64,000 bases of DNA from Catellatospora sichuanensis (lineage in GTDB: Bacteria > Actinomycetota > Actinomycetes > Mycobacteriales > Micromonosporaceae). The notes beneath the pieces were generated by a model. That model saw nothing but the letters and a program-made list of their open reading frames with translations. It was not told the DNA's origin and ran no database searches. The translations under genes and the position numbers were made by a program. The stretch spans positions 269,353 to 333,352 of the forward strand of contig NZ_ML660187.1 in the NCBI RefSeq assembly GCF_007483665.1, read 5' to 3'. Below, one piece after another: positions 1-64,000 of this stretch; the stretch's first letter is position 1; every line of letters begins with the position of its first letter.

Positions 1-85
1 GGGGCCCTCCACCCCCCCACCCCCCCCCGCTCCCGTGGGTTGGGGGGGCGGGCCGCCCGCCCGCCCCGCCTGCACTGTGCTCCCG

Positions 86-1990
86 TCAGGCGACGATGAA
101 GGAGTGGTACCCGGAGTAGTCGCCCCGGGTGCCGTCGGCGCGCAGTGCGTACACCTCCAGGTTGTAGTACCCGCTGGCCGGCGGCGTCCACGTGATGGAA
201 GCCGAGCCGTCGGCGCCTGCCGCGACGAAGATGGACTCACCGCCGTCGAAGGAGTACTCGTAACCCTTCAGCCCGACCCACTCCGGCCCGGCCGGCCGGG
301 TGAAGGTGAACGTCCCGGGCACGCCGGGGCCGCCACGGGGCTCCCACACGTCGTAGACGTCCGAGGTCACCTCGGGCCAGGGGTAGAAGGTCAGGTCCCA
401 CCGCACCTCGTGCGAGATCCAGCCGTTGGCGCTGTGGCTGCGCACGGTCACGTTGTGCCCGTACTCGTTGCCGGCCAGGAACTGGATCGTCGCCGTGCCG
501 TCGGCGGCCGCCGTCACGGTGCGCGGCTCGCCGAAGTCGACCCGGTACTCGTACTCGGTGGTGCCGGAGATGCCCTCACCGGGGCTGAACCGGAGCGTGA
601 CCTGCTCGTTCCACTGCGGTTTCGCGCCCACCACCGAGACCACGGGGGCGCCCTGCCAGGGCGCGAAGATCTCGTAGGTGACCTCGGCGGACCGGTTGCC
701 CGCCAGGTCGATGGCCCGCACCCGCAGGGTGTTGTAGGCGCTCCGTTGCGGGCTCAGCAGGACCGTCGCCGAGCCGCCGAGCACGTCGGCGCGCACGATC
801 TGCGAACCCTCGAGCGGGTCGGGGCACTCCAGCTGGCCCACATCGCCGCCGCCGTAGCTGCAACCCGGCACCCCCAGCATGTTCCAGGAGTATTCGAAGC
901 CCGCCACGTCGGTGTTGCCACCGCCCGAGAAGGTGAACTCGCCGGGCTCACCGAGCGGGGTCATCTCACCGGAGTCCGCGTTCGGGTAGTTCGACGACGT
1001 GATCACGGGCGCCGACGGCGCTGTGCGGTCGTAGACGAAGTAGCACGTCCGGGACCACGCGGTGGTGTCCGCGCCGTCGCCGACCCGGTACTGCCAGGCG
1101 TACGTCCTGCCGTCGACCAGCACTCCGTCCGGCACGGTGCCGCCGCCGACGTAGCCGGCCGGGCCGGCCCGGCCGGCGAACTCGGTCCGCGCCGCCGCGT
1201 CGTCCTGCGGCCAGACGGCGAAGTCGTACGTGAGGTGCCGGGTGTCGTACTCGTCGCCGTCGACGCCCAGCGCCTGCAGCGAGTTGCCGAAGTAACCGAG
1301 GTGCGGATACGGCTGCGCCTCGACGCACGGGCGGCCGCCGTTGTACATGTGCTGGTCGCGCAGCTCCGGCACGGTGTTGTACTGGACGTTCAGGCTGACG
1401 GCCGTGTACCAGTACAGCTTGCGGCCGTAGCTGACGTCGCTCTCGTACTGCTCGGGCACGCGGATCTCGAAGGTGACCCGCGGCTTGTCCTGCGCGACCG
1501 CCTGCTGCACCGCGGCCGAGACGTCGAACGTGATGTTCGCCGGGCAGTACTCGTTGGTCAGGATCTCGTCCAGCTTCGACAGCGGATCGGGTGCCTGGTG
1601 CCACGAGGGCGTCTTGTTGACCGCCTTGGTGTGCCAGAGCTCGATGGCGCGCTTCGAGCAGTCGGCCACGTCCCGCTCGCGGATCGCCACGGTGCCGCCG
1701 AGGATGCGCTTGCCGTGGAACCGGTCGAGGTCGAAGGTCGCGTACACCCGCGACCGGTGGACGGTGCCGTCCTCTGCGGTCCGGGCACCGATCGGCAGGT
1801 TGACCTGCCCGCCCGCGTCGAACGCGGTCTTCGGGTCGGCCGAGTCGGTATAGCCGAGCTGGTGCACTTCGGCCCGCTCGTAGTGCGGTGCCGCCGCTGC
1901 GGGCGCCGCCGTGCCGAGCACGGCCAGTCCGGCGCCCATCGTGATGGCAAGCGCGGCGGTGAGGCCGCGTCTGCGCATTGATACCACCAT
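86..1990 (-). CDS. Secreted Ig/FN3-like multidomain protein with DNRLRE-like N-terminus
   Basis: A 634-residue exported protein. Residues 1-34 form a Sec signal peptide: a basic MRRRG stretch, a hydrophobic core and an AAPAAAA cleavage region. Residues of about 35-210 resemble the DNRLRE beta-sandwich module of actinobacterial surface proteins (paired strands such as SRVYATFDLDRF and GTVAIRERD). The rest is a string of Ig/FN3-like beta domains with repeated Y-x-Y-S/R and FTF strands. No catalytic motif, transmembrane anchor or sortase signal is visible, so a soluble cell-surface or extracellular role is inferred. The ATG at 1990 is preferred because GGGGAGG lies about 10 nt upstream; the in-frame ATG at 1978 is too far from it. 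The 3' flank (1-85) is a G/C homopolymer-rich stretch. Confidence 0.75.
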   Translation of the reverse strand: MVVSMRRRGLTAALAITMGAGLAVLGTAAPAAAAPHYERAEVHQLGYTDSADPKTAFDAGGQVNLPIGARTAEDGTVHRSRVYATFDLDRFHGKRILGGTVAIRERDVADCSKRAIELWHTKAVNKTPSWHQAPDPLSKLDEILTNEYCPANITFDVSAAVQQAVAQDKPRVTFEIRVPEQYESDVSYGRKLYWYTAVSLNVQYNTVPELRDQHMYNGGRPCVEAQPYPHLGYFGNSLQALGVDGDEYDTRHLTYDFAVWPQDDAAARTEFAGRAGPAGYVGGGTVPDGVLVDGRTYAWQYRVGDGADTTAWSRTCYFVYDRTAPSAPVITSSNYPNADSGEMTPLGEPGEFTFSGGGNTDVAGFEYSWNMLGVPGCSYGGGDVGQLECPDPLEGSQIVRADVLGGSATVLLSPQRSAYNTLRVRAIDLAGNRSAEVTYEIFAPWQGAPVVSVVGAKPQWNEQVTLRFSPGEGISGTTEYEYRVDFGEPRTVTAAADGTATIQFLAGNEYGHNVTVRSHSANGWISHEVRWDLTFYPWPEVTSDVYDVWEPRGGPGVPGTFTFTRPAGPEWVGLKGYEYSFDGGESIFVAAGADGSASITWTPPASGYYNLEVYALRADGTRGDYSGYHSFIVA

Positions 1991-2072
1991 TCTTCTGTTG
2001 TCCTCCCCGTCTCACCGGACACGGATGTGTCCGGCGCGACGTGAGGGTAAGACAGTTCTCGGGTGCCGTCGT

Positions 2073-2846
2073 TCAGATTTTCGGCTCGATCGGGCCGAGT
2101 TCCGGACGCTTGGCCGTGACAGTGTCACCGGATGATCGGCCGGTGAGGCGGCGCTTGATCCAGGGGGCGAGGTAGCGCCCCGCCCAGGCCAGGTCGTCGG
2201 CGCGGGCGGCGGGCCAGGACTTCACCGCCGGCCGGTCCGGCACGTCCCACCAGGTCGGATCCGCCGGCACGCCGAGCGCCGCGAGCACGTGGGCGGCGGT
2301 GCGGCGGTGCCCGGCCGCCGACAGGTGCAGCCGGTCGATGCTCCACAGCGCCGGGTTGGCGTACTCGTGGTCGTGCCACAGGTCGACCAGGCGGGCGCCG
2401 TTGCGGTCGGCGACCTCGCCGACGGCCTGGTTGAGGTAGCGGATGCGCGGGGCGACCAGGTTGTTGCCGGGCAGCCGGGACATCACGTCCGCGAACCGGA
2501 ACAGCAGCACGTCGGCGCCGGTGTCCCGGAGCCGTGCCACGGTCGCGTCGAAGCGCGCCATCAGGGTCGGCGGGTCGCACTTGCGGCGCAGCACGTCGTT
2601 GGCACCGGCCGCGAAGCTGATCAGATCGGGTTTCATCGCCAGCGCCGGTTCGACCTGCTCGCCGACGATGCCGTCGAACAGCCGCCCGCGGATGGCGAGG
2701 TTCGCGTAACCGAACCCGGGCCCGGTCACCTCGGCCAGCCGCCCGGCGACCAGATCCGCCCAGCCCCGGAACACCCCGTCGGCGTACGGGTCGTCCATGC
2801 CCTCCGTGAAGCTGTCCCCCAGCGCCACATACCTGCTCCAACTCAC
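2073..2846 (-). CDS. SGNH/GDSL-family hydrolase
   Basis: A 257-residue esterase or lipase of the SGNH fold. Block I is GDSFTEG at residues 10-16 with the nucleophile Ser12. Block III is GAND at 81-84, supplying the oxyanion-hole Asn. Block V is DRLH at 171-174, supplying catalytic Asp and His. No signal peptide is seen, so it is probably cytoplasmic; the substrate is unknown. The start is GTG. It lies just upstream of, and in the same direction as, the secreted protein, but the gap of about 80 nt and the separate SD argue against tight coupling. It diverges from the FrnE-like gene. Confidence 0.85.
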   Translation of the reverse strand: MSWSRYVALGDSFTEGMDDPYADGVFRGWADLVAGRLAEVTGPGFGYANLAIRGRLFDGIVGEQVEPALAMKPDLISFAAGANDVLRRKCDPPTLMARFDATVARLRDTGADVLLFRFADVMSRLPGNNLVAPRIRYLNQAVGEVADRNGARLVDLWHDHEYANPALWSIDRLHLSAAGHRRTAAHVLAALGVPADPTWWDVPDRPAVKSWPAARADDLAWAGRYLAPWIKRRLTGRSSGDTVTAKRPELGPIEPKI

Positions 2847-2950
2847 CGCGACATCTTGCCACCGCCGGGCCTACCGGCGGGTAGTGCCCTTGCGCACACC
2901 CGCGCGTGGTGTGGGGAACAGAACCCGCCGTCGCCGTGTTGGATGAGCAC

Positions 2951-3637
2951 GTGCAGATCGAGATCTACTCCGACGTCGTATGCCCCTGGTGCTGGATCGG
3001 CGAGCAGCGCCTGCTGACCGCCCTCGACGGCTTCGACCAGCCGGTGACGCTCACCTGGCGCGCCTTCCAGCTGGACCCGTCGGCCGAGTCCGCACCACTG
3101 GTGCAGTGGCTGGGCCGCCGCTACGGCGGCGAGGCCAATGCGCGGCGGATGTTCACCCAGGTCACCGAGGTCGGCCGGGGCGAGGGTCTGACCATGAACT
3201 TCGACCGTGCGATCAACGCGAACACGTTCGACGCGCACCGGCTCATCTGGTGGGCCGGGCAGCGCGGCGAGCAGCGTCCGATGGTCGAGGCGTTGCACCG
3301 CGCCCACTTCACCGACGGCGTCGACCTCGGTGACCGTGCCGCGCTGGCGACGGTGGCGGCCGGGCTCGGCCACGACGAGCAGGAGATGCGTACGCTGCTC
3401 GACTCGACCGAGGGCGTCGGCGAGGTGCAGGGCGAGCTGGCCATGGGCCGCGAGCTCGGCGTCACCGGCGTGCCCATGTTCGTCTTCGCCGGCAAGTACG
3501 CCATCAGCGGCGCCCAGGACCCGTCGACGCTGCGCGAGGTGCTCGACGAGGTGACTCGCCGCGAGGGCGGCTCACCACTGACCGTGCTGCCGACACCGCG
3601 CGGCGAAGCGTGCGACGACGACTCCTGCAAGATCTGA
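2951..3637 (+). CDS. DsbA-family (FrnE-like) thiol oxidoreductase
   Basis: A thioredoxin-fold protein of the DsbA/FrnE type. The N-terminal sequence DVVCPWCWIGEQR carries the CxxC redox pair (Cys11/Cys14 from the start chosen). A helical insertion follows, and the cis-Pro segment TGVPMFVF lies near residue 175. The C-terminus ends in an acidic Cys tail, CDDDSC. No signal peptide is seen, so it is cytoplasmic, like FrnE proteins linked to disulfide exchange or oxidative stress. The frame is open back to an ATG at 2906, but family members begin right before the first beta strand, so the GTG at 2951 is preferred. The start remains uncertain because no strong SD is visible. It ends at a clear intrinsic terminator. 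Confidence 0.82.
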   Translation: MQIEIYSDVVCPWCWIGEQRLLTALDGFDQPVTLTWRAFQLDPSAESAPLVQWLGRRYGGEANARRMFTQVTEVGRGEGLTMNFDRAINANTFDAHRLIWWAGQRGEQRPMVEALHRAHFTDGVDLGDRAALATVAAGLGHDEQEMRTLLDSTEGVGEVQGELAMGRELGVTGVPMFVFAGKYAISGAQDPSTLREVLDEVTRREGGSPLTVLPTPRGEACDDDSCKI

Positions 3638-3652
3638 ACGAGGTGCACCCAC

Positions 3653-3682
3653 AAAAAGGCCCCCCGGTGGGGGGCCTTTTTT
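3653..3682. terminator. Bidirectional intrinsic terminator after the FrnE-like gene
   Basis: A perfect G/C stem (GGCCCCCC / GGGGGGCC) with a 3-nt loop is flanked by AAAAA on the left and TTTTTT on the right, so it can end transcripts from both sides. It separates the oxidoreductase (plus strand) from the sigma-partner gene (minus strand). Confidence 0.85.
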
Positions 3683-3696
3683 ATCCCATTTGTCGA

Positions 3697-3712
3697 TGTT
3701 TCACGTGAAACA
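3697..3712. promoter_or_regulatory. parS: parS site 1
   Basis: TGTTTCACGTGAAACA, a perfect 16-bp palindrome containing the GTTTCACGTGAAAC core used by actinobacterial ParB. It is the only parS in the window on the gyrase side of oriC, about 21 kb from the origin, and lies in intergenic DNA. Confidence 0.92.
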
Positions 3713-3751
3713 AGATCGTCAGTCGTTGATGTGGCATGGTCCCCGCCGCGC

Positions 3752-4903
3752 TCAGCCGAAGGCGGCCTGGAACGGCAACATCTGGTTCTTGAGTTCGGCC
3801 CGGTCAACCGCGATCTCGGCGGCCACCTGCCCGTCCGCGTTTAGGCGGTAGAGCCTGTCGGGGTCGCCCGGCACGCCCACGACCAGCGAGCCGTCCGGCA
3901 GGAACCACACCCGGTCGACCTTTCCGACCGGGAACCCGACCGGCCGGCCCGTCGCCATGTCGATGACGGCGGCGACGTGCAGCTGCCGGCTCGGATCACC
4001 GCCACCTGTGCTCACCGAGGCGAACCGGCCATCCTGGGACACGGCGAGCACCGCCACGTCCGTGTCGTGCTCGGGCTGGTAGGCGACGGACCGAGGTACG
4101 GTGCCGTCCGCCTTGGTGACGGTCAGCCGACCGTCGTGGACCGTCCCCTGGTACGGCCCGGTGGCCAGCGTCTCCGCCTCCTGCCATGCCTTGGGTTCCA
4201 TGGCACTGAACTTTCCGGTCGCCGCGTCGACCACGCCGACCGTCGCCGTGTTGCTGAGTTTGCCGACATACAGGCGGGTGGAGTCGGGCGTCCACACCAG
4301 GGCCCGGGTGCCGCCGCACATCACGCGCGTCCCCCGCTGCTGTGCCGTGCCGCCCTGGATGTCGGCGATCATCAGGTCGCCGCTGACGCCGCTCGGGTCG
4401 TCAGCGGTGACCACCCAGGCGACCCGGCGACCGTCGGGTGACACCGTGACCGAGTTCCCCGGGCAGCGCTCGTCGGCCGCATGGGTGATCGTCCGCAGCT
4501 TCTCGGTGCGGATGTCCGGTTCGCACTTTCCCGGTTCCGGCGTGCCGCACTCATACCTCTCGCGCAGCACGTAGAGCTCGAGCTTCGTGGCACCGACTTC
4601 CCGGTAGAAGTAGTAGTCGCCCGACACCGCCGGTCGTGCAGGCGGGGCCGACGGCGACGGCGGCGCGAGGGACGCCGTGGCCGTCGTAGCGGGATCGGCA
4701 CCACCTCCACCGCCGCCGGTCATCGCGACTGCGGTGACGCCGGCGCCGCCCAGCAGGACCAGCGACAGCGCGGAGGTCAGTGCCGTGCGCCGCAGGCCGA
4801 TCCGCCGCGAGGTCCGCAGCGCGCGGTCGCGCAGGTCCACCGCGGCGACGTCGTCGGCCAGGTGCGCCAGGCCGGACCTCAGGTTGTCCATCGGGGCGTT
4901 CAT
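3752..4903 (-). CDS. Membrane-anchored sigma-factor partner with beta-propeller-like exterior
   Basis: A 383-residue protein with a short cytoplasmic N-terminus (residues 1-40), one transmembrane helix near 41-62 (TSALSLVLLGGAGVTAVAM), a Gly/Pro/Ser/Thr linker, and an extracytoplasmic domain. The latter carries repeated motifs such as VSPDGRRVAW, WTPDSTRLYV and VSQDGRFASV, typical of TolB/WD40-like propeller blades. Its ATG overlaps the stop of the upstream SigE-family sigma gene (ATGA), so the two are translationally coupled. That pairing suggests an anti-sigma or signal-sensing role. There is no zinc-binding HxxxCxxC anti-sigma motif, so the mechanism is inferred from position only. Confidence 0.65.
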   Translation of the reverse strand: MNAPMDNLRSGLAHLADDVAAVDLRDRALRTSRRIGLRRTALTSALSLVLLGGAGVTAVAMTGGGGGGADPATTATASLAPPSPSAPPARPAVSGDYYFYREVGATKLELYVLRERYECGTPEPGKCEPDIRTEKLRTITHAADERCPGNSVTVSPDGRRVAWVVTADDPSGVSGDLMIADIQGGTAQQRGTRVMCGGTRALVWTPDSTRLYVGKLSNTATVGVVDAATGKFSAMEPKAWQEAETLATGPYQGTVHDGRLTVTKADGTVPRSVAYQPEHDTDVAVLAVSQDGRFASVSTGGGDPSRQLHVAAVIDMATGRPVGFPVGKVDRVWFLPDGSLVVGVPGDPDRLYRLNADGQVAAEIAVDRAELKNQMLPFQAAFG

Positions 4904-5424
4904 CGGGCGGCTCCGTTCGCGGCGTGGAGGTCGGACAGTTCGGGGGCGAGCGCACGCAGCCGGGCGAGCGCCTTGTTGGTCTGGGACTTCACGGTGCCGA
5001 CCGAGACGCCGAGCACCTCGGCGGCCTCCGCCTCCGTGCGGTCCTCGAAGAAGCGGAGCACCAGCACCGCGCGCTGCTTGTCGGACAGCTTCAGCAGCGC
5101 GGCCCGCAGGCTGAGCTTGAGCGCCGCCGCGCCGGAGTGATCGCCACCCCGGCCGCGTTCGGGCAGCTCACCGGGCAGGACCTCGGCGACCTTGCCGCGG
5201 CGCCACCAGGCGACCTGCAGGTGATACATGACCTTGCGGGTGTACGCCTCGGCATTGCCGCTGTCGTGCAGCCGCCGCCAGGACCGGTGAGTCCGGGCGA
5301 GCGCGGACTGCACCAGGTCTTCGGCCAGATGCTGGTCGCCGGTGAGCAGGTAGGCGGCGCGGAGCAGCGCCGGTGAGCGGTGCCTCACGAAGCTCTCGAA
5401 CTCCGCGGCAAACGAGTCGACCAC
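4900..5424 (-). CDS. SigE-family ECF-like RNA polymerase sigma factor
   Basis: A group 4 sigma factor of the actinobacterial SigE family. Region 2 has the hallmark SPALLRAAYLLTGDQHLAED and the aromatic-rich AYTRKVMYHLQVAWWRR. Region 4 has LSDKQRAVLVLRFFEDRTEAEA followed by the helix-turn-helix GVSVGTVKSQTNKALARL. The frame is open to 5496, but family members start just before the FxxFV segment, so the GTG at 5424 is preferred. It is co-translated with the downstream membrane partner (4-nt overlap). The target regulon is unknown. A paralogous sigma/partner pair sits beside oriC at 25454-26748. Confidence 0.85.
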   Translation of the reverse strand: MVDSFAAEFESFVRHRSPALLRAAYLLTGDQHLAEDLVQSALARTHRSWRRLHDSGNAEAYTRKVMYHLQVAWWRRGKVAEVLPGELPERGRGGDHSGAAALKLSLRAALLKLSDKQRAVLVLRFFEDRTEAEAAEVLGVSVGTVKSQTNKALARLRALAPELSDLHAANGAAR

Positions 5425-5609
5425 GTATGCCCCCGTTGTTGAGGAGTGGCGGCAGGCGAGGTGTTCCTGCCGTAGTGACTTGGTGACGACATGCAAGATG
5501 TGTGCTCCGCGAAGAAGGTTGCCGCCGTCCTCGGAAACTTCTCCGCGGACCGGTTGCCTCGGTCACCAGCCCTGGTCCACAGATCGTTTGCTCGGCTAAG
5601 GTTCCCCGC

Positions 5610-6896
5610 GTGAGCGAGGTAGCCGAGAAGCAGGCCGAACCCGGCACGGCCGTTCCCGCGCCGCGCCGACGGTTCTTCATGGACACCCGGCCACTGCGGC
5701 ACCGGCCGTACCGCCGGCTCTGGACCTCGACCATCGTGACCGCCCTGGGCAGCCAGCTGACCGCGGTCGCGGTGCCCAAGCAGATCTACGACATGACCGG
5801 GTCCTCGGTCTGGGTCGGCATCGCCAGTATCGCCGGGCTCGCCCCGCTGGTCGCGTTCGCGCTGTGGGGCGGCGCGATCGCCGACACCGTCGACCGCCGC
5901 CGGATGCTGCTGTTCACCAACTCCGGCATCGCCCTGCTGTGCATGCTCTTCTGGCTGCAGGCGGCGCTGGACGTGCAGTCCATCCCGCTGCTGCTGGTGC
6001 TGGTCGCCGTGCAGCAGGCACTGTTCGGCATGAACATGCCCGCGCGTACCGCCTCGGTAGCCCGGCTGGTGCCCGCCGCGGAGCTGCCCGCGGCCGGGGC
6101 GCTCAACTCGACCGTGATGCAGGGCGGGCAGATCGCCGGACCGATGCTGGCCGGCGCACTGATCCCGCTGCTCGGCCTGCCCTTGCTGTACCTGCTCGAC
6201 GCCATCGCGCTGTGCGCCGCGCTGTACGCCGTGTGGCGGCTGCCGTCGCTACCCCCGCTCAGCGGCGTCGCCCGCCGGGCCGGGCTGGCCGACATCCTGG
6301 CGGGCTTCCGCTACCTGGCCACCCACCGGCTGCTGATGGTCTCCATGGCCGCGGACGTCGTCGCCATGGTCTTCGGCATGCCGCGGGCACTGTTCCCGCA
6401 GCTGGCCGACACCGCCTTCCCCGGGGTGGACGAGAACTTCGCGCTGGGCATGCTCTACGCCGCGGTGCCGATCGGCGCCCTGCTGGGCGGCCTGCTGTCC
6501 GGCGTCTTCTCGCACGTACGCCGGCACGGCCTGATGGTGGTCATCGCGGTCTGCGCCTGGGGCGCGGCGATCGCGGGCTTCGGCCTGAGCAGCTCACTGT
6601 GGCTGGCCGTGGTGTTCCTCGGCATCGCCGGCGTCGCCGACATGGTCTCCATGGTGTTCCGCGGCGCGATCCTGCAGGCCGCGGCGACCGACGAGATGCG
6701 CGGCCGGATGCAGGGCATGCACACCGTCGTGGTGGCGGGTGGACCCCGGCTGGCGGACCTGCTGCACGGCGTGGCCGTGCCCGTGGCCGGCGCGAGCGCG
6801 GCGGTGGCCGGCGGTGGCGTGCTCGTGATCGTCGCCATGACCGCGCTCGCCCTGGCCGTGCCCGCGCTCCTGCGCTACCGCGGACCGGCCCGCTGA
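5610..6896 (+). CDS. MFS transporter (EntS/MFS_3 type)
   Basis: A 428-residue integral membrane protein with about 11-12 hydrophobic helices. It has the MFS signature loop GGAIADTVDRRRML between helices 2 and 3, and the N-terminal LRHRPYRRLW segment typical of the enterobactin-exporter-like MFS_3 family. It likely exports small molecules by proton antiport; the substrate is not evident. The GTG at 5610 (VSEVAEKQ) is preferred, with AAGG about 8 nt upstream; the in-frame ATG at 5502 would add unrelated sequence. It is divergent from the SigE-family sigma gene with about 185 bp between them, so the two promoters are back to back. Confidence 0.82.
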   Translation: MSEVAEKQAEPGTAVPAPRRRFFMDTRPLRHRPYRRLWTSTIVTALGSQLTAVAVPKQIYDMTGSSVWVGIASIAGLAPLVAFALWGGAIADTVDRRRMLLFTNSGIALLCMLFWLQAALDVQSIPLLLVLVAVQQALFGMNMPARTASVARLVPAAELPAAGALNSTVMQGGQIAGPMLAGALIPLLGLPLLYLLDAIALCAALYAVWRLPSLPPLSGVARRAGLADILAGFRYLATHRLLMVSMAADVVAMVFGMPRALFPQLADTAFPGVDENFALGMLYAAVPIGALLGGLLSGVFSHVRRHGLMVVIAVCAWGAAIAGFGLSSSLWLAVVFLGIAGVADMVSMVFRGAILQAAATDEMRGRMQGMHTVVVAGGPRLADLLHGVAVPVAGASAAVAGGGVLVIVAMTALALAVPALLRYRGPAR

Positions 6897-7012
6897 CGAG
6901 GGAGTCTGAACACCGATTAAGGTGGTCCGACCGGAGCAGGCCTGGTCCTGGCGTGGTGGGTTCACCGCGCCGCGAGGGCGGTTCCGCCCGCCCCCTCGGA
7001 ACGGAACAGCAC

Positions 7013-7870
7013 ATGCGCGTCACCCGGCGAAACAAGATCCTCCTGTCGGTGCTGGCATGCGTGCTGGTCCTGCCGGTGGTCACGGTCTTCGGCCTCAACC
7101 GGTACGTCAACGACACCTCCGTGCCGCTGACCGACAGCCTTTTCCCGGAAAGCGCGCCCAAGCGGCTGCTGGCGATCTTCGCGCACCCCGACGACGAGAT
7201 CACCGTGGCGGGCTCGCTGCGCCGGATGAGCGAAGAGGCCGACGCCGAGATCACCATCGCGTATCTCACCCGGGGCGAAGCGGCGGACGTACCCAAGGTC
7301 TCCCTGTCCGACCTCGCGGAGCGGCGCACGGTCGAGGCGAACAACGCCGGCAAGGTGCTCGGGGCCGACAACGTCGAGCTGTTCGACTTCCGTGACAGCG
7401 AGCTGCCCAAGGCCGACGCCGCCAAGGCGCAGGAGACCATCTCGGCCCTGATCGACGAGTACCGGCCCAGCGTCGTGATCAGCTTCGACGACCGGGTCGG
7501 CTTCTACGGGCACCCCGACCACGCGCAGGTCGGGGTCTGGGTCAAGACCGTGCTGAACACCCGGCGGCACGCGCCCGACTTCCCGGTCAAGCACTTCTAC
7601 CAGGCCACCCTGCCCGAGTCGATGATCTCGGTGGCGAAGGACCTGTCCCCCACCTTCCGGGACATGTACCCGAGCGACCCCGCGCAGGGCCTGCCCGAGC
7701 CGACGGTCGCCATGACCGTCGACAGCGTGGCGAGCGAGAAACGAGCAGCCCTCGACGCGCACGTAAGCCAGGTCACCGTCCTACAAGCGGTCCAACCCGC
7801 CTACGACAAACTCCCGTCCTGGATCTACTTCCGCATCCTCAGCCGCGAATACTTCACCCAGATCTTCTGA
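7013..7870 (+). CDS. PIG-L family (LmbE-like) deacetylase, membrane-anchored
   Basis: A 285-residue protein with an N-terminal hydrophobic helix (residues 9-28), probably a signal anchor. The LmbE/PIG-L fold follows: the zinc motif AHPDDE at 57-62 and the second metal motif GHPDH at 166-170. Family members remove N-acetyl groups from GlcNAc-type sugars (mycothiol, glycolipid or antibiotic intermediates). The substrate here is unknown, but the membrane anchor suggests an extracytoplasmic one. The ATG at 7013 is chosen because the hydrophobic anchor begins right after it. The longer frame upstream is the shadow of the MFS gene. Confidence 0.82.
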   Translation: MRVTRRNKILLSVLACVLVLPVVTVFGLNRYVNDTSVPLTDSLFPESAPKRLLAIFAHPDDEITVAGSLRRMSEEADAEITIAYLTRGEAADVPKVSLSDLAERRTVEANNAGKVLGADNVELFDFRDSELPKADAAKAQETISALIDEYRPSVVISFDDRVGFYGHPDHAQVGVWVKTVLNTRRHAPDFPVKHFYQATLPESMISVAKDLSPTFRDMYPSDPAQGLPEPTVAMTVDSVASEKRAALDAHVSQVTVLQAVQPAYDKLPSWIYFRILSREYFTQIF

Positions 7871-7901
7871 CCGCCCCCGCCTCACCTGCTGGGCGCGGGC
7901 G

Positions 7902-8837
7902 TCAGAGGTCGGCGGGGTCGGTGTTGGCGCCGCAGGCGATGACGACGACCCGCTCGCCGTCGGCGGGGCGGTAGGCGCCGCTGCTCAGGGCGGCGAGTGC
8001 GGCGGCGGCCCCGTGTTCGAGCACGATGCGCCGGTCGGCCCACAGCGCGCGGCGGGCGGCCACGATGTCGTCGTCGGTGACCAGCACGCTGCGTACCCCG
8101 TCACGTACCGCGACCCCGTACCCGATCTCGCCGACGCGGCGGGCACCCAGCGAGTCGGCCGCCACCCCGGACACCGCGACGTCCACCGGATGCCCGGCGG
8201 CCAGCGCGGCGTGCAGGCTCGGCGCGAGTTCGGGCTCGACGCCGACCACCCGGGCCTGGCCGGCCAGCGCCGTGGCGACCCCGCCCATCAGCCCGCCGCC
8301 GCCGACCGCGACCAGCACGGTGTCGAAGCCACCGGGAATGTCGGACAGCAGTTCCAGCCCGATGGTCCCGGCCCCGGCGACCATCTCCGCCTGGTCGTAC
8401 GCGTGGCAGTAGACCGCGCCCGCGTCGGCGGCGTGCTTCACGGCGGCCTCGTACGCCATCGCGTACTCGGTGCCGTGCTGCTCGACCCGCGCGCCGAGGC
8501 CGCGCAGCTTGTCGACCTTGAACGCCGGTGCCGTCGCGGGCACGTAGATCGTCGCGGGCACCCCGCAGGCACGGGCCGCGTACGCGACCGCCAGGCCCGC
8601 GTTGCCACCGGACGCGGCGACGACGCCCACCGCCGGGTCCAGTTCACCGGCCTGCTGCGCCGCGAGCACCCGGTTGAGCGCACCGCGCGCCTTGAAACTG
8701 CCGGTGTGCTGCATGTACTCGCACTTGAGCCAGGTCGTGCCGAACAGCCCGCCCGGCTCGATCGCGGCCAGCGGCGTACGCCGGAAACGCCCGGCGATGC
8801 GCGCGGCCGCGTCGGCCACGTCGACTTTCGTGATCAT
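7902..8837 (-). CDS. Threonine/serine dehydratase (PLP-dependent)
   Basis: A 311-residue fold-type II PLP enzyme. The Schiff-base lysine is Lys49 in TGSFKARGA, substrate loop SGGNAG lies at 76-81, and the phosphate-binding glycine loop GGGG is at 179-182. It converts Thr to 2-oxobutyrate and ammonia, or Ser to pyruvate. The length matches short catabolic dehydratases, and there is no C-terminal ACT regulatory domain as in IlvA. It is convergent with the PIG-L gene and lies just past the end of the tRNA array. Confidence 0.83.
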   Translation of the reverse strand: MITKVDVADAAARIAGRFRRTPLAAIEPGGLFGTTWLKCEYMQHTGSFKARGALNRVLAAQQAGELDPAVGVVAASGGNAGLAVAYAARACGVPATIYVPATAPAFKVDKLRGLGARVEQHGTEYAMAYEAAVKHAADAGAVYCHAYDQAEMVAGAGTIGLELLSDIPGGFDTVLVAVGGGGLMGGVATALAGQARVVGVEPELAPSLHAALAAGHPVDVAVSGVAADSLGARRVGEIGYGVAVRDGVRSVLVTDDDIVAARRALWADRRIVLEHGAAAALAALSSGAYRPADGERVVVIACGANTDPADL

Positions 8838-8865
8838 TCGGGCACCATAACCGACCCGGAGGCAC

Positions 8866-8881
8866 CCACAGTGGATGGCGT
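8866..8881 (+). repeat. Left 16-bp inverted repeat bounding the tRNA array
   Basis: CCACAGTGGATGGCGT. The exact reverse complement occurs at 10803-10818, on the other side of the nine-tRNA array. It may be a terminal inverted repeat of an inserted tRNA cassette or a duplicated regulatory motif. Confidence 0.6.
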
Positions 8882-8888
8882 CGCGAAG

Positions 8889-8962
8889 AGGCCTCGCCGG
8901 GAGTCGAACCCGAGTTCATCCGTTTTGCAGACGGAGCGCCCCACCCGGGACGTCACGAAGCC
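8889..8962 (-). tRNA. tRNA-Cys(GCA), atypical
   Basis: The acceptor stem GGCTTCG/CGAGGCC pairs fully with one G-U. The anticodon arm is TCCGT-CTGCAAA-ACGGA, giving GCA. The T arm is TCGGG-TTCGACT-CCCGG, and the discriminator is U. The D arm is odd: a CGTC/GGCG stem with loop CCGGGTGG lacks the usual A14 and A21. CCA is not encoded. It could be an accessory or degenerate copy rather than the main tRNA-Cys. First gene from the 3' end of the array. Confidence 0.6.
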
Positions 8963-8969
8963 GAGAACG

Positions 8970-9052
8970 TGCGGATGGGGAGATTCGAACTCCCTGAGCA
9001 CAAGGCACCCGGGTTACAGCCGGGCCCGACTCTCCATCGTCGGCGCATCCGC
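8970..9052 (-). tRNA. tRNA-Tyr(GTA)
   Basis: A class II tRNA of 83 nt. The acceptor is GCGGATG/CATCCGC with discriminator A, the anticodon arm is CCCGG-CTGTAAC-CCGGG, the variable region is long (13 nt), and the T arm is GGGAG-TTCGAAT-CTCCC. It lies 8 nt from the neighbouring tRNA, so the genes are almost certainly one transcript. Confidence 0.82.
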
Positions 9053-9070
9053 GTGGTGTTGCCTTTCGAG

Positions 9071-9144
9071 TAGCGCGGACGGGATTCGAACCCGCAACAC
9101 TCCTGCTTGAAAGGCAGGTGACTCTTCCGTTCGTCCACCGCGCC
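9071..9144 (-). tRNA. tRNA-Glu(TTC)
   Basis: The acceptor is GGCGCGG/CCGCGCT (first pair G-U), the anticodon arm CCTGC-CTTTCAA-GCAGG, and the T arm GCGGG-TTCGAAT-CCCGT. The D arm GGAC...GTC is acceptable. The weak first acceptor pair suggests divergence from a housekeeping copy. Confidence 0.75.
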
Positions 9145-9157
9145 GTGGACCTGCTGG

Positions 9158-9230
9158 TCGGGATGGCCGGACTCGAACCGGCGACCTCTCGCCCCCCAGA
9201 CGAGCGCGCCACCGACTGCGCCACATCCCG
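9158..9230 (-). tRNA. tRNA-Pro(GGG)
   Basis: The acceptor is CGGGATG/CATCCCG with discriminator A, the D arm GCGC...GCGC, the anticodon arm CTCGT-CTGGGGG-GCGAG, and the T arm GCCGG-TTCGAGT-CCGGC. It is a well-formed cloverleaf. Confidence 0.85.
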
Positions 9231-9237
9231 CAAGGAA

Positions 9238-9774
9238 TTACTGCTCGACCTCCTTGATGTATTTGTCCCGCCGCTGGGATTCGTGCGTCATCAGCTTCTC
9301 CCGGTGCAGTCGGTCCGCCCAGTCGTCCGACGCCCAGGTGTCCGACTCCGACACCGCGGCCTTGAACGAGCCCGGCGGTTCGGCGGGCATGGCCGCGAAC
9401 TGCTCCCGCATCGACCGGCGGCTGAGCAGGCCGGCCATGACCGCGGTCAACACTCCGTACGCGAGGAACTGCGCACGGATCAAGGGCGGCAACGTGGCCG
9501 AGGTCGCGGCAAGGATGAGCAGCATCAGTGTCAACAGCCCGGTGTTCAGGCCCAGCCGGCGGTAGGCCCGGGCGTCGGCCGCCTCGGTCCGGATCGCGTA
9601 GTGAACCAGGAACGCGGCGCTGCTGATGCAGACGAACACCCGGAACGCCACCGTCAGGTCGACGATGCCCGCGGTCACCACGTCGATGCCGTAGGCCGCA
9701 CCGAACCCGAGGTTCACGGCCAACGCGAGGTACGCCAGATGTGTGATCCGAATCGACTTCATGCGACCGACCAT
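9238..9774 (-). CDS. Four-helix integral membrane protein of unknown function within the tRNA array
   Basis: A 178-residue protein not recognised as a named family. It has about four hydrophobic segments (residues of roughly 11-33, 40-60, 75-95 and 99-115), followed by a charged cytoplasmic tail with KLMTHESQRRDKYIKE. The ATG at 9774 follows GGGGAG at good spacing. It lies between tRNA-Pro and tRNA-Arg in the same orientation as all nine tRNAs, so it is probably expressed in the same transcript. Small membrane proteins and HNH nucleases inside tRNA clusters are typical of phage-like cassettes, but nothing in this protein proves phage origin. Confidence 0.65.
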   Translation of the reverse strand: MVGRMKSIRITHLAYLALAVNLGFGAAYGIDVVTAGIVDLTVAFRVFVCISSAAFLVHYAIRTEAADARAYRRLGLNTGLLTLMLLILAATSATLPPLIRAQFLAYGVLTAVMAGLLSRRSMREQFAAMPAEPPGSFKAAVSESDTWASDDWADRLHREKLMTHESQRRDKYIKEVEQ

Positions 9775-9830
9775 AGATCATCTCCCCGGTTCGCCGGGGT
9801 CCCGCACGGTGGCCCTCACGTGAGCTGCCG

Positions 9831-9904
9831 TGCCCTGAGCAGGATTCGAACCTGCAACCCCCGGCTTCGTAGACCGGTGCGCTGTCCAGTTGCGCCATCA
9901 GGGC
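9831..9904 (-). tRNA. tRNA-Arg(ACG)
   Basis: The acceptor is GCCCTGA/TCAGGGC with discriminator A, the D arm GCGC...GCGC, the anticodon arm CCGGT-CTACGAA-GCCGG, and the T arm GCAGG-TTCGAAT-CCTGC. It is a well-formed cloverleaf reading CGN codons through inosine. Confidence 0.87.
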
Positions 9905-9915
9905 GGGTGGAACCG

Positions 9916-9988
9916 TGGACCCAGCCGGACTTGAACCGGCCGCCTCCGCTTTGCAAGAGCGGTGCTCTACCAGATGAGCTATAGGCCC
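9916..9988 (-). tRNA. tRNA-Ala(TGC), array copy
   Basis: The acceptor is GGGCCTA/TGGGTCC with two G-U pairs, the D arm GCTC...GAGC, the anticodon arm CCGCT-CTTGCAA-AGCGG, and the T arm GCCGG-TTCAAGT-CCGGC. It is distinct from the canonical tRNA-Ala(TGC) at 13432-13504, so this isoacceptor is present twice in the window with different bodies. Confidence 0.82.
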
Positions 9989-10000
9989 GTATGTACTGCG

Positions 10001-10071
10001 CTCGCGGGCGAGGATTCGAACCTCGATTCCCTGATCCAAAATCAGGTGTCCTGCCCTTGGACGACCCGCGA
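10001..10071 (-). tRNA. tRNA-Gln(TTG)
   Basis: The acceptor is TCGCGGG/CCCGCGA with discriminator G, the anticodon arm CCTGA-TTTTGGA-TCAGG, and the T arm CGAGG-TTCGAAT-CCTCG. A 5' U and 3' G are usual for tRNA-Gln. Confidence 0.83.
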
Positions 10072-10101
10072 AAGTGGCTGCGGACCCCCACCCGCAGCCC
10101 G

Positions 10102-10130
10102 GAGCTGCGGGCCCCGTGGCCCCGCAGCTC
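10102..10130 (-). terminator. Hairpin after the HNH gene
   Basis: A 10-bp perfect stem (GAGCTGCGGG/CCCGCAGCTC) with a 9-nt loop starts 4 nt past the HNH stop codon. No T-run follows, so it may be an RNA-processing or stabilising structure between the nuclease mRNA and tRNA-Gln. Confidence 0.45.
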
Positions 10131-10133
10131 GTG

Positions 10134-10577
10134 TCAGCGCCTGGCCAGCACCGTCCAGGAGGGTGCCGACGGGTTGAACCGCAGCGGCATCCGCGCCTCG
10201 GCGGGCGTGCGGTCACCCTTGCGCTGATTGCAGCCGCCACAGGCGGCCACCGTGTTGAGCCAGGTGTTGCGCCCGCCCCGGGAGCTGGGCAGGACATGGT
10301 CGATGGTGTACGCCGGACCGCCGCAGTAGGCGCACCGGTGCTGGTCACGGGCGAGCACGCCGCGCCGCGACCAGGCCGGCCCGCCGTGGTAGCGCCAGCG
10401 GGTCACCACGTAGCTGACCAGGCGCACCACCTTGGGCATCGGCCAGACACCGATCGCCTGGTCGGGTTCCGCCTCGTGCACCACCGCGACCTGCCGCCAC
10501 AGCATGCGCAGGGCGTGACGCAGGCTGACCCGGTGGAGCGGGCCGAGATCGGCGTTGAGGACGAGTACTGCGTTCAT
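10134..10577 (-). CDS. HNH endonuclease in the tRNA array
   Basis: A 147-residue HNH nuclease. Zinc-binding cysteine pairs lie at Cys82/Cys85 (CAYC) and Cys113/Cys116 (CGGC). The catalytic DH is at 93-94 (TIDHVLP), the HNH Asn is near 108 (WLNTV), followed by NQRKGDRTP. The ATG at 10577 has an excellent AGGAGGTGA SD 6 nt upstream, which fixes the start; the frame runs on upstream only through the neighbouring tRNA genes. Such stand-alone HNH proteins occur both as conserved actinobacterial genes and in phages. Here it is embedded co-directionally among tRNAs, so it may be the mobility or maintenance function of the cassette. Confidence 0.85.
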   Translation of the reverse strand: MNAVLVLNADLGPLHRVSLRHALRMLWRQVAVVHEAEPDQAIGVWPMPKVVRLVSYVVTRWRYHGGPAWSRRGVLARDQHRCAYCGGPAYTIDHVLPSSRGGRNTWLNTVAACGGCNQRKGDRTPAEARMPLRFNPSAPSWTVLARR

Positions 10578-10608
10578 CGGGTCACCTCCTGGGAATGCGT
10601 GATGGATG

Positions 10609-10682
10609 TGGAGCGGTAGCCGGGAATCGAACCCGGATCTCTGCCATGGCGAGGCAGCGCACTGCCGTTGTGCGACAACCGC
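10609..10682 (-). tRNA. tRNA-Gly(GCC) with encoded CCA, one acceptor mismatch
   Basis: The D arm is GCAC...GTGC, the anticodon arm CTGCC-TCGCCAT-GGCAG, and the T arm CCGGG-TTCGATT-CCCGG. The acceptor GCGGTTG/CTACCGC has a T-T mismatch at pair 6-67. The discriminator U is followed by a genomic CCA, unlike the other array members whose 3' flank was checked (Arg, Cys, Glu). Confidence 0.8.
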
Positions 10683-10699
10683 GAGCTTCTTTTCTTGCG

Positions 10700-10770
10700 T
10701 GGTCGATGCGGGACTCGAACCCGCTTTCCCGCGTCGAGAGCGCGGAGGCCTACCCATAGCCGAATCGACC
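10700..10770 (-). tRNA. tRNA-Glu(CTC)
   Basis: The acceptor is GGTCGAT/ATCGACC with discriminator A, the anticodon arm CCGCG-CTCTCGA-CGCGG, and the T arm GCGGG-TTCGAGT-CCCGC. It is the promoter-proximal tRNA of the array. Confidence 0.78.
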
Positions 10771-10802
10771 GCTGCGCCGCGCAACGCGACGCGCTTTCTC
10801 TT

Positions 10803-10826
10803 ACGCCATCCACTGTGGAGTTCTCA
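10803..10826 (-). promoter_or_regulatory. Right 16-bp inverted repeat and rRNA-leader-like motif upstream of the tRNA array
   Basis: On the minus strand this reads TTGAGAACTCCACAGTGG and continues into ATGGCGT. The TTGAGAACTC core matches the conserved actinobacterial rRNA leader element found upstream of 16S genes. The 16-bp part 10803-10818 is the exact inverse of 8866-8881. Placed about 30 nt upstream of the first tRNA, it probably lies in the leader of the array transcript. Confidence 0.5.
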
Positions 10827-10898
10827 AGGTGCGACACCGCCGACGGGGGTCAGGGCTTCGTGCTGTCTTCGCTGATCACAGGTGCCGGACAAAAGAAA

Positions 10899-10932
10899 CG
10901 CCGCCCGCTTCCGAGTCCGGAGGCGGGCGGCG
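10899..10932 (-). terminator. GC-rich hairpin followed by T-rich tract on the minus strand
   Basis: CGCCGCCCGC pairs with GCGGGCGGCG across a 14-nt loop that can pair partly further. On the minus strand it is followed by GTTTCTTTTG. No minus-strand gene is seen upstream, so it could be an attenuator ahead of the tRNA array or the end of an unrecognised short RNA. Confidence 0.35.
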
Positions 10933-11178
10933 AAAGCCGCTTGTCATGGCGCTTGCTCAGCACCATCCGCCTCGTCCGGGGACGAGTTCCCAGCCATAAC
11001 CCTCACCGCGTCGGGCGGCGGCGGGCATGGCGCTCTCGACGCACGGCGTCAGCCGCTGCATCGCATACGAGAAGCTGCTCATGTCTGTCTCCGGTCCGTA
11101 TTCTCGCGGTGTCGTTCTTGGTGTGGGCATACCGTATTGGCCGCCGTATCGGCGAGGCAACCTCATTTTTCGCGGCTG

Positions 11179-11385
11179 ATGTGTGCGCAGTTCACGGCCG
11201 ATTCCGGCCCTCGGCCGCACGGGTTCCTGACCGTTCACCCCCTGGCGCACCGGCTGCACGCCACCGGCGACCAGCTCCGCCGCGCCTACCCGGGCTGGGA
11301 CGCCGCGATGGCCGCCAAATCCCGGATAGATCCCCATCCGGTCTTCCGCAACACCCTCTTCGACACGTATCGCCCCAGGTCCTGA
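11179..11385 (+). CDS. Possible small hypothetical protein
   Basis: A 68-codon frame whose composition looks protein-like (HPLAHRLHATGDQLRRAYPG, WDAAMAAKSR, a Tyr/Arg-rich tail). There is no clear SD before its ATG and no recognisable family. It precedes the methyltransferase by about 80 nt on the same strand. It could be a real small gene or the remnant of a larger one. The flanking 10830-11178 stretch holds no other supportable feature apart from the hairpin above. Confidence 0.3.
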   Translation: MCAQFTADSGPRPHGFLTVHPLAHRLHATGDQLRRAYPGWDAAMAAKSRIDPHPVFRNTLFDTYRPRS

Positions 11386-11463
11386 CCTCGACCGCAGCTC
11401 CATCGCACGACCCGGTGAGCCCGGCGCCCTGGGCGAGGTCGCGATCCGGTCTAGGCTCCGGCG

Positions 11464-12231
11464 ATGAGTTCGACGCCGTCAGCCCACGCCATCAGCCAGT
11501 ACGCGAGCACGACCGGCAACCTCACCGCCCGCATCGCCCTGCACGCCTACGGCACCAACCCGCAGGGCTGGTTCGCCTGGCTCGACGAGCGGCTTCCCCT
11601 CAGCGGAAAGGTGCTCGAAGTCGGGGCCGGCACCGGCAAGCTCTGGACCCACGTCGACCACGCCGGACGAGGGCTCGACCTCACCCTGACCGACTTCTCC
11701 CCCGCCATGTGCGCGCAGCTGCGTACCATCCCGGGCGCGCAGGTCCGGCAGTGCGATGCGACCCAGCTGCCGTTCGCCGACGCGAGCTTCGACACCGTCG
11801 TGGCCAACCACATGCTGTATCACCTCGACGACCCGGCCGCGGCACTGCGCGAGTTCCGGCGCGTACTCCGCCCGGGCGGAAGGGTCGCCGTCGCCGTCAA
11901 CGGCAGCGACCACCTCGACGAGCTCAACGCGATCGGGCCCGTCATCGGACGCCCCGAGCTCGCACTCCATGCCACCCAGAACGACTTCACCGCGGAGACC
12001 GGCCCCGCGTACCTGGCCCGCCATTTCACCGAGGTCACCGTCGAGCGCTACCACTGCGACCTCGACGTCCCGACCACCGAGCCGGTGCTCGCCTACCTTG
12101 CCAGCATGGCGAACGAACCGCTCACGCCGGAACAGCGCTCGGCCGCCCATGCCCTGGTCCAGGCTCGGGTCGACACCGAAGGCGGCTTCCGCGTCCGCAA
12201 GCACACCGTCCTGATCACCGCTTCGCGCTGA
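11464..12231 (+). CDS. Class I SAM-dependent methyltransferase
   Basis: A 255-residue Rossmann methyltransferase. Motif I is VLEVGAGTGKLW near residues 50-61, motif II DLTLTDFSP, motif III (post-II) DATQLPFADASFDTVVANHM, and motif IV REFRRVLRPGGRVAVAVNG, the typical UbiE/Methyltransf_11 pattern. The substrate is unknown. It stands alone between the tRNA array and a convergent DUF4259 gene. Confidence 0.85.
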   Translation: MSSTPSAHAISQYASTTGNLTARIALHAYGTNPQGWFAWLDERLPLSGKVLEVGAGTGKLWTHVDHAGRGLDLTLTDFSPAMCAQLRTIPGAQVRQCDATQLPFADASFDTVVANHMLYHLDDPAAALREFRRVLRPGGRVAVAVNGSDHLDELNAIGPVIGRPELALHATQNDFTAETGPAYLARHFTEVTVERYHCDLDVPTTEPVLAYLASMANEPLTPEQRSAAHALVQARVDTEGGFRVRKHTVLITASR

Positions 12232-12279
12232 TCCCCTTGGAGTGCACGCCGGAAGGGCGCCCCACCGGAGCCTCCCGGG

Positions 12280-12759
<480 letters not shown>

Positions 12760-12872
12760 AGGTGCTCCCGATTCGGTCTGCCGATGACCTACCAGACGCT
12801 GCGGATCCACGCCGGCCAGGGCCGGAAACCGGACGGTTTCAGAAACCGCCGCTCAAACTTCCGGCGGTCCGA

Positions 12873-13210
12873 TCAGACCGCCTTGACCAGCTTCGGATCT
12901 CCGGCGGCGAGGAAGTCCGCGAACTGTTCCTGCTCGACCTGGCTCAATACCCGCTTGGGGATGATCAGACTGACGCGGTTGGCGACTGCAAGGGTCCAGC
13001 ATTCCGCAGAGCTGACAACCCGAGGAGGAGGAAGACGACTCCGAGCACCACGAAGAACGCGCCTAGCCCTGCCGTCCCGACGCCGATCTGGAACAGCCCG
13101 GCCGCCAGCATCGTCACCGTGCCGAAGATGATCCTCGCGCGGGGGCCACGGCTGTTGGCGCGTATCGCGCCCTCGGCGACGGTCGGCTCATAGGTGACGG
13201 TGACATCCAT
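12873..13210 (-). pseudogene. YcxB-like membrane protein, internally deleted and frameshifted
   Basis: The N-terminal frame (13210 to 12965, 81 codons) starts MDVTVTYEPT and carries two hydrophobic helices, as in YcxB-family proteins. The C-terminal YcxB part (WTLAVANRVSLIIPKR, then VLSQVEQEQF) lies in the +1 frame from about 13010 to the stop at 12873. The central domain that should separate the halves is missing. What remains looks like a deletion that also shifted the frame. The N-terminal frame alone would still make a small membrane peptide. Confidence 0.6.
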
Positions 13211-13431
13211 GCCGCGACTCCCTCGGGTGGGCTGACGGCGGAGATCATGTCCCATCGCGCCGAGCCGCACAAGGCCTGATCTTGTGGAGGCGTTGACCTT
13301 GCCGACGGCGTTGCAGTCCGGCGGCGCGGCGAAGCGGAGCCGCCACCGATGATGAGCCGCCGCAGGCGACCTTCGAAAAACAAAACTGGCCACTCGCCGA
13401 AGGACGGCGGTGACCAGCGTGGGCAAATGAG

Positions 13432-13504
13432 TGGAGCCTAGGAGAATCGAACTCCTAACCCCCGCCTTGCAAAGGCGGTGCTCTGCCAATTGAGCTAAGG
13501 CCCC
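13432..13504 (-). tRNA. tRNA-Ala(TGC)
   Basis: A canonical cloverleaf: acceptor GGGGCCT/AGGCTCC with discriminator A, D arm GCTC...GAGC, anticodon arm CCGCC-TTTGCAA-GGCGG, T arm TAGGA-GTTCGAT-TCCTA. It is paired with tRNA-Ile downstream of gyrA, as in many actinobacteria. Confidence 0.95.
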
Positions 13505-13529
13505 GAGGGACGGGCTCGGCCCGTCTGAC

Positions 13530-13658
13530 TCAGCGAAGATCCGGTGCGGTGGTGGCCTCGTGCCACAACGCCCGCTCGTCGTTGGCCGCCCGCAGCTTCT
13601 TGGCGACCAGTGCGACCGCAACGCCGACTCCGGCGACGATCAGCAGCTTCTTCCACAT
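13530..13658 (-). CDS. DLW-39 family small protein
   Basis: A 42-residue peptide with an N-terminal membrane helix (WKKLLIVAGVGVAVALVAKK) and an ALWHEAT motif, matching the DLW-39 family named for a conserved D-L-W (here A-L-W) in a roughly 39-residue actinobacterial protein. The family usually lies among the tRNA-Ile/tRNA-Ala genes near gyrA, as here. Function is unknown. AAGGTG lies about 7 nt before the ATG. Confidence 0.8.
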   Translation of the reverse strand: MWKKLLIVAGVGVAVALVAKKLRAANDERALWHEATTAPDLR

Positions 13659-13682
13659 GATGAGCACCTTAACGCTCGGGAG

Positions 13683-13756
13683 TGGGGCTAGCTGGAATCG
13701 AACCAGCGACCTCAGAGTTATCAGCTCTGCGCTCTAACCGACTGAGCTATAGCCCC
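13683..13756 (-). tRNA. tRNA-Ile(GAT)
   Basis: A canonical cloverleaf: acceptor GGGGCTA/TAGCCCC with discriminator A, anticodon arm CAGAG-CTGATAA-CTCTG, T arm GCTGG-TTCGATT-CCAGC. It is the housekeeping copy beside gyrA. Confidence 0.96.
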
Positions 13757-13851
13757 GCGCGACAACGAACCTTACCGCACCGCTGACGCCTCTTCCAAAC
13801 CGGTATCCCCTCCCGCGTGGCGTGTCCCGTCGCGGGTGCCGGGCGACTGTG

Positions 13852-13916
13852 AAGATCGTCGTTTCATGCCGGAACCTGCGGTCCGGCCCTGGGTTCTGAC
13901 ACGAAACAGCGATCTT
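13852..13916. repeat. Imperfect palindromic (REP-like) intergenic element
   Basis: The outer arms AAGATCGTCGTTTC and GAAACAGCGATCTT pair with two mismatches, around an inner GGAACC/GGTTC-type stem. It is similar in style (AAGATCG ends) to the repeat pair at 21000 and 59946. It lies between tRNA-Ile and the DUF3566 terminator. Confidence 0.5.
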
Positions 13917-13950
13917 GCCAGTGGGCTGCGGACGCGCCGTGCGGGCACGC

Positions 13951-13985
13951 CACAGCGGTCCGTGGGCGAGCCGCGGACCGCTGTG
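13951..13985 (-). terminator. Stem-loop terminator of the gyrB-gyrA-DUF3566 unit
   Basis: A 12-bp perfect stem (CACAGCGGTCCG/CGGACCGCTGTG) with an 11-nt loop starts 13 nt past the DUF3566 stop. There is no long U tract, which is common for GC-rich actinobacterial terminators. Confidence 0.65.
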
Positions 13986-13998
13986 GGTGTGGCGTGAA

Positions 13999-14784
13999 TC
14001 AGTCGCGCTCGGCGAGCGTGATCTCGACGCCGCCGACCAGGTCGGCGCAGACGTTGTAGATGAACGCGCCCAGGGTCATCAGCGCGGTGAAGAGCACCAC
14101 GTTGATCGCACCCAGGATGGCCGACGTCCCGATCACCGCGCTGGCGCTGATGCGGAAGTCGCCAGCGCTGCCGTTCGAGGCGAACAGGTCGGCCAGGGTC
14201 GTGTTCAACGAGTTGAACACGCCCATCGCGTCCAGTGCCAGGTACAGCACCGAGGTGGCGACCACGATGACGACCAGGAGCACGAAGGACACGGCGAAGG
14301 AGAACTTCATCACCGACCACGGGTCGATGCGCTTGATGCTCAGCCGGGCCCGGCGCGGGCCGCGCGAAGCGGCCGAGCCGGCGCTGGTACGCGCCGCGCG
14401 CACGGCTTCGGTGACACGCACCGCGCCGGCGCTGGCACTGCTGACCACAGAGCGCAGCGTCGAGGAGCCGGCCGCGGCCCGCCCGGTGGCCGTCGCCGGC
14501 CGCTCGGAGGTCGCGATGGCGCCCGTGGGCTCCGAATCCGGGACGGGCATGCCCGCCGGCCGGGTGAAGGTGCCGGTGGTGGTCGTGGCGGCAGCGGCGG
14601 TGCTGCCGGCCGACTCGTCACCCCCGGTCGCGGACCGGGCCGGGGTCGGCTCGGACTGATCAGCGGGGACTGTCGCGCGGCCTACGGCCGCCCGGCCGGT
14701 CGACGAGGCGGCGTCGCCGCCGTCCTTCTCGACCGGACTCGCCGGAGCCCCCGCGGTCTCCGACATCGCCTGTGTCTCCGTCAT
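13999..14784 (-). CDS. DUF3566 transmembrane protein downstream of gyrA
   Basis: A 261-residue protein. Residues of about 1-145 are a low-complexity Ala/Thr/Ser/Pro-rich cytoplasmic region. The conserved DUF3566 membrane domain follows, beginning ARLSIKRIDPWSVMKFSF, with two helices (near residues 160-182 and 222-245). The family is almost always encoded directly after gyrA in actinobacteria. Function is unknown, although a membrane scaffold role near the divisome has been suggested for relatives. Only 3 nt separate its start from the gyrA stop, so it is co-transcribed. Confidence 0.85.
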   Translation of the reverse strand: MTETQAMSETAGAPASPVEKDGGDAASSTGRAAVGRATVPADQSEPTPARSATGGDESAGSTAAAATTTTGTFTRPAGMPVPDSEPTGAIATSERPATATGRAAAGSSTLRSVVSSASAGAVRVTEAVRAARTSAGSAASRGPRRARLSIKRIDPWSVMKFSFAVSFVLLVVIVVATSVLYLALDAMGVFNSLNTTLADLFASNGSAGDFRISASAVIGTSAILGAINVVLFTALMTLGAFIYNVCADLVGGVEITLAERD

Positions 14785-14787
14785 GCA

Positions 14788-17280
14788 CTAGTCCTGTTCG
14801 TCCGGCTCATCGGCATTGCGGGCAATGGCGACGAGGGTTACGCCTTCTGGGAGGTCCATCAGCTTGACACCCATTGTGTTCCGATCGCGCGTCCGCCGCA
14901 CGGGCTTCACCGGAGTTCGGATAACTCCGCCGTTGCTCGTGATAGCGAAGAGCTCGTCTTCCGGGCTGATAACGACCGCACCCACCAGTCCGCCACGGCG
15001 TTCGGTGATCTTTGCGGTCAGTACGCCCTTTCCACCCCGGCCCTGGACCGGGTACTCGTCGATCGGAGTGCGCTTGGCATAGCCGCCGTTGGTCGCCACG
15101 AGGACGTCCATGCCATCCCGGACCACCTCCATGGCCAGCAGTTCGTCGCCGTCGCCGAAGCGCATGCCGATGACGCCTGACGTGGCGCGGCCCATGGGGC
15201 GCAGCGCGTCGTCGGTGGCGTTGAAGCGGATGGCCTGTGCCTGCTTGCTGACGAGCAGCAGGTCGTCCTCCGCGGCGATCAGCGCCGCGCCGACGAGCTC
15301 GTCGTCGTCGCGCAGGTTGATCGCGATGATGCCACCGCTGCGGTTGGAGTCGAACTCCCCCAGCGCGGTCTTCTTGACCAGGCCGTTCTTCGTGGCCAGC
15401 ACCAGGTAGGGCGCGACCTCGTAGTTCTGGATCTCGATGACCTGGGCGATCTGCTCGTCCGGCTGGAAGGCCAGCAGGTTCGCCACGTGCTGGCCCTTCG
15501 CGATGCGCGACGCCTCGGGGAACTCGTACGCCTTGGCGCGGTAGACCCGGCCCTTGTTCGTGAAGAACAGGATCCAGTCGTGCGTGGAACAGACGAAGAA
15601 GTGGCTGACGATGTCGTCCTGGCGCAGCGTGGCCCCGGAGACGCCCTTGCCGCCCCGCTTCTGCGAGCGGTACAGGTCAACCTTTGTCCGTTTGGCGTAC
15701 CCGGTACGGGTGATGGTCACCACGACGTCCTCGCGCGCGATGAGGTCCTCCATGGAGACCTCGCCGTCGAACGGGATGATCTTCGTGCGCCGGTCGTCGC
15801 CCCACTTGGCCACGATCTCGCCGAGCTCGTCGGAGATGATCTTCCGCTGCCGCTCGGGCTTGGCGAGGATGTCCTTGAGGTCGGCGATCTCGATCTCGAT
15901 CCGGGCCAGCTCGTCGATGATCTTCTGACGCTCCAGCGCGGCCAGCCGGCGCAGCTGCATGTCGAGGATCGCGGTCGCCTGGATCTCGTCGACGTCGAGC
16001 AGCGCCATGAGGCCGGTCTTCGACTCCTCCGCGCTCGGCGCGCGGCGGATGAGCGCGATGACCTCGTCCAGCATGTCCAGCGCCTTGACCAGACCGCGCA
16101 GGATGTGGGCCCGCTCCTCGGCCTTGCGCAGGCGGAAGGCCGTCCGTCGCTGGATGACCTCCATCTGGTGGCTGACGTAGTACATCAGGAACTGGGCGAG
16201 GTTCAGCGTGCGCGGCACGCCGTCGACCAGCGCCAGCATGTTCGCGCCGAAGGTCTCCTGCAGCTGGGTGTGCTTGTAGAGGTTGTTCAGCACCACCTTG
16301 GCCACGGCGTCGCGCTTGAGCACGAGCACCAGGCGCATGCCGGTGCGGCCGGACGACTCCTCGCGGATGTCCGCGATGCCGCCCAGCTTGCCCTCCTTGA
16401 CCAGCTCGGCCACCCGCTCGGCGAGGTTGTCCGGGTTGACCTGGTACGGCAGCTCGGTGACGACGAGGCAGGCGCGCCCCTTCTTGTCCTCCTCGACCTC
16501 GACCACGGCCCGCATGCGGATCGAGCCGCGACCGGTGCGGTACGCCTCCTCGATCGTGCCGGTGCCGACGATCAGACCGCGGGTCGGGAAGTCCGGGCCC
16601 TTGACGATGCGGAGGGCGGCCTCGAGGACCTCGGCCTCGTCGGCCTCCGGGTTGTCCAGGCACCACTGCACGGCCTGGCCGATCTCGCGCAGGTTGTGCG
16701 GCGGGATCTTGGTGGCCATACCGACGGCGATGCCCTCGGAGCCGTTGACCAGCAGGTTCGGGAACCGGGCCGGCAGGATCGTCGGCTCCTGGTTACGCCC
16801 GTCGTAGTTCGGGATGAAGTCGACGGTGTCCTCGTCGATGTCGCGCAGCAGCTCCATCGCGAGCGGGAACAGCCGGCACTCGGTGTATCGCATGGCCGCG
16901 GCGGGGTCGTTGCCCGGCGAGCCGAAGTTGCCGTTGCCGTCGATCAGCGGGTAGCGCAGCGACCACGGCTGCGCCATGCGCACCAGGGAGTCGTAGATCG
17001 CGGTGTCGCCGTGCGGGTGGTAGTTACCCATCACCTCGCCGACGACGCGGGCGCACTTGAAGTAGCCGCGGTCGGGGCGGAAGCCGCCGTCGTACATCGC
17101 GTACAGGATCTTGCGGTGTACCGGCTTGAGGCCGTCGCGCACGTCCGGCAGCGCCCGGCCGACGATGACGCTCATGGCGTAGTCGAGGTACGAGCGCTGC
17201 ATCTCCACCTCGAGCCCGACGGGCTCGATGCGGCCGTGCACGCCAACCTCTTCCGGCTGAGTGTCAGGAGTCTCGCTCAC
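14788..17280 (-). CDS. gyrA: DNA gyrase subunit A
   Basis: An 830-residue GyrA. The quinolone-resistance region reads [19 protein letters not shown], and the catalytic tyrosine lies in AMRYTECRL. The C-terminal beta-pinwheel carries the GyrA box variant QKRGGKG and repeated blade motifs ([30 protein letters not shown]). It forms the A2B2 tetramer with GyrB and introduces negative supercoils. Thr replaces the usual Ser83 (E. coli numbering), a position linked to quinolone response; the effect here is unknown. The start is GTG with GGAAAGAG about 10 nt upstream. It lies 132 bp after gyrB in the same direction. Confidence 0.98.
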
Positions 17281-17318
17281 TGTTTAGAACTCTTTCCTGC
17301 GTATGAAGCTGAGGAAGC

Positions 17319-17382
17319 TGTGGATAACGCTGTGGATCAGGGCCCGACCTGTGGATAAACAGTGTGTCTATCCACAGGTCGG
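17319..17382. promoter_or_regulatory. DnaA boxes and 14-bp stem-loop between gyrB and gyrA
   Basis: It contains two perfect TGTGGATAA boxes (17319-17327 and 17350-17358), TGTGGATCA at 17331 and CTATCCACA at 17368-17376. A perfect 14-bp inverted repeat (CCGACCTGTGGATA at 17344-17357 and its complement at 17369-17382, 11-nt loop) places facing DnaA boxes in its arms. It could bind DnaA and/or act as an attenuator for gyrA transcription. Confidence 0.7.
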
Positions 17383-17412
17383 CACGTTCCAGGACTAGTT
17401 GCCCAACCTCGA

Positions 17413-19821
<2,409 letters not shown>

Positions 19822-20376
19822 ATGGGTCTGGACAACGTCGCGGTGCAGTGGCCGGCCACGGGCCGCTTCTACGACCCGGTGGCGCCCGCGGAATTCGTCG
19901 ACTTCGCCGAGCTGGCCGAACAGCCGAGCACCGCCGCGCCGACCGCCGCGCTGGCAGGTCACATCGCCCGTACCGGCACGGTCCGCGCGACGGCGTACAC
20001 CGAGGTCGTCGATCTGCTGCTCGGGCTCAAAGGTGTGCTCTACGCCACCGAGGCCGCCGAGGAGGACGAGGACCCGGTCATCGACCCCGACGGCTGCGCC
20101 TGGATCGCCGGCGGCCTGGAGAAGTTCGTCGCGGGACACGCACCGCACGGCGACGCCGTCACGTTCGACAGCGTCGCCGCGGTGCTTCGTGCCGCGCTGA
20201 CCGATTCCCGACTTCCCGAGCAGCAGCTGCGCTGGCTCGAACAGCGCCTGGACTCGCTGCGCGAGGAGACCGACGGCGACCCGCAGTGGAGCTTCCCGCT
20301 GTCGGAGTTCGCGGTGCTCGCCCAGTTCTACCGCCGCTGCGCCGACCGCGGGTTCGCCGTCTACGCCGAATCCTGA
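19822..20376 (+). CDS. Conserved hypothetical protein (unknown function)
   Basis: A 184-residue, acidic, soluble protein starting MGLDNVAVQWPATGRFYDPV. It has no signal peptide, membrane helix or recognised catalytic motif. The pattern (an N-terminal strand, then an alpha-helical body with CAWIAGGLEKFVAG and PLSEFAVLAQFYRRCAD) looks like a conserved actinobacterial hypothetical, but I cannot name the family. The ATG at 19822 is preferred over upstream in-frame starts because the preceding residues look non-coding. Its 3' end overlaps the convergent CSC-motif gene by 16 nt. Confidence 0.6.
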   Translation: MGLDNVAVQWPATGRFYDPVAPAEFVDFAELAEQPSTAAPTAALAGHIARTGTVRATAYTEVVDLLLGLKGVLYATEAAEEDEDPVIDPDGCAWIAGGLEKFVAGHAPHGDAVTFDSVAAVLRAALTDSRLPEQQLRWLEQRLDSLREETDGDPQWSFPLSEFAVLAQFYRRCADRGFAVYAES

Positions 20377-20924
20377 CCGTCCGGCCCGGCTTCGGCCGGG
20401 CCGGCGTCCGCAGGTCCGCTGCCGTGCCGTGCCGACTGCCGGCGGCGCAGCACCCACCACAGCACGATCGCGGCGATCAGCACGACCGCGCCGCCGCCGA
20501 CCAGCACCGCGACGGGCATGTCGCCTTCCAGTTCCACCTCGGGAGCCGCGCCGAGCAGCTGGTTGCCGGAGCACAGGCTGGTCTGGCCCTCCCGGCTGTA
20601 GATCAGGTAGCGGTTGCCCTCGACGAAGTCGAAGCCGCAGCTCGGCCCCTCCATCGCCGTCTTCACCTCGACGTGACCAGCCGCGTTGCCCTTGCGGACC
20701 TGCTCGACGGTGAGCCGGGCGGTCATCAGATCCGCGGTCGACGTGCTGAACACCGGACGGTCGACGTCGACGACCACGCCGACGAACACCAGGTCGGCCC
20801 ACTCCGCGTTCTTCACCGGGTCCGGCTCGGCGCAACTGCACGCGCACGCCGTCCCCGCCGGCCCGATCACCAGCGCGGCCGTCATCACCAGAAGTGCCGC
20901 AAGAGATCCCCACAGTTTCCGCAT
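20361..20924 (-). CDS. Exported, membrane-anchored TIMP/netrin-like protein
   Basis: A 187-residue protein. It has an N-terminal signal peptide (residues 1-26), then the mature N-terminus CACSCAEPDP, the Cys-x-Cys hallmark of TIMP/netrin-like (NTR) domains. A beta-barrel follows (FVGVVVDVDRPVF, TLVEQVRKG-like strands) and a further Cys pair (SCGFDF, LCSGN). A C-terminal transmembrane helix near 143-165 and a basic stop-transfer RRRQ anchor it. The start at 20924 (MRKLWGSL) is where the signal peptide begins. Function in bacteria is unknown. Confidence 0.7.
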   Translation of the reverse strand: MRKLWGSLAALLVMTAALVIGPAGTACACSCAEPDPVKNAEWADLVFVGVVVDVDRPVFSTSTADLMTARLTVEQVRKGNAAGHVEVKTAMEGPSCGFDFVEGNRYLIYSREGQTSLCSGNQLLGAAPEVELEGDMPVAVLVGGGAVVLIAAIVLWWVLRRRQSARHGSGPADAGPAEAGPDGQDSA

Positions 20925-20999
20925 GGCCCTCAGATGCCCTACCGGCCACCCGGGTTCCGAAGATCCGGACCCGCACCGCGGCGCACCGCCAAGACCACT

Positions 21000-21070
21000 C
21001 GACTTGCCGGGCAGGTGTGCGAAAGCGCGGTCAAGATACACACAGGTGCCGGGCAAGTCGGGCGATCTTG
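21000..21070 (+). repeat. 71-bp palindromic dispersed repeat, copy 1
   Basis: It begins CGACTTGCCGGGCAGGTGTG and ends GGGCAAGTCGGGCGATCTTG. The first about 60 bp fold into an imperfect hairpin. A second copy, inverted and about 89% identical by eye, is at 59946-60016. Both are intergenic. Confidence 0.8.
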
Positions 21071-21110
21071 GGACGCCGGCGGCCCGGCCGGCGGAAGGGC
21101 GGGGCCGGGC

Positions 21111-21644
21111 TCAGCCGTAGGTGTCGCCGGGGCCGGTGCCGCGGACGCGTTTGCGGCCGTGGGACCAGGAAGGGGCGGCGGGGCCGTGGATGTGGAGCTT
21201 GGTCACGACGTTGTTGCCGACGGTGCCGGCGATGCGGGTGAGGATGGTGCGGGCCAGCAGGCGCAGCTGGGTCGCCCAGGCCGTGGACTCGGCCTCGACG
21301 GTCAACTCGCCGTTCTCCAGCTTCACCGGGCGGCTGTGCGCGGCGATGTCCGGGCCGACGCACTTCTCCCACTCGCCGAACACGGTCGCCTCGGCCGTCG
21401 GCCGCTGCCAGCCGCGCGCCTTCATCAGCCGGGACAGCACGTCGCCGAGCTTCGCGGGGTCGCGTGGATCGGGCCCGGGGCCGGAGTAGCCGCGCGGCCG
21501 GTAGCGCGTGCCGGGGCTCTCCCCCTTGGCCCGCGACTCCGCGGCGGCCTGGTGTCGCGCCGCGCGCTTCTTGAGCGCCGCGTCGAGCGCGGCCCGCGCC
21601 AGTTCCGGACCGTTCTGCTCCCCCGGGGGTACGGCGTCAGCCAC
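21111..21644 (-). CDS. DciA-like protein (DUF721)
   Basis: A 177-residue protein with a basic, low-complexity N-terminus and a DUF721/DciA domain from about residue 62: [30 protein letters not shown] and [22 protein letters not shown]. DciA-type proteins help load the replicative helicase in bacteria lacking DnaC. Its constant position after recF in actinobacteria supports a replication role. The GTG start overlaps the recF stop by 8 nt, indicating translational coupling. Confidence 0.82.
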
Positions 21645-22743
21645 GGCTCACCTCTCCGGGTGTCACGAAGTATCGGGCTCCCCGCAGCGCGGTCGGCACG
21701 TCGGCCTCCACCGCGCACGTGATGATCACCTGAGCGGCGTCTCCGATGAGCTGCGCCAGCCGCTCGCGCCGACCGGTGTCCAGCTCGGCGAAGACGTCGT
21801 CGAGGATCAGCACCGGCTCGATGCCGTCCGCGCGAAGCAGGCTGTAGCCGGCCAGGCGCAGCGCGAGGGCGTACGACCACGATTCGCCGTGGCTGGCGTA
21901 CCCCTTCACGGGCAGGTCGCCGAGCCGCAGCACCAGGTCGTCGCGGTGCGGCCCGGCCAGCGTGGTGCCCCGGGCGATCTCGTCGGCGCGCACCTCGGCC
22001 AGCGCGGCGATCATCGCCTCCGGCGTCGGCTCGGGCACCGAGGCGCGATACTCCGCGACCGCCTTGCCGACTCCGGCGCTGACCTGCTGGTAGGCGTCCT
22101 CCAGGAACGGCGAGAGCTGTTCGACGAGGCTCAGCCGGGCCCGCAGCAGCTGCGCCCCGTGCTCGGCGAGGTGGGTGTCCCACACTTCGAGGGTGCTGAG
22201 GTCGCCGCCGCGCGCGCCGCCGACCTTGCGGCTGAGGTACGCGGTGCGCAGCAGGGCGTTGCGCTGCTTGAGCACCCGGTCGTAGTCGGCCCGCACCGCG
22301 GCGAACCGGGGCTGCCGGGCCGTGAGCAGGTCGTCGAGGTAGCGCCGCCGCTGGTCGGGCTCGCCGCGGACCAGGGCCAGGTCCTCGGGCGCGAACAGCA
22401 CCAGCCGCAGCGCGCCGAGGATGTCGCGGGGCCGCCGCGCCGGGGAGCGGCCGAGCCGGGCGCGGTTGGCCTTGCCCGGCACGATCTCCAGCTCGACCAG
22501 CAGCTCGCGGCTCTCATGCACGATCGCGCACCGGATCACGCCGGTGCTCGCGCCGACGCGCACCAGCGGGGCGTCGGTGGAGACCCGGTGGCTGGCCAGG
22601 GTGGCGACATAGCCCAGCGCCTCGACCAGGTTGGTCTTGCCCACCCCGTTCGGGCCGATCAGCACGTTCGGCCCCGGCTCGAGGTCGACGCCCACCCGTG
22701 GGTACGAGCGGACGTCGACGAGTTCGAGCCTTCTGACGTACAA
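21637..22743 (-). CDS. recF: DNA replication and repair protein RecF
   Basis: A 368-residue SMC-like ATPase. Walker A is GPNGVGKTN near residues 30-38, the ABC signature region lies near the LSGQ-equivalent [15 protein letters not shown], and Walker B is [13 protein letters not shown]. RecF with RecO/RecR loads RecA at gaps. The TTG at 22743 is preferred: it gives the usual family start (x-Y-V-R-R-L-E-L) and sits one base after the gnd stop (TGAGTTG). An ATG 30 nt upstream would overlap gnd. Confidence 0.95.
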
Positions 22744-22744
22744 C

Positions 22745-23620
22745 TCAGCCGGCCTGCTGCACGGCGTGCCCACCGAACTGGTTGCGCAGTGCGGCGATCG
22801 CCTTCATGGCCGGCGAGTCGTCCTGGCGGGACTCGAAGCGGGCGAACAGCGATGCGGCGATCACGTGCATGGGCACGGCGAGGCGGATGGCCTCCTCGAC
22901 GGTCCAGCGGCCTTCGCCGGTGTCGTCGGCGTAGCCCTTCAGCTTCTCCAGGTGCGCGTCGTCGGTGAGCGCGAGGTCCATCAGGTCGAGCAGCCAGGAC
23001 CGGATGACGGTGCCCTCCCGCCACGACCGGAACACCCCCGGCACGTTGGTGACCAGCTCGGAGGCCTCGAGCAGCTCGAAGCCCTCGGCGTAGGCGTGCA
23101 TGAGGCCGTACTCGATGCCGTTGTGCACCATCTTGGCGTAGTGGCCGGCGCCGACCGGGCCGGCGTGCACGAAGCCGAACTCGCCCTCGGGCTTGAGCGT
23201 CTCGAAGATCGGCATGAGCCGGCCGACGTTCTCGTCCGAGCCGCCGACCATCAGGCCGTATCCGTTCTCCTTGCCCCACACGCCACCGGACACGCCGCAG
23301 TCCACGTAGCCGATGCCGAGCTTGCCCAGCCGCTCGGCCCGCGGACCGTCGGAGGAGAAGCGCGAGTTGCCGCCGTCGATGACGATGTCGCCCGCGCTCA
23401 GCAGCGGGGCGAGCTGGTCGATGGTGGCCTCGGTGACGCCGGCAGGCACCATCACCCACACCGCGCGGGGCGCCTCCAGCTTGGCCACGAGGTCGGCCAG
23501 GTTCTCGGCGTCGGAGAGCTCCGGGTTGCGGTCATAACCGACTACCTCGTGACCCGCCTCGCGCAGGCGGTCACGCATGTTGCCGCCCATCTTGCCGAGT
23601 CCGACCAGACCGAGCTGCAT
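22745..23620 (-). CDS. gnd: 6-phosphogluconate dehydrogenase, short form
   Basis: A 291-residue enzyme of the short (YqeC-like) 6PGDH class. The N-terminal dinucleotide motif is [12 protein letters not shown] (residues 4-15), with D30 of VVGYDRN suggesting NAD preference. The substrate signature is [12 protein letters not shown] and the catalytic region is [19 protein letters not shown]. It oxidatively decarboxylates 6-phosphogluconate to ribulose 5-phosphate. It lies between dnaN and recF, as is conserved in actinobacteria, and is nearly contiguous with recF. Confidence 0.94.
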
Positions 23621-23657
23621 GTCTTCCCCCTTGGTGCGTTGGAGCCTGGCCGCTGTG

Positions 23658-24806
23658 TCAGCGGCCCACCCTGATCGGCATGATCAGGTAGCGGAACCCG
23701 GGGATCGCCGCACCGTCGGCGTCGGCGGGGGTGATCACCGCGGGCTTGAACGGGTCGTTGAACGAGAACACCGCGGTCGGTGCGCCGAGCGCGCCCAGGC
23801 CCTCGATGAGGTACTGCGGGTTGAACGCGATCGTCATCGACTCACCGGTGAAGGTGGCGTCCATCGCCTCGCTCGCCCGCGCCTCCTCGGTGCCGCCGGC
23901 CTCGACCACGAGACCGTCCTCGCTGAAGCTCAACCGCACCGGTGTGGCCTTCTCGGCCACCAGCGAGACACGCTTGACGACCTCGACCAGCGCCGACACG
24001 GTGACCCGGGCCTCGGAGGCATAGCTGGGCGCGAACAGCGAGCGCACCGGCGGGTACGACTGGCCGTCGAGCAGGCGGCTGGTGGTCCGGCGGGAGCCGC
24101 CGACCTTCGAGCCGCCCAGGAAGCCGATCATGCCCTCACCCGCTCCGCCGCCGGCCAGCGCGATGGTGACCTCGCCGCCGATCGGGCCGAGCGTCTTGGC
24201 GGTGTCGGCCAGGGTGCGCGCCGGAACCAGGGCGTTGACGCTGATCTCCGGGTCGTCCGGCGTCCAGGAGATCTCCCGGATGGCCAGCCGGTAGCGGTCG
24301 GTGGCGAGCAGGGCCAGGGTGTCCCCGGACAGCTCCATCCGCACGCCGGTCATCATCGGCAGCGTCTCGTCACGTCCGGCCGCGATGGCGACCTGGGACA
24401 CGGCCGAGGCGAACACCGCCGCGTCGACGCGGCCGGCGCTGGCGGGCAGCTCCGGCAGGGTCGGGTAGTCCTCGACCGGCATCGTCGGCAGGGTGAACCG
24501 GGCACTGCCGCAAACCAGCTCCAGGTGCGCGCCGACAGCGGCGATCTCCACCGGCTTGGCCGGGAGCGCTTTGGTGATCTCGGCGAGCAGGCGGCCGGAG
24601 ACCAGGGTCGCGCCGTCCGCGTCGGCCTGCACCTCCACGTCCACCTGGTTGGAGACCTCGTAGTCGAAGCCCGATACGTGCAGGCGGCCGTCGGCGACCC
24701 GCAGCATCACGCCCGCCAGAACCGGCACCGAGGGCCGGCTCGGAAGGCTCTTGGCGGTCCAGGCCACGGCGTCGGCGAGCGCGTCACGCTCTACCCGAAA
24801 CTTCAT
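23658..24806 (-). CDS. dnaN: DNA polymerase III sliding clamp (beta subunit)
   Basis: A 382-residue clamp starting MKFRVERDALADAVAW, with three repeated clamp domains and the C-terminal MPIR segment (YLIMPIRVGR) that closes the ring. The ATG at 24806 is chosen over the one 21 nt upstream because CAGGAGGG lies about 7 nt before it and family members start there. oriC lies directly upstream. Confidence 0.97.
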   Translation of the reverse strand: MKFRVERDALADAVAWTAKSLPSRPSVPVLAGVMLRVADGRLHVSGFDYEVSNQVDVEVQADADGATLVSGRLLAEITKALPAKPVEIAAVGAHLELVCGSARFTLPTMPVEDYPTLPELPASAGRVDAAVFASAVSQVAIAAGRDETLPMMTGVRMELSGDTLALLATDRYRLAIREISWTPDDPEISVNALVPARTLADTAKTLGPIGGEVTIALAGGGAGEGMIGFLGGSKVGGSRRTTSRLLDGQSYPPVRSLFAPSYASEARVTVSALVEVVKRVSLVAEKATPVRLSFSEDGLVVEAGGTEEARASEAMDATFTGESMTIAFNPQYLIEGLGALGAPTAVFSFNDPFKPAVITPADADGAAIPGFRYLIMPIRVGR

Positions 24807-24892
24807 CTTCAGCCCTCCTGTGGTCACGTCGATGCTGCCAAGCTGACCACTGAAACCTTAGGACCTCCGAGCGATCTCCCCTCGGCGACCCC

Positions 24893-25370
24893 TGTGGATC
24901 GGCGGCGGCCGAGCATCCACAACTTCCCGAGCCCCGAAGATTTCTTGATTTCTCTCTTAGAGATAACTCCCGTCTTCATCATCGGTGCTGTGGAAACTGT
25001 GGATTAACGCCGTTGCCGCTGCTCAGCAGGCTTGTGGGGGTGTGGAGGAGCGGTGGACGAGCGGTGGATAACCGGCCTGGTTCTCCACAGCCGGAGCTTC
25101 GTCCACCGGTTGTCCACCGACGTCCACAGGTTATCCACCGGCAATCCCCAGAGGTTCTCCCCAAACTGTGGACACAGCCCATCCACGTTCTCCACAGCGA
25201 TATCCACCGATCATGGCCCGCTGTCCACGGATCAAGGGCTCCATCCACACGGGCGTCCACACTCTTTCCACAGCAAGATTTTTGGCGGAATCTCTGTCCA
25301 CATCCGTCCACAGGGGATCCACAGGCAATCCACCGGGTTATCCACCGACTTATCCACGATCACTGTGGAC
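24893..25370. other. oriC: oriC, chromosomal replication origin
   Basis: Roughly twenty DnaA-box-like 9-mers occur on both strands, including TGTGGATTA (24998), GGTGGATAA (25063), TTCTCCACA (25081 and 25188), TTATCCACC (25131 and 25338) and TTATCCACG (25350). Most are one mismatch from TTATCCACA, typical of high-GC actinobacterial origins. Relatively AT-rich stretches (24939-24966, 25270-25292) may be the unwinding element. It sits upstream of dnaN, as expected, but is separated from dnaA by two plus-strand genes. No gene is supported in 24830-25450. Confidence 0.93.
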
Positions 25371-25453
25371 AACGGGCAACCTTTCGTCGCCGCGGGCCAC
25401 TTACTGGCGGCGTATCCGGCACCGGACACCCTCTACCCACAAGGCGGATCCCG

Positions 25454-25987
25454 ATGGACGCATCGCGCGCCGAAGAGTTCGAGGCTTACGTACGGGCACG
25501 GACGCCGGCGCTGCTGCGGGCGGCGTATCTGCTCACCGGCGACCAGCATCTGGCCGAGGATCTCGTCAACGACGCGTTGATCCGTACCCATCAGGTGTGG
25601 CACCGGCTCTGGGACGGCAGCCCCGAGGCGTACACCCGCAAGATCATGTATCACCTGCAGATCTCGTGGTGGCGTCGCCGCAAACGCACCCCGGAGCGGC
25701 TGACCGACGTCCCACCCGAACCGGGCGTGAACTCCTACCCCGTCGACGAGCAGGCGCGGTCGGTGACCCGGCTCGCCCTGCAGGACGCGCTCAGCCTGCT
25801 CGGCGCCCGGCAGCGGGCGGTGCTCGTGCTGCGCTACTTCGAGGATCTGTCCGAGGCAGAGGTCGCCGAGCTGCTCGGAGTGACGGTCGGCACGGTCAAG
25901 TCGCAGTCCGCCAAGGCGCTGGCGAGGCTGCGCATCATCGCGCCGCATCTGCTCGACTCCCCGACCAGCGACAGGAAGCTGCGATGA
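25454..25987 (+). CDS. SigE-family ECF-like sigma factor next to oriC
   Basis: A 177-residue sigma factor. Region 2 includes TPALLRAAYLLTGDQHLAED and AYTRKIMYHLQISWWRRR. Region 4 includes GARQRAVLVLRYFEDLSEAE and the helix-turn-helix GVTVGTVKSQSAKALARL. It is clearly paralogous to the sigma factor at 4900-5424. The ATG at 25454 is supported by AAGGCGG upstream; the longer open frame runs through the DnaA boxes and is not coding. The promoter must lie inside or at the edge of oriC, so its transcription could be coupled to origin state. The stop overlaps the next gene (ATGA). Confidence 0.87.
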   Translation: MDASRAEEFEAYVRARTPALLRAAYLLTGDQHLAEDLVNDALIRTHQVWHRLWDGSPEAYTRKIMYHLQISWWRRRKRTPERLTDVPPEPGVNSYPVDEQARSVTRLALQDALSLLGARQRAVLVLRYFEDLSEAEVAELLGVTVGTVKSQSAKALARLRIIAPHLLDSPTSDRKLR

Positions 25988-26748
25988 ACGACTTCTTCCG
26001 CGCCCAGCTCGCCGACCTCGCCGCGCAGGCGGTTCCGGCCGACCTCTACCCCCGGGTGCTCACCGGCTCCCGCCGTCGATCCCGGCGCAGGACGGCGGCC
26101 GTGCTCGCCGCGGCAGTGGTGCTGTCGGGCGGGTTCGCCACCACGGTGCTGGTCGGCAGGTCCTTGCCGCCTCCGGTGACCACGCCCTCCGGATCGGCTG
26201 GCCCGGTGACCACGCCGCCGACTCTCAGCGGATCGCCCTCCGCCGAAGTTTCTTCCGAACCGGTGGTGGATGTGCGCAACGCGTCCTACGACGTTCCGGC
26301 GATCGCCGTGTGCGCGGCGGGCCGCCGGACGTTCGTCGACGGCACGGAGCGGGACGGCCCCTACAACCACCTGACCGTGGCCGAGCCGTCCCCACCGGTC
26401 CGCGCGGACCTCGACGGGGTCCCGGGGGACGAGATGATCGTGCTCGTCAGCTGCCGGGTCGAGGGGATCTTCACGCGCAAGCAGCTGCTCGCGTTGACCG
26501 TCGCCGACGGCACGCTCCGCCCGCTCGGCCTCGTGCTCGACTCCCGGACGTTCGACTTCTTCCCCTGGATCGACCCGGCGCTGGTGTCGGTGCGCGGGGA
26601 CGTGGTCACGGTGCGGATCGAGGGGTACGGCAACGACGACGGGGCAGCGCGCATCGCTCCCGAGGAGCGCGGGTTCGCGTACCGCGACGGCGCTTTCGTT
26701 CAGGTCAGTGGACCGACGGCGCGTCCGTCGCCGTTGCCGGCGAGCTAG
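25984..26748 (+). CDS. Membrane-anchored partner of the oriC-adjacent sigma factor
   Basis: A 254-residue protein with a cytoplasmic N-terminus, a basic RRRSRRRT stretch, one transmembrane helix (about residues 37-58), a Pro/Ser/Thr linker, and an extracytoplasmic domain with VRADLDGVPGDEMIVLVSC. The architecture resembles the partner at 3752-4903 but the outer domain differs. Translation is coupled to the sigma gene by a 4-nt overlap, so an anti-sigma or sensor role is inferred. Its TAG stop overlaps the dnaA TAG on the other strand (CTAG), so the two genes end tail to tail without spacing. Confidence 0.6.
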   Translation: MNDFFRAQLADLAAQAVPADLYPRVLTGSRRRSRRRTAAVLAAAVVLSGGFATTVLVGRSLPPPVTTPSGSAGPVTTPPTLSGSPSAEVSSEPVVDVRNASYDVPAIAVCAAGRRTFVDGTERDGPYNHLTVAEPSPPVRADLDGVPGDEMIVLVSCRVEGIFTRKQLLALTVADGTLRPLGLVLDSRTFDFFPWIDPALVSVRGDVVTVRIEGYGNDDGAARIAPEERGFAYRDGAFVQVSGPTARPSPLPAS

Positions 26749-28379
26749 ATCTGCTTGATCCGGTTGGTGAGTTCGGCGATCTGGTTGTAGAGGGATCGCC
26801 GCTCCGCCATCTGCTGCCGGATCTTGCGGTCGGCGTGCATGACCGTGGTGTGGTCGCGGCCGCCGAACGCCTGCCCGATCCGGGGCAGGGAGAGATCGGT
26901 CAGTTCGCGGCACAGATACATGGCCACCTGCCGCGCGTTGACCAGCACCCGGGAGCGGGAGTGACCGCGCAGGTCCTCCAGGCTGACGCCGAAGTACTCC
27001 GACGTCGACAGCATGATCTGGTCGGCGGTGATCTCCGGTGCCGCGTCGTCGGGGATGAAGTCGCGCAGCACCTCCTCCGCGATCGACAGCTTGACCTGCT
27101 CGCGGCTGAGGTTGGCGTACGCGGTGACGCGGATCAGCGCGCCCTCGAGTTCGCGGATCGAGTTCGACACCCGGGAGGCGATGAACTCCAGCACGTCGGC
27201 GGGCGCGTGCAGGCGCTCCTGGGCGGCCTTCTTCTGCAGGATAGCGATGCGGGTCTCGAGGTCCGGCGGCTGGATGTCGGCCAGCAGGCCCCACTCGAAC
27301 CGGGTGCGCAGCCGGTCCTCCAGCGTCGACAGCGCCTTGGGCGAGCGGTCCGACGTGATGACGATCTGCTTGTTCGCGTTGTGCAGGGTGTTGAAGGTGT
27401 GGAAGAACTCCTCCTGGGTCCGGTCGCGCTTCTCCAGGAACTGGATGTCGTCGATCAGGAGGATGTCCACGTCGCGATAGCGCCGCTGGAACGCGCTGGC
27501 CTTGTCGTCGCGGATCGAGTTGATGAAGTCGTTGGTGAACTCCTCGGTCGACACGTACCGGACGCTGCGGGCGTGGCCGAGCTCCTGGGCGTAGTGGCCG
27601 ATCGCGTGGAGCAGGTGAGTCTTGCCCAGCCCCGAGCCGCCGTAGATGAACAGCGGGTTGTACGCCTTCGCCGGGGACTCGGCGACCGCCACCGACGCGG
27701 CGTGCGCGAAGCGGTTGGACGAGCCGATGACGAACGTCTCGAAGCGGTACTTCGGGTTCAGCCTGTTGCCGCCGCCGGCGTCGCCTGCCGCTGAGCCGGG
27801 CGTGGCGCCGGGACGGCGCTCCCGCTCCTCGCGTACCGCCGCGAGCGGGTGCGGCACGGCACGGCTGTCCATCGGGCCGGTGCCCCGGCCGGGGCCGGAG
27901 TCGGAGGGTCCGTCGCGGTGGTCGGAGGTGCGCAGCGAGGCGGCGCGCACCGGGGCGACCTCTGGGTGCCGCGGCACCGGAACGGCGAACAGCGCGTCCT
28001 CGCCGTCGGCGGCGGGCGCCACGACGGGATGCTCGATCGGCGGCGGGGTATAGACAGGCGCGGTGTATGCGACCGGGGCGTACTCGGCGGGCGGCGGAGG
28101 CGGGGGCGTCGGGCGGGCCGCAGACTCGTCCGGGGGCCGCACCTTCACGGCCACCTGCACCGGCCGCCCCATGATCCGGGACAGCGTGTCGGTGATGGCG
28201 GTGCGCAGCTTCGTCTCGATGATGTCGCGGATGAACGCGTCCGGCACGCTCAGCAGCACGAGGTCGTCGACCACCGCGAGGGCCTGGGTCAGCCGCAGGT
28301 ACGCGCGGTGCTGCGCCGAGACGATCTCGTCAGCGAGCTCGTCGGTGGCAGCCAGCCACACGGCGTTGAGGTCGCTCAC
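26745..28379 (-). CDS. dnaA: Chromosomal replication initiator DnaA
   Basis: A 544-residue DnaA. Domain I (1-80) has the usual helicase/DiaA-type fold. A long Pro/Gly-rich domain II linker (about 85-205) is typical of actinobacteria. The AAA+ domain has Walker [10 protein letters not shown] and Walker [10 protein letters not shown]. Domain IV carries the box-binding signature [15 protein letters not shown]. The start is GTG at 28379 with GAGG upstream. Perfect DnaA boxes lie in its promoter region, suggesting autoregulation. Confidence 0.98.
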
Positions 28380-29047
28380 CTGTCAGCCTCGTTCATGCGC
28401 TCGACCCTTCGATTCCGTGTAGCGGGGCTCGGTTGAAGCACCGGGCTGCCCGTCAGCTCCCGCACGACGGCTCCGATCGATGACGGTGTCATCACGGTCC
28501 GTGGTTTTCCCCCGGGTTATCCCCCGAATCAACGAGGTTCTCCACAAGTTATCCACAGGCTGTGTGTCGATCGGTATCCGGGGTCCGGCTGGTATGGGTC
28601 GCCCTATCCGGCGCACGAGCGCCTGCAACACGGCCCACCGTGCCGAACGAGCCACCTTATTGCCCGGTTTTGCGGTAACCGCCACAATTAACGGGCAGTC
28701 CCGTCAGTCGGGCACTCCGGCACGCTAACAGGGTTATCCACAGGCGTCCACCTGTTGTCCACAGCTTCACTCTCGGTGAGTGTTGATAACGACACTGTCG
28801 GTTGCCGTCGAGCGCTCGCTGTTGACACGATGAGTGAGCTGCGAAGAGTTCTTGGCGGACATCGACGGCACGTGTACCCTGGAGCGGTTGCTCCATCACC
28901 CTCTGCTAGGGTGTCGGTTGCGGCGTCCGCCCTGACTCAGACAAGATCGAGATTCTTGGTCCCGATCCTGCCGTCAACCGGGCGGTGCATCCGCGAGAAG
29001 CTAGAACTTCCCCGCTCGACGGCGGGGCGATCCCCAGGAGACCTGAC
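28380..29047. promoter_or_regulatory. dnaA-rpmH divergent promoter region with DnaA boxes
   Basis: It contains perfect TTATCCACA boxes at 28549-28557 and 28734-28742, plus TTCTCCACA at 28538 and TTGTCCACA at 28755. For rpmH, a plausible promoter is TTGGCG (28852-28857), a 17-nt spacer, then TACCCT (28875-28880); TTGACA at 28822 is an alternative -35. The 5' leader of rpmH is long. No small gene is supported in this 668-bp stretch. Confidence 0.65.
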
Positions 29048-29185
29048 GTGAGCAAGCGCACGTACCAGCCGAACAACCGTCGGCGCGCGAAGACCCACGG
29101 CTTCCGGCTGCGCATGCGTACCCGCGCCGGGCGCGCGGTGCTGTCGCAGCGCCGGGGCAAGGGCCGCGCCCGCCTGGCGGTCTGA
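29048..29185 (+). CDS. rpmH: 50S ribosomal protein L34
   Basis: A 45-residue highly basic protein, [18 protein letters not shown]..., the full family pattern. The GTG at 29048 is the family start; the frame is open further upstream but that part is not L34. First gene of the rpmH-rnpA-yidD-yidC-jag-rsmG run. Confidence 0.97.
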
Positions 29186-29205
29186 GACCCCGGGACGGGC
29201 CTCGG

Positions 29206-29649
29206 ATGCTGCCGGCTGCGCACAGGTTGAGGCGAAGCGCTGACTTCGCCGCCGCCGTGCGGGCGGGCCGCCGAGCCGGTCGTGGCGCCGTGGTGGTGCA
29301 CCTGACGGTGCCCGTGACGGTTACCGAACATGAGACGGCGTGGCAGGGAGACGATCCCGGCCACGCCGTTGTCGTGCCCGGGCAGGTATCACAGGCGGGA
29401 TTCGTGGTCTCCAAGGCGGTGGGGAACGCGGTGATCCGCAACACGGTGAAGCGCCGGCTGCGCCATCTGGCAGCCGACCGGCTGGGCGGGCTGCCCGCCG
29501 GAGCCACCGTGGTGGTGCGCGCGCTGCCGCAGGCGGCGTCCGCCTCGTACGAACAGCTGGGCCGGGACCTCGACGGCGCGCTCGCCGCGGCGCTCAAGCG
29601 TGACCCCGGCCAGACCTCGCGCCGCAGGTCAACCGGGGGTAAGCCATGA
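29206..29649 (+). CDS. rnpA: Ribonuclease P protein component
   Basis: A 147-residue protein with the N-terminal [16 protein letters not shown] strand-helix and the RNR signature [15 protein letters not shown] that contacts RNase P RNA. It helps mature tRNA 5' ends. The C-terminal tail is basic. Its end overlaps yidD by 4 nt. Confidence 0.95.
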
Positions 29650-29930
29650 CGCAGCCGTCGCGACCCACGACACTCGCCGGGCGCGTGCTGGCCCTACCCA
29701 TCATCGCGTACCGTCGTTGGGTGAGTCCGGGCCTGCCAGCCCGTTGCCGGTTCTACCCGTCCTGCAGCGCGTACGCGCTGGAGGCCATCGCGCGTCACGG
29801 CGCGGCCAGGGGGTTCTGGCTGACGGTCAAACGGCTCGGTCGCTGCCATCCCTTTCACCCGGGCGGATATGACCCAGTGCCACCCAACACCCGCCGCAGT
29901 ACTGATGTGACTGGAGCAACACCCTCATGA
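29646..29930 (+). CDS. yidD: Membrane protein insertion efficiency factor YidD
   Basis: A 94-residue protein with the family core [20 protein letters not shown], then [14 protein letters not shown] and [12 protein letters not shown]. The two conserved Cys segments and the amphipathic N-terminus are present. It assists YidC and overlaps both rnpA and yidC by 4 nt, so the operon is tightly coupled. Confidence 0.95.
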
Positions 29931-30802
29931 TGGACTGGATCTACACGATCGTCTCGAAGGTCCTGCTGCTATGGCACAGCCTCTTCGACAAGCTCTGGGG
30001 CGACGGCACCTGGCTCGCCACCAACTGGGACTGGGTCCTGGCGATCGTCTTCCTCGTGCTGACCGTCCGTGTGATCCTGTTCCCGCTGTTCATCAAGCAG
30101 ATCCGGTCGCAGCGGGCCATGCAGACGCTCCAGCCGCAGCTCAAGGCGCTGCAGGAGAAGCACAAGGGTGACAAGGAAACGCTCCAGCGCGAGATGATGG
30201 AGCTCTACCGGCGGGAGAAGGCCAACCCGCTGATGGGCTGCCTCCCGCTGCTGATCCAGATGCCCATCTTCTTCGGCGTCTTCCACGTCATCAAGCGCCT
30301 GGGCACCGGCACCAGCGACGAGACCCTCTACGGCTGGACCGCGGCGCAGTTCCAGAGCGGCATGGCCGCCGACCTGTTCGGCGTCTCCATCGGCGCGACG
30401 TTCACCAACGGCGGCCTGGCTGCCGTGCTCTGCGGCATCCTCGGCATCGTCATGATCATCACGACGTACCTGACCAGCCGCCAGATGATCCTGAAGACCG
30501 GTTGGTCCGAGGACCCCACCCAGAAGATGATGCAGAAGCTGATGCTGTACGGCATCCCGGCGACGCTGATCATCTCCGCGGTGGCCTTCCCGCTGGGTCT
30601 GATCATCTACTGGACCACGACGAACCTCTTCACGCTCGGCCAGCAGATGTGGGTGCTGAAGAAGTACCCGCCGCCGAAGATGGGCGGCAAGCCGGAGCCG
30701 AAGATCGTCGACCCGGAGGTCGCCAAGGCGCTCGCGCCGAAGGTGGGCGCCAAGCCGACCACCAACGCCAAGCGCAAGACGGTGAAGAAGAACGTCGGCT
30801 GA
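29927..30802 (+). CDS. yidC: Membrane protein insertase YidC/Oxa1
   Basis: A 291-residue Oxa1-type insertase with five predicted helices and a coiled-coil cytoplasmic loop ([20 protein letters not shown]). Conserved [21 protein letters not shown] is present, and a basic tail (KRKTVKKN) probably contacts the ribosome. It inserts membrane proteins with or without SecYEG. The short periplasmic N-terminus is the Gram-positive form. Confidence 0.95.
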
Positions 30803-30872
30803 GCGGTGACATGGTCGCCTGCCACCGCGGGCCGACCCGCCGGCTGACTGCCACCCCCACACAGACCTGCTC

Positions 30873-30907
30873 GTGATCCCCGCGCCGTGAGGCGCGGGGC
30901 CGATCAC
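30873..30907 (+). terminator. Hairpin between yidC and jag (attenuator or partial terminator)
   Basis: CCCCGCGCC/GGCGCGGGG with a 4-nt loop, extended by GTGATC/GATCAC, followed by GGGGTTTT. It could reduce readthrough into jag-rsmG. Confidence 0.5.
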
Positions 30908-30942
30908 GGGGTTTTGATCGGACCGAACACCCGGAGAAGAAC

Positions 30943-31560
30943 GTGACCGACCAGACTGAGCTGGACGACGTGGCAGTCGAAGACCTCGCCGAGGCCGAGG
31001 AAGGCGCGGCCGAGACCAAGGGCCACGCAGCCGAGAACGGCGCGGCGGAGACCGAAGAGGGCGCCGACGAGGCCGCCGCTCCCAAGCGCAAGACCGCCAG
31101 CGACGCCGACCTGTTCCGCCAGAGCGAGATCGCGGCGGACTACATCGAGGGCCTGCTGGACATCCTGGACGCCGATGGCGACATCGACGAACTGGTCTCC
31201 GGCGGCCGCCCGGTGGTCGAGGTGGTCGGCAGCCGCCTGCAGTCCCTCGTCGGCCCGCGCGGGGCGACGTTGGAGGCACTGCAGGAGCTGACCCGCCTGG
31301 CGATCTTCAAGCAGACCGGCGAGCCGAGCCGGCTGCTGCTGGACGTCGGCGGCTACCGAGACCAGCGCCGCAAGGAGCTGGGCGCGCTGGCCAAGAACGC
31401 GGTGGAGAAGGTCAAGCAGCACGGCGAGGCCGTCAAGCTGGAGCCGATGTCGGCCTTCGAACGCAAGTGTGTGCACGACGTGGTCAACGCTGCGGCGGGG
31501 GTGCAGAGCGAGTCCGAGGGTGTCGAGCCCAACCGCCGGATCGTGGTACGTCCCGCGTGA
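30943..31560 (+). CDS. jag: Jag/KhpB-type KH-R3H RNA-binding protein
   Basis: A 205-residue protein. An acidic, Glu/Ala-rich N-terminus (1-45) is followed by a KH-like domain with [23 protein letters not shown] (the GxxG loop is GPRG) and a C-terminal R3H domain with [16 protein letters not shown]. It lacks the long Jag_N domain of Firmicutes. It probably binds RNA near the membrane with YidC or KhpA. The start is GTG. Confidence 0.88.
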
Positions 31561-32303
31561 GTTCCGATGACATGACGGAGCCGGTCATCCCTGACGGGGT
31601 GACCGGCTCCGTGCTCTCCCCAGACCTCCGCCCGGCCGCCGAGGCGCTGTTCGGCGACCGGCTCGACACCGCCACGCGGTACGTCGAGCTGCTGGCCACC
31701 GACGGCGTGGTGCGCGGCCTGATCGGCCCGCGCGAGGCCCCCCGGCTGTGGGACCGGCACCTGCTGAACTGTGCCGCCGTGGCCGAGCTGATTTCTCCCT
31801 CCGCCACGGTCGTCGACGTGGGCTCTGGAGCCGGTCTGCCCGGTATCGTGCTCGCAGTGGCTAGACCGGATATTTCGGTCATTCTGGTTGAACCACTGGC
31901 ACGTCGGACCGCCTTTCTGGAAGAGGCGGTGGCGGCCCTCGGCCTGACCGGCCAGGTCACCGTGGTACGCGGCCGCGCGGAGGAGCAGATCGGCCAACTC
32001 AGCGCGGACGTGGTCACCGCTCGCGCGGTGGCGCCTCTGGACCGGCTGGCGGGCTGGTGCCTGCCGCTGGCCTCGCTGGGAGGTCGCCTGCTGGCGCTCA
32101 AGGGGATGTCGGCCGCCGAGGAGATCGTGGAGCACGGCGACGCCGTCGCCCGGCTCGGCGGCGGGACGGCCGTGATCCACCAGTGCGGCGTCGGGCTGAT
32201 CGACCCGCCCACCACCGTGGTGGAGATCGTCCGGGAGCGCGAGGTCGTGCCGAAGACTGCCAAGCCGTCCCGGCGGGCAGGGCGCGGAGGACGCCGGCGC
32301 TGA
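31557..32303 (+). CDS. rsmG: 16S rRNA (guanine-527-N7)-methyltransferase
   Basis: RsmG/GidB methyltransferase with the SAM motif [20 protein letters not shown] and the downstream [14 protein letters not shown] and [14 protein letters not shown]. It methylates G527 of 16S rRNA; loss can give low-level streptomycin resistance. The GTG at 31557 overlaps the jag stop (GTGA), favouring coupling; the ATG at 31572 is the alternative. Confidence 0.93.
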
Positions 32304-32823
32304 GCGGTGCGCCCTCCGCTCACGGAGAGGGCGCACGACGATGGGTGTCCTACAAACCAACGGTGCCGGCATGTCCGCCTCGGCCGATGTGCCGCGCCCC
32401 CGTACCTATGCCGGCGCGTTTCCCGGTGCCGGTGCGGCCATCCGCTCACCCCTGTCCGGCGCGGTGCTGGCGACCGGTGCGCCACCGGCCCGGCGGGTCA
32501 TGCGCGCCGCCCCCGTCGCCCCCGTCGCAGCCGGTTGGCCCGGCGCTTGCGCCGCCCGTCGACAGCTTGGATGTCGCATGTCACTGGTGCCGGGATTCTT
32601 GGTGTATGTCCAGCCAGAAGGCGGTCTCGAGCGTGCCCAACCGGACGACTGTGGTAGCTTCCGTCGCCCGACCGCCGTAGGCTGGCCGCGCGTCGATAAT
32701 GTGGACCCGACTGTCGCGGGTGCGGTCGTTGCACCGCCGGCAGAGACGCCAGCGCGCGCCGGACCGGCCGGCGCAGCCATCCGATCCGATGCGGGCAGGG
32801 ATGACACGGTGCAGGAATACGGC

Positions 32824-34095
32824 ATGAGCCTCCCCCAGGGCTCTTACGGCGTTGTTTCACGTGAAACATCAACCCCGGCGCAGCGAGGCGCCGCCAACCC
32901 GGGCTCCGGAATGAGGCCGACCGTCGCGAACACGTACTCGTCGAGCGCGGCAGGTTCACACCCGGTGTCCAGTGGTCCGGCGAGTCCTGACGCGACCGGT
33001 TTCCGCGCGACGGCTTCGGTGCCGCCACCGGGGAGCAGTGTGCCGCCCGCGGAGTTCTCATCGGCTCCGCACGGCGCCACCGGCTACGTGCCGGTGTCCG
33101 CTCCCCCGGCGAACCGGCCGCCGTCGCCCCGCCCTCAACCCAGTTCTACGCATGTCGCGGGTGAGGATCAGAGTGCGACCGCGTACGGTGCTTCTGACGC
33201 GAACACGACAGCGTCCGGTAGTTCGGAGGACCCACCGTTGGCCATGGAAGCGATGCGCGCCGTACAGATCCTGAACCCGAGCGGCGAGGTGACTATGCCT
33301 CGCCCGACCCGGCAGCGCGTCATGTGCGTCGCCAACCAGAAGGGCGGCGTGGGCAAGACCACCACGACGGTGAACCTTGCGGTGGCCCTGGCCCTGCACG
33401 GCAACCGGGTCCTGGTGGTCGACCTCGACCCGCAGGGCAACGCCTCGACCGGACTCAACGTGCCGCACCACGCGGGCGTGCCGGACGTCTACGACTGTCT
33501 GATCGACCAGGTGCCGATGGAAGAGGTGGCGCAGGCGGTCGAGGGCATCCCGAACCTCTACTGCGTACCGGCCACCATCGACCTCGCCGGTGCCGAGATC
33601 GAGCTCGTCTCCGTGGTCGCCCGTGAGTCGCGGCTGGGCCGTGCGATCCAGGGCTTCCCGATGGAGTTCGACTACGTCTTCATCGACTGTCCCCCGTCGC
33701 TGGGCCTGCTCACGGTCAACGCGCTGTGCGCCGCCCAGGAGGTGCTCATTCCGATCCAGTGCGAGTACTACGCGCTGGAGGGCCTCAACCAGCTCCTGAA
33801 CAACATCAACCTGGTGAAGGCCCACCTCAACCCGAACCTGGACGTGTCCACGATCCTGCTGACCATGTACGACCGGCGCACCCGCCTCGCGGACGCGGTC
33901 GAGCAGGACGTGCGCAACCACTTCGGGGAGAAGGTGCTGACCTCCGTCATCCCCCGCAACGTGCGCGTCTCCGAGGCACCGAGCTACGGCCAGTCGGTCA
34001 TGACTTATGATCCCGGTTCGCGCGGAGCCACCAGTTACTTCGAGGCCGCGCAGGAGATCGCCGAGCGCGGCGCGAAGATCGGAGTTGCGGCATGA
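32824..34095 (+). CDS. parA: Chromosome partitioning ATPase ParA with long N-terminal extension
   Basis: A 423-residue ParA/Soj. The deviant Walker [15 protein letters not shown] begins near residue 171, Walker A' is [11 protein letters not shown], and Walker B is [19 protein letters not shown]. Roughly 150 preceding residues are Ser/Pro/Ala/Thr-rich and probably disordered. They include VVSRETS, encoded by a parS site within the gene. The ATG at 32824 has AGGAA upstream; the frame is open to 32341 but that part looks non-coding. Starts within the extension cannot be excluded. It moves ParB-parS complexes. Confidence 0.93.
32853..32868. promoter_or_regulatory. parS: parS site 2, inside the parA 5' coding region
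   Basis: TGTTTCACGTGAAACA, a perfect palindrome translated as V-S-R-E-T in ParA. ParB binding here could repress its own operon. Streptomyces parA genes also carry a VSRET segment near the N-terminus. Confidence 0.95.
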
Positions 34096-34139
34096 CCACG
34101 CGGAACAGCATCACTGCGGAAGGCGAGGCGCCGGTATGA
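34092..34139 (+). CDS. Possible 15-residue linker ORF between parA and parB
   Basis: The ATG overlaps the parA stop (ATGA), the frame reads [15 protein letters not shown], and its stop overlaps the parB ATG (ATGA again). It could let ribosomes step from parA to parB and set their ratio. No SD is obvious, and chance is possible for so short a frame. Confidence 0.25.
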
Positions 34140-35182
34140 CCCCGCCCCCCGTTCGTAAGGGAGGCCTGGGCCGCGGTCTCGGCGCGCTGATCCCGACGAC
34201 CCCGATCGCACCTGCGGCCCCTGTGGCGGCCCCGGTGCCGGCGCAGGCCGCTCCGGTCGAGGTTGCACCGGTCTCCGCTCCCCCGGCCGTCACGGCTGCC
34301 GTGGAGGCTCCGCAAGCGCCTCAGATCGTGGAGATGCCTCCCCCGGCGCAAGTCACGGACCTGGCACCTGTGCCGGGCGCGCGGTTCGCCGAGATCCCGG
34401 TCGGCTCGATCGTGCCGAACGCCAAGCAGCCTCGGCAGATCTTCGACGACGAGATGCTCGACGAACTGAAGATCTCCATCCAGGAGGTCGGCTTCCTGCA
34501 GCCGATCGTCGTTCGCGAGCTCGGCCAGGACAAGTACGAACTCGTCATGGGCGAGCGGCGCTGGCGTGCCGCTCAGGCCGTCGGCAAGGAGATGATCCCG
34601 GCGATCATCCGGGACACCCGCGACGACGCCATGCTGCGCGACGCCCTGCTGGAGAACATCCACCGGGCCCAGCTGAACCCCCTGGAAGAGGCTGCGGCAT
34701 ACCAGCAGCTGCTGGAGGAGTTCGGCGCCACGCACGACGAGCTGGCCAAGAAGATCGGCCGCAGCCGGCCGCAGATCTCCAACACCATCCGCCTGCTGAA
34801 CCTGCCCCCGCAGGTGCAGAAGCGGGTTGCGGCCGGAGTGCTGTCCGCGGGCCACGCACGGGCGCTGCTCAGCCTCGACCAGGCCGACGCCCAGGACAAG
34901 TTGGCGACCCGCATCGTGGCCGAAGGCCTTTCCGTGCGGGCCACCGAGGAGTTGGTGACCCTCGCCAACGCGGAGGGCGAAGCGAAGCAGCCCGCTGCCA
35001 AGCGGCGCGCCAAGCCACACGCCCCTGCCCTGGTCGACCTGGCCGACCGGCTGTCGGACCGGTTCGACACCAAGGTGAAGGTGGACATCGGGCGGAGCAA
35101 GGGCAAGATCACGATAGAGTTCGCGACGGTTGACGACCTGGAGCGGATCGTCGGAATCATCGGCGTGGAGAATCAAGAATAG
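34136..35182 (+). CDS. parB: Chromosome partitioning protein ParB
   Basis: A 348-residue ParB. The N-terminal [10 protein letters not shown] motif contacts ParA. A variable Pro/Ala linker follows, then the ParB/Srx CTPase domain with [20 protein letters not shown] and [16 protein letters not shown]. The helix-turn-helix has [17 protein letters not shown], and the C-terminal dimerisation domain carries [18 protein letters not shown]. It loads at parS and spreads as a CTP clamp. The ATG at 34136 is chosen because the ParA-binding box starts right after it. Confidence 0.96.
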
Positions 35183-35194
35183 ACTAGGTTGATG

Positions 35195-35232
35195 AAGCGG
35201 GGCCGCCTTGATCAGGCGGCCCGCTTCTTTTT
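35195..35232 (+). terminator. Intrinsic terminator of parAB
   Basis: The arms AAGCGGGGCCGCC and GGCGGCCCGCTT form a 12-bp stem with one bulged G, followed by CTTTTTG. It marks the end of the rpmH-parB cluster. Confidence 0.9.
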
Positions 35233-35990
35233 GTCCCAGACCGACCCTGTGACCGTACTGCCGGGCCATTGGCCGAGTTGCCGGGCTCGCGGCTGCAGCA
35301 TCGCCGGTAGGTGTCGATGTCGGTGGGTCGCCGGCGATCCGGGACGGCAGTGCCGGCCGCCCGCGGTGCAGTACCCGGTCCCCCGGCCCCGGCTGAGGGG
35401 CGGTTGGCTGAAGTCTCGGGCGATGGTGGGGCATGCCGACATGCGGGTTGCCGGTTGTGCCTCGAGTGGTGATCCGCATGTGAACCAGGACGTCGCTGGC
35501 CGGGCGTTGCCGGACTCCGTCATACGCGCTCACGGTCCGACGGTTTCGGGCCCTTGACCCTCCGCCAGTCCTTCAGGCTGTCGTGTTGGCATCCGACCGG
35601 CGTTGGAGCGGGCGTTGGGCCGGATCGGACTTGGAGCCCGTTCGTGCCGGTGCCGGTGCCGGTGCCGGTGCAGCTGCCGGTGTCAGTGTCGGGCGGGTGG
35701 CAGCTGACTGCCCAGGGCCGCGCACGACGTTGGGTGGGTCCGATGCTCGATAGAGGCTGCTCCGTTGGCGATCTCTTCTGCTCCTCGAACCGGGCACCCT
35801 GGTCCGTCGCCTCGGCAGGGCGGTGCATGCCATCGATGCGGGAGCCGACTGCAGCGCAGCGAGGCCTCCTGTGGCATTGCCAGGCTGGGCTTGTGCCCCC
35901 TCAGACGTACCCATCGTTCTCGTAGGAGCTACCCGAGGTTCTTTTCTAGCCCCGGGCAGCCCTCCGGCCTCCGCCCACATGTGGATCGGC

Positions 35991-36100
35991 CCTGCCCGGC
36001 CCTGCCCGGCCCTGCCCGGCCCTGCCGGGCCCTGCCCGGCCCTGCCGGGCCCTGCCCGGCCCTGCCGGGCCCTGCCCGGCCCTGCCGGGCCCTGCCCGGC
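35991..36100. repeat. 10-bp tandem array, 11 units
   Basis: The unit is CCTGCC(C/G)GGC, with the variable base alternating in most of the array, giving a 20-bp higher-order period. The units contain CCCGG/CCGGG and are self-complementary, so the transcript or single strand could fold strongly. Confidence 0.95.
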
Positions 36101-36926
36101 CTGTTCCATATTCCCGTCGGCCCGGCTGCCCCGGCACACGACCTCCCACCGGCATATAGCCCGAGGCCCGCACAAGGACGGACCACAGGCGGGCCCATCC
36201 CCCACCCCTTCATGGACCTGTTCCGGCACTCCTCGTACACGGGAACCCTGGGTTCGCCGTGCTGGACGAGGTGCACGCTTCCGGGGGAGGTGGCCAGGGT
36301 GCGTTACCCGACCTCGCTTTACATCAGCTCGATCCAGGCGCGTTGAGCGACGACATTGCCGCCTGCCCAGCGCTCGTTCAGGCTTCCGCGACGGGATGTT
36401 CAGAGGTACCGCTCCTGCTGCTTCCGATGGCGGCCTGGGTAACGCCGCCCGTGTCATCGCACGGTCGGTGATCAGCAATTGGTCGGGCCTGCTCGCGGGG
36501 ACGGGGTACGGGGTACGGGGTACGGCAGATCGAACGGTTCCAAGGCTGCAGCTGGCGAACGTTCATACTCCGCCGGCGGCCGCCTCTGGGGTTGGCCCCT
36601 GGGCAAGGGGTTGCCTAGGCGCCGGGCACTCAACTGACATACCGGCCCGTGTCGGAACGGCCGGTCCGTCGCGTCGCGGGGCAAGCATCTGCGCCCCCGG
36701 AGACGGGCGAAGCGTTGGACAGCCGCCTCTGGGGAATGGCCTCGCCTCCCCGTGGCGCACGGTGGCGATCTCCGAGTGTGCGCGGGAACTCTCCCGCCGG
36801 GTGCGGCTGACTCGCGACCGTGCGGCTATGACGGGGCCGTGGTCCGACTTTTGCGCGGAGTGTGCCGGCGCAGGATACGTGAGGCGGGCGCGGCGGGGTG
36901 CATGCACCGCGCACAGGGCGGAGCGA

Positions 36927-36942
36927 TGTTTCACGTGAAACC
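36927..36942. promoter_or_regulatory. parS: parS site 3
   Basis: TGTTTCACGTGAAACC; the 14-bp core GTTTCACGTGAAAC is intact. Intergenic, 1.7 kb after parB. Confidence 0.93.
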
Positions 36943-37270
36943 GAGAGATCGTCTTCGGGCTCGGGGCCAAGGCCGCATTCAGGCGACTCCATCGGCGTTG
37001 TGGCAACTGCCGTGGCGCAACCCATGTGAGCCGAGGCCGGTGCGTACGACATCGGGCTGCCAGGCGGTGCGCGCTCCGACCTTCGGTTGACGTCCGGCGC
37101 GGCCGCGTATCACGGGACCTCGGCGATGCTCGCGTATTCCTTGCGGGCTGGACGAGGCCGGGACGGCGAGTTGCGGCCGACAGCAGTTGGTCGGACCGAG
37201 GCGCCTGTACGGTCTCCGGCCCGATTGGCCATGCGCGCATCGGAGCGAGGACACAGGCCGTCTGGCCGAC

Positions 37271-37387
37271 CGGGCGGCGGCCGAGCGGCGACCACGCGGC
37301 CGAGCGGCGATCGGGCGGCCGAGCGGCGACCGGGCGGCCGAGCGGCGACCGGGCGGCCGAGCGGCGACCGGGCGGCCGAGCGCCGAC
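37271..37387. repeat. 19-bp tandem array, six units
   Basis: The unit is CGGGCGGCCGAGCGGCGAC. Units 3-5 are identical, unit 1 has a 3-bp insertion, and units 2 and 6 have substitutions. Degeneration at the edges is typical of slippage-grown arrays. Confidence 0.93.
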
Positions 37388-37743
37388 CGCGTGGATGGGG
37401 AGCGGCGTTGTGCGCGCGGACAGCGGCCTGCAGCGGCGGGCAACGTGACTCGATCGCGGGTGTCGGTGCGCCAGGGCCGCCGCCTGACGGCCCGTCGTCT
37501 CGGCGGCCCGGTCGCCTTAGGGGACGCGCATCGCGGGGACGGAAGGCGAACTCCTGGCGGTGTACTTCGATCCTGGGGGTGTTGGAGCGACCCGATGCCA
37601 GGCTGCTTGCGAGTCGTCCGGTACTCGTGGCCTTCGGCCATAGGGTGCCGTAGACCAGAGGCTGCTGGCGGGCGAGGAGAGTCGACCAGCGTGGCGTTGG
37701 GCTTCCTGAGTCGCGAAACCGGTGAGGCTGGCGGCGATCTTCT

Positions 37744-37759
37744 GGTTTCACGTGAAACC
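37744..37759. promoter_or_regulatory. parS: parS site 4
   Basis: GGTTTCACGTGAAACC, perfect palindrome with intact core. Confidence 0.93.
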
Positions 37760-39886
37760 TCCACCTCGCGACTTGTGCTCTACGGTGCATCAGTGGCCGC
37801 GTTGCACGCTTTCGCCGACGCTGGTGCCGCCAGGTGGTTCGTGCCGGCCCGCCGAACTCGGACAGTCCAGTCCTGTCCCGCTAGACGGCAGACGCCTATC
37901 CGGAACCGTCGGTCGGCCACCCAAGTGGGTGAAGCCATTCGGCATCGGGCGCGATGCCACCCGATGACGGAGTGCGGTCCTCGCGTGTCAGCGGCGAGCG
38001 GCCTTGGCCACGGTGCCTGCGGATGACTCCCCAAGCCGGTTCGTCGCGGAACGAATGCCTCGGCAGTCGAGTGACAGGGTCGCCCCTGGTACCAGGGGCG
38101 ACCAGGTGCCGATGCGACAGCCAGCGTCAGGGACTCCCCGGGGTTGGCCAATCGGTAGTTGCCGGGCTGCTGGGGCACCTCTTCGGCGTGATGGGCCACA
38201 TCGCCCCACGTCGCCCTGACAGGCCATGTCCAGCGCCGGTGCACGAGGTCCGTGTCGCCTGGCGCGCCAGCGTGCATCGGGGTCGCCGACTTGGCGAGAG
38301 TGGGCACCACGCCACAGTTGGCGACTGCGTCGGTGGCGCCCGACAACCAGTGGCGAGGTCTCCAAGATCCGGGTAATTCGCGTGCAGGCCCGGTCCGGCT
38401 CATGACGGGTTGCGCGGGCGGGTACTCAGGCACTCAGATCGGCGGTGCCCATCCGTGCAGCCACCAATGTGAGGACAGGACTGAGATCCGCTATGCCGAA
38501 GCGACGCGGGCCGGTTGTGCCGCACTGCCCTCATGAAAGGGACCCGTGTGCGACTTCGGTGGTCCTGTGCGGGACGTCGGTCGGGTGCGCCGTGAGCCAA
38601 CCGTCCGCCTGACGCCCGCGAGGCGCTGGTTCGCGGGATGGCCTCAGGACGAGGTGTGGGTTCGTCCGACCCCGCCGGCACAACGCGGGAGGCCGAAAGG
38701 TGTCGGTGACCGAGAACGGGCGACTGCTTACGGAGCTGGCCCGTGGCTGTCTCCGAATGGTCGACAGGCTCGGCTGACATCACCAGCACCGTGCCGGGTG
38801 AGGTCGGGGACGACGGAGGTCGTGTCCACGGGCGGCGCGGTTTCGTCGACCCGGTCGTGGGCCAACTACGGACGGGCCGACTCTGTCTCCCCGGTTCCAG
38901 GGAACGCTATGGCTCAGGGGAACGCCAGCGAGATGAGAACTCCAGCGATAGCTGCCTGGGCGTCTGCCGGAGTCCAGGCCATTGGTCCTACCGGCCCGAT
39001 TGTTGGGTGCGGAGCAGGCGGCCGCGGTTACGCCATCCCACACCGGGCCGGACGCGTTAAGGGCGGGCGAACGCGCCCGTGCCGTGGCGGCCGGGCTGTG
39101 CGGCGGGTCCTGCAGTACGGAGCCCTAATCGGGCGTCCGCCACAATGTCGGCACCACGAGACAAGGGTGATCGGGCCGGCGAGGTGGCGGCCGCCGGTCT
39201 CACTCCCCCACCGCGACCGCCCGTCCAAGTTCTGGAGGGCCGCAGGCGGCGCGGGCATAAGCGGTGCGCTTGGCAGGCCGCGTTCGCAAGCCGTCAGGTC
39301 GAGGCGCAGCCCGGCGTATGCGGCGTCCACCGCGGTCAACACTCGACCCGCGCGAATCGACCGTGACAGCCAGGTTCCCCTATTCCGGCCCCCGTGTACC
39401 GCGCCCGTGTCGGCAGGTGAGCTCGGCGGCCGTCAGCGTTCGGTTGCAGGCGTGCATTGTCAGCGAGCCCTTGGCGATGGGAGGAGGCCCTGAGGGAGTC
39501 AAGCAGGTGTTCGCGTCATAGCCAACGAACCGGCGCCCGCGATCGCACCGAACACGGTCCCGCCCGCCGAGCTGCTCCGATCGCCGGGCGCTCGAACTCT
39601 GCCCGTGGGCTGAGTCTGAGAACAGAAGGGAGCGGAGTACGGGCCCCCCATAACGAGCTTTGCATGGTCTGCGGAGGCTCTCGCGAGGTTCGCCGGGCAC
39701 AGGTACGGCACGGGTTGGCGGTAGGTGATGCGCGGCGGTGGTGTCGGAGCAGAGGCGAGGGTATGAAGGCAGGGCGCAGCCAACTCCGGGTCGCCGGTTT
39801 GTGGGAGTGGCGCGGCATCGGTGGAATTTCGGAGGGCTGGCGGCGCGGTCGGCCGAGCACTTCCGGTCCTATGCCGTTGCGTGCAC

Positions 39887-39902
39887 TGTTTCACGTGAAA
39901 CA
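39887..39902. promoter_or_regulatory. parS: parS site 5
   Basis: TGTTTCACGTGAAACA, perfect palindrome, identical to sites 1 and 2. Confidence 0.94.
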
Positions 39903-40787
39903 CGATGATCGAGTTTGTGATCGCTGGCGTTTTGGGTAACCAGCCGCGCTGGCCCCCAGTGGTTTGACGCAGATGTCTCTCGCTCCCATCCGAGCAGAAC
40001 GCGGGAGCAACGCGGCGAAGGGCCTTGGGCGCAGGTGCTCCAGTGAACGTTCGGTCCGGACTGTGGCCGTGTTGTCGCCGCGCGCCGAAGTTCTACGCAT
40101 GCCGCCCTTCGGTGTGGACACCGTGCGGGCGCGGTGCGACGCCTGCGGAAGTGTCCGGGGCAACTCGCGGGATGTCGGGACTTGCACACCGCCGCTCAAG
40201 ACTGCTGACCGCGCTGTGCGCCGGTGCACAGCGCGCAGGTGGGCACGGTGGGCCAGCCCGACTACACGGCGGACCTTCGGCTGCGCGCCGCTACGAGGCC
40301 ATGGGCTACGAACCGATGCTGGCACGAGCGCCCGTTTCGCGGTCGCCAAGTGTCGTCCACCCAGGAAGCGGACGAGGGAGGCATCCGGTCGACGGTTGGG
40401 TGGCGCCTTCGGTGTGGGCGGCGCACGAAGGCCATCCCGAAGTGGCGAATACCCCCAGGCGGTCGGATGAAGGGCAACGGCACCGCGACGGATCGAAACG
40501 ACGTTGTACGTGCACTCCCTCAGAACAGTGCGCCGCACGCCCGTCTGCCGACGGGCCACGTGATGCGTCAGCGTCGACGCGACAGACAAGGCACAGCGTG
40601 CGAAGGTCTGCCCACGGGGTCGGGCGCGGCGGTATAGCGGCATGGCACACGATCCCTCACGGAGGCTCGCTCGTGCCGTGACCGCATACCTTCGCCGGCG
40701 GTCGATGACCACGGCGCTGCGACGTGTCGCCGCAAAGGCGGGGAAAGGTAGGCGCGTCCCGACTGGCCTTCACTGGATACTCTTCCG

Positions 40788-41135
40788 ATGGAGATCCAGA
40801 GTCCCGATCTGGTGCGTTACTGGTTCGTCTTCGACCTTGCCGACCACGGGCCCCCGCCGCTGGAACCGGGCGAGGTTCGCCTCGATGGAGGGACACGCCT
40901 GTACCGGATTCTCGAGCGGGGGGCAGGTGTGACTGGCTAGGACGAGCAGGACTGCCTGCGTCTGCTTGAGTGCTGTGCTGGTGAACATCTGCCGCCCGTC
41001 CAGCGTGCCCTACGCAACCCGCCCGTTGATCCAGCGTGGCGTGGACCTCTGGGCAACCCGGCATGGCGGGGAGTCTGGTACCCAGTCGCCAACATGAGCG
41101 GGCCCGTGATCGGGTCAGCGGGAGTCCGTCAGTAG
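40788..41135 (+). pseudogene. Hypothetical gene interrupted by an in-frame TAG
   Basis: The frame reads MEIQSPDLVRYWFVFDLADH, continues through LDGGTRLYRILERGAGVTG, meets TAG at 40938, and resumes in the same frame as DEQDCLRLLEC to WRGVWYPVANM before TAG at 41133. The two halves look like one roughly 115-residue protein, with the stop at a place where Tyr (TAC/TAT) would fit. I do not recognise a named family. No good SD precedes the ATG. It is probably a recent nonsense mutation in an otherwise decayed region. Confidence 0.5.
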
Positions 41136-41157
41136 CCGAATAGCGTTGCGGATCGGG

Positions 41158-41705
41158 TCACCGCAGGTCAGGCCGCGGCAGGTAGAGGGCGTCCACCCAG
41201 CGGATGCTCTTCTCGCTGCGGACGCGAACGCGCTCACGGCGCTGGGCTGCCAGGGCGTCGGGGTGGCGGGCGTTGGCGTTGCACCAGCGCAGGTAGGCGT
41301 GTACGGCCCGGATCTGAGCTGTGTGGTTGGGGCGGTTTGGAGCCGGCGATGCTGAACTGCCGCAGCGGGCCGAAGCGGGCCTCGATCGGGTTGGCCCACG
41401 AGGCGTAGGTAGGGGTGAAGCAGAGTTCGACCCGGCGCTTGGCCGCCCAGTGCCGGATCTGGGCGCTCTTGTGCGCGGACAGGTTGTCCAGGATCACGTA
41501 GATCGGGGCGCCGTCCGGGCGGGCGGCGCGGATCGACTTCAGCGCGGCAAGGGTGATCGCAGGCCCTTCCTGCGGGGGTTCACACCCCACAGCATGTCGT
41601 TGCCGACCAAGTCGCAGCCGTGGAAGTACCGGACACCGTGGAGGCGGCGTAGGTGGCCGGTAGCCGCTGCAGGTGTCCCTGCTCTGCCCAGCCCGCCCCG
41701 GTAGT
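41158..41705 (-). pseudogene. IS630-family transposase remnant
   Basis: Reading the minus strand across frames gives the DDE domain of an IS630-type transposase. HGVRYFHGCDLVGNDMLWGV is followed, after a frame change near 41550, by TLAALKSIRAARPDGAPIYV and ILDNLSAHKSAQIRHWA (catalytic Asp) and TPTYASWANPIEARFGPLRQ (catalytic Glu). After another shift near 41330 comes NHTAQIRAVHAYLRWCNANA, ending in WVDALYLPRPDLR. The N-terminal DNA-binding half is missing and at least two frameshifts are present, so it is inactive. It is the only transposase-like sequence recognised in the window and lies just left of parS site 6. Confidence 0.85.
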
Positions 41706-41732
41706 GGGTCGGATCCCTCGCTGACCGGATCG

Positions 41733-41768
41733 GTTGGCTCGTGGTTTCACGTGAAACCACGAGCCAAC
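41733..41768. promoter_or_regulatory. parS: parS site 6 at the centre of a 36-bp perfect palindrome
   Basis: The core site is 41743-41758 (GGTTTCACGTGAAACC). Symmetry extends 10 bp further on each side (GTTGGCTCGT / ACGAGCCAAC), giving a perfect 36-bp palindrome. None of the other parS sites extends this far. Confidence 0.94.
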
Positions 41769-41920
41769 GGTGGCGCTCCAGAAGGCGATGGGACGCGGGT
41801 TCCCGCACCGGCAAGCCCTCTGCGTTCTGCCAGCGACACGTGCTTGCCGGCGTGTGCACGACACCGGTGTTGACAGACAACATTCGTGACCGCCACCAAC
41901 CTCACTCGTTGGGTCACGCC

Positions 41921-42164
41921 CGACGCCCGACGCCCGACGCCCGACGCCCGACGCCCGACGCCCGACGCCCGACGCCCGACGCCCGACGCCCGACGCCCGA
42001 CGCCCGACGCCCGACGCCCGACGCCCGACGCCCGACGCCCGACGCCCGACGCCCGACGCCCGACGCCCGACGCCCGACGCCCGACGCCCGACGCCCGACG
42101 CCCGACGCCCGACGCCCGACGCCCGACGCCCGACGCCCGACGCCCGACGCCCGACGCCCGACGC
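41921..42164. repeat. CGACGCC heptamer tandem array, about 34 perfect copies
   Basis: The 7-bp unit is repeated without visible error for about 240 bp. Because 7 is not a multiple of three, all six frames stay open through it (PTPDARR / RASGVGR peptides), which explains the spurious ORFs there. Perfect homogeneity implies recent expansion. Confidence 0.97.
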
Positions 42165-43233
42165 GTTGTGGTCGGCGCAGCGACAACCAGTGGAACGACC
42201 TCGCCGACGTGGAACTCCACAATCCATCGGCACTCGACAGGCCAGCCCTTGGTGTCGCCCTGGCGGAGGAGGCCACGGAATCACAGGTAGGCGGGGTGAC
42301 GTTCGGTGGACAGTGCGGCGTGGCACGACGGCTTGGGAGCAGCGATGCGGAAGGGCGAGGTCTCGCCGACGTGCCCCAGACCGACCGCACCGAACAGGAC
42401 CCAGGTAGATGTCGGCGTGCGGAGACCGAGACCGTGGGTACGGCTGTACTCGCTCACAGCCGCCTCGCTTGAACCCCGCCGCCGCCGACCCCATCGCCCG
42501 AAGCGGCCTGCGGATATCACCGTGTTGTGGAGAGGAACGTTCGCGGGTGGTGCCATGCGGACACGCTGACAAGCCGGCCGTGTGGGCTCCCCCAGCGCCA
42601 CCACCAAGGCAACGCCCGAGCGCGTCACCGCGACCGGAGCCGATCAGCGGCCCTCCGGCTCGACGCGGTGATGCCCCGCTTCAGCCGGCCCTGCCAGCCT
42701 TTCGAAGTGGGGCGAGTGCGTCGGTGTCGCCCGGCAACCAGTGGTGAGGCTGGCAACCAGGATCACTGCACAGTGGCGCGGTATCAGGGCCAGGCGCCTC
42801 TCACCTCGCTCCGGCATTGGCGAGGGCCGCCTCACTCGGATGTGACAGCGTCGGCCGTGCCGTGCTCCAGGTCGGCGCGGTCCCTGGTCTTCAAAAGGGC
42901 GACGGGTCCGGACTCGCCTGCAGTGTCCAGCAACCCGGCCCGCCGAGGCGTGGACTCGACCACGGCCTCCAGCAGTCAGGCCTCGGCCCTCGTCGCCGAA
43001 CCCGACTGCGGGCTGCCAGATTCGCTGTATCCGACAAGGGCGCCGCCCCGTTCAGGGGCACCGGGTCGGGCACAGGCGGCCGTACACAGGTCCGCGGAAG
43101 TTATCCACAACCCGCATGCCCAAGGTCAACGATCTCCAGCGGCCTGCCCAAGTGCGAGGAAGGTCACGTATTCGCTGTCCACAGCCCTGCACCGTCCGAT
43201 GTCCACAGCCGGAAGCAAGTTATCCACAGGCTA

Positions 43234-43249
43234 TGTTTCACGTGAAACC
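43234..43249. promoter_or_regulatory. parS: parS site 7
   Basis: TGTTTCACGTGAAACC, 6 nt from a perfect DnaA box. Confidence 0.93.
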
Positions 43250-43413
43250 AGCGATACGGGCGAGCTGAATCCGTGTACTGCCAACGGGATCAGCACGTGA
43301 ACAGATGTGACGCCGGTCTGCACGTCGACGGAGTAACCGGGGTCACGGTGCCACATTCCACAGGCCGACCCCCACCTATCCACAAAGTTATCCACAGGCA
43401 CCCTGTGGGCTGT

Positions 43414-43429
43414 GGTTTCACGTGAAACC
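43414..43429. promoter_or_regulatory. parS: parS site 8
   Basis: GGTTTCACGTGAAACC, 180 bp from site 7 and 18 nt from a perfect DnaA box. Confidence 0.93.
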
Positions 43430-43490
43430 GACCCTCGGGAATCCACAGCCGGGGGGAGACAGGACCGCCTGGCTGGGCTAGATTCTGCAG

Positions 43491-44096
43491 GTGGCCGATA
43501 CCCCCATGCCCCTTCCCGGCTTCACTGCGTGGCCCTCGTTTCCGTTCGAGGGCGACTTCAAGATCAAGCATCTTGACCCGCCGGTAGCGACCGAGCCTGC
43601 CCGCAAGGGTGAGGACTCGGCCGACTGCACGGCGTGCACCGCACCTGACGACGCCTACATCTGGGTGAACGAGCGCTGGCGCGTACGCACCATGGACCGG
43701 CCTACGGGTCTGCCGATGGTGCTCATGCTGGAGCCTCGGTCCCACCTCGATCTGGGTGACCTGCCGAACCTTCTGGCTGCCGAACTCGGCGTGATGACGG
43801 TGCGGCTTGAACGGGCCATCCGTTCGCTGGACGACGTGGCACGGGTCCACGTCTACCGCTGGGGCGACGGGGCTGCGCATCTCCATGTGTGGTTCATGGC
43901 TCGCCCGGTCGGGCAGTTGCAGCTGCGCGGCACCTTCCTGCCGCTGTGGGACGACATCCTGCCGCCGATCGCCGAGGACCAGTGGCGAGAGAGTCTGGCC
44001 CACGTCGCGGCGTGGTTGGCGGAGTTCGGCGGCACGCCGCTGGCACAGCCACCGCGCATCGACTGGCAGGCACCCGCGAAGTTGACCGACTCCTGA
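43491..44096 (+). CDS. HIT-like superfamily protein
   Basis: A 201-residue protein. The segment GDGAAHLHVWFMARPVGQLQ near residues 122-141 contains a histidine-x-histidine pattern resembling the HIT active-site region of nucleotide hydrolases and transferases. The canonical third histidine is replaced by Trp-Phe, so catalysis is uncertain. A conserved CTAC motif (residue of about 46-49) may bind metal. The GTG start lies 40 nt after the DnaA/parS cluster. It is convergent with the Ddl-like gene. Confidence 0.6.
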   Translation: MADTPMPLPGFTAWPSFPFEGDFKIKHLDPPVATEPARKGEDSADCTACTAPDDAYIWVNERWRVRTMDRPTGLPMVLMLEPRSHLDLGDLPNLLAAELGVMTVRLERAIRSLDDVARVHVYRWGDGAAHLHVWFMARPVGQLQLRGTFLPLWDDILPPIAEDQWRESLAHVAAWLAEFGGTPLAQPPRIDWQAPAKLTDS

Positions 44097-44203
44097 CGTT
44101 CTCCACGGCGGCACGCCCCAGAGAGTCCTGCCGCGCCAGGTTCGTCAGGGCCGGTGTGGTCTAGGCCTGACGAGGACTGGCGTCGGCAGACAGCGACATA
44201 GAG

Positions 44204-44239
44204 CGAAGCGCCCGGGTTCCACGGAACCCGGGCGCTTCG
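44204..44239. terminator. Bidirectional hairpin between convergent genes
   Basis: A 17-bp perfect inverted repeat (CGAAGCGCCCGGGTTCC and complement) with a 2-nt centre lies between the HIT-like and Ddl-like genes. It has no T-run but is very stable. Confidence 0.75.
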
Positions 44240-44272
44240 ACGTACAGCGGTGGAGTGGAAGGCCGGCGCCGG

Positions 44273-45256
44273 TCAGCCGGCGGGGCGGTCGGCCGCCTGC
44301 ATCACCAGGCGGGCGATCACGTCGCCCAGGTCGAGCCCGCCGGCCTGCACCGCCATTGGCAGGAGGGACGTCTCGGTCATACCCGGGGAGACGTTGACCT
44401 CGAGGACGGTGCACTCCCCCGACGGGGCCACGATCAGGTCGACCCGGGACATGTCGCGCAGGCCCAGTGCCTGGTGCGCAGCCAGGGCCGTCTTGACCAC
44501 CTCGGCGCTCGTCTCCGCCGACAGCCGGGCCGGCGTGTGCCAGGTGGTGAGGCCCGCGGTGTACCGGGCGGCGTAGTCGTACACCCCGTTGCTGGGCACG
44601 ATCTCGACGGGCGGTAGCGCGAACGGTCCTTCGCCGAGGTCGAGGACGGAGACAGCTACATCGACTCCCTCGACATAGCGTTCCACCAGGGCGGTCTGGT
44701 CGTACGCGAAGCACCCGACCATCGCGGCCGGCAGCGCGGAGGCGTCGCGGACCACCGCGGCGCCAAGCCCGGACCCGCCCTGGGCCGGCTTGACCATCAG
44801 CGGCAGACCGAGCCGGTCGACGATGCGCTCCAGCACCGCGACGGCGCCGAGTTCGGAGAACCGGTCGTGCGGCAGGGCGACCCACTCGGGGGTGGCGATG
44901 CCGTACTCGACGAACACGGCCTTCGCGGAGGGTTTGTCCCAGGCGAGCCGGGCCGAGCGGGCGTCGGGGCCGACGTAGGGCACACCGCACAGGTCGAGCA
45001 CGCCGCGCAGTGAGCCGTCCTCGCCGGTGGAGCCGTGCAGGGCGATGAACACGGCGTCCGGGGGGTCGGCCTTCAACGAGGGCAGCAGCGCCACGTCGGC
45101 GTCGAGCATCTCCGCCTCGACGCCGACGGCACGCAGGGCGTCCAGCACCCTGCGACCCGAACGCAGCGAGACGTCTCGCTCGTAGGAAAGGCCGCCCGCC
45201 AGCACCAGGCAGCGGAGATCGGCTCGGACGACAGGCGCGGTGGACGGTGCGGTCAC
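44273..45256 (-). CDS. D-alanine--D-alanine ligase-like ATP-grasp enzyme
   Basis: A 327-residue ATP-grasp protein of the Ddl type. N-terminal LAGGLSYERDVSLRSG matches the Ddl substrate motif (usually G-G-x-S-x-E-H-x-V-S). HGSTGEDGSLRGVLDLCGVPYVG, the ATP-binding VKPAQGGSGLG and the metal-binding ECTVLEVNVSPGMTETSLLP follow. It ligates two D-Ala for peptidoglycan, or a related dipeptide. Arg-Asp replaces the usual His-Val after SxE, so substrate preference could differ; a second housekeeping ddl elsewhere is possible. Confidence 0.82.
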   Translation of the reverse strand: MTAPSTAPVVRADLRCLVLAGGLSYERDVSLRSGRRVLDALRAVGVEAEMLDADVALLPSLKADPPDAVFIALHGSTGEDGSLRGVLDLCGVPYVGPDARSARLAWDKPSAKAVFVEYGIATPEWVALPHDRFSELGAVAVLERIVDRLGLPLMVKPAQGGSGLGAAVVRDASALPAAMVGCFAYDQTALVERYVEGVDVAVSVLDLGEGPFALPPVEIVPSNGVYDYAARYTAGLTTWHTPARLSAETSAEVVKTALAAHQALGLRDMSRVDLIVAPSGECTVLEVNVSPGMTETSLLPMAVQAGGLDLGDVIARLVMQAADRPAG

Positions 45257-45263
45257 CCTCGAA

Positions 45264-46589
45264 TCATGCCAAGTCGGGACCGGGCGCGTGCGCGCCGGGC
45301 CGCGGCAGCGCGGTCACCACGTCCAGCGTCCCGGTGTCGCCGAAGACGGCGCGCGTGGCCAGCTCCTGCTCGACCACGCCGGCCAGGCGACGCACACCCT
45401 CCCGGATGCGCTCCGGCGGCGGGAACGAGAAGTTCAGCCGCAGGTGCTGCTGTCCGGTGCCGTCGGCGTAGAAGCCGGTGCCGGGCACGTACGCGACGCG
45501 CGCGGCGATGGCGCGGGGCACCATGGCCTTGGAGTTGAGGCCGGCGGGCAGGGTCACCCAGACGAACAGGCCACCCGCGGGGCGGGTCCAGGTGGTGCCC
45601 TCGGGCATCAGGTCGGACAGCGCCGTCAGCAGCGCGTCGCGGCGCTCCGCGTAGATCTGCTGATACGTCTTGAGCTGCTGGCGCCAGGGCATGGTGGACA
45701 GGTAGGTGCTCACCACGGACTGGGCGAAGTTGCTCGGGCACAGGATGTTCGCCTCGGTGGCGATCACCAACTTGTCGCGTACCGCGTGGGGGGCGAGGAT
45801 CCAGCCCACCCGCAGGCCGGGCGCGAAGGTCTTGGAGAACGTGCTGAGGTAGAACACCCCGTCGCGGCGGCGGGCACGCAGCGGGCGCGGCGCCTCGCCC
45901 TCGAAGCCGAGCCGGCCGTACGGGTCGTCCTCGACGACCAGCAGCCCTGCTCGCTCGCAGATGTCGAGGACCTGCTCGCGGCGCTCCTCGGACAGGGTGA
46001 CGCCGGCCGGGTTCTGGTACGTCGGGATGGTGTAGAGGAACTTGACGCGCCTGCCGAGTCGGCGCTGCTCCTCGATCGCGACCTCCAGCGCGGCCGGGAT
46101 GAGGCCGTCGTGGTCCATCGGCACGTGCACGACCTGGGCCTGCGCCGCCTGGAAGACACCGAGCGCGCCGACGTAGGTGGGGCCCTCGGCGAGCACGACG
46201 TCGCCGGGGTCGAGGAAGAGCCGGGCGATCAGGTCCAAAGCCTGCTGGCCGCCGATGGTGACGACGACGTCGTCGGGCGAGGCGCCGACCGAGGCGTCGA
46301 TGCCGACGTCGGCCATCATCGCGCAGATCTGCTCGCGCAACTCGGGCATGCCCTGGCCGAGGCCGTACTGCAGGGCGCTGCTGCCCTGCTTGGCGACGAG
46401 GTCGCCGATGGCCTCACCGACCGCGTCCAGCGGCAGAGCGGCGATGTACGGCATACCTCCGGCGAGTGACACCACCTCGGGGCGGTTGGCCACGGCGAAG
46501 AGAGCTCGAATCTCCGAAGCGGTCATCCCGATGATGCGCTGTGCATACCGATCGGTGTAGTCGTCGAGCGTGGTGCCCGTCTCCGACAC
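45264..46589 (-). CDS. PLP-dependent aminotransferase (MocR/LysN-type fold I)
   Basis: A 441-residue fold-type I aminotransferase. Motifs include YGLGQGMPELREQI, GGQQALDLIARLFLDPGDVV, YTIPTYQNPAGVTLSEERRE, DDPYGRL and the PLP lysine in STFSKTFAPGLRVGW. Relatives are 2-aminoadipate/Kyn aminotransferases without the MocR DNA-binding domain. The GTG at 46589 is preferred because GGGGAGGG lies 3-9 nt upstream. It ends 7 nt before the Ddl-like gene, so they likely form one operon. It is divergent from the GNAT gene. Confidence 0.86.
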   Translation of the reverse strand: MSETGTTLDDYTDRYAQRIIGMTASEIRALFAVANRPEVVSLAGGMPYIAALPLDAVGEAIGDLVAKQGSSALQYGLGQGMPELREQICAMMADVGIDASVGASPDDVVVTIGGQQALDLIARLFLDPGDVVLAEGPTYVGALGVFQAAQAQVVHVPMDHDGLIPAALEVAIEEQRRLGRRVKFLYTIPTYQNPAGVTLSEERREQVLDICERAGLLVVEDDPYGRLGFEGEAPRPLRARRRDGVFYLSTFSKTFAPGLRVGWILAPHAVRDKLVIATEANILCPSNFAQSVVSTYLSTMPWRQQLKTYQQIYAERRDALLTALSDLMPEGTTWTRPAGGLFVWVTLPAGLNSKAMVPRAIAARVAYVPGTGFYADGTGQQHLRLNFSFPPPERIREGVRRLAGVVEQELATRAVFGDTGTLDVVTALPRPGAHAPGPDLA

Positions 46590-46791
46590 GGTCCCTCCCC
46601 GGCAAGACAAACAGTTGGCCATCGAATCGTACGCTGGGTCAGGTAGGCCTCGAACCGACATTCGGTCGAATCCATCCAACGGGATAGGGTGCACCAAGGC
46701 CTTAATCGGGCGTAAAGTCAGTTAGTTGGCTCGGCGACGGGTCAGAAATCGGCGATCGCGGCTGCGCCGCGGTAAGAGCACGGAGCTGCTC

Positions 46792-47463
46792 ATGTCACGC
46801 AGAGTGGTGAATCTGACGCTGGACACCCTGGAGGACCTGCCGAAGGGGTGTCGTAACTGCGTGTTCTGGGAACTGGATCCGGTTTCCGGGGAGCGCGCCT
46901 GCGCCGCGGGTGACCCAGGCCTGGAGAAGGAGGCTTGGGTCTCGCAGACCCTGCTGGAGTGGGGCTCCTGCGGCAAGATCGCCTACGTCGACGGGATGCC
47001 GGCCGGGTTCGTGCTCTACGCCCCGCCGATGTACGTCCCGCGGGGCAACGCCTTCCCCACCTCGCCGGTCTCCCCCGACGCGGTGCAGCTGATGACGGCA
47101 CACGTGGTCGCCGCCTTCGCGGGTGGCGGGCTGGGCCGGGTGCTGATCCAGTCCGTGGCACGCGACCTCACCAAGCGCGGCATCCGCGCCATCGAGGCGT
47201 TCGGCGACGCGAAGTTCGGCGACCACGCTGAGGAGGAGGACGCCAAGCAGTACAGCTGCCTCGCCCCGGCGGAATTCTTCCTCGCCGTCGGTTTCAAGAC
47301 GGTGCGCCCGCACCCCCGCTTCCCGAGGCTGCGCATGGAACTGCGCACCGCACTGTCGTGGAAGTCCGACGTGGAGTACGCGCTGGAGAAGCTGCTGGGC
47401 TCGATGAGCCCGGAGTTGCTGCGCCCAGGTGTGCGGCCGGCGGTGCGCAGCACCACCAACTGA
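46792..47463 (+). CDS. GNAT-family N-acetyltransferase
   Basis: A 223-residue protein. An N-terminal Cys pair motif (GCRNCVFWE) precedes the GNAT fold. IAYVDGMPAGFVLYAPP supplies beta 4, and VVAAFAGGGLGRVLIQSVARDLTKRGIRAIEAFGD the CoA loop and helix. EEFFLAVGFKTVRPHPRFP-like C-terminal strands follow. The family is conserved next to the parAB/trx region in actinobacteria; the substrate is unknown. The ATG at 46792 is supported by GGAG upstream. Confidence 0.83.
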   Translation: MSRRVVNLTLDTLEDLPKGCRNCVFWELDPVSGERACAAGDPGLEKEAWVSQTLLEWGSCGKIAYVDGMPAGFVLYAPPMYVPRGNAFPTSPVSPDAVQLMTAHVVAAFAGGGLGRVLIQSVARDLTKRGIRAIEAFGDAKFGDHAEEEDAKQYSCLAPAEFFLAVGFKTVRPHPRFPRLRMELRTALSWKSDVEYALEKLLGSMSPELLRPGVRPAVRSTTN

Positions 47464-47470
47464 AGCGCTG

Positions 47471-48754
47471 CTATCGCTCGGTTGCCGCGGGCAGCGGGCT
47501 GCGGACCGCCAGTTCAGCGCGATCCGCGGCGGCGCGGCCGGAGGCCCAGCCCGCGGCGTTGGCGACCCGCGAGGTCCGGCTGACGCGGTGTGGGAACAGG
47601 TCCTCGAACGCGGTGTCGACGGCCTCGGTCCGGGCGGCCAGCACGGGTACCAGGTCGGTGCCCAGGGACGCTGCCGCGTCGACCTCCTCGCGGACCTCGG
47701 TGAGCCGTTCCCCGATGCGGTGGGCGTACGCGCTGAGGAACGCCTGCCGGAACGAGCGCACGTCGTTGCGGCCGTACCGGTCGGCGCGCTGGTTCGCGGT
47801 GGTCATCGCGTGGATCGCCTGGACGAGCAGCGAGGTGTAGAGCATCTCGACGGCGTCGAGGTCGGGGCCGAAGCCGACGATGGTGCTCAGGCCGAGGTCC
47901 TTGAAGTTGAGCGCACGGCAGCGGTTGGCCTCGGCCACCACCTGCAGCAGCATCGCTTTCGGCCCCTCGTAGGGGTTGGCGATGACGATGCGGCGGCTCT
48001 CGGGACCGTCGCTGATTCCGGCGGCGGCATCGACCAGCGCGTGGTCGATGCTGTGCCGGGCCATCAGCTGCTGGGCCTTGGTGGTGAACGCTTCGGCTTC
48101 CTCCGGGAAGTCAGTCGACTCCGCTTTGGCCAGCAATGCCCTGATCCGGTCAAGCATGCGCTTATCTGCGTACTCTGTCGCATCGGACGCAGCACGGCGC
48201 GGTCGGACCGGTGAGCCCGGCGCGTGCCCGGCGTGCTCCAAGGGTGGCAGCTCCTGGTAGAGCCAGCGCATCAGCTCGAACGCACCGCCGAGCACCTTGA
48301 GCCGGTCCAGTGAGTGCCTGGCGCCGAACTGGGCCAGCTGGCCGGCGTCGCCGTGCCACCACACGGTCGCGTCGATCGCCGCCAGCTCGGCCGCCCAACG
48401 ACGGTCGACGGTCGCCGGGTCGTGAGCCCGCATCCGGCTCGCCGTCACGTCGGCGAGCAGCTGTGCCATCCAGCTGCCGGCGGACTTCGGGGCTCCCGCG
48501 CGCACGGCGAAGCGGCGCAGCGTGTGGTCCAGCTCGACGGGCCGCCAGTTGCTGTTCCAGGTGTGCTGCACCGCCTGTTCGAGCGCGTGCGACACGGCCC
48601 CGTCGACGGCCTGCGGGTCGAGGGTGCTGGCGTACACCTGGTCGCACACGACGCGGTAGCGCCGGTGGTCGCGCTGTAGGAGCGCGGCGGCGATCTCGAC
48701 CAGCATCCGGTCGGCGTAGCGGCGCGCCTGCTCCGCAGTGGGGGTGGTCGGCAC
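47471..48754 (-). CDS. DUF2786 domain-containing protein
   Basis: A 427-residue soluble protein. The DUF2786 hallmark is in the middle: DKRMLDRIRALLAKAESTDF, then EEAEAFTTKAQQLMARHSID. The N-terminal half is helical and unassigned; the C-terminal part has FGPDLDAVEMLYTSLLVQA and SFRQAFLSAYAHRIGERL. The function of the family is unknown. The GTG start at 48754 lies 3 nt after the amidase stop, so they are co-transcribed. Confidence 0.8.
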   Translation of the reverse strand: MPTTPTAEQARRYADRMLVEIAAALLQRDHRRYRVVCDQVYASTLDPQAVDGAVSHALEQAVQHTWNSNWRPVELDHTLRRFAVRAGAPKSAGSWMAQLLADVTASRMRAHDPATVDRRWAAELAAIDATVWWHGDAGQLAQFGARHSLDRLKVLGGAFELMRWLYQELPPLEHAGHAPGSPVRPRRAASDATEYADKRMLDRIRALLAKAESTDFPEEAEAFTTKAQQLMARHSIDHALVDAAAGISDGPESRRIVIANPYEGPKAMLLQVVAEANRCRALNFKDLGLSTIVGFGPDLDAVEMLYTSLLVQAIHAMTTANQRADRYGRNDVRSFRQAFLSAYAHRIGERLTEVREEVDAAASLGTDLVPVLAARTEAVDTAFEDLFPHRVSRTSRVANAAGWASGRAAADRAELAVRSPLPAATER

Positions 48755-48756
48755 GG

Positions 48757-49911
48757 TCAGCTCGGCAGGGCGAGGCGGAGCGCGCTCACGTCGATGGTGC
48801 CGGTCTTCACGTCGATCTCGACCGGGTAGTACATCCGCTGCACGGCGGCGACGATGGCCTCCACCACGCGCTCGCGGAACATCGGATCGATCAGCTGTGC
48901 GCGGTCCTTCGGAGAGGTCAGGTAGCCCACGTCCACGCGCACCGCGGGCATGCGGGTGTAGCGCAGCAACTCCCAGGTCTTGGCGTGGGTGTGGCAGTTG
49001 CGCAGGCCGGTGCGCACCACGATCTCGCGCTGGACCAGGCCGGCCAGTCGCTCCCCCATCGTCGAGGTGACGCCGTTCGAGGTGCCGTAGTGGTAGGTGG
49101 CCACGCCGTCGGCCTGCGGGTTGTGGTGGCCGTCGATGTGCAGCGAGATCAGCAGGTCCGCGGCGAGGTCGTTGGCGAGTTGCGCGCGGTCCAGGTCGCT
49201 GGGCGCCTCGATCGGCAGCGGGCCGCGGGTCAGGTGCACCCGCATGCCGGCCGCGGCGAGCCGGCCCTCCAGCCGGGTGGCGAGGTCGTAGGCCAGGTCG
49301 GACTCGGTCCAGCGCAGCGGGCCGTCGGGCACCACCACGCCCGGATCGGAGCCGCCGTGCCCCGGGTCGACGATGATCTGCCGCCCGACCAGGCTCGGGC
49401 CGGTCTGCCGGAAGGTGACCTCCTCGCGCAGCTTCAGCGGGGAGCCGCCGACCACCTTGCGCCCGAGCCGGCGCAGCATGTGCAGGGTCTGCGGGCCGCA
49501 GGTGCCGTCCGGGGTGAGGCCCATCTCGCGCTGGAAGGCCGACAGGCCCCGCGCGGTGCGCGGCCCGTAGACGCCGTCCGTGCGGCCGACGTCGTAGCCC
49601 ATCTCCAGCAGGCGCTCCTGCAACTGGCGCACGTCGTCGCCGCGCAGTGGGTCGGAGACGCTGAAGTAGAGCGTCCGGGCGCCCAGGGTCCACCGGGCCG
49701 CGTCCAGGGCACGCCAGGTCTCCGCACCCACCTCGCCGTCCACGGACAGCCCACGGTCCTGCTGGAAGGCGCGCACGGCCCGTTCCACGCCCATGTTGAA
49801 GTGGTCCGCCTCGGCCGGGTCGACCGGGGCTTCCAACAGCCCCAGCGCGACCAGGATCGACCGGATCTCGGTGACGGCCGGGCCGCGCTCACCGCGCTTG
49901 ATGGCTCGCAC
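48757..49911 (-). CDS. cwlM: CwlM-type N-acetylmuramoyl-L-alanine amidase homologue
   Basis: A 384-residue protein with two N-terminal peptidoglycan-binding (PG_binding_1) repeats (FQQDRGLSVDGEVG and FQREMGLTPDGTCG). An Amidase_3 domain follows, with ligand motifs IIVDPGHGGSDPG, TESDLAYDL and LLISLHIDGHHN. Where active enzymes have an E in the xxExGFLSN motif, this one has VRVDVGYLTSP. This substitution and the lack of a signal peptide resemble CwlM, a cytoplasmic regulator of MurA in mycobacteria. The start is fixed by AGGAGG 6 nt before the GTG at 49911. Confidence 0.83.
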   Translation of the reverse strand: MRAIKRGERGPAVTEIRSILVALGLLEAPVDPAEADHFNMGVERAVRAFQQDRGLSVDGEVGAETWRALDAARWTLGARTLYFSVSDPLRGDDVRQLQERLLEMGYDVGRTDGVYGPRTARGLSAFQREMGLTPDGTCGPQTLHMLRRLGRKVVGGSPLKLREEVTFRQTGPSLVGRQIIVDPGHGGSDPGVVVPDGPLRWTESDLAYDLATRLEGRLAAAGMRVHLTRGPLPIEAPSDLDRAQLANDLAADLLISLHIDGHHNPQADGVATYHYGTSNGVTSTMGERLAGLVQREIVVRTGLRNCHTHAKTWELLRYTRMPAVRVDVGYLTSPKDRAQLIDPMFRERVVEAIVAAVQRMYYPVEIDVKTGTIDVSALRLALPS

Positions 49912-50062
49912 AGCGGACCTCCTGGTAAACCTCACAAATGCCACCGGAGCCTATCGCGCCGCGCGGGCCGGTAGGGATCTCGAACCTGTAGTCGTTCCGA
50001 CGCGCCGTCCCGGTGCGTTCCACCGGACCCCGACCATGTTCCACGGTCCGGCCCCGGACAAA

Positions 50063-50100
50063 CCCGTGGGGCCCGGAGCCGTAGCTCAGAGCCCCACGGG
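50063..50100 (-). terminator. Terminator after trxA
   Basis: A 10-bp stem (CCCGTGGGGC/GCCCCACGGG) with an 18-nt loop. On the minus strand it is followed by TTTG. It separates the trx genes from the amidase. Confidence 0.6.
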
Positions 50101-50111
50101 GTGATACAGCG

Positions 50112-50435
50112 TCAGAGTGCCGACTCGATGAGCCGGACGATGTCGCCCTTGGGCTTGGCGCCCGCCACCGACTGCACCGGCTGCCCGCCCTTGAACAGGG
50201 TCAGCGTCGGCACGGACATGACGCGGTAGGCCCGCGCGGTCTCCGGGTTGGCGTCGATGTCCAGCTTGACGATGGTGACCTGGTCGCCCATCTCGGTGGC
50301 GATCTCCTCGAGCACCGGCGCGACCTTGCGGCACGGCCCGCACCACTCGGCCCAGAAGTCCACCAGCACCGGCTTGTCGGACTGCAGTACGTCACTGACG
50401 AACGTCGCGTCGGTGACCGCCTTCGCGGATCCCAT
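50112..50435 (-). CDS. trxA: Thioredoxin
   Basis: A 107-residue thioredoxin with the active site [14 protein letters not shown] and cis-Pro [12 protein letters not shown]. Reduced by TrxB with NADPH, it keeps cytoplasmic thiols reduced. The ATG at 50435 has AGGAGAG about 6 nt upstream; the upstream open frame is not thioredoxin. It lies 135 nt after trxB on the same strand. Confidence 0.96.
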
Positions 50436-50570
50436 TCGGGTCTCTCCTATCTCAGAATCTTGCCGTCTTGGTGTCCAGCGGCCGGTTCGCACCGGTTCAA
50501 AGCTTGCGCGGGTGCCGGGCCGTGGGCCTGTCACCGGTGCGCCAGACTGTGCTGGCTGTTCTTGGCGCAA

Positions 50571-51494
50571 CTAGTGCGCCAGGAAGCGCTCCGCGTCGAG
50601 CGCCGCGGTGCAGCCCGTGCCGGCCGCGGTGATGGCCTGGCGGTAGGTGTGGTCGACCAGATCACCCGCGGCGAAGACGCCGGGGATGTCGGTACGGGTG
50701 CTCGGTGCGTCGACCTTCACGTAGCCCTCGTCGTCGAGCTCGACCTGGCCGCGGAACATCTCGCTGCGCGGGTCGTGGCCGATGGCGACGAACACGCCGG
50801 TCGCGGCGAGTTCACGGGACTCGCCGGTGATGACGTTGTGCACGCGGACGCCGGAGACCTTGCCGTCGGTGCCGAGGACCTCGTCGATGACGGTGTTCCA
50901 CTCGACGGAGATCTTCTCGTTGGCCAGCGCGCGCTCCGCCATGATCTTGCTGGCACGGAACTCGTCGCGGCGGTGGATGATCGTGACGTGCTCGGCGAAG
51001 CGGGTGAGGAACGTCGCCTCCTCCATGGCCGAGTCGCCGCCGCCGACGACCACGATGCGCTGGCCCTTGAAGAAGAAGCCGTCACAGGTGGCACAGGAGG
51101 ACACGCCGTGGCCGAGCAGTTCCTGCTCGCCCGGCACGCCCATCGGGCGCCAGGCCGAACCGGTGGTCAGCACGACCGCACGGGCGCGGTACTCCCGGTC
51201 GCCGACCCATACGCTCTTGACGTCGCCGGCCAGCTCGACGCGGGTGGCGTTGTCGGTGATGAACTCGGTGCCGAAGCGCTCGGCCTGCTTGCGCATCTGG
51301 TCCATCAGCTCGGGACCCATGACCCCGTCCGGGAAGCCGGGGAAGTTCTCCACCTCGGTGGTGGTCATCAGCGCTCCGCCCGACTCGACGCCCTCGATGA
51401 GCAGGGGCTTCAAGTTGGCCCGAGCAGCGTAGACGGCGGCGGTGTACCCGGCCGGACCCGAGCCGACAATGATCAGGTTTCGGACGTTCTCCAC
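50571..51494 (-). CDS. trxB: Thioredoxin reductase
   Basis: A 307-residue FAD/NADPH enzyme. The FAD motif is [19 protein letters not shown], the redox CATC lies in [13 protein letters not shown], the NADPH motif is [16 protein letters not shown], and the C-terminal FAD loop is [18 protein letters not shown]. The GTG at 51494 is preferred, with AAGGGAG upstream. It is linked to sigM-rsmA upstream and trxA downstream, the usual actinobacterial order. Confidence 0.96.
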
Positions 51495-51612
51495 GAGACG
51501 CGCTCCCTTGGGTCGACACGAACTGTTCGCGCCGTACTTGTCGCTGGCTGAAACGCCATCGTACGGAGCGAGCATTCCATTACGGCCCCAGCGGTGGGTC
51601 AGCTCACTGTGT

Positions 51613-52461
51613 CTAGTTACGGGGGCTGCGGAACAGCTCGTCAGCGCCGTTCTCGCCGCACTGCGGACCGGCCACGAACCACCAGGCACCGCTGGTCGTG
51701 TCGACCGTCACGACGACCGCCGGACGCCCCTCGAAGCGGGCGAAGTCAGCCCAGGTGACCGTGCCGGGCAGGGCCGTCTGGATCGCGTTCAGGCAGTTCG
51801 CGAGCGCGACGGGGGATTCGGTCAGCCGGTTCAGGTCGCCGGCCGCGGAAAGCGTGTTCTCGCCGGTTCCGGCGGCCGCGGAACTCGGGGTGGTCTTCCG
51901 AGTCATGAGGTTCTGGTCGCTCAGCATCTCGGGGCGGTAGTCGGTGCCGCTGGCGTCGACCGGCACGCGGACGTCCGCCCCCGCCGCAGCGGGTGCCGCT
52001 CCGTCCTCCGCGCTGAAGCCGGTGGTCGCCTCCTGCACCGTCGTGGCGAGCGGGCCGAGGGGCAGCACGATGCCGGCCAGCGCGAGTGCGCCGACGGCGA
52101 CGGCGACCGGGGTGGCCCAGCGTCGCCAACCGCGCCGGGACGGGCGCGGGCTGCGGAAGTCCCGGTTGAGCGTCCGCTCGCCCACCGCTGCCCGGGGTGG
52201 GCTCGTCGGGGACGCGGTGAACTCCGGGGACGCCAGCAGGATGTCGAAGCGCGCGGCGATGTCGTCGGGCATCGGCTCGGCGGCGGCGGCCAGGGCAGCC
52301 AGGTCGGCGTCGACCAGCAGGAGCGCCGAGCGCAGGTCGGTGGCGGCGGAGCGCCAGGCGGGATCGTCGGCGACGAGCCGGGCGATCCGGTCGTGCTCCG
52401 GGGTGCCGTCCAGCGCACCGCCGACGTAGTCGGCCAGCAGGTCGAGATCGACTGCGCTCAT
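51613..52461 (-). CDS. Putative anti-sigma factor of SigM
   Basis: A 282-residue membrane protein. The N-terminal [20 protein letters not shown] segment resembles the anti-sigma cytoplasmic domain. A single transmembrane helix lies near residues 112-133 ([20 protein letters not shown]), followed by an outer domain with [20 protein letters not shown]. There is no HxxxCxxC zinc motif. The ATG overlaps the sigM stop by one base (TGATG), giving coupling. The position between sigM and trxB matches RsmA-type anti-sigma genes. Confidence 0.75.
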
Positions 52462-53099
52462 CAGGGCCCCCCTCCCGGTGTGACGTCCTGCGGTTGTGTC
52501 CCTCCGACGTCGGTGGAGTCGCTGAGGTTGCGCAGGTGCCCCAACATCACAGCGAGCCGGGCGCGGCCCCGTGAGCAGCGGCTTTTGATCGTGCCTTCGG
52601 CCACCCCCATCAATTGCGCGACCTCTGCCACCGAGTAGCCCTGCAGGTCCACGAGCACGAGCGCGGCACGCTGGTCGTACGGCAGCCCGGCCAGCGCGGC
52701 CCGGACCACCATCGCGGTGTCGTGGTCGGTGCTGGGCGCGGCGGGTTCGTTGCGTGCCGGGGCGTGCCGGTCCTCGTCGTCCGCGCCGGCCTGCCCGGGC
52801 AGCGGCACGGTGGGGTGGGCCTGGCGGCGGCGCAGCCGGTCCACGCAGGCGTTCACCACGATGCGGTGCAGCCACGTGGTGACCGCCGCCTCGCCCCGGA
52901 ACCTGGCCGCGGCGCGGTGCGCCGACAGCATCGCCTCCTGCAGCGCGTCGGCGGCGTCCTCGCGGTCGTTGGTGGTCCGGAGCGCGACCGCCCAGAGCCG
53001 GTCCCGGTGGCGGCGGAAGAGCACCCCGAAGGCATCGGGCTCGCCGGCGGCGTGTGCGGCCAGCAGCTCCTCGTCCGTTCGGGGGTCCTGCCCGGTCAC
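52461..53099 (-). CDS. sigM: ECF sigma factor SigM
   Basis: A 212-residue ECF sigma factor. Region 2 has EPDAFGVLFRRHRDRLWAVA and EDAADALQEAMLSAHRAAAR, then WLHRIVVNACVDRLRRR. Region 4 has LPYDQRAALVLVDLQGYSVA and the helix-turn-helix GVAEGTIKSRCSRGRARL. The GTG start overlaps the upstream pseudokinase stop (GTGA). The neighbourhood pseudokinase-sigM-antisigma-trxB-trxA is the conserved actinobacterial sigM locus, tied to envelope and redox stress. Confidence 0.92.
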   Translation of the reverse strand: MTGQDPRTDEELLAAHAAGEPDAFGVLFRRHRDRLWAVALRTTNDREDAADALQEAMLSAHRAAARFRGEAAVTTWLHRIVVNACVDRLRRRQAHPTVPLPGQAGADDEDRHAPARNEPAAPSTDHDTAMVVRAALAGLPYDQRAALVLVDLQGYSVAEVAQLMGVAEGTIKSRCSRGRARLAVMLGHLRNLSDSTDVGGTQPQDVTPGGGP

Positions 53100-54619
53100 T
53101 GCACCTCTACCACGATCTCCTGCACGCCGACGCGGTAGGGAAATTCGGTCTCGGTGGGGTCCTGCGGCAGATCGGTGATCCAGACCATCAGGTACTGGTA
53201 CGGCGTCGAGGCGTCGGTGGAGAACACCATGGTGGTGCCCGAGTCCTTGCCGAAGGCCTGGGACCCGGCGACCTGCTTGAAGGTGTCGACGATGGTCCTG
53301 TCGCCGGCCCTGGAGTCCGGCGCACCCGCGGAGCCGCCCATCAGCGCCGCCGAGGCGCCGGGCGTGGAGAGCTGGATCGTCACGCTGGACACCAACTGCG
53401 GTTTGTCCAGCGAGATCAGGATGCCGATGCCCTTTTTGTCGGTGTTGCCGAAGTTCGACCTCTTGTAGCCGGTCGTCTTCCACAGCGTCTTCGCGTCGCC
53501 GTCGACCATGTTCGGCGCCTGGGTCGCGTTGTCCCTGTCCCCGAACGGGGCGATGATGCGTACCTGGTTCGCGGTCAGGTTGAGCGCCTTGGGCTGCGGC
53601 GCGGCGCTGGCACTGGCCTCTACCGCGACGTTGCCGGACGGCCGGGCCGAGGGCGGCTCGGTCGCATCGGCGTTGAGCGCACGGACCGCCAGGACCAGGC
53701 CGGAGACCACCAGTGCGAGTGCGACGCCGCCGGCGACCAGCAGCCGCGGGGTGGCCGCGCGGGGGGCGGGCTCCGCCGGGGCGGTCTCGTCGGCGAACCG
53801 CAGGGTGCCGTTGCCGCCGAAGAGCAGGCGCTCGCCGGTGTCCAGCCGCGCCAGCTCGCCGGTGAGCACCTGCGCCGTGGGCAGCGCCAGCTTCGCGTCG
53901 AGCAGGTCCATGACCAGGTCGTCGAGGTAGGTGGGCACGCCGGCGCGCACCTGGCGCGGGGCGACCAGGGCGCCGGTGCTGTCGCGGCGGCCGTCGGCCA
54001 GCGCGGTGGTCCGGCCCGCCTCGGCGCGCGGCCAGTGGCCGGTGAGCATGAAGTAGGCCAGCGCGCCGAGGCTGCGCACGTCGGCCTCGTTGCTGGTGGT
54101 CGAGTCGACCCGGGCGTCGGCCAGCACGACCCGCCCGTCGGCGGCGACCAGGACCGTGCCGGGGTGTACGTTGCCGTGCGCCATGCCGCTGGCGTGCAGC
54201 GCGGACACCGCGTCGGCGACCGCATGCAGCACCGAGGTGGTGCGCTCGGCGTCGAACGGGCCCTCCTCGGCGACCAGGTCACGCAGGGCGGTGCCGTCGA
54301 TCCACTCGCGGATCACGTAGGCCCGCTCGCCCTCGTCGATCGCGTCGTAGACGCCGATCAGGTTGCCGTGCACGACGCGGCTGGCGGTCACCGCGGCGGA
54401 GAGCATCTCCTCGGCCGAGGCTCCACCCGGCGTACGCAGCACCAGGGCGACCGGACGGCGCAACACGATGTCGACTCCGCGCCAGACCTGGCGGCCGGCG
54501 CTGTCATCGTTGATGTGCTCCTCAAGGCGGTAGCGCTCGGCGAGCACGTCGCCCACCGCAAGCCCACCCAGCGATCCGGCAGCGGACCCGGCCGCTTGAC
54601 CCTCGCCGACCTGGGTCAC
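53096..54619 (-). CDS. MurJ-associated membrane pseudokinase
   Basis: A protein kinase fold (about residues 25-280) lacking catalytic residues: the VAIK lysine position reads PVALVLR, HRD becomes HGNVHPG, and DFG becomes DAR. A transmembrane helix (LLVAGGVALALVVSGLVLAV) follows, then an extracytoplasmic discoidin/galactose-binding-like domain (GIGILISLDKPQLVSSVTIQ). Mycobacterial MviN carries the same pseudokinase fused to MurJ; here it is a separate gene. The GTG at 54619 is favoured by GGGAGG 6 nt upstream, although the frame is open to 54679. Likely a scaffold for FHA-protein control of cell-wall synthesis. Confidence 0.82.
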   Translation of the reverse strand: MTQVGEGQAAGSAAGSLGGLAVGDVLAERYRLEEHINDDSAGRQVWRGVDIVLRRPVALVLRTPGGASAEEMLSAAVTASRVVHGNLIGVYDAIDEGERAYVIREWIDGTALRDLVAEEGPFDAERTTSVLHAVADAVSALHASGMAHGNVHPGTVLVAADGRVVLADARVDSTTSNEADVRSLGALAYFMLTGHWPRAEAGRTTALADGRRDSTGALVAPRQVRAGVPTYLDDLVMDLLDAKLALPTAQVLTGELARLDTGERLLFGGNGTLRFADETAPAEPAPRAATPRLLVAGGVALALVVSGLVLAVRALNADATEPPSARPSGNVAVEASASAAPQPKALNLTANQVRIIAPFGDRDNATQAPNMVDGDAKTLWKTTGYKRSNFGNTDKKGIGILISLDKPQLVSSVTIQLSTPGASAALMGGSAGAPDSRAGDRTIVDTFKQVAGSQAFGKDSGTTMVFSTDASTPYQYLMVWITDLPQDPTETEFPYRVGVQEIVVEVQ

Positions 54620-54909
54620 CCCGTCCTCCCTCATCAAGCAGTCGCTCTCTATCAGCTCGGCTCGGATTCGATCAGCCATCTGGCGCGTGTCGAAGCCGTC
54701 GCATTGTTGTCCGCTATCTAGAGAGCCTAGGCGCTCCGCTCGGTTGCCGAGTGCGACCTTACAGCTATCCGACGAATCGGCGCACCGGCAAGGGGCAGGT
54801 TCCCGGACTCGAACGTATATCAGTCGTCGGTCCGGATACTTCGTGCGCGTGACCCAAAATAGCTACGCTTCCTCCATATCGGGCAAAATATGGCAAGGGG
54901 ACGTATCTC

Positions 54910-56430
54910 ATGGTGGACGCGGCGACGACAAGGACGGGGTACACCTTCGACGGCCCGGCACTCGACCTCGGCGCACTCGTGGGCGACGGCGGCAAGGCCG
55001 ACCCCGACTGCCCGATCCGGGTCCCGCTGGCCATGCTGAACCGGCACGGCCTGGTGGCCGGGGCCACCGGCACCGGCAAGACCAAGACGCTGCAGGTGAT
55101 GGCCGAGCAGCTGTCCGCGGCCGGCGTGCCGGTCTTCCTCGCCGACATCAAGGGCGACGTCAGCGGTATGGCCGCCCCGGCCGTGCCCAGCGAACGGATC
55201 ACCGAGCGCATGGCCGAACTCGGCCAGCCGTGGATCCCGACCGCATACCCCTGCGAGTTCCTCACCCTCGGCGGCAAGGGCGTCGGCGTGCCCGTGCGTG
55301 CCAGCATCACCGACTTCGGGCCCCTGCTGCTGGCCAAGGTCATGGACCTGACCGAGGTACAGACGTCCTCGCTCAACCTGGTCTTCCACTTCGCCGACGC
55401 CAAAGGGCTGCCGCTCGTCGACGTCAAGGACCTGCGGGCGGTGATCCAGTACCTGGTCTCCGACGAGGGCTCGGCCGAGCTGAAAAGCCTGGGCGGGCTG
55501 TCCAAGCAGACCGCCGGGGTGCTGCTGCGCGAGCTGATCGCGTTCAGCGACGCCGGAGCGGACGCATTCTTCGGCGAACCCGAGTTCGCCACCACCGACC
55601 TGCTCCGCAACGCCCCCGACGGGCGGGGCATGGTCACCATCCTGGAGCTGCCCGGCGTGGTCGCCCAGCCCGCGCTGTTCTCCTCATTCCTGATGTGGCT
55701 GCTCGCCGACCTCTACCAGGAGCTGCCGGAGGTCGGCGATCCCGACAAACCCAGGCTCGTGTTCTTCTTCGACGAGGCGCACCTGCTGTTCCGGGACGCC
55801 TCCAAGGCCTTCCTGGAGTCGATCACCCAGACGGTTCGGCTGATCCGGTCCAAGGGTGTCGGGGTCTTCTTCGTCACGCAGACCCCCAAGGACGTACACG
55901 CCGACGTGCTCGCCCAGCTCGGCAGCCGGGTCCAGCACGCGCTGCGGGCGTACACCCCCGACGACGCGAAGGCGCTGAGAGCGACCGTCTCGACGTTCCC
56001 GAAGTCGGACTACGACCTGGAGGAGGTGCTCACCCAGCTCGGCACCGGCGAGGCGATCGTGACCGTGCTGAACGAGAAGGGAGCCCCGACGCCGGTCGCC
56101 TGGACCCGGCTGCGGGCGCCCCAGTCGTTGATGGCAGCCGTCGAGCCTGCGGTGATGGCGGCGCTGGTCGCCGGTTCGCCGCTCGGCGCGAAGTACAGCC
56201 AGCCGGTGGACCGGGAGTCGGCGTACGAGATGCTGGCCGCCCGGCTCGCGCCGCCGACGCAGGCCGCGCCCGTGCCGACGCAGGCGCCCGCTCCCCCGCC
56301 GGCCAGGGCCGAGCCGAACCTCGCCGAGCAGATCCTCGGCTCCAAGACCACCAAGCGCCTGCTCACCACGGCAGCCGCCGCGGCCGGCACCGCCATCATC
56401 CGCTCCATCTTCGGCACCCGCCGCCGCTGA
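54910..56430 (+). CDS. HerA-like helicase/ATPase (DUF853)
   Basis: A 506-residue FtsK/HerA-superfamily ATPase. Walker A is GATGTGKTKTLQV near residues 52-64, followed by FLADIKGDVSGMA. Walker B is RLVFFFDEAHLLF and the sensor motif VGVFFVTQTPKDVHADVLAQ. The C-terminus is Pro/Ala-rich with a small hydrophobic tail. DUF853 proteins are stand-alone HerA-type ATPases of unclear DNA-related role. AAGGGG lies about 10 nt before the ATG. It is oriented against its neighbours, between murJ and the pseudokinase. Confidence 0.85.
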   Translation: MVDAATTRTGYTFDGPALDLGALVGDGGKADPDCPIRVPLAMLNRHGLVAGATGTGKTKTLQVMAEQLSAAGVPVFLADIKGDVSGMAAPAVPSERITERMAELGQPWIPTAYPCEFLTLGGKGVGVPVRASITDFGPLLLAKVMDLTEVQTSSLNLVFHFADAKGLPLVDVKDLRAVIQYLVSDEGSAELKSLGGLSKQTAGVLLRELIAFSDAGADAFFGEPEFATTDLLRNAPDGRGMVTILELPGVVAQPALFSSFLMWLLADLYQELPEVGDPDKPRLVFFFDEAHLLFRDASKAFLESITQTVRLIRSKGVGVFFVTQTPKDVHADVLAQLGSRVQHALRAYTPDDAKALRATVSTFPKSDYDLEEVLTQLGTGEAIVTVLNEKGAPTPVAWTRLRAPQSLMAAVEPAVMAALVAGSPLGAKYSQPVDRESAYEMLAARLAPPTQAAPVPTQAPAPPPARAEPNLAEQILGSKTTKRLLTTAAAAAGTAIIRSIFGTRRR

Positions 56431-56473
56431 CCGCCCAACCGCCCGCGCAACGTGGCCCGCTCCAGTCCCTGAG

Positions 56474-56540
56474 GCTGCACTTTCGGGGAAACTGCGCCTT
56501 CGAGTTCGCCCGGGATCGACACTTTCCCCGAAACTGCAGC
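56474..56540. repeat. Palindromic REP-like element beside the HerA-like gene
   Basis: The outer arms GCTGCACTTTCGGGGAAACT and ACTTTCCCCGAAACTGCAGC pair with two mismatches. It is intergenic, between the HerA-like gene end and the murJ end, where a bidirectional terminator would be expected. Confidence 0.65.
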
Positions 56541-56646
56541 ACATACGTCGTGGGGCGGGCGGAATCACGGATACGGGAGGTCGGCATGCAGCGAGGCCGC
56601 GGTTTCCGGGAAACCGCGGCCTCACTGAACGAGTGGTCGAGCCGGG

Positions 56647-58386
56647 TCAGCGGCCGATCTTGCGGCGGACCATGCCGACGACGTCCTGGACCTCGGTGAC
56701 CTTGAGGGCGAGGGCGGACGCGCCGTAGACGCCGCAGATCACGATGCCGCCCGCGATCAGCGTCACCCAGCTGGTGAAGATGCTGACGTCGCCCTGAGTG
56801 GCACCCATGAACAGCAGCTTGACCGTGCCGTAGCCGGCCGCGGCGGCGATCAGCGCGGCCACCACGACCTTGCCGACGGTGACCGAGATGCGGCGCAGGC
56901 CGATCAGGCCGATCCGCCGCTTGAGCAGGGTCGCGGAGAGTACGGCGGCGAAGGCGTACGAGGCGGCGTTGCCGATCATCATGCCGACCGCGGCGGTCGA
57001 CGCGGCGAACAGCGCCCACCAGCCCAGCTGGATGGACAGCCGCATGGTGATCACCGGCAGGTTGAGCAGCGCGGGCGTCTTCGTGTCCTGCAGCGAGTAG
57101 TAGCTGAAGTTGAACAGCTGGCTGATCGCGAACGGCAGCAGCGCCAGACCGGCCATGGCCAGCACGGGCGCGGTCTGGATCGCATCCGACCGGTGGAACG
57201 CCCCGCGCTGGAACAGCGCGATCGAGATCGGCAGCGCCAGCACCATGTAGATGACGGCGAGGGGCGCCAGCATCACGACGACCGTACGGATGCCCCGGCT
57301 CAGGTCGGCGGCGATGTCGCCCGCCCGGCCCTCGGCGGCGGCTGCGCTCATCCGGGGCAGCAGTGCGGTGATGATCGACACCGCGACGATGCCGTGCGCC
57401 ATCATCATCAGCAGGAAGACGTTGTTGTAGATCATCGGGCCGGCCGCGCCCTGGTCGCCCGCCTTGTTGAGCAGCCTCGTGAGCACCAGCAGCGCGAGCT
57501 GGTTGACGATCACGTAGCAGAACATCCAGCCGCCGACCCGGGCCAGCCGGCGCAGGCCCAGCTCGCGGAAGTCGAAGCGCCAGCGCCAGCGGAAGCCCAC
57601 CCGGCGCAGCGCGGGCAGCAGGCCGAAAGCCTGGACCACGATGCCGAGCAGCACGCCGCCGCCGAGCACCAGGATGCGCCCCGGGGTCATGTCCTCGGGC
57701 TCGATCTGCTTGGCCCCGAACACCGCCAGGTAGAAGCCGCCGGTGGCGATGACGATGGCGTTGTTCAGGATCGGGGTCCACATGGGGGCGGCGAACTGCC
57801 CCCGCGTGTTGAGCACCGCGCTGCACAGGCCGGTCAGGCCGTAGAAGAAGATCGTCGGCAGCATCAGGTACGACAGCATGGTGATCAGGTGCCGCGTCGC
57901 CTCGGACGATTCGCGGCTGGCGTACGCGAGGGTCAGCAGCGGGGCGCAGATCACCGCGAGCACGGTGGTGATGCCGAGCACGATCACCGTGAGGGTCAGC
58001 AGCCGCTGGGTGAACGCCTGCCCGCGGTCCACGTCGCCCTTGCGGGCCCGGACCAGCATCGGCACCAGCACGCTGGACAGGATGCCGCCGAGCAGCAGCT
58101 CGTAGATCATCCCCGGGAAGATCTGCGCGGTGGTGTACGCGTTGCCGACCAGGCCGCCACCGAGCGCGGCCGCCATCGTCGCGGTGCGCAGGAAGCCGGT
58201 GCCCCGGCTGACCAGCGAACCGACGGCCATCATGGCCGAGTTGCCGGCCGCCCCCTTGTGCTCGTCCTCGAAGGTAGGCTCGGCCGCGGCCTCGAGCTCC
58301 TCGGCGGGCAGCGCCGTACCCACCACGTGCGGGATCACGGTGGTGTGGTCCGCGTCGACCGGGGGGAGACGATCGGGGGCTGTCAT
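56647..58386 (-). CDS. murJ: Lipid II flippase MurJ
   Basis: A 579-residue MOP-superfamily transporter with about 14 helices. Motifs include SLVSRGTGFLRTATMAAALG, FPGMIYELLLGGILSSVLVP and FFYGLTGLCSAVLNTRGQFAAP. It flips lipid II for peptidoglycan. An acidic cytoplasmic N-terminus (about 45 residues) is usual in actinobacteria. There is no fused C-terminal pseudokinase as in mycobacteria; that part is the separate gene at 53096. The ATG at 58386 is chosen on SD spacing; the one at 58398 is the alternative. Confidence 0.92.
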   Translation of the reverse strand: MTAPDRLPPVDADHTTVIPHVVGTALPAEELEAAAEPTFEDEHKGAAGNSAMMAVGSLVSRGTGFLRTATMAAALGGGLVGNAYTTAQIFPGMIYELLLGGILSSVLVPMLVRARKGDVDRGQAFTQRLLTLTVIVLGITTVLAVICAPLLTLAYASRESSEATRHLITMLSYLMLPTIFFYGLTGLCSAVLNTRGQFAAPMWTPILNNAIVIATGGFYLAVFGAKQIEPEDMTPGRILVLGGGVLLGIVVQAFGLLPALRRVGFRWRWRFDFRELGLRRLARVGGWMFCYVIVNQLALLVLTRLLNKAGDQGAAGPMIYNNVFLLMMMAHGIVAVSIITALLPRMSAAAAEGRAGDIAADLSRGIRTVVVMLAPLAVIYMVLALPISIALFQRGAFHRSDAIQTAPVLAMAGLALLPFAISQLFNFSYYSLQDTKTPALLNLPVITMRLSIQLGWWALFAASTAAVGMMIGNAASYAFAAVLSATLLKRRIGLIGLRRISVTVGKVVVAALIAAAAGYGTVKLLFMGATQGDVSIFTSWVTLIAGGIVICGVYGASALALKVTEVQDVVGMVRRKIGR

Positions 58387-58444
58387 GGGATGCACCATAC
58401 CTGCGAACGCCGGTGACCAGCCTCCCCAGTACGCTGGATGATCG

Positions 58445-59887
58445 ATGTCGCCCTCACCTGAACTCACCGCCGTCCAGCGCAACGCCGTCACCGAGCTGTT
58501 GCGCGTCTCACCTGTCGCCGACGAACTGGGCCGCCGGTTCGCCAAGGCCGGGTTCGAGCTGCATCTCGTCGGCGGATCCGTCCGCGATGCGCTGCTCGGC
58601 CGCCTCGGTGACGATCTCGACTTCTGCACCGACGCCCGCCCGGAGGACACCCTCAAGATCGTCAAGGGCTGGGCCGAGGCGATCTGGGAGACCGGACGCG
58701 AGTTCGGCACCATCGGGCTGCAGCGCGGCGGGCTCCGCCTGGAGATCACCACCTACCGTGCGGAGTCCTACGACGGCGTCAGCCGCAACCCGCAGGTGCA
58801 GTACGGCGACAACCTGCACGACGACCTGGTGCGCCGCGACTTCACGGTCAACGCGATGGCGGTCAGCCTGCCCGGCCACGAGTTCGCGGACCCGTTCGGC
58901 GGCCTCGCCGACCTGGCCGCGCGGGTGATCCGTACGCCCGGCACCCCGGCCCAGTCGTTCGGCGACGACCCGCTGCGCATGCTGCGCGCCGCCCGCTTCG
59001 CCGCCCAGCTGCGCTTCACCGTGGACCCGGCCGTGCTCACCGCCATGGAGCACATGGCCGAGGACCTGCGCCGGATCACCGCCGAGCGGATCCGGGACGA
59101 GTTCTCCAAGCTGCTGCTCGGCGCGGATCCGATCACCGGGCTGCGGCTGCTGGTCGACACCGGGCTGGCCGACCAGTTCCTGCCCGAACTGGCCGGCCTG
59201 AAGCTGGAGATCGACGAGCACGCCCAGCACAAGGACGTGTACGAGCACACCCTCAAGGTGGTCGGCAACGCGGTCGGCTTCGACACCGCCGACGGCGGCC
59301 CCGACCTGGTGCTGCGCCTGGCGGCGCTGCTGCACGACATCGGCAAGCCGGCCACCAAAGCGGTCGGCGGCGACGGCGGCGTGAGCTTCCACCACCACGA
59401 GATGGTCGGCGCACGGATGGCGAAGTCGCGCCTGAAGCTGCTCAAGTACCCCAAGGACGTGATCTCGCCGGTGGTCGCGCTGGTCGGATTGCACCTGCGC
59501 TTCTACGGATACGGCCGCGGCGAGTGGACCGACTCGGCGGTGCGCCGCTACGTCACGGACGCCGGGGACCAGCTCGACCGCCTGCACAAGCTCACCCGTT
59601 CCGACTGCACCACCCGCAACAAGCGCAAGGCCGCCCTGCTCGCCGCGGACTACGACGCGCTGGAGGTGCGCATCGCCCGCATCCAGGAGGAGGAGGACCT
59701 GGCCCGGGTGCGGCCGGACCTCGACGGCAACGCCATCATGGAGCTGCTCGGCGTCCCGGCGGGACCGGTCGTCGGCCGTGCCTGGAAGCACCTCAAGGAG
59801 CTGCGCCTGGAGCGCGGCCCGCTCAGCCGCGACGAGGCCGAGGCCGAACTCCAGCGCTGGGCCCGCACCGAGGGCCTCATCCCCTGA
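58445..59887 (+). CDS. CCA tRNA nucleotidyltransferase
   Basis: A 480-residue class II CCA-adding or poly(A) polymerase enzyme. The head domain has HLVGGSVRDALLGR and catalytic DDLDF, followed by TTYRAESYDG, RRDFTVNAMAV and DPFGG. A C-terminal HD domain is present (LHDIGKPATK). Since most tRNA genes in this window lack genomic CCA, the enzyme is needed for their 3' ends. It is divergent from murJ with about 58 bp between, a conserved arrangement (cca/pcnA-murJ). Confidence 0.93.
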   Translation: MSPSPELTAVQRNAVTELLRVSPVADELGRRFAKAGFELHLVGGSVRDALLGRLGDDLDFCTDARPEDTLKIVKGWAEAIWETGREFGTIGLQRGGLRLEITTYRAESYDGVSRNPQVQYGDNLHDDLVRRDFTVNAMAVSLPGHEFADPFGGLADLAARVIRTPGTPAQSFGDDPLRMLRAARFAAQLRFTVDPAVLTAMEHMAEDLRRITAERIRDEFSKLLLGADPITGLRLLVDTGLADQFLPELAGLKLEIDEHAQHKDVYEHTLKVVGNAVGFDTADGGPDLVLRLAALLHDIGKPATKAVGGDGGVSFHHHEMVGARMAKSRLKLLKYPKDVISPVVALVGLHLRFYGYGRGEWTDSAVRRYVTDAGDQLDRLHKLTRSDCTTRNKRKAALLAADYDALEVRIARIQEEEDLARVRPDLDGNAIMELLGVPAGPVVGRAWKHLKELRLERGPLSRDEAEAELQRWARTEGLIP

Positions 59888-59945
59888 CCCCCGCCCGCGC
59901 GCAGGGCGCAGGATCGCCCGACCTGCCCCGTCGCCCCGCGGGGCG

Positions 59946-60016
59946 CAAGATCGTCCGATTTGCCTGGCACATGTGCGTATCTTGACCGCACTTTCGCCCA
60001 CCTGCCTGGCAAGTCG
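59946..60016 (-). repeat. 71-bp palindromic dispersed repeat, copy 2 (inverted)
   Basis: The reverse complement matches 21000-21070 at about 63 of 71 positions by eye (for example GCGGTCAAGATACGCACATG versus GCGGTCAAGATACACACAGG). It is intergenic, between the CCA enzyme and the MFS transporter. Confidence 0.8.
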
Positions 60017-60068
60017 GGCGATCAAGGGCCGCCCGGGGTGGGCGATCAGCGGCCGCCGGGGCGGGTGA

Positions 60069-61436
60069 TCAGGCCTGGGCGGCGGGGACGGCGGGGCGGG
60101 CGGCCGTGGCGAACCAGTACCAGGCGGCCAGCAGGACGAAGGCCGTCGCTGTGATGATCAGGCCGAGCGCGGACTTGCCGTTCGGCGGCAGGGTCACCGC
60201 CGCGGTGAACAGGCCGGTGACGAAGCACAGGTTGAACGCGGTGTCGTTGACGCTGAAGATGCGGCCGCGGTATTCGTCGAGGCACTCGCGCTGAATGGTC
60301 GCGTCCACGATGATCTTCATGCTCTGCGACGCGACGTTCACCAGGAACACGGCGACGAGGAGCAGCGGCGCGACGAACGGCAGCCCGAAGACGAGCACCA
60401 CCACGCCGACCGCGGCGACCACGGCGCTCAGCCAGCGCCGCGAGTCCCACCAGCGGACCGCGAGCGGGGTGATCACGGCGGCCAGCGCCGCCCCGGCCGC
60501 GCCGGAGAGCACCACCAGTCCCAGCTGCCCCATCGAGGTCGCCGCGCCGGAAACCTGCGCGGCCCGGTCGGCGGCATGCCCGAAGTAGCGGCTGTAGAGC
60601 AGCAGCACGGCCAGGGTGAGCACGCCGTAGAGGAACCGGTACGCGGACTGCAACACCATGATCCGCAGCGCCTTGCGCCGCTCACCCAGGTGCCGCGCTC
60701 CACTGATCATGCCGCGGAACACCTCGACCAGGGCTGCACCGATCTTCGAGGTGGCCCGTTCGTGGGCATCGGGACCCAGCTCGTCACGGCGGAAGAAGCG
60801 CCGGGCCAGCAGCCCGGAGACCAGGTAGCCGACCGCGGCGGTGGCCGCGATGGCGCCGTATCCGTGCCGGTCCGTGCCGACCAGGTGCAGCGCGACCACG
60901 GATGCCGCGGTGAACAGGCCCACCGAGTAGCAGATCGTGCCGAGTGTGGAGGCGAGTGCGTTCGCCGGGACCAGCTTGCGCTCCTCCACCACGTGCGGCA
61001 GCGAGGCCGACAGGCCGGCCAGGAAGAACCGGTTGATCGCGATGACGATGAGTGCGCAGACCGCGAACGCCAGGCCCTGCGCCCCGGACCACAGCAGCGC
61101 CGCCGCGGGCAGCACCAGCGCGGCGCGGGCCAGGTTGGCCGTCGACAGCGACGCGCGACGGTCCCAGCGGTCCAGCAGCACGCCGACGTACGGGCCGAGC
61201 AGTGAGTACGGCAGCAGCAGGATGGCGAAACCGGCCGCGATGGCGACCGGGCTGGACTGCCGGTCGGGGTTGAACAGCAGCGACCCGGCCAGTCCGGCCT
61301 GGAACCAGCCGTCGGCGATCTGGCTGGTCAGTCTCACCCCGAGCAGCCGCCGGAACGGCGCCCCGGCCAGGATCGCGCGGGAGGTCGCGGCGACCTTCCT
61401 GGTCGGCACGGTGTTCGGCATCACGGGGTGCGGCAC
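60069..61436 (-). CDS. MFS transporter
   Basis: A 455-residue permease with about 12 hydrophobic helices. The MFS loop GPYVGVLLDRWDRRASL lies between helices 2 and 3, and a second-half cytoplasmic loop carries the ECLDEYRGRIFSVND motif (the R-G-R-I/V-x-S pattern of MFS_3 exporters). The substrate is unknown. It stands alone, downstream of the flotillin gene but separated from it by strong hairpins. Confidence 0.8.
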   Translation of the reverse strand: MPHPVMPNTVPTRKVAATSRAILAGAPFRRLLGVRLTSQIADGWFQAGLAGSLLFNPDRQSSPVAIAAGFAILLLPYSLLGPYVGVLLDRWDRRASLSTANLARAALVLPAAALLWSGAQGLAFAVCALIVIAINRFFLAGLSASLPHVVEERKLVPANALASTLGTICYSVGLFTAASVVALHLVGTDRHGYGAIAATAAVGYLVSGLLARRFFRRDELGPDAHERATSKIGAALVEVFRGMISGARHLGERRKALRIMVLQSAYRFLYGVLTLAVLLLYSRYFGHAADRAAQVSGAATSMGQLGLVVLSGAAGAALAAVITPLAVRWWDSRRWLSAVVAAVGVVVLVFGLPFVAPLLLVAVFLVNVASQSMKIIVDATIQRECLDEYRGRIFSVNDTAFNLCFVTGLFTAAVTLPPNGKSALGLIITATAFVLLAAWYWFATAARPAVPAAQA

Positions 61437-61474
61437 GTCACCACCCTACGTGGCGCGGCAGCCCCGTACATGAA

Positions 61475-61579
61475 CGCTGCGGGCGTTGGGGTCGATCGAC
61501 GACCCGAACGCCCGCAGCGGCAGTCCATTTCCGTGACGCTGCGGGCGTCCCGTCATCCGTGACCGGAATGCCCGCAGCG
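61475..61579 (-). terminator. Two tandem hairpins after the flotillin gene
   Basis: Hairpin A spans 61475-61519 and hairpin B 61537-61579. Both begin CGCTGCGGGC and end GCCCGCAGCG, with one or two mismatches in about 20-bp stems. They lie just past the flotillin stop (61586), consistent with a double terminator. They may also be copies of a repeat, since the arms are nearly identical. Confidence 0.7.
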
Positions 61580-61585
61580 GGTGGT

Positions 61586-63064
61586 TCACTCCTTGCTGGT
61601 CGCCGCGCCGGTCACCTTCGCCAGCAGCGCCGGCAGGTCGATGCCGGTCAGGTCGTTGCCCAGCTGCAGGCCCTGGGCCACGTTCGTGGCCACGGACTTG
61701 GTCAGCGAGCTGGCGCCGTCGGTGGAGATGACGGTCATCTTGTCGATCGCGCTCAACGGCGCGGACGCCGCGGCGACGACCTGCGGCAGCACCCGGACCA
61801 GCAGGTCGAGCACGGCCGCCTCGCCGTACTGGGCGAACGCCTCGGCCTTGAGGCGCATCGCCTCGGCCTCGGACTGGCCCTTGGCCAGGATGGCCGCCGC
61901 GTCGGCGGTGCCTTCGCGCTCGACCGCGTCGGCGATGGCGGTACGCCGCCGCTGCTCGGCCTCACCCTCCTTGGCGCCTTCGATCGCGTTGGCCTCGGCC
62001 AGCGCGGCCCGGCGGGCGCGCTCGCCCTCACCGGTGAGGCGGGACTGCTCGGCCTGGGCCTGGGCGGCGGCGATGGTCGCCTGACGAGCCGCGTCGGCGG
62101 CGAGCACCCGGGCGTTGCGGTCGGCCTCGGCCTCCTGCTCGACCTTGTACCGCGCCGCGTCGGCGGGCTTGCGCACCTCGGTGTCGAGCTGGCGCTGCTT
62201 GAGCTCGGCGTTCTGCTCGGCGACCTTGCGCTGCTCGGCGATGATCACCTGCTGGCGCTCGGCCTCGGCGAGCGGACCGGCAGCGGCGGAGACGGCCTTG
62301 GCGGCGTCGATCTCGGCCTGGATGCCGGCCTGCTTGAGGGCCAGGTTTCGCTGCGCCTCGGCGATCGACTCCTCGGCCAGCAGACGGGCCTGCTCGGCCT
62401 GCTGGCGGGCCAGCGCCTCGGCGATGGCGGCGTCCTTGAGCACCCGGGCGGCCTCGGGCCGGCCCAGGTCCTGCAGGTACGAGCCCTCGGCGAGGATGTC
62501 CTGCAGCTGGAACGTGTCGAGCACCAGACCCTGGTTGGTCATCGAGTGCTCCGCCTCCTCCGCGACGGCGGAGGCGAACGCGGCACGGTCGCGGATGATC
62601 TCCTCGATGGTGAGCCGGCCGACTATCGAGCGCAGCGCGCCGGCCAGCACCTCGCGGGTGAACTCCTCGATCTCGTTCTGCTGGTGCAGGAAGCGCTGGG
62701 CCGAGGCGCGGATCGCGTCCTCGGTGCCGCCGACCTTCACGATCGCGACGCCCTGCAGGTTCGCGCGGATGCCCTGCTTGCTCACCGCGCCCGTGATCTC
62801 GACGTGGATGCGGCGGCTGGACAGGTCGAGGACCTGCAGCTTCTGGACCACCGGCAGCACGAACACCGAGGCGCCCATGACGACCTTCTGGCCCGACAGG
62901 TCGGTGGAACGAGCGCCGTCAGCGGTCTCGGTGGTCCGGCCCTTGCGGCCGGTCACGATGAACGCCTCGTTCGGCCCGGCCACCTTGATCCGGGACAGCA
63001 CGAAGAGGATGAGCAGGAGGACGAGCAGCACGCCGCCCGCGATCGCAATGGTGAGGGCTGTCAT
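61586..63064 (-). CDS. floT: Flotillin-like (SPFH) membrane protein
   Basis: A 492-residue protein with an N-terminal membrane helix (residues 5-25) and an SPFH/band-7 domain (IKVAGPNEAFIVTGRKG to about 200). A long Ala/Glu-rich coiled coil (about 205-400: EAQRNLALKQAGIQAEIDAA and similar) and a C-terminal flotillin segment follow. Flotillins scaffold functional membrane microdomains. The adjacent NfeD-like gene is the usual partner. Symbol by family resemblance. Confidence 0.87.
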   Translation of the reverse strand: MTALTIAIAGGVLLVLLLILFVLSRIKVAGPNEAFIVTGRKGRTTETADGARSTDLSGQKVVMGASVFVLPVVQKLQVLDLSSRRIHVEITGAVSKQGIRANLQGVAIVKVGGTEDAIRASAQRFLHQQNEIEEFTREVLAGALRSIVGRLTIEEIIRDRAAFASAVAEEAEHSMTNQGLVLDTFQLQDILAEGSYLQDLGRPEAARVLKDAAIAEALARQQAEQARLLAEESIAEAQRNLALKQAGIQAEIDAAKAVSAAAGPLAEAERQQVIIAEQRKVAEQNAELKQRQLDTEVRKPADAARYKVEQEAEADRNARVLAADAARQATIAAAQAQAEQSRLTGEGERARRAALAEANAIEGAKEGEAEQRRRTAIADAVEREGTADAAAILAKGQSEAEAMRLKAEAFAQYGEAAVLDLLVRVLPQVVAAASAPLSAIDKMTVISTDGASSLTKSVATNVAQGLQLGNDLTGIDLPALLAKVTGAATSKE

Positions 63065-63086
63065 TGCCTTCCTTCTTCCGGGGGAG

Positions 63087-63617
63087 CTACTGCTCCGGGA
63101 CTTCCTGGACGATCACGCTGGTGTCGCTGACGGCGGACGTCACGACGACCTTGGTGCCCAGCGGCACGGGACGCTCGGCGCGGGCGGACAGCTTGACCGG
63201 CTGCCCGCCGATGCGCACGCGGACCTCGCCGAAGCCGCCGGCGGGAATCGGGGTGACCACCACTCCCCTGGTGCCGACGAGGTCGGCGCGGGTCGGAGTG
63301 GCGTCGGTGCGCATGTTCGACATGCGTTTTACCAGGTAGCTGGCCAGTAGGGCCAGTGGTATCGCGGCGACTATAGCGATGAACACCACCGCGGCGATGC
63401 CCAGGGCGTCGCCGGTGAGCTCGTTGACGACGGCGGCGCTGAAGCCGAAGCCGCCGACGAGCGAAGCGAGCAGCTCCGTGGAGACGAAGCCGTCGCCGAG
63501 GTCGAGGAGGTCACCGCCGAGCACGGCGACCGCCGCGATGACGATGCCGAGTGCCCCGATGATCAGAAAGATCAGTGTCGCCGTACCCACGCCGGGAACC
63601 GTAGCGACCTCGGGCAA
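63087..63617 (-). CDS. NfeD-like/OB-fold membrane protein, flotillin partner
   Basis: A protein of about 176 residues with two transmembrane helices near 14-35 and 73-95. A cytoplasmic or surface OB-type domain follows (LVGTRGVVVTPIPAGGFGEV, KLSARAERPVPLGTKVVVTS). NfeD-type proteins are encoded next to flotillins, as here (22 nt apart). The start is uncertain: a TTG at 63617, or a GTG at 63590 giving VGTATLIFLI. Confidence 0.75.
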   Translation of the reverse strand: MPEVATVPGVGTATLIFLIIGALGIVIAAVAVLGGDLLDLGDGFVSTELLASLVGGFGFSAAVVNELTGDALGIAAVVFIAIVAAIPLALLASYLVKRMSNMRTDATPTRADLVGTRGVVVTPIPAGGFGEVRVRIGGQPVKLSARAERPVPLGTKVVVTSAVSDTSVIVQEVPEQ

Positions 63618-63727
63618 CAGCGGGCCGTCAGGGTGACTTGCTCGCCGGCTGCCGCGGCCTTGACCGGTGGCATCCTCCGCTGCGCTGCGGATGGCACCGA
63701 GCGGCCGCTACCGCGGGCGAGGACGCG

Positions 63728-64000
63728 TCACTCGGCCATCCAGCCGATGACCTTGATGGCGCCGATGCCGGCCAGCACCAGCGCGACGCCGATCACCACG
63801 AAGGTGAACAGGCACGGCACCACCACACCGCGTTTCTTCGTGGGTGCCCGGTAGGACCCGGCCCACTGCGTCGGTTTGCCCGACCGCTCCGCCTCGTCGG
63901 CCAGCTGCACCAGCCGTTGTGCCGCGGTCGCGGACAGGTGCACGGTGTCGCCCTGGAAATGCAGCAGCCGCAGCCGCTGCCAGGGATCGGGGTTGGCCTT
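63728..64000 (-). CDS. Membrane protein, partial (5' end outside the window)
   Basis: The frame is open to the window edge, so 90 C-terminal codons are seen. It reads KANPDPWQRLRLLHFQGD, a helical cytoplasmic stretch (TAAQRLVQLADEAERSGKPT), then a single transmembrane helix near the C-terminus (CLFTFVVIGVALVLAGIGAI). An internal GTG at 63943 is unlikely to be the start because coding-like sequence continues upstream. Not recognised. Confidence 0.6.
   Translation of the reverse strand, partial: KANPDPWQRLRLLHFQGDTVHLSATAAQRLVQLADEAERSGKPTQWAGSYRAPTKKRGVVVPCLFTFVVIGVALVLAGIGAIKVIGWMAE

Follow-up and report, generated by a model that had tools for sequence, protein, structure and literature searches.

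The locus examined here packs nine tRNA genes and an HNH endonuclease gene of the soil bacterium Catellatospora sichuanensis (Micromonosporaceae) into 1.95 kb, all on the minus strand, between the two copies of an exact 16-bp inverted repeat (8866–8881 and 10803–10818). The question that it raises is what this repeat does for the genes that it encloses. The window, i.e., the whole stretch of 64,000 nucleotides that was analysed, contains the 16-mer exactly twice. The first-pass annotation had observed the exact inverted copy and took it to suggest a mobile cassette.

Gene content and history of the array

The first-pass annotation was correct in describing nine tRNA genes in one direction within less than 2 kb. 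Eight were called by ARAGORN in the window and, with the exception of Tyr, are also supported by the Rfam tRNA model: Glu(ctc) (10699–10770), which opens the array, Gly(gcc) (10609–10682), Gln(ttg) (10000–10071), Ala(tgc) (9915–9988), Arg(acg) (9830–9904), Pro(ggg) (9155–9230), Glu(ttc) (9070–9144) and Tyr(gta) (8969–9052). The ninth, Cys(gca) (8890–8962), escaped ARAGORN in the window and obtained a weak Rfam tRNA score of 34.6 bits, above the cut-off, in the genome search; of the 10 other Catellatospora loci, four yielded an ARAGORN call for it (L041, L043, L044 and L047). A selenocysteine-like identity was rejected for this gene, with a tRNA-Sec score of 45 bits against a cut-off of 47 and an anticodon of GCA. 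The HNH endonuclease (10134–10577, 147 amino acids; PF14279 and PHROG 16726) was also recognized correctly; its PF14279 match (E 1.3e-13) was scored on a longer frame, 10134–10784. The gene sits between Gly(gcc) and Gln, a slot shared with 6 of 7 larger arrays. Between Arg and Pro lies an ORF of 178 amino acids (9238–9774) annotated earlier as a small membrane protein. The ORF is present, its membrane nature was judged by eye, and Pfam, PHROGs, NCBIfam and PADLOC gave no family match. It is confined to this Catellatospora genome, as tblastn found no match in L038–L048, and Arg and Pro lie close together in L038–L047. Upstream of the array leader, an inverted repeat search identified a terminator-like hairpin (10899–10932, minus strand) with a T-run seen by eye; a similar hairpin was recognized by eye in 10 other Catellatospora loci, and that at 10899–10932 is missing from the terminator scan output.

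Dense, redundant tRNA genes, often accompanied by an HNH gene as here, characterize the tRNA array units of mycobacterial chromosomes, plasmids and phages (PMC5966550; PMC12803027). These units are defined by at least 20 tRNA genes at a density of at least 2 per kb (PMC5966550); the Catellatospora array, with nine genes in 1.95 kb, has the density and is smaller than the definition demands. Redundancy of isotypes with the rest of the genome is usual in array units and lies outside their definition (PMC5966550). It is complete in the present array, where the genome has a further gene elsewhere for all nine anticodons, so that the duplicate isoacceptors that the first-pass annotation proposed to look for do exist. 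That annotation had also associated such arrays with actinobacterial plasmids and phages, and both associations hold: actinobacterial plasmids bear tRNA arrays accompanied by an HNH gene, tRNAs adjoin an HNH gene in Arthrobacter phage Mimi, and viral contigs carry arrays of this kind.

The array was found in all 11 Catellatospora genomes, in matching surroundings. The earlier argument that it would be an ancestral operon if it held the same place in all relatives, with no other copies of its tRNA genes, is hence borne out for the place and contradicted for the copies. In genome G003 a gyrA block lies ~21 kb from the array; it is not visible in G005. Downstream of gyrA, all 15 other genera compared (taken from 27 other genomes with a gyrA match) possess the tRNAs for Ile and Ala and, over 13–14 kb, lack an array, an HNH gene and a PALP gene. 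The frame 5864–7870, which gave many low-identity matches with filtering off, was ignored in the tblastn neighbourhood comparison. The gyrA comparison suggests that the array was acquired on the way to the genus Catellatospora, the limits of the gained stretch being approximate. In Micromonospora craterilacus (L114) all nine isoacceptors recur in unchanged order within a set of 36 tRNAs, Gln being ctg there. We take the Catellatospora array to be an old, vertically kept, domesticated remnant, nine tRNAs and the HNH gene, of larger actinobacterial arrays that reach 36 tRNAs.

The boxA-like motif and the predicted leader-trailer helix

A boxA-like motif, TTGAGAACT, is located at 10819–10827 on the minus strand and reads TTGAGAACTCCACAG together with the next six bases (10827–10813). 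The upstream copy of the repeat extends the motif TTGARAACTCNACAG, which elsewhere in the genome is exact only in three rRNA leaders. Allowing one mismatch, the genome holds six sites: these three leaders, which by eye run into the 5' end of 16S, the exact site at the array, and two one-mismatch sites on contig C1. The array boxA shares 14 of 15 bases with the three rRNA leaders, which identifies it as a boxA of the host rrn type; the mycobacterial counterpart of this block is said to encode a putative BoxA antitermination element (PMC10218544). The rRNA leader segment ACTCAACAGGGTGCTA (L070) can pair with TGGCACCCTGTTGGGT of the 16S-23S spacer (L066, on a different contig) through 16 pairs, two of them G-U, and this helix begins inside the same motif as the array arm; leader and array thus have the motif, the region where the arm starts and a similar arm length in common. 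The rrn helix encloses 16S rRNA, whereas that of the array encloses tRNAs and the HNH gene. In E. coli, a leader-trailer helix of more than 17 bp is critical for 30S (PMC10250234); the uninterrupted helices of the arrays, those on plasmids included, measure 9 to 20 pairs.

Among loci collected by their HNH gene, the leader was present in 19 of 19 tRNA arrays (19–25 of 25 positions, L054 and L056 being lowest) and in none of five HNH loci without an array (15–16 of 25 positions). A scan that began with the motif recovered 20 stretches from 257 Gb of genome contigs and two contigs from IMG/VR, and all 22 matches are followed by tRNA arrays in the same direction, six of the 22 being genomes already in the HNH-based set. 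In viral contigs, 65 of 80 sites of the motif (from 80 of 90 stretches examined) have no tRNAs close by, and six tRNA-bearing plasmid or phage loci are without it (L136, L141, L234, L235, L237 and L238; best core score 11/15).

The leader arm CCACAGTGGATGGCGT (10803–10818, minus strand) is the exact inverse of the trailer arm ACGCCATCCACTGTGG (8866–8881), which lies 8 nt past the last tRNA and, of all sites in the stretch tested, pairs best with the leader arm (16 of 16 pairs). The length of the repeat is in itself unremarkable, as 23 of 100 shuffles gave at least two matches at three or fewer mismatches and longer imperfect inverted repeats are present within the same 3.8 kb; what gives it weight is its conservation, its placement and the covariation of its arms. 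In 27 of 29 Micromonosporaceae arrays the best partner in the locus forms 13–16 of 16 pairs, and in 26 of those 27 it lies no more than 119 nt past a called tRNA. Since partners were chosen as the best in each locus, pairing is favoured by the procedure; swapped or shuffled arms reach 14–15 of 16 pairs in some single loci, and L047 (13 of 16 pairs) has a second site with an equal count. L054 showed no convincing trailer, L113 only one of 10 bp, and the trailer of L051 is found 1.7 kb past the last called tRNA. Six loci (L117, L120, L125, L127, L128 and L129) were omitted from the arm surveys as apparent duplicates of included genomes and three (L121, L122 and L123) because the array extends beyond the stretch, while L119, L153 and L207 entered the leader/trailer survey and not the arm-pairing test.

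Covariation was evaluated on 25 distinct arm pairs, drawn from 31 of the 41 loci in the arm-pairing test. Paired cells amounted to 94.8%, a value that applies to arrays having a trailer because ten loci without a clear full-length one were omitted (L054, L113, L137, L143, L232, L233, L138, L170, L192 and L217), compared with 85.4% after shuffling. The stretches of L170, L192 and L217, which were kept in the arm-pairing test, stop 21 to 329 nt past the last called tRNA, and no trailer was seen in them. Changes on both sides were observed at 10 of the 16 pairs and in 38 cells, against 3.4 and 5.8 in shuffled sets, and none of 500 shuffles attained the real value for any of these three measures. 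Sliding the partner by 1–3 columns reduced pairing to 26–55%. Internal one-sided departures comprised 15 G-U, 6 A-C and one other, and pair 5-34 is unpaired in four rows (A-C by eye). The 5' arm is conserved more strongly than pairing would demand. Complementary, covarying arms just outside the mature RNAs are the arrangement of an rRNA-type helix, though not every array displays it.

Viral arrays whose arms are almost wholly different still pair, 2–3 nt past the last tRNA. Their helices comprise 17 of 17 pairs in L179 and 17 with one G-U in L147 and L178, with arm scores of 16.4–17.0 against maxima of 10.8–13.4 over 20 shuffled arms each. The array of a Frondihabitans plasmid forms a 14-bp helix with yet another arm, the partner lying ~770 nt past the last called tRNA. 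Three of five boxA-bearing mycobacterial plasmid arrays possess helices of 9, 10 and 11 bp directly after the tRNA, and a trailer was not seen in the other two (L233 and L138). In L137 and L232 the partner that follows the tRNA is outscored elsewhere in the locus; it was chosen for its position, in a test set up after the viral trailer positions were known. Duplex-energy scans for plasmid trailers gave no clear signal because GC-rich DNA yields many strong duplexes.

Other readings of the repeat, the leader and the tRNAs

The first-pass annotation suggested a mobile cassette flanked by the inverted repeat. If a recombinase or the HNH nuclease recognised the repeat as the ends of such a cassette, the exactness of the 16-mers would be accounted for, since terminal repeats may also stay matched, and the arrays are indeed mobile on the wider scale of plasmids and viral contigs. 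Yet a search for other copies, which that annotation recommended, found the 16-mer exactly twice in the 9.45-Mb genome, both times at the array, with five more sites at one or two mismatches; this copy number and the fixed surroundings throughout Catellatospora led us to reject transposon or cassette ends. By eye there is no target duplication, the pentamers that flank the arms being GGCAC on the 8866 side and AGTTC on the 10818 side. Both arms are kept by paired changes, one of them begins within a motif common to rRNA leaders, and the rRNA of the same genome pairs likewise. Many larger arrays, moreover, leave a tRNA for Trp, and in some cases one for Met, beyond the repeat, as does the Frondihabitans plasmid with its HNH gene. 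We therefore give the cassette only a very slim chance. Hardly better placed is the proposal that the conserved upstream block is a promoter rather than a boxA, with TTGAGA as its -35 followed after 18 nt by TAAGAG in the window, and we regard it as highly unlikely: the would-be -10 varies between arrays (GGCATTTT, GGCAACTG, GGCATACA and GGCACAAC) while AACTC is kept, and the paired trailer would be left unexplained. With the -10 not kept and a promoter scan returning zero sites, this candidate was rejected.

It is also improbable that the array is a decaying, non-functional relic whose sequence was kept by chance. Its nine anticodons are redundant, and gene content varies among the 10 relatives, Gln being uncalled in six (L040–L044 and L047), Gly in L042 and Glu(ttc) in L045–L047. 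Against decay, pairwise diversity over the 11 Catellatospora arrays is 0.068 for tRNAs and 0.053 for boxA, compared with 0.321 for spacers; the arms stand at 0.110 for the leader and 0.216 for the less conserved trailer, and they form 13–16 of 16 pairs in all 11. The HNH gene has relatives of 87–99% identity in the 10 other genomes, and its pN (0.006–0.049) is far under its pS (0.096–0.218) in comparison with seven of them, the reading frame being intact in the other three. A further proposal, compatible with the boxA-helix explanation, is that the array is kept because its spare tRNAs serve the supply for codons or, through changed anticodon loops, resistance to anticodon nucleases; we consider this quite possible, if somewhat short of an even chance. 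In tRNAs of mycobacteriophages, loops are altered where cleavage is known to occur (PMC10264068), and the array Gly(gcc), with its loop TCGCCAT, has C at position 33 in 10 of 10 genes called. Array tRNAs do differ from housekeeping forms, as was claimed at the outset, being 61–81% identical to genes of the same anticodon over the seven anticodons compared. However, at the four non-anticodon loop positions in the nine array tRNAs, 7 of 36 bases differ from housekeeping, no excess over the 19–39% difference of whole tRNAs; anticodon-loop evasion as a signal visible in the sequence was hence rejected, the loop differences not exceeding background.

Proposed transcription and maturation of the array

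Given the identity of boxA, the placement, pairing and covariation of the arms and the conservation of the tRNA and HNH genes, all of them read from the DNA, we consider it likely that the array is transcribed as a single long RNA, largely untranslated, whose outer parts are built like those of pre-16S rRNA, with a boxA and a leader-trailer helix. The boxA-type element TTGAGAACTC near the 5' end would load a Nus antitermination complex, so that polymerase would be spared a Rho stop in ribosome-free RNA. The 16 nt after boxA would then pair with the 16 nt beyond the last tRNA and close the whole precursor into a loop, like pre-16S. We infer that an RNase III-type enzyme cuts this helix and that RNase P and 3' nucleases would release the tRNAs. 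The tRNAs would be kept as a second, sequence-divergent set, probably to fall back on under attack by tRNA-cleaving toxins or in translational stress.

Elements of this anatomy are known from other systems. In proteobacteria, boxA-driven antitermination has been described for CRISPR arrays, where a boxA precedes a long untranslated array as in Catellatospora; unlike the present array, they are not known to have a leader-trailer helix. The Anabaena trn operon, comprising 26 tRNAs on a megaplasmid, is redundant like the Catellatospora array, though cyanobacterial; it is induced by translation stress and repressed by TrcR (PMC10272220), and the main text of that paper does not mention boxA, leader or RNase III. 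The flanks of tRNA array units were reported to have no common features (PMC5966550) and no sequence similarity (PMC12803027), and neither main text contains the terms boxA, antitermination, leader or RNase III. Among the papers found by our literature search, none describes an rRNA-type boxA with a leader-trailer helix around tRNA arrays.

It has long been known that phages and plasmids carry tRNA arrays; the passages of the array papers drawn on here do not address how an untranslated precursor of several kilobases is made and processed. A shared rRNA-type boxA and closing helix offers a concrete, testable mechanism, and the motif is a signature that detects arrays without annotation, as evidenced by the 22 motif-first matches. 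Plasmids and viral sequences carry related clusters with the same signals, which suggests that these arrays borrow the rRNA production line. We lean, by a modest degree, towards the broader view that many actinobacterial tRNA arrays, whether chromosomal, plasmid or viral, are pre-16S mimics with a host boxA and a self-matched helix. Host antitermination and maturation enzymes would handle their untranslated precursors of up to ~9 kb at rRNA-like efficiency, and the supply of spare tRNAs would be coupled to the machinery for rRNA, perhaps also when the cell is infected or attacked by toxins. Catellatospora provides a domesticated, chromosomal model in which this mechanism can be tested.

Array content and genomic setting

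The first-pass annotation had described nine tRNA genes with an HNH gene at window positions 8866–10818, and this content was confirmed, all on the minus strand, as Glu(ctc), Gly(gcc), HNH, Gln(ttg), Ala(tgc), Arg(acg), a 178-aa ORF, Pro(ggg), Glu(ttc), Tyr(gta) and Cys(gca). The exact 16-bp inverted repeat was likewise present, with CCACAGTGGATGGCGT at 8866 and its inverted copy at 10803; no other exact copy of this 16-mer was found in the 9.45-Mb genome. All nine anticodons have another gene elsewhere in the genome, to which the array tRNAs are 61–81% identical (seven anticodons compared, all but Ala and Cys). The 178-aa ORF (9238–9774, minus strand), a putative membrane protein gene between the Arg and Pro tRNAs, occurs in this genome only and had no family match. 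Anticodon-loop position 33 is C, not U, in the array Gly(gcc) gene (10609–10682), as in 10/10 array Gly(gcc) genes called; larger arrays have C33 in some Ala(ggc), Leu(gag) and Val(gac) genes as well. No excess of anticodon-loop changes was found in the array tRNAs.

The proposal that the repeat bounds a mobile cassette fared poorly in relatives, the array being present in 11/11 Catellatospora genomes. Upstream of it in 10 of these, 0.7 to about 21 kb away, lies a gyrA-side block (tRNA-Ile, tRNA-Ala and, mostly, DUF3566 in view); the contig of the eleventh (L039) stops short of that block, and the array there has the same flanking genes as in the window, a PALP gene and a 41-aa ORF. The PALP gene adjoins the array in 9 of the 11 genomes; of the other two, L045 runs into a contig end and L046 gave no PALP gene. 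No array, HNH or PALP gene lies within 13–14 kb of the gyrA-side block in 15/15 other genera fetched, taken from 27 genomes with a gyrA match. In other genera the HNH gene is 69–81% identical and sits inside arrays of up to 35 tRNAs, its slot being Gly(gcc)-HNH-Gln(ctg) in six of seven larger arrays, and the 36-tRNA array of Micromonospora craterilacus contains all nine isoacceptor identities in unchanged order. The presence in all 11 genomes, matching neighbours, absence behind gyrA in the other genera fetched and larger arrays of the same order make the Catellatospora array look like an old, vertically inherited remnant. Pairwise diversity over the Catellatospora arrays was 0.068 for tRNAs vs 0.321 for spacers; the HNH gene showed pN of 0.006–0.049 vs pS of 0.096–0.218 (seven genomes compared), and its frame is intact in the remaining three. 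The 41-aa ORF (10957–11082, minus strand), present in 7/10 other Catellatospora loci (L038–L044), ends in GYGWELVPGRGGWC, has by eye a ribosome-site-like GGAGAC and is followed by a hairpin and T-run; it may encode a small peptide that is secreted or modified.

Leader motif and helix partners

The upstream arm of the repeat (10803–10818) is directly preceded by the boxA-like TTGAGAACT (10819–10827), giving TTGAGAACT-CCACAG. Allowing ≤1 mismatch, TTGARAACTCNACAG has six sites in the genome: three exact ones are rRNA leaders at contig ends, leading by eye into the 16S 5′ end, a fourth exact one is the array leader, and the last two, with one mismatch each, are close to the beginning of contig C1; no listed tRNA gene is within 10 kb of the five sites outside the array. 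According to passages of PMC10218544, the conserved CL2 block of mycobacterial rRNA leaders includes a putative BoxA element. The rRNA of the same genome has a leader sequence, ACTCAACAGGGTGCTA, that pairs with TGGCACCCTGTTGGGT of the 16S-23S spacer (16 pairs including two G-U); no better helix was found between these stretches, which were taken from different contigs, the rRNA copies presumably being collapsed in assembly. On contig C1, two one-mismatch boxA-like motifs stand ahead of short ORFs (C1:984–1398), and these, with a tRNA at C1:20106 and an HNH-like match at C1:20935, suggest another mobile element there.

A scan of 257 billion bases of genomes with the 23-base pattern TTGARAACTCNACAGYGGATGGC yielded 20 stretches, and two viral contigs matched as well; same-direction tRNAs follow in 22/22, numbering from 2 (an incomplete stretch) to 35. 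Two of the genomic stretches are labelled Micromonosporaceae, and we take the genera of the others to be members as well. A search from HNH loci found the leader in 19/19 arrays vs 0/5 HNH loci without an array. In 27 of 29 Micromonosporaceae arrays a downstream partner with 13–16 of 16 pairs was the best in its locus, ≤119 nt after a called tRNA in 26 of the 27 and 1.7 kb past the last one called in L051; L113 has a 10-bp partner only, 4 nt after a tRNA, and L054 has no convincing trailer partner in the locus. Outside the helix, a Trp gene lies upstream in several arrays and a Met gene downstream in L118, L130 and L132 among others. Judged from sequence, a predicted rRNA-type leader is a family-wide feature of the arrays.

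Covariation, plasmids and viral contigs

Among 25 distinct arm pairs (from the 31 of 41 loci with a clear full-length trailer), standard pairs occupied 94.8% of 400 cells vs 85.4% when shuffled, 10/16 pairs (3.4 shuffled) and 38 cells (5.8 shuffled) were changed on both sides, and 0/500 shuffles attained the observed pairing or both-side values. When the partner was slid by one to three columns, standard pairs fell to 26–55%. Internal one-sided departures (15 G-U, 6 A-C, 1 other) were of the kinds that RNA pairing would favour. All of these counts may be inflated by relatedness, and cells do not vary independently of one another.

The strongest pairing cases were viral contigs L179, L147 and L178, whose arms are alike in the first bases only: each has 17 pairs, 2–3 nt past the last tRNA, with CCACAGCGTGAGCATCG pairing with CGATGCTCACGCTGTGG in L179. 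In an array on a Frondihabitans plasmid the arm sequence is different again and forms a 14-bp helix, its partner lying just before the HNH gene, about 770 nt past the last called tRNA. Five mycobacterial plasmid arrays (L137, L138, L143, L232, L233) match boxA at 15/15 core positions; helices of 9, 10 and 11 bp directly follow a tRNA in three, and no trailer was seen in two. In L232 (Mycolicibacterium sp. TY66 plasmid) a second leader-arm partner (15 pairs including one G-U) lies ~1 kb past the 11-bp one.

A looser motif scan of IMG/VR matched 90 stretches, among which 80 sites were examined; a tRNA was nearby at 15, with tRNA-Trp at −99 to −126 before 13 of these, and no tRNA was nearby at 65, such as that of viral contig L219. 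Since so few sites have a tRNA nearby, the motif by itself has other uses in viruses, and actinophages may make wide use of boxA. In L219 the motif continues into GGGATAGGAGCCC, presumably the start-associated sequence of some mycobacteriophages.

Possible function and novelty

For E. coli rRNA it is established (PMC10250234) that boxA is bound by NusB, that Rho is resisted by the antitermination complex and that RNase III cuts the leader-trailer helices. By analogy, NusB would bind the array boxA, the transcript would resist Rho and RNase III could cut the helix. A need for antitermination is plausible because Rho would have access to 1–9 kb of RNA that mostly carries no ribosomes. For the E. 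coli 16S helix >17 bp was critical in the same study, whereas the array helices have 9–20 uninterrupted pairs, mostly at or under 17; instead of being classic RNase III sites, they may thus hold or protect the ends. As for purpose, the array tRNAs may form a reserve for times of translation stress, as those of Anabaena do (PMC10272220), or may serve anticodon-nuclease evasion, as proposed for mycobacteriophages (PMC10264068).

In the open-licence literature, none of the matches listed, in the portions available, linked tRNA arrays with boxA or with a leader-trailer helix, which is not proof, and no paper was found there on boxA, tRNA operons and antitermination together, or on boxA, mycobacteriophages and antitermination. 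Portions of two array papers (PMC5966550; PMC12803027) report flanks that share nothing, and the words boxA and antitermination are absent from their main text. The parts, namely boxA, the leader-trailer helix and tRNA arrays, are already known; what appears to be new is that they occur together, and do so across chromosomes, plasmids and viral contigs from several groups of actinobacteria.
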